Shown: positions 1-20,254 of the stretch, piece after piece | Numbering within the stretch: position 1 is the stretch's first letter | Layout of the letters: each line of letters opens with the position of its first letter | IMG/VR virus record: IMGVR_UViG_3300033144_003310 | Span: 1 to 20,254 of that record | DNA from: a virus | Length of the DNA stretch: 20,254 nucleotides | Direction: 5' to 3' (one strand) | Notes under the pieces: generated by a model | Told to the model about the DNA's origin: nothing | Databases searched by the model: none | The model's input: the letters and a program-made list of their open reading frames with translations, nothing else | Program-made: the position numbers and the translations under genes

Positions 1-714
1 GGTCTGGGGGTACCCCTCAACGTTATCAACAACCCCAGCCGCTGTAACCCCGTCAAGGGCCTGGAGATTGGCCCTCAAGGCGTTCAGACTTCTTCCACCC
101 GTTATCTGAAGGCTAGACTGTCGTCTCAGCCTATAGTCAGAGTCAGACTCTAAGGGGATGCCTTCATTTGCCTGGTTTGGATTGCTGCCACTAGCCAGCC
201 CAGGCTGAGGGTTGACGATCTTGTCAATCGTCCCAGGGGCCGCTGTGATTCCGCCAAAGTCCATAGAGGTAACAGACGTTGACACTGGGTTGAGCCCGTC
301 AAGAACAACATCCTCATCCAGGGTCCACCTAGCAACCGGGTTGCTGTCGTCTCCCCCTTCAAACTGTGTCCCCTGAGGAACAATCTTCCCAACAGAATCA
401 GCCTCCCCAATCAACACATAGTCAGCCGTTGATTGTGTTGGTTGAATCCTGAGGACACCAACAATGGTCCCCAGATCATCAAGGGGCAACCCATTGGCGT
501 TAGCTGGGATCATGGAATCATAAATCATCTGGGTGGCCTCAGACTCCTCCCCCAGCTGTTGGGCCATGATTGATGTCATATGACCCAGGAATGAATTCGA
601 ACTCCAATCAACCGTGACACCAACAGAGGCCTCAAAGGCGTCACGAATGATGGTCAGAAAATCAGAGGTCCTGGGGGCTGTGTATCCATTCTCTGTCAGT
701 CCAAAGTTAGCCAT
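1..714 (-). CDS. Baseplate J-like protein (partial, C-terminus outside window)
   Basis: The reading frame starts with ATG at 714 and stays open for 238 codons to the left edge, so the C-terminal part is missing. The visible protein begins MANFGLTENGYTAPRTSDFL, typical of Baseplate_J proteins. It later carries a segment with the core ESDSDYRLRR (about residues 189-198), followed by a stretch on the family pattern of an acidic/arginine motif, a Ser-rich turn and a helix before a conserved V-T/A-G-V region. Proteins of this family form the wedge around the central hub of contractile-tail baseplates. The start overlaps the stop of the gp25-like gene by one base (TGATG), so translation is probably coupled. 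Family assignment is from remembered motifs, not a search. Confidence 0.88.
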   Translation of the reverse strand, partial: MANFGLTENGYTAPRTSDFLTIIRDAFEASVGVTVDWSSNSFLGHMTSIMAQQLGEESEATQMIYDSMIPANANGLPLDDLGTIVGVLRIQPTQSTADYVLIGEADSVGKIVPQGTQFEGGDDSNPVARWTLDEDVVLDGLNPVSTSVTSMDFGGITAAPGTIDKIVNPQPGLASGSNPNQANEGIPLESDSDYRLRRQSSLQITGGRSLNALRANLQALDGVTAAGVVDNVEGYPQT

Positions 715-1154
715 CAGATTGAACCTCCATAAATCACGGGTAGCCCGTTTATCACAAAGTAAGAGACAGGATTCGTGTTCCCCATCGAATCCCCAGATGG
801 AAGGACACTGATTGAGAACTCACTCTCATCCCTGACCACTATTCGGCCGTTGATGATTGCCTTCCTTGTCAAGGGGTCAAAGCTTTCCTCCCAAGATGAA
901 ATCCTAACCACCCCGTCAAGCCTCAGGATAACTCTCTTGACATAATCCCCAACCTCACTAATCCTGAAAGGCTTTTGCTGACCCCACTCAAGATAGGGCA
1001 AGCCAACAGACTTGTTGAATAGCGCTTCTCCCCTGTGGAGCTTTGTCGCTATGCATCCAGACTGAGCAACTTTGTTGATGTCATTCGATAGAACTGGATT
1101 GATGGGGAGATCTCCAGTTGTTGGGTTTAGGAGGACATCATAAGTTGTAGTCAT
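714..1154 (-). CDS. gp25/W-like baseplate wedge protein
   Basis: The product is 146 aa. It opens with YDVLLNPTTGDL and shows the gp25-like layout: an early G-D-L turn, a helix with VAQSGCIATKL, then GEALFNKSVGLPYLEWG, then a helix (VGDYVKRVILRLDGVVRI) before a beta-rich C-terminus. In T4 and P2-like phages gp25/W belongs to the baseplate wedge core and helps nucleate the sheath. Position supports this, as it lies between the spike gene and the Baseplate_J-like gene. ATG at 1154 overlaps the stop of the spike gene by 4 nt (ATGA). The family call rests on layout and context; sequence similarity to classical gp25 is weak to the eye. Confidence 0.7.
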   Translation of the reverse strand: MTTTYDVLLNPTTGDLPINPVLSNDINKVAQSGCIATKLHRGEALFNKSVGLPYLEWGQQKPFRISEVGDYVKRVILRLDGVVRISSWEESFDPLTRKAIINGRIVVRDESEFSISVLPSGDSMGNTNPVSYFVINGLPVIYGGSI

Positions 1155-1801
1155 TCTGCCTTCACCTTTGACGATCCTGTCAGTTGGTTTGATAAGGCCT
1201 GAGCTGCCAACTGAAGCGCCGCTCCCCCATCACTAGCCACAGGGACCCAGGTCTGAAGAAGGTTGAGTATAGCATTGAAGTTGGAATCTGTTGGGCCTGA
1301 CATTGCAACTGGGTCTGACGCAAAAGAAGATCCAAGCTTTATCTCTTGACCCTCTATAACCATGGCTGACGGATCAACCCCAGTTGAATCTATAGGATCA
1401 ACAGGGGGCTGCGTCCCCGGATACGCATAGCAATCAGAATAACTAAACCGCCTGAGATCACCAGCTTCAATATCATCATTGCCCGTGGACTTCCACTCGA
1501 CAATACTTCTCTCTGCTACATGTAGAATGACCCAATCCCCAGGGGACAAAGGGAAGGTCATCCCAAACCCCGATCCGCTGTGTGGAAACATGACAGGGAC
1601 GTTAACAAGTGTTGCCCCCTGTTCGCTTTTGACCTCCCCCTCTCCGTCTTTATATCTCCCCCTGATGACGATCCTTGCGCTAACAGTTTGGCGGTCTGGG
1701 TCGTAAGCCGTGACAATGGCTGGACAAGACGTGTGAATCCGGGCTGTGCCATCTCTGACAGCCATTTTCAGCAAGTCCGCAAAACTTGGCGCGCCACTCA
1801 A
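1151..1801 (-). CDS. gp138-like baseplate spike protein
   Basis: The product is 216 aa. The N-terminal half has the OB-fold pattern of the gp138 N-terminal domain: PAIVTAYDPDRQTVSARIVIRG, then VNVPVMFPHSGSGFGMTFPLSPGDWVILHVAERS, then a WKSTG turn and YAYPG. This family forms the central membrane-piercing spike under the hub in myovirus tails. The C-terminal part contains VIEGQEIKLGSS, consistent with a short beta-helical spike, and then an Ala-rich helix. The gene starts 4 nt inside the end of the hub gene (1798-1801), as expected for co-translated hub and spike. The name is inferred from motif and order. Confidence 0.82.
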   Translation of the reverse strand: MSGAPSFADLLKMAVRDGTARIHTSCPAIVTAYDPDRQTVSARIVIRGRYKDGEGEVKSEQGATLVNVPVMFPHSGSGFGMTFPLSPGDWVILHVAERSIVEWKSTGNDDIEAGDLRRFSYSDCYAYPGTQPPVDPIDSTGVDPSAMVIEGQEIKLGSSFASDPVAMSGPTDSNFNAILNLLQTWVPVASDGGAALQLAAQALSNQLTGSSKVKAE

Positions 1802-2616
1802 GAGGACCTCCTAGTCCCAATCACTTGAACATAGAACGGGGTGTCCCATCCACTGTCCCCCATGAATGTAACGTCCCTAGCGGTATAATCACCCGAGTAT
1901 TGCTCAGATTCCACCCTGTAGGGTGTCCCAGGTCTCATATCGGGATCTAGCAGCGCCTTTATCTCAAGTACCCCATCATCCTTAGGCGATGGAGACCCAA
2001 TCAGGTTCCCACCTTCAACAGAGAAGAGAGGACCCGTTGTATTCAATGGCTGATTTGTACCAGCAACATTGATGACCCCATCATTGATAAACCACTGACC
2101 ACCCACTGACTCCATCAGAGAATCCAACATGTCACGGCTAGTTCCAGAGAGATTCAACCCATCAGGATAACTGATCTGATTCTCTGGGATTTCTATTGAT
2201 CCGAGTGGGAGACCAAAGGACCCCAACACTTCGTCTATGACTTGTTGAAAGGTTGATCCCGTAGCCATTGTGGAGCCAACCCTAGACTCTTGGTAAGACT
2301 TTCCACCGTCAAGAGCCTCAATCCTTATGATCCTCTCTGTTCCTTGTCTTGTTATTGTGACACCGTTTTTGATTGGCTCACCAACAAAGATCTGTCTTGG
2401 GGTATCATACCCAGCTGTCAATCTTATGACCACCTTGGGATCTTGCAAGATTGAAGCGCTTTCCTTAGTCAGATTCCAAACCTCCATGACTGCTTTGTTG
2501 GGGTCTGAAGACCTCCTCATATCCACCCTGAATCTGACCCGAACGTTATCGAACTCCCTACCCTCTGACCCTGAAAGGCCAAAGTTGATTGAGACATGAC
2601 GACCAAACAACCCCAT
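1798..2616 (-). CDS. Baseplate hub protein (gp27/gp44-like)
   Basis: The product is 272 aa. It starts MGLFGRHVSINFG and has the first hub beta-domain signature VRVRFRVDMRR.....NKAVMEVWNLT, followed by VVIRLTAGYDTPRQIFVGEPIKNG, a common pattern in hub proteins of Mu gp44 and Pam3 type. A second domain follows with TFQQVIDEVLGSFGLP and SRDMLDSLMESVGGQWFINDGVI. The hub is a trimeric ring that connects the tail tube to the spike. It lies between the plug and spike genes; its ATG overlaps the plug stop by one base at 2616. Fold-level identity is fairly secure, while the exact subfamily is an inference. Confidence 0.8.
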   Translation of the reverse strand: MGLFGRHVSINFGLSGSEGREFDNVRVRFRVDMRRSSDPNKAVMEVWNLTKESASILQDPKVVIRLTAGYDTPRQIFVGEPIKNGVTITRQGTERIIRIEALDGGKSYQESRVGSTMATGSTFQQVIDEVLGSFGLPLGSIEIPENQISYPDGLNLSGTSRDMLDSLMESVGGQWFINDGVINVAGTNQPLNTTGPLFSVEGGNLIGSPSPKDDGVLEIKALLDPDMRPGTPYRVESEQYSGDYTARDVTFMGDSGWDTPFYVQVIGTRRSS

Positions 2617-2969
2617 CAGGTGATAACAACGCTTGGAGCGGTTGCCGGGGTGGGTAGTTCATCATCCTCATAGTTGACGATCACTAGGGTGTCCCCAAGA
2701 GCGTCCCTGATATATCCGTCAGCCCCTCTGATGAAGAGGTTCCCACTTGGGGCAACATCAACGTCAAACCCCACATTGGCTATTGGTGCAACCCTTGCCG
2801 ATAGCCTGCGACCCAAAGCTAACGGGTTCCCATCTGAATCAAACAGACTCATGTACCATGATGAAGCTCTCTGTCTCCATGTCAGCTCAATCCGATATCT
2901 TCTAGACCCCAGGGTCACAGTCTGACTGTGCTTTGGGAATCTGGGGAACCCTCTTATTTCTTGTCCCAT
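2616..2969 (-). CDS. Baseplate plug protein (Pam3 gp18-like)
   Basis: The product is 117 aa and largely beta-stranded. It contains SQTVTLGSRRYRIELTWRQR, then SWYMSLFDSDGNPLALGRRL, then LFIRGADGYIRDALGDTLVIVNY. This is the usual signature of small plug proteins next to the hub in compact myovirus baseplates: a measured ligand-like strand, W-Y-M/L-S-L-x-D-x-x-G-x-P-L, and a late E/D-rich strand. The gene sits between the Dit-like adaptor and the hub. ATG at 2969 overlaps the preceding stop by one base. The C-terminus is Pro/Thr-rich. Assignment is by pattern memory plus order. Confidence 0.72.
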   Translation of the reverse strand: MGQEIRGFPRFPKHSQTVTLGSRRYRIELTWRQRASSWYMSLFDSDGNPLALGRRLSARVAPIANVGFDVDVAPSGNLFIRGADGYIRDALGDTLVIVNYEDDELPTPATAPSVVIT

Positions 2970-3526
2970 TATGCCGCCCCTATCGCTTCAAGCCCCTTCA
3001 GAAGCCAAGACTTATCCTCTGTCTCCTCTTCGTCTGATGGTGTCTCTGTTGGTTGCTCACCCGTGTCAACCTCATCAGGGGCACCACCCTCAGCGGGAGG
3101 GGCTGGGGCCTCAGGAGGGATTGACACGGATTGAAATTCTGCAATTCTAACATTCTTCAGAGATATGGTGAAACTGTATGATCTTCGGGTCTCCACGCTG
3201 TGAGGATATGACTCAATCATCATATTTTCAAAAAGGCCAAACCGGTCTGATTGATAAGACAGCAACTGACCAATGAAGCCCTCAAGGGTAGACCTTGCAT
3301 CCAACACCCTCTGAGGACCCTCAGCCTCAAAGGGGTCAACTGTGACCGGTGACTCTGTCACTATGCATGTCAATATGATCCTTTGTGGCAACTGTTGGGC
3401 ATGGTCAGACGTTACCGACCCATCCTCTATAGGGTGTTCAGTGACTCTGATGTCATGTATAAAATCCTCTTTGATAACAGTATCAGGGGTGAAGGATGTC
3501 CCATCTTCTCCGAAGATCGTACTCAA
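2969..3526 (-). CDS. Dit-like tail/baseplate adaptor protein
   Basis: The product is 185 aa. The first ~140 residues match the Dit-like N-terminal fold in layout: an early strand with DIRVTEHPIEDGSVTSDHA, then LPQRIILTCIVTESPV, a helix RVLDARSTLEGFIGQLLSYQ, and the strand-rich ENMMIESYPHSVETRRSYSF. These proteins form the ring that joins tail tube and baseplate. The tail (about residues 140-175) is a low-complexity stretch rich in Pro, Glu and Asp, probably flexible, ending in a short helix. ATG at 3526 overlaps the tape-measure stop by 4 nt. Reported by pattern and position. Confidence 0.75.
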   Translation of the reverse strand: MSTIFGEDGTSFTPDTVIKEDFIHDIRVTEHPIEDGSVTSDHAQQLPQRIILTCIVTESPVTVDPFEAEGPQRVLDARSTLEGFIGQLLSYQSDRFGLFENMMIESYPHSVETRRSYSFTISLKNVRIAEFQSVSIPPEAPAPPAEGGAPDEVDTGEQPTETPSDEEETEDKSWLLKGLEAIGAA

Positions 3527-5202
3527 ATATCACCACCTTGGAACGCAGCTGCAGCCCCGTTCAGCATTGCCCCAACCTGATCCACGACCTCATTGCCAAC
3601 AGCCTGAGGATTAGATGCTCCATTCACATTGATTGTGTTGTTCTGATTCACGCTGTTACTGTTGGACGAATTAGAGACAGCTGACGATCCTGCGGCTGAC
3701 CCAGCGCTAACCCCAACATCCCCGCTGATGGCTGAAGACAGGCCGCTGATTGCGCCAGCAATCTTCCCCATAACGTCAGCCGCTTCAGCCAACCTCTGAA
3801 CAAAGAAATCAATAACATCAAGAGCGCCGCTCCCTATCCAGCTGATGAACTCAACAAAGTTATCAAACAGGGGCTTTAGAGCTGTCAGCACCAACCCAAT
3901 AGCAGGCGTAACAACAGCAACAAACAACTCACTCAAAGCAGAAAATAACCCCCAAAGCTCCATAATGATAGACTTGCCCGTGTTTATCATGTCCCACATA
4001 GTCTTGAACGCTTTCTCTGAAAGGCCCAACCGCTCCAAGAGCCTTCCCCAGACAGAATCACCACCCTGGAGGAACGTGTAAACATCCTGAATTGCCAGTA
4101 GGAGAATCGCCCAAAATCCAGCCAAGACCCCGATTATTGCGATCAGGTTGGCGAACAAGATAAGAACAAGACCAACAACCGGCGCTAAACCAATCCCCAA
4201 AGCTGTGGCAACAGCCCCAAGAATTGTCACCAAGCCTGAAAGTATTGACACAATTGGAGTTAGAACGGCAACTGACAGAACTCCACCTGTCAACAACCCG
4301 CCAACAGTGACAAGAGCAATCAAAACATTCTCGATCCCCCCAAAGAAGTCAATGATCCCAGCCGCCTTCTTTGGGATCTCCTCAAGTATTGTCCCAAGGG
4401 TCTCCATAAAGGAATCAATCTTCTGGTCTATTAGATCCTTGTTAGCAATGAACCACTCAACAAAAGTGTTGATGATGTCTGTCATCGCTGGCATCAATGC
4501 CATTGATATTCTATTTCTTATGCCCGTCAATACAGCCTGAACATCTGTCATCGCGTCAACAAACTTCTCTGACGCCCTGACTTGTTCCTCACTCATTATG
4601 AGGCCAAGATCCTCAGCCCTCTCCATCAACTCTTCGATACCGTCAGCACCCTCAGCCAACAGAGGCCCCAGAGCGGCCCCAGATTCACCAAAGATCTTCT
4701 GAAGGGCTGCAGCTCTCTTCACTGGATCTTCAATGTTATTGTAATTATCAGCAAGCTCCTTCAACAGTTGGGTCTGAGACTTGACCGAGCCATCAGCATT
4801 CTTGACCTCGATGCCAAAGTCCTTGAAGGCTTGAACAGCCTCCCCTGTCCCTGTTGCTGCATTGGCGCTAGTTCTAGTCAATGTCTTGAGGGCTATGTCA
4901 AGCTCCTCTGTTGACACCCCAGCCTTGTCAGCTGCAGCCCTCCACTTCTGCAGCTCTTCAGCGGATATCCCAAGGGCGTCAGCCGTCTTGGCTATCTCAT
5001 CCCCAGCCCTAGCTGTCTCAACTGTGAGGGCTATCAACGCGGCCGTCACTGCAGCAACCGCCCCAGCGGTAACAAGTCCCACCTTTGCTAGGTCCGTGAG
5101 ACCAGTCTTCACCTTATCAATACCAGCGTCAAACTGAGCCACGGACTTGGTATCAGCATCAACACCAAGCTTGACCAACAGCTCTCTGATCGTGGTTCCC
5201 AT
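3523..5202 (-). CDS. Tail tape measure protein
   Basis: The product is 559 aa and starts MGTTIRELLVKLGVDADTKS, a classic tape-measure opening. It has a short hydrophobic segment at about 41-61, a long helical middle, a very hydrophobic run at about 292-370 and an amphipathic C-terminus. The Ser/Asn-rich linker near 505-535 includes NNTINVNGA, a motif common at tape-measure C-termini. The protein sets tail length and is threaded through the tube; a 559-residue length suggests a fairly short tail. ATG at 5202 overlaps the stop of the frameshifted chaperone product by one base (TAATG). Its place after the chaperone pair is the standard order. Confidence 0.93.
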   Translation of the reverse strand: MGTTIRELLVKLGVDADTKSVAQFDAGIDKVKTGLTDLAKVGLVTAGAVAAVTAALIALTVETARAGDEIAKTADALGISAEELQKWRAAADKAGVSTEELDIALKTLTRTSANAATGTGEAVQAFKDFGIEVKNADGSVKSQTQLLKELADNYNNIEDPVKRAAALQKIFGESGAALGPLLAEGADGIEELMERAEDLGLIMSEEQVRASEKFVDAMTDVQAVLTGIRNRISMALMPAMTDIINTFVEWFIANKDLIDQKIDSFMETLGTILEEIPKKAAGIIDFFGGIENVLIALVTVGGLLTGGVLSVAVLTPIVSILSGLVTILGAVATALGIGLAPVVGLVLILFANLIAIIGVLAGFWAILLLAIQDVYTFLQGGDSVWGRLLERLGLSEKAFKTMWDMINTGKSIIMELWGLFSALSELFVAVVTPAIGLVLTALKPLFDNFVEFISWIGSGALDVIDFFVQRLAEAADVMGKIAGAISGLSSAISGDVGVSAGSAAGSSAVSNSSNSNSVNQNNTINVNGASNPQAVGNEVVDQVGAMLNGAAAAFQGGDI

Positions 5203-5998
5203 TATCCGCGCGTTCCCTTTGTGGCTGACCTATGCCTGCGATCCCTCTCCATTCTTCGTCTTTCTAGGTCTTTCATGTCATCAAGAGCGTCAAGGGCTGC
5301 ATGACTCGCAACGATTTCCCCCAAGGTATAGCGCTTGACTGCATGCAAACCATCGGGAATGTCTTTTGAAAGAACCAGGCGCATGATTATCCACTCTACT
5401 CCATAGCGAACCGCACCAGAGACAATCTTATCACGAGCGGCATCAGGCTTTGTGTCTTTCCTCTTTCCTAGTCGATCATTGAAGTAACGAACTGAGGCAA
5501 AAAACCGTTGACTGCGATCACCCTCCCAACAGCTTGAAGCATCTCAGCATAATTCGCCGTATAAGCCTGGTCGAAGTTGATCCGGCCTGTTGGCCCATCC
5601 TGCCTAAGGGGCTTGCCGTTCCGAGTAGAATACTTCAGGAGTTTGTGAACCAGATCTGTCATTGCCAATTGACCAATGACCATCCTCAGGTCTCTAGCCG
5701 CTGACACAAAGTCAACCCGCTCTAAATCAACCTGATCCATGATCTTGGATAGGCCGGTTGAGGCCTTGACCTCTCCCCCAGGCCCAAACTCCACAATCTT
5801 CTCACCGGCCTCCCCAGCCGTCTGTAGGGCATCAGCAATGACACTCTGAGCGAGTCTCGCAAGAGGTTCCCCACCAAGAGCCATCAACATCCAAAGGATG
5901 TCCATCCCCTCAGTTGGAGGGTGGGCGATCACTAGGTACCGATTTTCAACCCCATTCTTTCCGGTGATTGAAAACTCAAAAGTGTTTTGTTGGGTCAT
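5202..5998 (-). CDS. Tail assembly chaperone, -1 frameshifted long form (GT-type)
   Basis: This is the probable long product made when ribosomes slip back one base at TTTTTTG (5504-5498). Reading 167 codons from 5998, then moving to the -1 frame from base 5498, gives 98 more codons with no stop until TAA at 5204-5202, about 265 aa in all. The extension starts ASVRYFNDRLGK and runs through KPDAARDKIVSGAVRYGVEW into a basic C-terminus (ERRRMERDRRHR). The long form of such chaperones usually recruits the tube protein onto the tape measure. An ATG at 5384 could in principle start a separate 60-aa protein, but the frame is open all the way back to the slip site, which favours frameshifting. Confidence 0.75.
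5468..5998 (-). CDS. Tail assembly chaperone, short form (G-type)
   Basis: The product is 176 aa when read without frameshifting. It begins MTQQNTFEFSITGKNG and contains LVIAHPPTEGMDILWMLMAL and an alpha-helical middle, ending VNGFLPQFVTSMID. It lies between the tail tube gene and the tape-measure gene, where lambda gpG, Mu gp41 and T5-like chaperones sit. The protein binds the tape measure during tail assembly and is absent from the mature virion. The start has GGGATCCC upstream, a modest ribosome-binding site. The six-T slip site lies nine codons before the TAG stop, which is the usual geometry for programmed frameshifting. Confidence 0.85.
   Translation of the reverse strand: MTQQNTFEFSITGKNGVENRYLVIAHPPTEGMDILWMLMALGGEPLARLAQSVIADALQTAGEAGEKIVEFGPGGEVKASTGLSKIMDQVDLERVDFVSAARDLRMVIGQLAMTDLVHKLLKYSTRNGKPLRQDGPTGRINFDQAYTANYAEMLQAVGRVIAVNGFLPQFVTSMID
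5498..5504 (-). other. Probable -1 ribosomal frameshift slip site
   Basis: The minus strand reads GGT TTT TTG in the chaperone frame, so T TTT TTG fits the canonical X XXY YYZ heptamer for -1 slippage. After slipping, the next codon is GCC and the frame stays open to 5202. A purine-rich GGGAGGGTGA lies about 17-20 nt upstream in the same mRNA and could act as an internal Shine-Dalgarno-like stimulator. I did not find an obvious strong downstream hairpin by eye. Confidence 0.78.
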
Positions 5999-6025
5999 GG
6001 TCAGGGATCCCGTTTGGTTGTTAAC

Positions 6026-6481
6026 TTAAAGCAGATTGCCAACATTGGCGATGAAGGTTGCCCCAGCCTTGGGGAGATACATTCTGAATACACGCTCCCC
6101 AACTGTCTTCCCCATAGTCACTTCAGGGCGGTTGAGGAACACAGCCCCAGCGCTGCTAACCGTCTCGCCATTGATGGTGTCCTGACACAGGAAGGGGAGA
6201 GGTAAGATCTTCACACCAATGCCCGGGGGGTGTTGGGCAACAAGAAGAGCATAGAGCAACGTATAAGCCTTGGAGGTAGGGAGAAGAATGATCTCACACT
6301 CCATGTCATCATTGGCAAGCTTGGAGAATACCGTCTGACCGTCAGCCCCAACTGTTGGTTCTGTCAAGTCTTCAGGGTGGGTGAAAGAGATCACATCACC
6401 ATCCCCAAATCCAGTGACAACAACACCACCAATCAGAAGCATGACAGCGGTCAAGTCATATGTGTTTGGTCCCAGACCCAT
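6026..6481 (-). CDS. Tail tube protein (DUF3277-like)
   Basis: The product is 151 aa. It begins MGLGPNTYDLTAVMLLIGGV and shows the tube pattern VVTGFGDGDVISFTHPEDL.....GADGQTVFSKLANDD, then a helix YTLLYALLVAQ, then a strand-rich half ending FIANVGNLL. In phages of this organisation the DUF3277 tube gene follows the DUF3383 sheath gene directly, as here with a 9-nt gap. The product forms the inner tube through which DNA passes. Ribosome-binding site AGGGG lies shortly before ATG 6481. No oddities were seen. Confidence 0.86.
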   Translation of the reverse strand: MGLGPNTYDLTAVMLLIGGVVVTGFGDGDVISFTHPEDLTEPTVGADGQTVFSKLANDDMECEIILLPTSKAYTLLYALLVAQHPPGIGVKILPLPFLCQDTINGETVSSAGAVFLNRPEVTMGKTVGERVFRMYLPKAGATFIANVGNLL

Positions 6482-6490
6482 TGTCTACCC

Positions 6491-7564
6491 CTACGAATCA
6501 GCGAGCGGTGTCCGCCCAAAGTTGAACGTGAAATCAAAGATCCGACCATCAACAGCAATCTGTGCCCGGCCACTCCCTCTAATTCTCTGAGCGGCAAGAT
6601 CAGCCGCTGTGATTTCAAGCATGGTACTCTCTGTTTGGCCGTCCACAAAGTGACCAGCCGCAACACCAATATCAAACTGAGAATCAATAAGACTCTTGAG
6701 CAAAGCTTGCCCGGGTGCTGCTACTTGGATCTTCTCACCCCTAGCAGCATAATTGACCTTCTGTGTGATCACAGCCTCTTGAAGCCTGGTCTCAAACCAG
6801 TCAGCAGTCTCAATCTCATAAACCGGACGACCAGTCATAGTCCCACCAGCATCAATGTAAAAAGTCTCAGGCCCAAATTCAAGACCAAGATTGATGTTGT
6901 TAACGTCAGCAAAATCCTTCTGAGCTTGAGTCAGGTTGGTTGAATAAGCTGTCACACTCTTTGGGGCTGCATTCCAAGTGGCCGAAATGACATCAGGATC
7001 AAAAGCTAAACGATTGACGATCCAAGCAACATCAGACCACTCTGAAGCCGTATCATGCCAGATACCAACAGATCGGTCCCGAGAATCCAGGGCTGTGAGG
7101 GCTGGGGGCAGACCTCCGGCCGTCAACCAATCAGAATCAGCGCTCTGGAACATGAAGACCCTATTCATAGCCTCAGCCGCAGCAGAGACAGAGAGAATGT
7201 CAGCATCAGAGCGGCTGTTGATGCAAATCCCATAAAAATCTGCATCAAGGGACTCAACTGAAGAGAGCCCATCTGAATATGACTCCCCACCAACAATGTC
7301 CACGTAACCAACCTTGAACCGGGTTGGCTGAGGCCTCTGGGAAAACGCCACATTGACAGCCGCCAAAGTTCCGGCGCTGATGTATCCAGCGGCCTGATCG
7401 GCTGAGGCCTCAGCTGCGCTAGCATATGTCACAACTCTGGAACCATTCAGGCTGTTAGTTGCGAGATCAACCAACAGTAGAACGTTCCCAAATCCCGCAG
7501 CAACCAGTGGGGCCGCATCAAGAAGGATTGTGATCGTGATTGTATCGTTATGATTTGCAGCCAT
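6491..7564 (-). CDS. Contractile tail sheath protein (DUF3383 family)
   Basis: The product is 357 aa. It has the DUF3383 layout: an N-terminal strand with DTITITILLDAAPLVAAGFG, VGYVDIVGGESYSDGL, an alpha/beta core with DFYGICINSRSDADILSVSA and KSVTAYSTNLTQAQ, then ETADWFETRLQEAVITQKVN, and a C-terminal strand DFTFNFGRTPLADS. This family is the sheath of myoviruses with compact baseplates, and its presence implies contractile morphology. Residue TAG stop at 6491-6493 precedes the tube gene by 9 nt. GAGG lies before ATG 7564. Confidence 0.92.
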   Translation of the reverse strand: MAANHNDTITITILLDAAPLVAAGFGNVLLLVDLATNSLNGSRVVTYASAAEASADQAAGYISAGTLAAVNVAFSQRPQPTRFKVGYVDIVGGESYSDGLSSVESLDADFYGICINSRSDADILSVSAAAEAMNRVFMFQSADSDWLTAGGLPPALTALDSRDRSVGIWHDTASEWSDVAWIVNRLAFDPDVISATWNAAPKSVTAYSTNLTQAQKDFADVNNINLGLEFGPETFYIDAGGTMTGRPVYEIETADWFETRLQEAVITQKVNYAARGEKIQVAAPGQALLKSLIDSQFDIGVAAGHFVDGQTESTMLEITAADLAAQRIRGSGRAQIAVDGRIFDFTFNFGRTPLADS

Positions 7565-7573
7565 CTAAACGCC

Positions 7574-8104
7574 TCAACAGACTTGGATTGATGTGTTGAT
7601 CACAAAGTCACCGGGTGGACTTTCGCTCTCAAGTGTTAGACCCAGATCAAACACATCCAGTTGAACAGACGTGCTCTCATTCGAGTTGTAAGTATACGCG
7701 ATATCAAAGTCCTGTGTTGACCTTAACTCGGTTTGATCGGCTATGACAGCCGCAATATTAGACTGCCCAGATCCCAAGATTGAAACTGATAGCCCGGCAT
7801 CCTTCAGGATAGCTTTGGCCGATTCCTTCCAGATTGAAGATTTAGCCTCTGTCAGCCATTCTGTTGCAAGATCCTGTCCCCTGACCGACACAGTTGGGAT
7901 TCCAGAACCGTCCAAGCCAGAGCGAATATCATCAGACCCAACAACTATGTCAAAGGTCGTTAACCCAACGGTCAAATATGGGATCTGGGGTCTTGGCCCA
8001 TCCTGCTCTGATTTTATCACCTGAGCATCAGAGAGTGGAGTCAGGTCAGATGAGGCCTTGATCCAGCTTCTGACGCCCTGGATTATGTCCTCTCTGGTCG
8101 TCAT
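7574..8104 (-). CDS. Phage neck terminator/tail completion protein (LIC_12616-like)
   Basis: The product is 176 aa from ATG 8104, which overlaps the preceding stop by 4 nt (ATGA); an in-frame upstream extension to 8161 lies inside the previous gene and is less likely. Recognisable parts are REDIIQGVRSWIK, RPQIPYLTVGLTTFDIVVG, and SNIAAVIADQTELRSTQDFD followed by IAYTYNSNES. The arrangement of an N-terminal helix, an early P-Y-L-T-V strand and a late T-R/E-x-D-F-D-I strand is typical of the gp12-like neck terminator family. It probably caps the tail and joins it to the head, and it sits directly before the sheath gene. Confidence 0.72.
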   Translation of the reverse strand: MTTREDIIQGVRSWIKASSDLTPLSDAQVIKSEQDGPRPQIPYLTVGLTTFDIVVGSDDIRSGLDGSGIPTVSVRGQDLATEWLTEAKSSIWKESAKAILKDAGLSVSILGSGQSNIAAVIADQTELRSTQDFDIAYTYNSNESTSVQLDVFDLGLTLESESPPGDFVINTSIQVC

Positions 8105-8457
8105 TCTTTGGCCCTCACACAGAGAGCCTCGCAATGAGGAATAGGGGCAACCGGGCCCCAAGGATCAATCAGGTTGACTGTGTAGACCTCCCCATCAATC
8201 ACAATCTGATCCCCAATTGACTCAGTTGTCTGGTCTAGGGGTTCAAGGATCGTGAACGTAAAGACCTTTCGCCATTTGTCGATTCTGTATCCCTCAGGGA
8301 GTCGCTTGATATCATCCTTAGTCAGGGGCTGGACAGAACCTGTGATAGAAGAGTCCACAGGAGACGGGGTAACTGGGGACCCACTTGAGTCCCAAGTAAC
8401 CAACCCAGAGCGCCTACGAAGCGTCAGGGGCCTTTCTCCAAGCATTGGAAAACCCAT
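8101..8457 (-). CDS. Head-tail joining/head closure protein
   Basis: The product is 118 aa from ATG 8457, which overlaps the preceding TGA by one base; a TTG at 8460 is a possible alternative start. It carries ITGSVQPLTKDDIKRLPEGY followed by R...KVFTFTILE and DQIVIDGEVYTVNLIDPWG. This is the common pattern of small stopper or head-closure proteins: a G-S-V/I-Q-P strand, a helix with L-P-E-G, and a late V-I-D-G-x-x-Y-x-V strand. The gene lies between a gp10-like connector and the terminator. Inferred role: seals the portal after packaging. Confidence 0.72.
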   Translation of the reverse strand: MGFPMLGERPLTLRRRSGLVTWDSSGSPVTPSPVDSSITGSVQPLTKDDIKRLPEGYRIDKWRKVFTFTILEPLDQTTESIGDQIVIDGEVYTVNLIDPWGPVAPIPHCEALCVRAKE

Positions 8458-8921
8458 CAAGCCCCCTCAATCTCATAGTCAATAGATTGCCTCAGCCTAC
8501 CTGTATCAATAAGCGGCTTGGAGCTTCCCTTCCTCTCAATAGTGGATGGTGCGTTCCTTGGGAAGTCATTGTCTGTGATCTTCTTCTGAACGTCACTGAC
8601 AACCATAAGCCCCAGGCGGTCTAAACTGACCTTAAATCTTTGTCTCCCGTCAATAGCTGCCCTCAGGCCTTTGGCTATGACTTCCCCGTATTTAGACCTA
8701 TTCTCATCAACAGTAGACCTCAGGAATGGTCTAGACGGGATCGTTGATGTTCCAAATTCATTGAAGGCGGCGATCGTCGCTAGGTTCAACTCCTCCCCCT
8801 CCGCCACCTTTTGACCATCCTTCTGTCTAATGCCAACCAAGATAGAGGGGTCATCCTTTCCCAATCCCCTCAGCTCCTTCATGATCCTGTCATATCCAAG
8901 ATCCTTGTCACTGACACTCAC
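8457..8921 (-). CDS. HK97 gp10-like / virion morphogenesis connector protein
   Basis: The product is 154 aa. The key segments are NLATIAAFNEFGTSTIPSRP with FLRSTVDENR, then a helix, then FPRNAPSTIERKGSSKPLID and TGRLRQSI. The pattern A-x-x-x-E-F-G-T-x-x-I-P-x-R-P-F and the C-terminal P-L-x-D-T-G-x-L are characteristic of gp10-like neck or tail completion proteins. The start chosen is GTG 8921, which overlaps the upstream stop by 4 nt (GTGA), but no strong ribosome-binding site precedes it; ATG at 8882 is a real alternative. Position among the connector genes supports the call. Confidence 0.8.
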   Translation of the reverse strand: MSVSDKDLGYDRIMKELRGLGKDDPSILVGIRQKDGQKVAEGEELNLATIAAFNEFGTSTIPSRPFLRSTVDENRSKYGEVIAKGLRAAIDGRQRFKVSLDRLGLMVVSDVQKKITDNDFPRNAPSTIERKGSSKPLIDTGRLRQSIDYEIEGA

Positions 8922-9286
8922 AGGGTCACAAACATCGGAGATGTTGACACCCTTGTTGACCTAATGGAGAGATACTTCCTTCCATAAATGGTAGAGAGAT
9001 ACTGTTGATCCTCACCAGATATGTCAGACGCTGGGGAGGCATATCCCACACTCATCCCTCCTGTTGTGACAGAGGTTATTGGACCTCCACTCAACCCTGC
9101 GGCTGGGTCACCAGAACCAGGCAATACCGTCAAGCAATGCGCCACATAGAACGCGATAGCCGGACAATAGCAGTTCCCCCAGTATTCTGGGTCGTGACAA
9201 GCCATGGCCGAATCAATGAACGGCTGAACACGAACATCCCCAACAAATTCGGGGGCTATCGCCTCAACCGCTGAGACGGTACACAT
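8918..9286 (-). CDS. DUF4054-like head-tail adaptor protein
   Basis: The product is 122 aa. It has the DUF4054 layout: an N-terminal helix-rich part with FIDSAMACHDPEYWG, AIAFYVAHCLTVL, then SGGPITSVTTGGMSVGYA, ending STIYGRKYLSIRS. The combination of a helix with A-H-x-L-T, a G-P-I/V-T-S strand, G-x-S-V-x-Y-A, and a terminal Y-G-R-x-Y-L-x-L/I-R is diagnostic of this adaptor family to my eye. These proteins bind the portal outside the capsid. ATG 9286 overlaps the upstream TAA by one base (TAATG). Confidence 0.82.
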   Translation of the reverse strand: MCTVSAVEAIAPEFVGDVRVQPFIDSAMACHDPEYWGNCYCPAIAFYVAHCLTVLPGSGDPAAGLSGGPITSVTTGGMSVGYASPASDISGEDQQYLSTIYGRKYLSIRSTRVSTSPMFVTL

Positions 9287-9543
9287 TAGGCTGTCAAAAC
9301 CCTGAGGGGCTTGTCATCAAGGCCATTGCCAACAAGGGGCATCACCTTATCCTTGATCTTGGACCATACATCCTCGGTCACAGAGACTTCAGGCTGAGGT
9401 AAGAGCTTGCCGCTCTCTTTGCTGATAACGTTCAAGTCAACCTTTGCGCCAACAGTCACCTGTTGAATCTTGCCCTCTTCTCCAGGCTTGGTAAGATAGC
9501 GAAACGTCCAACTGTCATTTCTAGTGTTGATGATCTTTCGCAT
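9286..9543 (-). CDS. Small structural-region protein of unknown function
   Basis: The product is 85 aa, starting MRKIINTRNDSWTFRYLTKP and ending LVGNGLDDKPLRVLTA. It is hydrophilic, with predicted short strands and one helix near VTEDVWSKIKDKV, and has no signal peptide or membrane segment. GGAG lies six bases before ATG 9543. It is placed between the major capsid gene (63-nt gap with a hairpin) and the DUF4054 adaptor, where other phages of this layout often have a small head-fibre or head-associated gene. I do not recognise the family and give no function. Confidence 0.75.
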   Translation of the reverse strand: MRKIINTRNDSWTFRYLTKPGEEGKIQQVTVGAKVDLNVISKESGKLLPQPEVSVTEDVWSKIKDKVMPLVGNGLDDKPLRVLTA

Positions 9544-9574
9544 GGTTTTCTCCGGTCAGGAATGCGCTGGAAGA

Positions 9575-9594
9575 GGTCCCCGAGATTGGGGACC
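9575..9594 (-). terminator. Hairpin after major capsid gene, terminator-like or mRNA-stabilising
   Basis: The 63-nt gap between the capsid stop and the next gene holds a perfect 7-bp stem, GGTCCCC/GGGGACC, with a 6-nt loop. It begins 12 nt after the TAG stop. The sequence after it in the transcript is CTCTTCC, which is pyrimidine-rich but has no real U-tract, so full termination is uncertain. It could be a leaky terminator or a 3' end stabiliser that lets the capsid gene be expressed above its neighbours. Confidence 0.55.
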
Positions 9595-9606
9595 CCATCC
9601 TATCTA

Positions 9607-10698
9607 CTAGCTAGGGGGTGCAAACATCAGAAGATTGTTTCCAACATCCCGCATCACAGTTCCACCCGTCGAAGTCCAAGCGATGAAACGCTGAGAGAAT
9701 CCTTTGCGTTCCGCTGGAAGGATGTTGAATGGGGAACCAATCATGACATTGGCCACGCTATCCATATCGTCACGATAGAAAAGAAGCCCATCCTCTCCGC
9801 TGGGTCCAATTCCCATCAACTCGTTCGCGACAACAACCCGGGTGACATAGTTTTGATTTTTGAGGAAGTATTCCAAGACACTTGTATCAGTCCCGTTCCC
9901 CATATTTTTTCGGGAAAGCATGTTCTTAATCCGCGAAGTGGTAGCAAGAACATTGCACGAGAACGTATCCTTGGATTCTTCAGCCGCGAAATTAGCAGCG
10001 CTGGAGAGATCTTCCAAGTATTGTTCAGCAGTAGCCGACCCATCATAGGTCAAGGCGCTCATCAACTTGGCAAGCCAGGGGTAGTTCAGAACACCATAAA
10101 GCCCGGCGACTGCAGAACCGTTGAAGTAAAGGGAATTCACTTTCCGATCAATCACACGCCGCAAGCCGCTCATCTTTCGCTGAAACAGGTTGCTGTTGGC
10201 GAACTTGCTAGCCTGTTCGTCAAACAGATTCATCCAGAATCCAGAGACAATGTGACGAACAGGGAAGGACTCTTCCACTTTGCTAACGCTAACTGTGGGG
10301 GCATCATCGCCCGAACCACCCCGATAGATATGGGCCTCACCCTCAACACTTTCCCGCTCCACCGTGTGAGAATTCGCCCCAACCGGGACAGAACGATCAA
10401 CAGGGAATAGCTGCATGGCATTGATAGGCGGTTTTTTCTCCTCAAGGACTCGACCATAGGTGTACTCAAGTTGACGGGCAAAATGAAAACCATCCCCACC
10501 AAAAGCGTCAGCCCTCCGGCCACTGTCACTGATCGCGCCATCATATGCACGAGCAATGCTGTCCACGCGATAAGCGCTAACAGCCGCTGACAAATCCGAA
10601 TCTGAACGGTTAGCAACCGCTTGCCCGATCCAAGAATTTAGGTAGCCACTATCGTCCAAGAGCTGGCCTGAGGCGGCATCAATTACAAGGTTGTCCAT
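9607..10698 (-). CDS. Major capsid protein (DUF2184-like)
   Basis: The product is 363 aa. Features are an N-terminal arm, SIARAYDGAISDSGRRADAF, LEYTYGRVLEEKKPPINAMQ, LFPVDRSVP, a strand-rich segment including EESFPVRHIVSGFWMNLFDE, RRVIDRKVNSLYFNGS, GLYGVLNYP, and a C-terminal region FIAWTSTGGTVMRDVGNNL. This is the pattern of DUF2184/HK97-fold major capsid proteins (E-x-x-Y...R, D-R-x-x-N-x-L-x-F-x-G, a G-V-L-N-Y-P turn, G-G-x-x). It builds the icosahedral head. Strong AGGAG precedes ATG 10698. Its codons are richer in CGT/CGC than neighbours, consistent with high expression. Confidence 0.9.
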   Translation of the reverse strand: MDNLVIDAASGQLLDDSGYLNSWIGQAVANRSDSDLSAAVSAYRVDSIARAYDGAISDSGRRADAFGGDGFHFARQLEYTYGRVLEEKKPPINAMQLFPVDRSVPVGANSHTVERESVEGEAHIYRGGSGDDAPTVSVSKVEESFPVRHIVSGFWMNLFDEQASKFANSNLFQRKMSGLRRVIDRKVNSLYFNGSAVAGLYGVLNYPWLAKLMSALTYDGSATAEQYLEDLSSAANFAAEESKDTFSCNVLATTSRIKNMLSRKNMGNGTDTSVLEYFLKNQNYVTRVVVANELMGIGPSGEDGLLFYRDDMDSVANVMIGSPFNILPAERKGFSQRFIAWTSTGGTVMRDVGNNLLMFAPPS

Positions 10699-10710
10699 GG
10701 TCTATGGCTC

Positions 10711-11820
10711 CTAAAGGCTGATACGAAGATCAGCAATGTTATCCCCAGAGATTCCCGAGCGATACCACTCAAGTTTGGGGAGTTTTGCGCGGGTTGCACT
10801 TGAAGTGTTGAACAGCTTACCAACATCAGCAGATGAGGAATCCAACTCCACATATACAGACTCTCCAAGCGTCACACTCTGGGAGTTCTCAACCCAAATT
10901 CGACCCTTGGTTCCAACAACAACCCCAGCGTTAGCAGGATAGGAAGGCGCTGAAGACTGACCCACGGTGGTGGCAGCTTCATCAAAGGAATATCGGGAGA
11001 TCCCCAGGAAAGCATCAGCGGCACAGGTTGCACGGCTTCTATTGCTCGTCAGTGTTCCCTTCGGTCCAGCAACAGTCTTCAGACAATCACCAGCAAGATC
11101 AGCCGTGATTGTGATAGTGTCCGCAGCTCCACCAACCGTGACAGGGAGAGATCCCAGGGCTGTTGTTGCAGCCGTGCGAAGGTCGCCAACTGTGGTGTCA
11201 TTGTCAGTGTTGAAGGGGGCTGAAACCTGATACTCAGAACCGTCATAGGTGACAGAGATGTCAGCCGAATCACCAGCAATAATGCCAGCATATTGGACGG
11301 AATCTAACTGAGCCGTGAAGGATGCATCCCTAGCCAACTTCCCAAGGGCTTCCCCACCATCAGAGAAACCAGAGAGACAAACCGCCAAACCAAAAGCGAT
11401 AGGCAGGGCAGATGCAGCGGTTTGTGTCGTCAACTGGGTCAACTGGGGATCAGCCTCTGTCATCGTGAATGCAGCACCCGCAAGGAGACCTGTAACTGTA
11501 ACCACAGCAAGGGCCGGAGATGCAGACACGAGACCGCGAACAGTTGCATTGGCGTTGATTGCATCACTCAGACCTTGGGCGATTGTTGCGGTAGTTGCAG
11601 CACCCCCAGAAAGGTAACTGACCGTGATACCCTCAATGATCACAGAGTATGTCTTTGCATTTGTTGCGCCAGTGACCGTCAAAGTGTCGGTCTGAACCGC
11701 CTGAGGATCACTATTGATAATATGTCGGTCTTCAGACTCCCAATCCGTCAGAACCCATTCACCGGGCTTACCCTGTCGGTATTGATCCCGAACGTCCCCA
11801 ACTCGCTGTGAAATAGTCAT
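10711..11820 (-). CDS. Head decoration/structural cement-like protein with two inserted beta domains
   Basis: The product is 369 aa. The base fold looks like the cement (gp24-like) family: ALPIAFGLAVCLSG (about 138-151), FLGISRYSF (271-279), and the late GRIWVENSQSVTLGESVYVE (307-326). Two related stretches interrupt it. The first, about 43-135, holds TYSVIIEGITVSYLSGG, TIAQGLSDAINA and VVTVTGLLAGAAFTM. The second, about 173-255, holds ISVTYDGSEYQVS, GDLRTAATTALG and TITITADLAGDCL. Both share a Y/I-S-V-x-Y/I-x-G opening and a T-V/I-T...L-A-G end. The gene lies between the protease/scaffold and capsid genes. Ribosome-binding GAGG is in the last codons of the upstream gene. Surface display is inferred. 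Confidence 0.72.
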   Translation of the reverse strand: MTISQRVGDVRDQYRQGKPGEWVLTDWESEDRHIINSDPQAVQTDTLTVTGATNAKTYSVIIEGITVSYLSGGAATTATIAQGLSDAINANATVRGLVSASPALAVVTVTGLLAGAAFTMTEADPQLTQLTTQTAASALPIAFGLAVCLSGFSDGGEALGKLARDASFTAQLDSVQYAGIIAGDSADISVTYDGSEYQVSAPFNTDNDTTVGDLRTAATTALGSLPVTVGGAADTITITADLAGDCLKTVAGPKGTLTSNRSRATCAADAFLGISRYSFDEAATTVGQSSAPSYPANAGVVVGTKGRIWVENSQSVTLGESVYVELDSSSADVGKLFNTSSATRAKLPKLEWYRSGISGDNIADLRISL

Positions 11821-11823
11821 AGG

Positions 11824-12939
11824 TTATGCCTCTTCTTTGATCATGAGTTTCTTTTCTCGTGCTGCTTCAAGGGCATCAAACAGCCTCTCAACAGGGTCCT
11901 TGCTGTCAGTGGTCTTTGGGTCTTCTTCTTCATCAGCGTCAACCCGATACATAGACCCTCCGGCCTTTTGCTTGGATCCCTCAGCATCTCTGTAAATCTT
12001 CAGGTATGCGTTGACGTAAGCTGGCCCAACATCATCCCCACAAGTTCCATCAAGCCGGCGAACAACAGCCAAAGCAAGGTCATCATTGTCCAACTTAAGC
12101 TGTTCTCCCTCGATTCCGTTTTTCTTGGCCAGTTCAATCAGATCTGACCGAACGTCAAACCAATCCAGCCGGTGGGTCAACGGCATAGGCTCAGGCGCTG
12201 CATCTTTTCGAGCTTTGGCCTCTCCCTCAAGTTCCTCAACCCGTTCCTTGGACTCCTTGAGGGCTTCATCAATGCGCCGTTTGGCCTCTTCTTCACACTG
12301 AAGCCCAATAGGGTCAGCATCTTCCCTAGTCATCCCTGATGCCATCATCAGCGCTGTAAACTTCAACATATTGGCCCTCTGTTTGGGGGTTTCAACGTGG
12401 TAGGCCTCATCAGCCCTTAAATGTATAGAAGGGCCACCACGAGCCCGATCAACAATAGCCAGGTGATTATAACGCCTGGCCATCTGAATTGCATCATAAG
12501 AACCAAAATCAGGGTGATTCCCTGGAGTGGGGTCAATCTCAACCCTATACCCGGGACTGAGTTGGTGTGTTCCAGACTCAACGGCTTTGATCGCGTCAGA
12601 CCTCTCAACCGTGAAGGAAACCCTAACCCGACCGTCGTCTGACACTGATACAGTCTCCCCAATGCTGCCAACCCTTGCCTGTTTGACAGATCTGGGATCA
12701 ACATCCTTCTTGGGGTGCTTCAAGGTTACGGGTTTGCGCTTCAAGGTCTCAAGATCGTCAGACCTGTGAAGGTTCTCAGGAAGAACCAACTCTCTAATCA
12801 CATCACCCTTTGGCCCTCTGTACTCCAACACCCCGGGGGTTGCAACGAACCCCTCCACAATGAGGAACCCCTCATCTGTTCTCTTGATGGGTGCTAGTTC
12901 TGACCTATCACAGCGCCTGTTGACAGTTATCCGCTTCAT
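11824..12939 (-). CDS. DUF2213 prohead protease with C-terminal scaffold-like region
   Basis: The product is 371 aa from ATG 12939, preceded by AGGA; a TTG at 12975 overlapping the upstream stop would add 12 residues and is the alternative. The N-terminal ~170 residues match DUF2213: EGFLIVEGFVATPGVLEYRG, VLPENLHRSDDLETLKRKPV, TLKHP, VGSIGETV, VRVSFTVERSDAIKAVESGT, QLSPGYRV and ARRYNHLAIVD. The second half is charged, with a likely coiled coil near 216-246 (EEAKRRIDEALKESKERVEE) and an acidic C-terminus, suiting an internal scaffold. In this family the protease matures the prohead and is fused to or acts as scaffold. It precedes the decoration gene by three bases. Confidence 0.85.
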   Translation of the reverse strand: MKRITVNRRCDRSELAPIKRTDEGFLIVEGFVATPGVLEYRGPKGDVIRELVLPENLHRSDDLETLKRKPVTLKHPKKDVDPRSVKQARVGSIGETVSVSDDGRVRVSFTVERSDAIKAVESGTHQLSPGYRVEIDPTPGNHPDFGSYDAIQMARRYNHLAIVDRARGGPSIHLRADEAYHVETPKQRANMLKFTALMMASGMTREDADPIGLQCEEEAKRRIDEALKESKERVEELEGEAKARKDAAPEPMPLTHRLDWFDVRSDLIELAKKNGIEGEQLKLDNDDLALAVVRRLDGTCGDDVGPAYVNAYLKIYRDAEGSKQKAGGSMYRVDADEEEDPKTTDSKDPVERLFDALEAAREKKLMIKEEA

Positions 12940-12971
12940 TCTGTTGATCCTATGATGGGTGAAAGTCTCTG

Positions 12972-13793
12972 TCAATCGTCCAAGATGGGTTCAGCCACAC
13001 AACGACACTGAAAATCGTTCCCAGGGTGCCCTGTGATTGGTGGGGGGTCACTCCACAGGAAGACCTTCCCGTTATTCGCTTGGTGTGTTGCCCTCACCCT
13101 CTCATCCCCAACAGTTGACCACCTATATCGAAAAACTCCCGCATCTTCCTGCCTCTTTTTTGTGATCTGTCCGTTCAGTTTGGCTATCTGGTCCCGGGCT
13201 ATCAGCTGTGCCCTTGATCTTGAGACTTGATATCTAGACTCAAGGAGTTGACGTATCCTCTTCGTTGGAAGACCCTCCTCAAATCCCTCCCGAACTATAG
13301 ACCGAACATCAGAGAAGTAACGGTCGTCAATGGACTTGATTAGGTCAACATTTTCCTTGATCCAAGCCGCCCGAATAGCGGTTGCCGGGGTGCGCATAGA
13401 GACCCCAACCCTCGCAACCCGCTCAGGAGACACGAACATGTCTATCTGTTTCTGTTGCTGGTTGGTCGCAAACCGGTCTACACTTTTAGCTTGACCTCTG
13501 ATCGCGGATTGATTTGGGATCTGTCTCCTCTTGAATCCCCTCTCGACTGCTATCACAGCATTCATGAAGCGGTCTGAATCAGATTGGTCTGACCTTGATT
13601 TCTCGTTTATCTGTTTGCTGAACTGGTCAAACAATGGCCTCAGTTGATCTGAAAGGAGTTCCTTGGCAAGCCTCACACGCCTCATAAGAAAGGCCCGATA
13701 AGACCTCTCAACAGCAACAGGGAAAAGGGGCTTGTTGGCCCTCCTCCTTCTAGCGTCAGACCTCTTCTGATTCCTATTCTTTTGCCTGAGAAT
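12972..13793 (-). CDS. Mu gpF-like minor head protein (SPP1 gp7 family)
   Basis: The product is 273 aa from ATG 13793, which has GGAAACCCGG before it and overlaps the portal gene end by 20 nt; the frame is open further upstream to 13910, so the start is not certain. The C-terminus carries the Phage Mu F signature: ISRSRAQLIARDQ-like helix (SRSRAQLIARDQIAKLNGQ), FRYRWSTVGDERVRATH, NGKVFLW, and GHPGNDFQCRCVAEP. The N-terminus is Arg/Lys-rich. These proteins sit inside the head near the portal and may be injected. No toxin-like C-terminal extension follows the CRC motif. Gene order after the portal is standard. Confidence 0.88.
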   Translation of the reverse strand: MLRQKNRNQKRSDARRRRANKPLFPVAVERSYRAFLMRRVRLAKELLSDQLRPLFDQFSKQINEKSRSDQSDSDRFMNAVIAVERGFKRRQIPNQSAIRGQAKSVDRFATNQQQKQIDMFVSPERVARVGVSMRTPATAIRAAWIKENVDLIKSIDDRYFSDVRSIVREGFEEGLPTKRIRQLLESRYQVSRSRAQLIARDQIAKLNGQITKKRQEDAGVFRYRWSTVGDERVRATHQANNGKVFLWSDPPPITGHPGNDFQCRCVAEPILDD

Positions 13794-15216
13794 CATCCGG
13801 GTTTCCAATGCTCTGGGGTTCAAACTCAAGCTGAGCCTCCTCAAGCTCTTCACGCTCATTAACCTCATCCAAATCGACCGGCCTGATCTCTGGCTCCCAA
13901 CCACGGTCACTAAACCTGGAACGGGCTACATCATCAGGCCCAATGACTCCAGTGTTGATGTAAATCTGATCTGTTTCCGCATACGTCTTCTTGAGGGTTG
14001 CTGTCTCTTGCTCAGTCACTTCAAAGAATGGATTGAACTCTAAAGCCCAAACCGCCTGAGAACCCTCAGGACCATTCATCAAGATGGTATACAGTTCCTC
14101 CAACCTTCTCCTGAGGAGATGGTTCTGTATTGCTGCGATCACATCACCAAAGTTGTTCCGGCCCGATGCTCCATCTGTATTCAGTCCGCTGGGTGAATCT
14201 CCAAACAGGATGCTCTGGGGGATCGCCGTGACAGCTGAAAGAGCCTGTCTTGACTTGTCATCAAGTTGAGCCCATCCCGCAACATTGTCAACACTGCTCT
14301 CAAAGGTCTCACCCTCAAGGAGAAGAAGGACCCCAGTCAGGTTGATTGTTTGAGCAATCAGTTTCGCTCTCTTCAGGAGGGCATCTCTAGCATCTGAAAG
14401 GCCCTTAGTGTCCAGCCCCCTCAGCTTCAGAACCCTTGTCCTCGCATCATGGGACAGTCTAGCCATCTGACTATCAAGAACATTCTTGTTCCTCAGTTGA
14501 TCGTATGCAGCCTCAACAACGCTGTCATCAAACCCCATATTTTCAACCCTGACAGATGGGGGAAGCTTGGAACCCGGGAAGTAAATGACCCGAGACCTGT
14601 GGACCTCCCCACCCACAAAACCAGAACCCCCGGACATGCTAGGGGACAACTGCCATGACTCAACCTCCCTGAAGTTTGGGGAAGACAGATCATCATTCCA
14701 TGAAAGAGCCGATATCTCTCTCCTATCGAACACAGCAAGGTTCAAGATCTCCCCTGGGTTGTCCCTGTCCATCGGCTCTGATAGATCCTCATCCTCATTC
14801 ACAATCAGGATGACTGATCCCCCGTATAGCCTGGCCCACCTTAGAGCGTCCCCAACATTCTCATTGATGTTCAGCCTCTTGTCTTCCTCAGACATCAAGA
14901 CTTGATCTGGTTCCTCACCCTCCTCAGACTTTGAGACAACCTTCCAACCCTTCCGAGTGGCTTGGTCTGGAACTACATCAATGAACCGTTTAGTGTATCC
15001 ATCAAAACGGTACAGGGCTGTCAGGGCTGAACAACTCTGAGGAGACCTGCGGCTGACCGTGCTCTGAGTTGTCAAGTCCCTTGATGTTCCTAGACCGCTA
15101 ACCATGTTCTCAAAGCTGTCTCCCCTAAACATCCTGGGGGTTTCCGCCTCTGGCCCTGGGAGCTGGGGATCAAAGCCGTCTGACCTCCAGGAAAAGAACC
15201 AATCTAACCAAGACAT
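13774..15216 (-). CDS. Portal protein (DUF1073-like)
   Basis: The product is 480 aa. It carries CSALTALYRFDGYTKRFIDV, VPDQATRKGWKV, DALRWARLYGGSVILIV, HRSRVIYFPGSKLP, then MARLSHDARTRVLKLRGLDT, and the characteristic AIPQSILFGDSPSGLNTDGA followed by a helix with IQNHLLRRRLEELYTILM. The P-x-x-x-L-F-G-x-S-P-x-G-L-N motif and the R/D-x-x-A-R-x-G-W opening identify DUF1073-type portals. The portal ring is the DNA entry and exit channel and the platform for terminase. AGAGGG lies eight bases before ATG 15216, and a good promoter lies just upstream. Arginines here often use AGG/AGA, for instance three in a row near 14107-14115. Confidence 0.93.
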   Translation of the reverse strand: MSWLDWFFSWRSDGFDPQLPGPEAETPRMFRGDSFENMVSGLGTSRDLTTQSTVSRRSPQSCSALTALYRFDGYTKRFIDVVPDQATRKGWKVVSKSEEGEEPDQVLMSEEDKRLNINENVGDALRWARLYGGSVILIVNEDEDLSEPMDRDNPGEILNLAVFDRREISALSWNDDLSSPNFREVESWQLSPSMSGGSGFVGGEVHRSRVIYFPGSKLPPSVRVENMGFDDSVVEAAYDQLRNKNVLDSQMARLSHDARTRVLKLRGLDTKGLSDARDALLKRAKLIAQTINLTGVLLLLEGETFESSVDNVAGWAQLDDKSRQALSAVTAIPQSILFGDSPSGLNTDGASGRNNFGDVIAAIQNHLLRRRLEELYTILMNGPEGSQAVWALEFNPFFEVTEQETATLKKTYAETDQIYINTGVIGPDDVARSRFSDRGWEPEIRPVDLDEVNEREELEEAQLEFEPQSIGNPDDSQAKE

Positions 15217-15239
15217 ATGAAGACCCTCTAAGAGATGAC

Positions 15240-15268
15240 ATCATAACAGCCAATAGGCACACAGTAAA
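15240..15268 (-). promoter_or_regulatory. Sigma70-like promoter before portal operon
   Basis: The minus strand reads TTTACT, 17 bases, TATGAT. The -10 box matches 5 of 6 and the -35 box 4 of 6 of the sigma70 consensus, with ideal spacing. Transcription would start near 15233, leaving a leader of about 17 nt with ribosome-binding site AGAGGG before the portal ATG. This 143-nt gap is the only sizeable noncoding stretch ahead of the head genes, so this is the likely start of the morphogenesis transcript. Confidence 0.6.
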
Positions 15269-15359
15269 CGACACCCGATCTACCCCCTCAGGTTGCAACC
15301 ACAACAGCCACAACCCACAACAACGTGAAAGGGAAGATCAGATGACGTTTGCTATGTTC

Positions 15360-15626
15360 CTATAATGATTCCTTGTTGAAGCCAGGGGGCAGGGTCTGAA
15401 CCAACAACATGTGGTTCTGGACATCCTTACACGTAGCAGTGAAGTGACCCGAGGGGGCTTGTTCAATCTCAAAAGGTAAGACAGAATCACAGATTAAATC
15501 CTGACCACAGCTCAACTGAACATAGTGAGGAAATGTAGAGTCACCAACTGTGATGGTGAAGATCTCAGCATCTTCCATCAGCTTCAGGATTATTTTGGAT
15601 ATTTCGAGTTTTGCTGTTGCATTCAT
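15360..15626 (-). CDS. Hypothetical small acidic protein
   Basis: The product is 88 aa from ATG 15626, which has AGGTG five bases before it. It opens MNATAKLEISKIILKLMEDA and continues with a strand-rich middle (IFTITVGDSTFPHYVQLSCG) containing three cysteines in total, and ends LPPGFNKESL. It has no membrane segment or known motif I recognise. It is the last gene of the accessory island before the portal promoter, and follows the upstream gene by 13 nt. Function unknown. Confidence 0.7.
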   Translation of the reverse strand: MNATAKLEISKIILKLMEDAEIFTITVGDSTFPHYVQLSCGQDLICDSVLPFEIEQAPSGHFTATCKDVQNHMLLVQTLPPGFNKESL

Positions 15627-15639
15627 TTTTTCACCTATG

Positions 15640-15951
15640 TTAGAATAGTGGGTTGGAATCATCCCACTCTAATTCTTGTTCTTCTTCGTCGGATATGCTT
15701 GGGTCACAGTAAATGTGGTTCATCATCCAGCTTTCAACCTTGAGGACGTGTAAAGACCAGAGGACCGGGCCCCTCGACCTGAACCCTCCCCCTGTGTCTC
15801 CCTCCCTCTCAGCGGCGCGCCTGATGCGGTTACATGCTTGAGACCAGCTATATTCCCCCCTGTGGTTCTTGTATAGGGACCCGCAACCCTCACAGGATGT
15901 TAGGTCAAGCCATGGGGGAAGCTTTGGGCGTTTGATTCTTGGGTTGACCAT
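15640..15951 (-). CDS. Hypothetical protein with CxxC motif
   Basis: The product is 103 aa if started at ATG 15951, 10 nt after the previous gene's stop; the frame is open further upstream to 16056 inside that gene, so the start is tentative. It begins MVNPRIKRPKLPPWLDLTSC and has CEGC at about 20-23 plus further cysteines, with a basic middle (ACNRIRRAAEREG) and a strongly acidic C-terminus (DEEEQELEWDD). A zinc- or nucleic-acid-binding role is possible but unproven. I do not recognise the family. Confidence 0.6.
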   Translation of the reverse strand: MVNPRIKRPKLPPWLDLTSCEGCGSLYKNHRGEYSWSQACNRIRRAAEREGDTGGGFRSRGPVLWSLHVLKVESWMMNHIYCDPSISDEEEQELEWDDSNPLF

Positions 15952-15961
15952 CTTTCCCGCC

Positions 15962-16150
15962 TTACCCCAGGGTGACTGTCCAGCCGTCGAGATTTCCTCC
16001 CTCATGAACATCAGCCTCAAGCAATTCTTCAAGTCTTGAGTCAGCGATGTGGCCACAAGCTAGGAACGTCAATTCCTCAAGGTTTTCACTCCAGGTAAAT
16101 CTAACGAACTGTGAGGGGTCAGAGTTCAGTGTTGCTGTGATGGTCATCAT
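15962..16150 (-). CDS. Hypothetical small acidic protein
   Basis: The product is 62 aa, starting MMTITATLNSDPSQFVRFTW and ending GGNLDGWTVTLG. It is acidic and looks like an alpha/beta mini-domain. GAGGA is placed five bases before ATG 16150; a second ATG follows immediately. Its upstream region (16151-16226) is one of the two duplicated regulatory modules described here, with an extended -10 box and a conserved 23-bp element. No family is recognised. Confidence 0.62.
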   Translation of the reverse strand: MMTITATLNSDPSQFVRFTWSENLEELTFLACGHIADSRLEELLEADVHEGGNLDGWTVTLG

Positions 16151-16173
16151 TCTTGTCCTCTGTTGATGTTCTA

Positions 16174-16182
16174 CATGTAACA
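16174..16182 (-). promoter_or_regulatory. Extended -10 promoter element, copy A
   Basis: The minus strand reads TGTTACATG, an extended -10 (TGn plus TACATG). It is followed after five bases by CATCAACA and a GAGGA ribosome-binding site. The aligned position in copy B reads TGGTACATA. No good -35 box is seen at the usual spacing, so an activator or the upstream 23-bp element may be needed. Found by comparison of the two upstream regions. Confidence 0.42.
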
Positions 16183-16203
16183 CACCCAAACGGGTCCATC
16201 ATG

Positions 16204-16226
16204 CCCCTGACATTTACTTTACAATT
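16204..16226 (-). promoter_or_regulatory. Conserved 23-bp upstream element, copy A
   Basis: This matches copy B (16687-16709) at 20 of 23 bases. On the plus strand its core is CTGACATTTACTTTACAATT. It lies 24 bp upstream of its -10 box, compared with 35 bp for copy B. Conservation outside coding sequence suggests a protein-binding site. Confidence 0.55.
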
Positions 16227-16289
16227 GGGTATCATCGGTCTTCGTTTCGTTGGCTTGCATGGTGTGCTCCTTGGGTGCTACCACCAAAT

Positions 16290-16314
16290 CCCCGTCCTCT
16301 CGCGAGGTACGGGG
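16290..16314 (-). terminator. Strong hairpin after zinc-ribbon gene, terminator-like
   Basis: On either strand CCCCGT pairs with ACGGGG, and after a one-base bulge CCTC pairs with GAGG around a TCGC loop, giving 10 base pairs, mostly G-C. It starts about 24 nt after the stop of the gene ending at 16338. In the minus-strand transcript it is followed by ATTTGG, a poor U-tract, so it could be a weak terminator or an operator. The rest of the 187-nt gap (16151-16337) contains copy A of the regulatory module and nothing else I can support. Confidence 0.45.
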
Positions 16315-16337
16315 CTGGTGTGGGGTGGGGGGCTGTG

Positions 16338-16619
16338 CTATGCCGCTTTCCTCATTGCTGCTTTGGCCTGGCGTTCTTCTTTTCTGCATTCACGGCAATG
16401 GCTTTGAACCCGGATTTCAATCCTGGAAAATGACCCATCAGCCTTGAGGCCTCTCTTCATCCGGCGGATTCCGAAGAGAGCATCAACCTCACCTTCAAAG
16501 GCATGAAGGTTGCAGCGAGGACAGGAGCAAACAGCATCAGCGAAGCTTAGGCGGACTGCTGACTTCATGATTTCAGTGTTCATGTTGTAGGCCGCTGGGT
16601 TGTTGGTGTTGAGGGTCAT
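16338..16619 (-). CDS. Small zinc-ribbon-like protein
   Basis: The product is 93 aa from ATG 16619, preceded by GGAG; the frame extends to 16727 but that part is the regulatory spacer. It carries CSCPRC (about residues 31-36) and HCRECRKEERQ (C74/C77 region), separated by about 40 residues with a basic FGIRRMKRG segment. Two paired-cysteine knuckles with a basic insert are common in small phage zinc-ribbon proteins that resemble the metal-binding half of HNH-type proteins. The catalytic histidines are not evident, so nuclease activity is not claimed. Nucleic-acid binding is inferred. Confidence 0.68.
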   Translation of the reverse strand: MTLNTNNPAAYNMNTEIMKSAVRLSFADAVCSCPRCNLHAFEGEVDALFGIRRMKRGLKADGSFSRIEIRVQSHCRECRKEERQAKAAMRKAA

Positions 16620-16645
16620 GGTCGATCTCCGTTGTTGATGATCTA

Positions 16646-16654
16646 TATGTACCA
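16646..16654 (-). promoter_or_regulatory. Extended -10 promoter element, copy B
   Basis: The minus strand reads TGGTACATA, an extended -10. With TTGGCG 17 bases upstream as a 4-of-6 match to the -35 box, this is a plausible sigma70 promoter. It is followed after five bases by CATCAACA and then GGAG before ATG 16619. The alignment with copy A supports it. Confidence 0.48.
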
Positions 16655-16686
16655 CGCCTGATTGATTCCGCCAACAAGATTCACCA

Positions 16687-16709
16687 CCCTTGACATTTGC
16701 TTGACAATT
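16687..16709 (-). promoter_or_regulatory. Conserved 23-bp upstream element, copy B
   Basis: On the minus strand it contains TGTCAAG twice, 11 bp apart (TGTCAAG, CAAA, TGTCAAG), preceded by AATT. It matches copy A at 20 of 23 bases and lies 35 bp upstream of its -10 box. The tandem half-site layout fits a DNA-binding protein contacting one face of the helix. Confidence 0.55.
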
Positions 16710-16713
16710 CCAC

Positions 16714-16735
16714 GGTCGAACGCCCAAAATCGACC
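16714..16735. repeat. Inverted repeat GGTCGA/TCGACC
   Basis: A perfect 6-bp inverted repeat with a 10-nt spacer lies in the noncoding gap (16620-16766), five bases from the 23-bp element. It may be a weak terminator for the gene ending at 16767 or an operator half-site pair. There is no U-tract on either strand. Confidence 0.4.
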
Positions 16736-16766
16736 CCTTAACTTTACATAATCTCTGGCATCCCCC

Positions 16767-17156
16767 TCAGGACAGTATTAGGGCAATAGCCCTGATAGCT
16801 GATGCTAGGCTTGATCCTGTAGACCTGTAAAGGTTCTCTGTCTGTTCCCTGTGTTGGTCCTCCCTGTCTACAGATACGCGAACAAGACTTGTTGATTGAG
16901 AGTGTGAGTCAGGACCTACTCTGATTCTGATCTCACATGTTGATATCCACCTTTTGACTCCCCTTTTATCCGTCCACTCTTTCTGCATGTCTCCAGAGTA
17001 AACAGCGATGATGGAAGAATAGGACTCAAGATCTTCTGTGATTGAGGTCCTGAAGAACTCGACACACCTATGTGTGATGGGGTCTAGGCTCGATCCCTCC
17101 AGAATGGTCCTGAATAGTTCCTGAGTTGGATTCATCAACCTTCTTGGCTCACTCAT
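16767..17156 (-). CDS. Hypothetical protein of accessory cassette
   Basis: The product is 129 aa, starting MSEPRRLMNPTQELFRTILE. It has a helical N-terminus and a basic/polar strand-rich second half with RWISTCEIRIRVGPDSHSQS and VRVSVDRED, and no membrane segment. ATG 17156 overlaps the previous gene by 8 nt (ATGAGTGA) and is driven by a near-perfect ribosome-binding site, GGAGGTGA, inside the upstream gene. Its base composition is like the main phage genes (few CpG), unlike the two genes upstream. I do not recognise the family. Confidence 0.7.
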   Translation of the reverse strand: MSEPRRLMNPTQELFRTILEGSSLDPITHRCVEFFRTSITEDLESYSSIIAVYSGDMQKEWTDKRGVKRWISTCEIRIRVGPDSHSQSTSLVRVSVDREDQHREQTENLYRSTGSSLASAIRAIALILS

Positions 17157-17167
17157 CACTCACCTCC
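17148..17167 (-). repeat. Gene-junction repeat, copy 1
   Basis: The minus strand reads GGAGGTGAGTGATGAGTGAG. It encodes the end of one gene (VSDE, stop), contains a full Shine-Dalgarno GGAGGTGA, and starts the next gene (ATG AGT GAG). An identical 20-bp copy lies exactly 280 bp away at 17428-17447. Confidence 0.9.
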
Positions 17168-17436
17168 TTACAGACTTCCAGAATCTCATCTGGGTGGTCG
17201 TAAGATATGAGCGGGTAGGCGCTCCTCGCAGATCCAATGCCGTCGTCGTGCTGATACAGCGGCGCAGGAAGTCCGCGCCATTTGCCCGTCCGATAGTTCA
17301 TCTTCGCGGATAACAGCCTTCCGACATCCAACCACAAAGCGCCAGCCGCGACCTTGGCCATAGCCTCGCGATTCAGCTTCCAGATTCCGCCGTCGCCAGT
17401 GATGTACAGCGCTTTGACAGACTTGATCTCACTCAT
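17149..17436 (-). CDS. Hypothetical protein of accessory cassette, CpG-rich
   Basis: The product is 95 aa, starting MSEIKSVKALYITGDGGIWK. It has ALWLDVGRLLSAKMNYRTGK, KWRGLPAPLYQHDDGIGSA and an acidic C-terminus ending EVSDE, the same five residues that end the gene upstream. ATG 17436 overlaps that gene by 8 nt. The segment coding ITGDGGIW is part of a 25-bp repeat also found, in another frame, in the upstream gene. Most of it is CpG-rich, but the last ~30 bases look like the phage background. No family is recognised. Confidence 0.66.
   Translation of the reverse strand: MSEIKSVKALYITGDGGIWKLNREAMAKVAAGALWLDVGRLLSAKMNYRTGKWRGLPAPLYQHDDGIGSARSAYPLISYDHPDEILEVCKEVSDE
17379..17403. repeat. 25-bp direct repeat, copy 1
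   Basis: This 25-bp stretch, with core CAGATTCCGCCGTCGCCAGT, recurs exactly at 17487-17511. Here, on the minus strand, it encodes ITGDGGIW. Confidence 0.9.
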
Positions 17437-17447
17437 CACTCACCTCC
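17428..17447 (-). repeat. Gene-junction repeat, copy 2
   Basis: This is identical over 20 bp to 17148-17167. It again supplies VSDE-stop for the upstream gene, the ribosome-binding site and the ATG AGT GAG start of the downstream gene. Confidence 0.9.
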
Positions 17448-17827
17448 CGCCCTTCGGCGTCGAGCAGTACGAGGGTGCCCCGCTCCTCCAGATTCCGCCG
17501 TCGCCAGTGATACCCACCGTGCAGTGCGTTCTGAACGATGTTCCGCACACGGGTCGGGGACAGGAACCGCGAGCCTTGGGCGGCGTAGAAGCAGCCCACC
17601 TCCACCGGCTTACCGTCACATGCGAGGACGAGGGCATGCCTGGCAGCAGAGGTAAAGCTCCGCGCCGGGAGCCATCGCGGCTCTGTGGTCCACGTCTCCC
17701 CTTCGTCATCTGTTTCCCAGTCGCAGCACCATGCCCTTGGGGGTCTTGCCCCACACGGCCCTTCGTGGAGCAGCCCGTGTGGATCGCCCTCTTCGGGGAT
17801 GAGCAAAACAGCGTGTACCTTACTCAT
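17429..17827 (-). CDS. Hypothetical protein of accessory cassette, CpG-rich
   Basis: The product is 132 aa from ATG 17827, starting MSKVHAVLLIPEEGDPHGLL. It has a Cys/Trp-containing segment AWCCDWETDDEGETW, a central CDGKPVEVGCFYAAQGSRFL, and a basic helix RVRNIVQNALHGGYHWRRRN near the end, closing with EVSDE. An extension of the frame upstream to 17920 lies in the previous gene and is not favoured. ATG overlaps that gene by 8 nt (ATGAGTAA). The whole gene is CpG-rich. A nucleic-acid contact by the RRR helix is possible, but no function is claimed. Confidence 0.66.
   Translation of the reverse strand: MSKVHAVLLIPEEGDPHGLLHEGPCGARPPRAWCCDWETDDEGETWTTEPRWLPARSFTSAARHALVLACDGKPVEVGCFYAAQGSRFLSPTRVRNIVQNALHGGYHWRRRNLEERGTLVLLDAEGREVSDE
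17487..17511. repeat. 25-bp direct repeat, copy 2
   Basis: This is identical to 17379-17403, but here the minus-strand gene reads it in a different frame, giving YHWRRRNLE. Confidence 0.9.
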
Positions 17828-18224
17828 TGATCCGCACCTTGAGAGCCTCGTGGATGTAATAGAGCCCGGCCGGTATCGTGTCCGGTATCGAGATCGCCCC
17901 GTCTGACGCGACGACCTCACCCATTCCCGCGCCTGTGCCTCCTCCGACGGAGTAAATGTGGCCCGGTGTCATGTCGCCCCACTCGGGGATGCTGGACGTA
18001 CGCAGGGACACCCAGCCGCAATGAGCCGCGACGGGTGCCGCGATAGGGCCGTCTGTCTGTCGGATGACGATACCGGTTGACGTGGCCTCCCAGGTGAGCC
18101 ATTCGTGGGACTCCCCAGTGATCGCATCAATGCACGGATTGACATCACAGCTGACAGCATCCAGAGAGCAGGGGTCAGGAAAAGTTTGGGCATATGCTGT
18201 GATGGTGAGCAATAGGGTTGTCAT
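17820..18224 (-). CDS. Hypothetical beta-rich protein, first gene of accessory cassette
   Basis: The product is 134 aa from ATG 18224, which has GAGAGGA shortly before it; a GTG at 18272 in the same frame sits in the putative promoter. It starts MTTLLLTITAYAQTFPDPCS, a short hydrophobic stretch with A-Y-A that could be a minimal export signal, although it lacks positive charges. Four cysteines in the first 50 or so residues and a Gly-rich SVGGGTGAGMGEV suggest a small beta-sandwich. The first ~90 bases look like background phage DNA; the rest is CpG-rich. No family is recognised. Confidence 0.62.
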   Translation of the reverse strand: MTTLLLTITAYAQTFPDPCSLDAVSCDVNPCIDAITGESHEWLTWEATSTGIVIRQTDGPIAAPVAAHCGWVSLRTSSIPEWGDMTPGHIYSVGGGTGAGMGEVVASDGAISIPDTIPAGLYYIHEALKVRINE

Positions 18225-18262
18225 GTGTCCTCTCTTGTTTAGGCCTGGGGCCGTTCTGGACA

Positions 18263-18291
18263 ACCGTATCACTCCTGATGGAACCCGTCAA
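18263..18291 (-). promoter_or_regulatory. Putative promoter for accessory cassette
   Basis: The minus strand reads TTGACG, 17 bases, TACGGT. The -35 box matches 5 of 6; the -10 box is weak (3 of 6). It lies about 40 nt before ATG 18224 and is divergent from the promoter at 18327-18356, leaving 35 bp between their -35 boxes. Confidence 0.45.
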
Positions 18292-18326
18292 GCATAACCC
18301 CTGAAAATGTTTCTTGTTGAAATCCC

Positions 18327-18356
18327 TTGACGGCTGAAGTCTGAAGGGGTTAAGAT
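18327..18356 (+). promoter_or_regulatory. Putative promoter for the Mom-like cassette
   Basis: The plus strand reads TTGACG, 18 bases, TAAGAT (5 of 6 and 4 of 6 matches). After it come TCAAT, CATCAACA and AGGGAG, then ATG 18381. The CATCAACA leader is shared with the two minus-strand extended -10 promoters. No GATC cluster of the kind that controls Mu mom is present here. Confidence 0.5.
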
Positions 18357-18380
18357 TCAATCATCAACAAGGGAGAAATC

Positions 18381-18614
18381 ATGGGTGATAAACTCAAAAC
18401 GGATGCAGAAATCTTGAGGGCGCTCCCTGAGGGCTCCAAGGTCATCATTGATGAAATCACTTGGAAAAAGACTGACAATTATCACCGATGGTCATGTCAT
18501 AGCGTGAAGGGTGGACGCATCACCTATGAGGGAATGTGGAACTGTGCTGCGGTTGCACTTGTCATCCAAAAGAACCCGGAAAAGTCAGTTTCTTTTAAGG
18601 GGGTCCACAAATGA
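18381..18614 (+). CDS. Small unknown protein translationally coupled to Mom-like gene
   Basis: The product is 77 aa, starting MGDKLKTDAEILRALPEGSK. It has a strand-turn pattern KVIIDEITWKKTDNYHRWSC and later GRITYEGMWNCAAVALVIQK. GGGAGAA lies before its ATG. Its stop overlaps the ATG of the next gene by 4 nt (ATGA), so the two are probably coupled. In phage Mu the small zinc-finger protein Com precedes and overlaps mom; the layout is the same, but this protein has only two cysteines and no CxxC pair, so it is not Com by sequence. Function unknown. Confidence 0.75.
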   Translation: MGDKLKTDAEILRALPEGSKVIIDEITWKKTDNYHRWSCHSVKGGRITYEGMWNCAAVALVIQKNPEKSVSFKGVHK

Positions 18615-19282
18615 GATTGCCAGGATATGACCTGCAACCATGCTCAATTGGGGATGTTAGACACTTGTTCCTGAAGTATCACGGTTATGCTAGTGTTGGA
18701 TCTGTATCAACCTACTCTTTTGCCGTTTATGAATCTGGTGATCCAATTGCGGCATTTGTTTGGCAACCCCCCCCGCCTGGGGCCTCAAAATCCGCCTGTC
18801 CAACTACACCCCAAGGCGTTCTGTCCTTATCCAGGATGGTGGCTGTTCCGAGATCATGCAGGGCTTTGAACCATATATCCAAACCCCTGAGAAGACAGAT
18901 GAGGAACCTCATAGACAGAGGAAGGTGGCCTGTCCTGATCACGTTCCATGATGAGGGAATGGGTCACACTGGTCATGTTTATAAGTGTTCAGGCTGGACA
19001 CCTACAACAAAAGCCTTGAGACCGGCCTATGTTGACCACAATGGCAGCAGGGTTAGCGTTTACAGCAATGGAAAGAAGAGCGCTAGGAATTTGGAGAAAA
19101 TTGGAAACACTACCATTCAAAGATGGGAACACAGGGCTTGCAAAGTGGGGTCAGAATCTTCCTGGATGTTTAAGCATGGTTGGAGAAGGAAACCAATCCC
19201 GGGTAAGGTCTGGTCAAGCGGAAATCAGGCCTACAAATATGTTAAACAAGAGGCCCGTCTAGCCCCCAAAGGCGTTGAGTAG
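18611..19282 (+). CDS. Mom-like DNA adenine modification protein (GNAT-type fold)
   Basis: The product is 223 aa. It shows the Mom-type pattern: an early KYHGY (23-27), AVYESGDPIAAFVW (38-51), LSLSRMVAVP (71-80), a helix LNHISKPLRRQMRNL (86-100), PVLITFHDEGMGHTGHVYKC (107-126) and SGW. The S/T-x-x-D...G-H-x-G-x-x-Y-x-x-x-x-W block is the hallmark I remember of Mom and its relatives. Mu Mom modifies adenines in phage DNA to an N6 methylcarbamoyl-type base and protects it from host restriction. It overlaps the upstream small gene by 4 nt. Its 3' end overlaps the convergent terminase gene by 24 bp. Substrate here is unknown. Confidence 0.8.
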   Translation: MRLPGYDLQPCSIGDVRHLFLKYHGYASVGSVSTYSFAVYESGDPIAAFVWQPPPPGASKSACPTTPQGVLSLSRMVAVPRSCRALNHISKPLRRQMRNLIDRGRWPVLITFHDEGMGHTGHVYKCSGWTPTTKALRPAYVDHNGSRVSVYSNGKKSARNLEKIGNTTIQRWEHRACKVGSESSWMFKHGWRRKPIPGKVWSSGNQAYKYVKQEARLAPKGVE

Positions 19283-20254
19283 CCGGTCGTATTCTTCCGT
19301 TGGATCTTCCCCAGCCTCAAAATAATAGACGGCCTGAGATTCCGCATCAATCTCATCATCATTTGACCCATTTGGGAATGACAGATGCTGATCGATAAAC
19401 CCACCAAGCCAGTGGGCATCATTGTTGGCTGGTAGCAAAACGTCTCCAGCTTCATAGCGCACCTGGGAAAACTTGGCGCGGGTTTGCTTGTCTCCAATGG
19501 CCCCAGGGTTGACAGCAACAACACCCAAGATCCCGTGAATGTTCTTGGCCAACTGTATAAGGGCCGTCCCATTGCTTTTGTCCTCAATCAGCTTCACTCT
19601 AGCTGTGGGCCACTTCTTGCAAAGGGTAAGGAACGCTGACAGCAACTCGTTGATTTCCATCTGTTCACAGATCCTGTCCAACAGATAGAGTTTGCTTCCC
19701 ATCTTCCCCCAAACCTGAAGAGCAGAGAAGTCATTCTTCTTGCCCTTCTTCTCTGCAGCGTCCACACTGATCACAACATCATCCATCTGATGAACTATGA
19801 CCCAGGGTGGAACGCTATATCTGTGGTTGAACCAGTGACTCAGGAACTTTGTTCCCTGTTGTGGGGTCGGTCTCTGTTGGTGCTGTGAGGCCCAAGCTTT
19901 AGCCCTTTTGGGATCGTTTGCCCGTTCAGACACCCACTCATCATCATACCGGTCGGGGTTCAGAAGTTCTCCAGGCCTCTTTCTTGGGTCCTCCCTGTTC
20001 GCGTGGGGATGCTCAGGATCATATTGAGTAGGCAAGACAACGTGATCAAATCCTTGGCGGTTGCTGGGGCCGTCTGGGGCATACTTGCCCAACAGATACC
20101 CGGGGATGTCGTTCTCATGTAGGCGCTGCATGATAGTGACTCTAGCCCCGGTCTTGGGATCGTTCAGCCTGGATTCAATGACGTTATCATATATGTCAAT
20201 CGCGCCCTCCATCCTTTTGTTCACCTGCTCTGGTGATCCCATTACATCTTTCAC
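19259..20254 (-). CDS. Terminase large subunit (partial, N-terminal ATPase outside window)
   Basis: The 331 codons visible are the C-terminal part. They include VTIMQRLHENDIPGYLL (39-55, end of the ATPase/linker), then the RNase H-like nuclease: VVISVDAAEKKGKKNDF (160-176, first catalytic Asp at D165), RVKLIEDKSNGTALIQL (219-235, E224/D225), and NGSNDDEIDAESQAVYYF (295-312, D300/D303). The nuclease cuts concatemeric DNA at packaging, and the ATPase drives it into the head. The first visible codon is GTG at the edge but is probably internal. Instead of the portal, an accessory island follows. The stop lies inside the tail of the convergent Mom-like gene. Confidence 0.94.
   Translation of the reverse strand: MKDVMGSPEQVNKRMEGAIDIYDNVIESRLNDPKTGARVTIMQRLHENDIPGYLLGKYAPDGPSNRQGFDHVVLPTQYDPEHPHANREDPRKRPGELLNPDRYDDEWVSERANDPKRAKAWASQHQQRPTPQQGTKFLSHWFNHRYSVPPWVIVHQMDDVVISVDAAEKKGKKNDFSALQVWGKMGSKLYLLDRICEQMEINELLSAFLTLCKKWPTARVKLIEDKSNGTALIQLAKNIHGILGVVAVNPGAIGDKQTRAKFSQVRYEAGDVLLPANNDAHWLGGFIDQHLSFPNGSNDDEIDAESQAVYYFEAGEDPTEEYDRLLNAFGG

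Follow-up and report, generated by a model that had tools for sequence, protein, structure and literature searches.

Two small genes lie back to front between the terminase and portal genes of a viral contig. The original prediction read the larger as a Mom-like DNA modification gene and the smaller as a partner in an arrangement that mirrors com-mom of phage Mu. The locus raises the question of whether the larger gene belongs to the Mom family and, if so, what the smaller gene and the inverted placement have to do with it. The window, meaning the whole stretch of DNA analyzed, is 20,254 nucleotides long and contains the following features.

13774..15216, minus strand: portal protein, bounding the island on the side away from terL (phrog_146, E=7.2e-90)
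15217..19258, both strands: accessory island of ~4 kb from portal to terL, with minus-strand orphan ORFs and the inverted cassette
18285..18371, no strand: region between divergent genes, containing three perfect 8-bp inverted repeats that interleave
18327..18356, plus strand: promoter-like TTGACG-18-TAAGAT ahead of the cassette (consensus scan, 9/12)
18369..18375, plus strand: Shine-Dalgarno sequence AAGGGAG for the 77-aa gene (read from the sequence)
18381..18614, plus strand: 77-aa orphan gene upstream of mom (ORF with Shine-Dalgarno sequence; best codon-usage frame of six)
18597..18603, plus strand: Shine-Dalgarno sequence AAGGGGG for mom, within the end of the 77-aa gene (read from the sequence)
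18611..19282, plus strand: mom-like gene, 223 aa; Mom family member with GNAT fold (profile match, AF2 model)
19259..20254, minus strand: terminase large subunit gene terL, truncated by the contig end (phrog_38, E=1.1e-49)

The 223-amino-acid protein and the Mom family

A profile search, proposed as a check on the original Mom assignment, bore that assignment out: the 223-aa protein matched the Pfam Mom family PF25680 at 33.7 bits (cut-off, 27.1; E=3.7e-8) and, in PHROGs, phrog_1384, annotated as Mom-like DNA modification protein (E=1.1e-7). Moreover, a local Mom family profile built without the window's protein scored it at 39.4 bits, against at most 8.1 for 1,000 shuffles. Identity to 17 aligned named Mom members was 12 to 23% (about 12 to 24% overall), and BLASTP gave no significant pairwise match to Mu Mom. 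Single-protein scans found no close Mom relatives in IMG/VR or GTDB genomes and no close relatives of the window's TerL in IMG/VR, and a nucleotide search with positions 18250 to 19300 found no match among named phages. Plasmid matches to Mom (E of 0.2 to 1) were dismissed because they fell in unrelated reading frames.

Structure prediction, the second check proposed, pointed to the same family. An AlphaFold2 (AF2) model made from an input alignment of 66 sequences had a mean pLDDT of 74, with most of residues 1 to 140 at 80 to 95 and most of residues 149 to 193 low. Its top PDB match was 8bv8, a crystal structure of the S124A mutant of phage Mu Mom (Foldseek E of 1e-7), on which VIA-align superposed 167 residues with a Z of 16.5 and an rmsd of 3.5; further GNAT acetyltransferases ranked behind it, with a Z of at most 15.2. 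The title of 8bv8 terms S124A inactive, and Mu S124, the last residue of an NSES motif, aligned with S90 of the 223-aa protein. Residues H24, R75, D114, H119, G121, and Y124 were invariant in the 66 aligned proteins, the window's included. The 223-aa protein also carries Y25G, E72S, S111T, A126C, N128G, and K205N, which are changes at columns otherwise invariant in the two Mom clades sampled, and A113H, a change at a column nearly invariant in those clades. We conclude that the 223-aa protein is a divergent member of the Mom family, a known kind of enzyme, with the Mom fold and its key residues kept.

Two comparisons place this member within the family. It shares with phage Mu Mom (NC_000929 Mup55; PDB 8bv8) the Pfam family, the GNAT-type fold, the S124 equivalent, and the H, R, D, and Y columns, but its C-terminal part has diverged, its gene is inverted relative to the virion genes, and com is absent. 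The best matches among named phages were the Mom-like proteins of ICP1 and Vibrio phage F100 (24 to 25% identity; E of 8e-4 and 4e-6, respectively), whose genes are codirectional with their neighbors, have other genes upstream, and keep the conserved positions that are changed in the window. In tblastn searches of phage records, Mu Mom matched 284 and the F100 protein matched 304, across many host genera, and thus Mom in a phage other than Mu is ordinary. A scan of IMG/VR found 442 relatives of one Mom subclade, and Mom enzymes occur in jumbo phages too (PMC7824862). As a separate observation, residues 29 to 167 of the Mom-like protein encoded at positions 2249 to 2965 of locus L137 also matched the homing endonuclease family phrog_3339 (E of 6.8e-6), and the phrog_3339 family may contain Mom-nuclease fusions.

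An inverted cassette between terL and portal

The window's phage is contractile tailed, with portal, head morphogenesis, head protease, major head, sheath, tape measure, and baseplate genes all on the minus strand. The cassette is the only plus-strand pair and points towards terL, so the mom-like gene does run opposite to the virion genes, and terL (phrog_38) and portal (phrog_146) flank the island as the original prediction had placed them. Both cassette ORFs start with ATG, and the predicted ATGA overlap of 4 bp between them was found at positions 18611 to 18614. The 3′ ends of mom and terL overlap tail to tail by 24 bp (19259 to 19282). For both ORFs, the annotated frame had the top codon score of six and zero stops, with scores only near neutral.

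The gap between terL and portal is ~4 kb in the window. In distant relatives found through portal, the gap is about 0.1 to 0.3 kb (L004, L005, L006, L010, L011, L012, and L014) or about 0.8 kb (L007), and no Mom was found in the portal relatives L004 to L014. We conclude that the cassette consists of extra genes lying between genes that are close together in most of the distant relatives, an arrangement by which morons are recognized.

The remainder of the island is populated by small ORFs, at least eight of them on the minus strand between 15360 and 18272; those scanned matched nothing in Pfam convincingly and matched PHROGs weakly at best. Within it, positions 17251 to 18250 have a GC content of 0.60 to 0.63, against about 0.50 elsewhere, and overlap three minus-strand orphan ORFs (17149 to 18272) with GC3 near 0.69; by composition, this segment looks like separately acquired DNA.

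How unusual is the inverted placement? In an ORF-based count over two Mom subclades, 109 of the 135 loci with both neighbors visible had mom codirectional with both, 3 had it inverted relative to both, and none had an inverted pair. Two IMG/VR loci provide precedents. In L035 (3992 to 5640), Mom is inverted, and its stop overlaps by 4 bp with that of a head morphogenesis gene beside a phrog_146 portal; in L127, Mom is inverted beside terminase genes. Both are single genes without the 77-aa partner and belong to Mom subclades other than the window's. We conclude that inverted placement of Mom is uncommon but precedented.

The upstream region and the 77-amino-acid gene

The original prediction gave the cassette its own promoter. 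A promoter-like plus-strand sequence, TTGACG-18-TAAGAT, does lie ahead of the 77-aa gene and matches 9 of 12 consensus positions. Consensus matches in the region numbered 7, versus 3.5 ± 1.8 in shuffles (~2 standard deviations above). A promoter belonging to the cassette is plausible from the sequence; against separate transcription are the weakness of the consensus match and the finding of no terminator adjoining the end of mom.

The same region contains three perfect 8-bp inverted repeats: CCGTCAAG/CTTGACGG at 18285-18292/18326-18333, TAACCCCT/AGGGGTTA at 18295-18302/18345-18352, and CTTGTTGA/TCAACAAG at 18313-18320/18364-18371. The shuffle mean for 18285 to 18371 was 0.144, and three or more such repeats occurred in 13 of 1,000 mononucleotide shuffles and in 18 of 1,006 overlapping stretches sampled from the window, a sample that takes in 18285 to 18371 itself. 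Moreover, AGGGGTTANGNTT has two copies in the window, both within 18285 to 18371 and in opposite orientations, and the plus-strand copy spans the predicted −10 element TAAGAT. The repeats suggest two divergent promoters that share elements, and it is possible that they serve as common operator or promoter elements.

What the 77-aa gene contributes is harder to read. The protein had no detectable relatives in Pfam, PHROGs, NCBIfam, phages, plasmids, IMG/VR, GTDB genomes, or the PDB, and searches of Pfam and PHROGs at E values up to 10 returned no match. A single-sequence AF2 model (pLDDT of 52) gave no viral structural match at an E of ≤0.001 and was not used. Kinship with ribosomal protein uL24 was dismissed: the NCBIfam score was 18.3 bits against a cut-off of 53.7, and the PDB match (E=0.45) paired residues 8 to 72 with uL24 residues 20 to 85. 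We rejected the uL24 reading because the aligned stretch of uL24 lies mostly past its KOW motif.

One explanation is that an analogue of Com has evolved independently in the form of the 77-aa protein, which would be made first and bind the mom translation start or promoter so as to time or limit toxic Mom. The gene is the only other plus-strand gene, sits directly upstream of mom, is coupled to it by ATGA, and follows the three interleaved repeats, and control of mom expression matters in Mu, where Mom shields phage DNA from restriction and mistimed expression kills the cell (PMC4461284). Like Mu com, it is a small gene just upstream of, and overlapping, mom. Mu Com, however, is a 62-aa protein with CxxC knuckles, and com and mom overlap by 80 bp, whereas the only cysteines of the 77-aa protein, C39 and C54, stand apart and form no CxxC, in line with the lack of Com zinc knuckles noted in the original prediction, and the overlap is 4 bp. 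Com of Mu was among the neighbor proteins compared directly with the 77-aa protein, and no match was listed. The Mu-type GATC control sites, predicted to be missing, were indeed not found: there is no GATC between 18124 and 18698 and hence none in the intergenic region, 18273 to 18380. Across the whole window, GATC occurred 141 times versus 78 expected from base composition alone.

A survey of other mom-like loci for the 77-aa gene, also proposed with the original prediction, came back empty, as ORFs around 145 other Mom genes included none significantly like the 77-aa protein (best phmmer E, 0.34). Most of the Mom genes sampled lacked a constant small partner. A 4-bp overlap with the upstream gene was present in 23 of the 122 Mom genes that have a same-strand upstream neighbor, with neighbors ranging from 90 to 493 aa, and therefore ATGA is common phage packing. 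The window's mom, moreover, has a strong Shine-Dalgarno sequence of its own, and its start folds no better than shuffles (z of 0.02), a result we consider uninformative because Mu's own region, included as a control, scored alike (z of −0.21). We conclude that the com-mom parallel is not supported, as a Com-like reading fails on most points tested, and a Com analogue is a rather unlikely identity for the 77-aa protein. The same low standing applies to its broader form, in which the protein would be a new regulator of a kind other than Com, or a specificity partner of the divergent Mom, would act through the repeats or the coupled start, and would represent a second evolution of mom control, in a phage unrelated to Mu. 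The 77-aa gene is probably a small accessory gene cotransferred with mom; none of the tests pointed to it as a regulator, and it is at most a candidate for a regulator or cofactor.

Proposed role of the cassette

The reading we favor, and consider likely, is that the cassette is a moron-like unit producing a divergent Mom for anti-restriction DNA modification. The Mu Mom adduct is N6-carbamoylmethyladenine, and the PDB names the Mu Mom entry a "methylcarbamoylase." In the proposed scheme, the cassette would be an accessory transcription unit inserted backwards in the terL-portal island, with a predicted plus-strand transcript starting at a promoter in 18273 to 18380, on the strand opposite that of the late genes. 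The 77-aa protein would be translated first, and ATGA would couple mom translation to it. The divergent Mom would then modify adenines in phage DNA, and DNA so modified would be cut poorly by host restriction enzymes. Enzyme activity, the modified base, separate transcription, and the anti-restriction role are all steps that we infer. Palindromes in the window are mildly avoided (376 6-mers versus 471 expected), and thus the genome bears no mark of long protection, with no relaxed selection seen.

The seven changes at invariant or nearly invariant columns tell against the Mom account, in that the enzyme may have a different substrate, an altered activity, or none at all. In one such case, the 223-aa protein would be a Mom-derived GNAT enzyme with another substrate or modification, and the 77-aa protein would be its subunit or specificity factor. 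This fits the changed columns and the diverged, low-confidence C-terminal part, but the residues invariant across the broad set, the Mu S124 equivalent among them, are kept and Mu Mom is the top structural match, and we regard a change of substrate as improbable. A decaying or nonfunctional mom remnant, which the low identity and the loss of several conserved residues might suggest, is very unlikely given the intact 223-codon frame, strong Shine-Dalgarno sequence, best in-frame codon score, and retained key residues.

The window adds to the Mom family a divergent branch that differs at columns invariant elsewhere in the sampled clades, and it provides an example of mom inserted backwards beside packaging genes. 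Were the small gene truly to control mom, the cassette would represent a second solution to the problem of restraining a toxic DNA-modifying enzyme.
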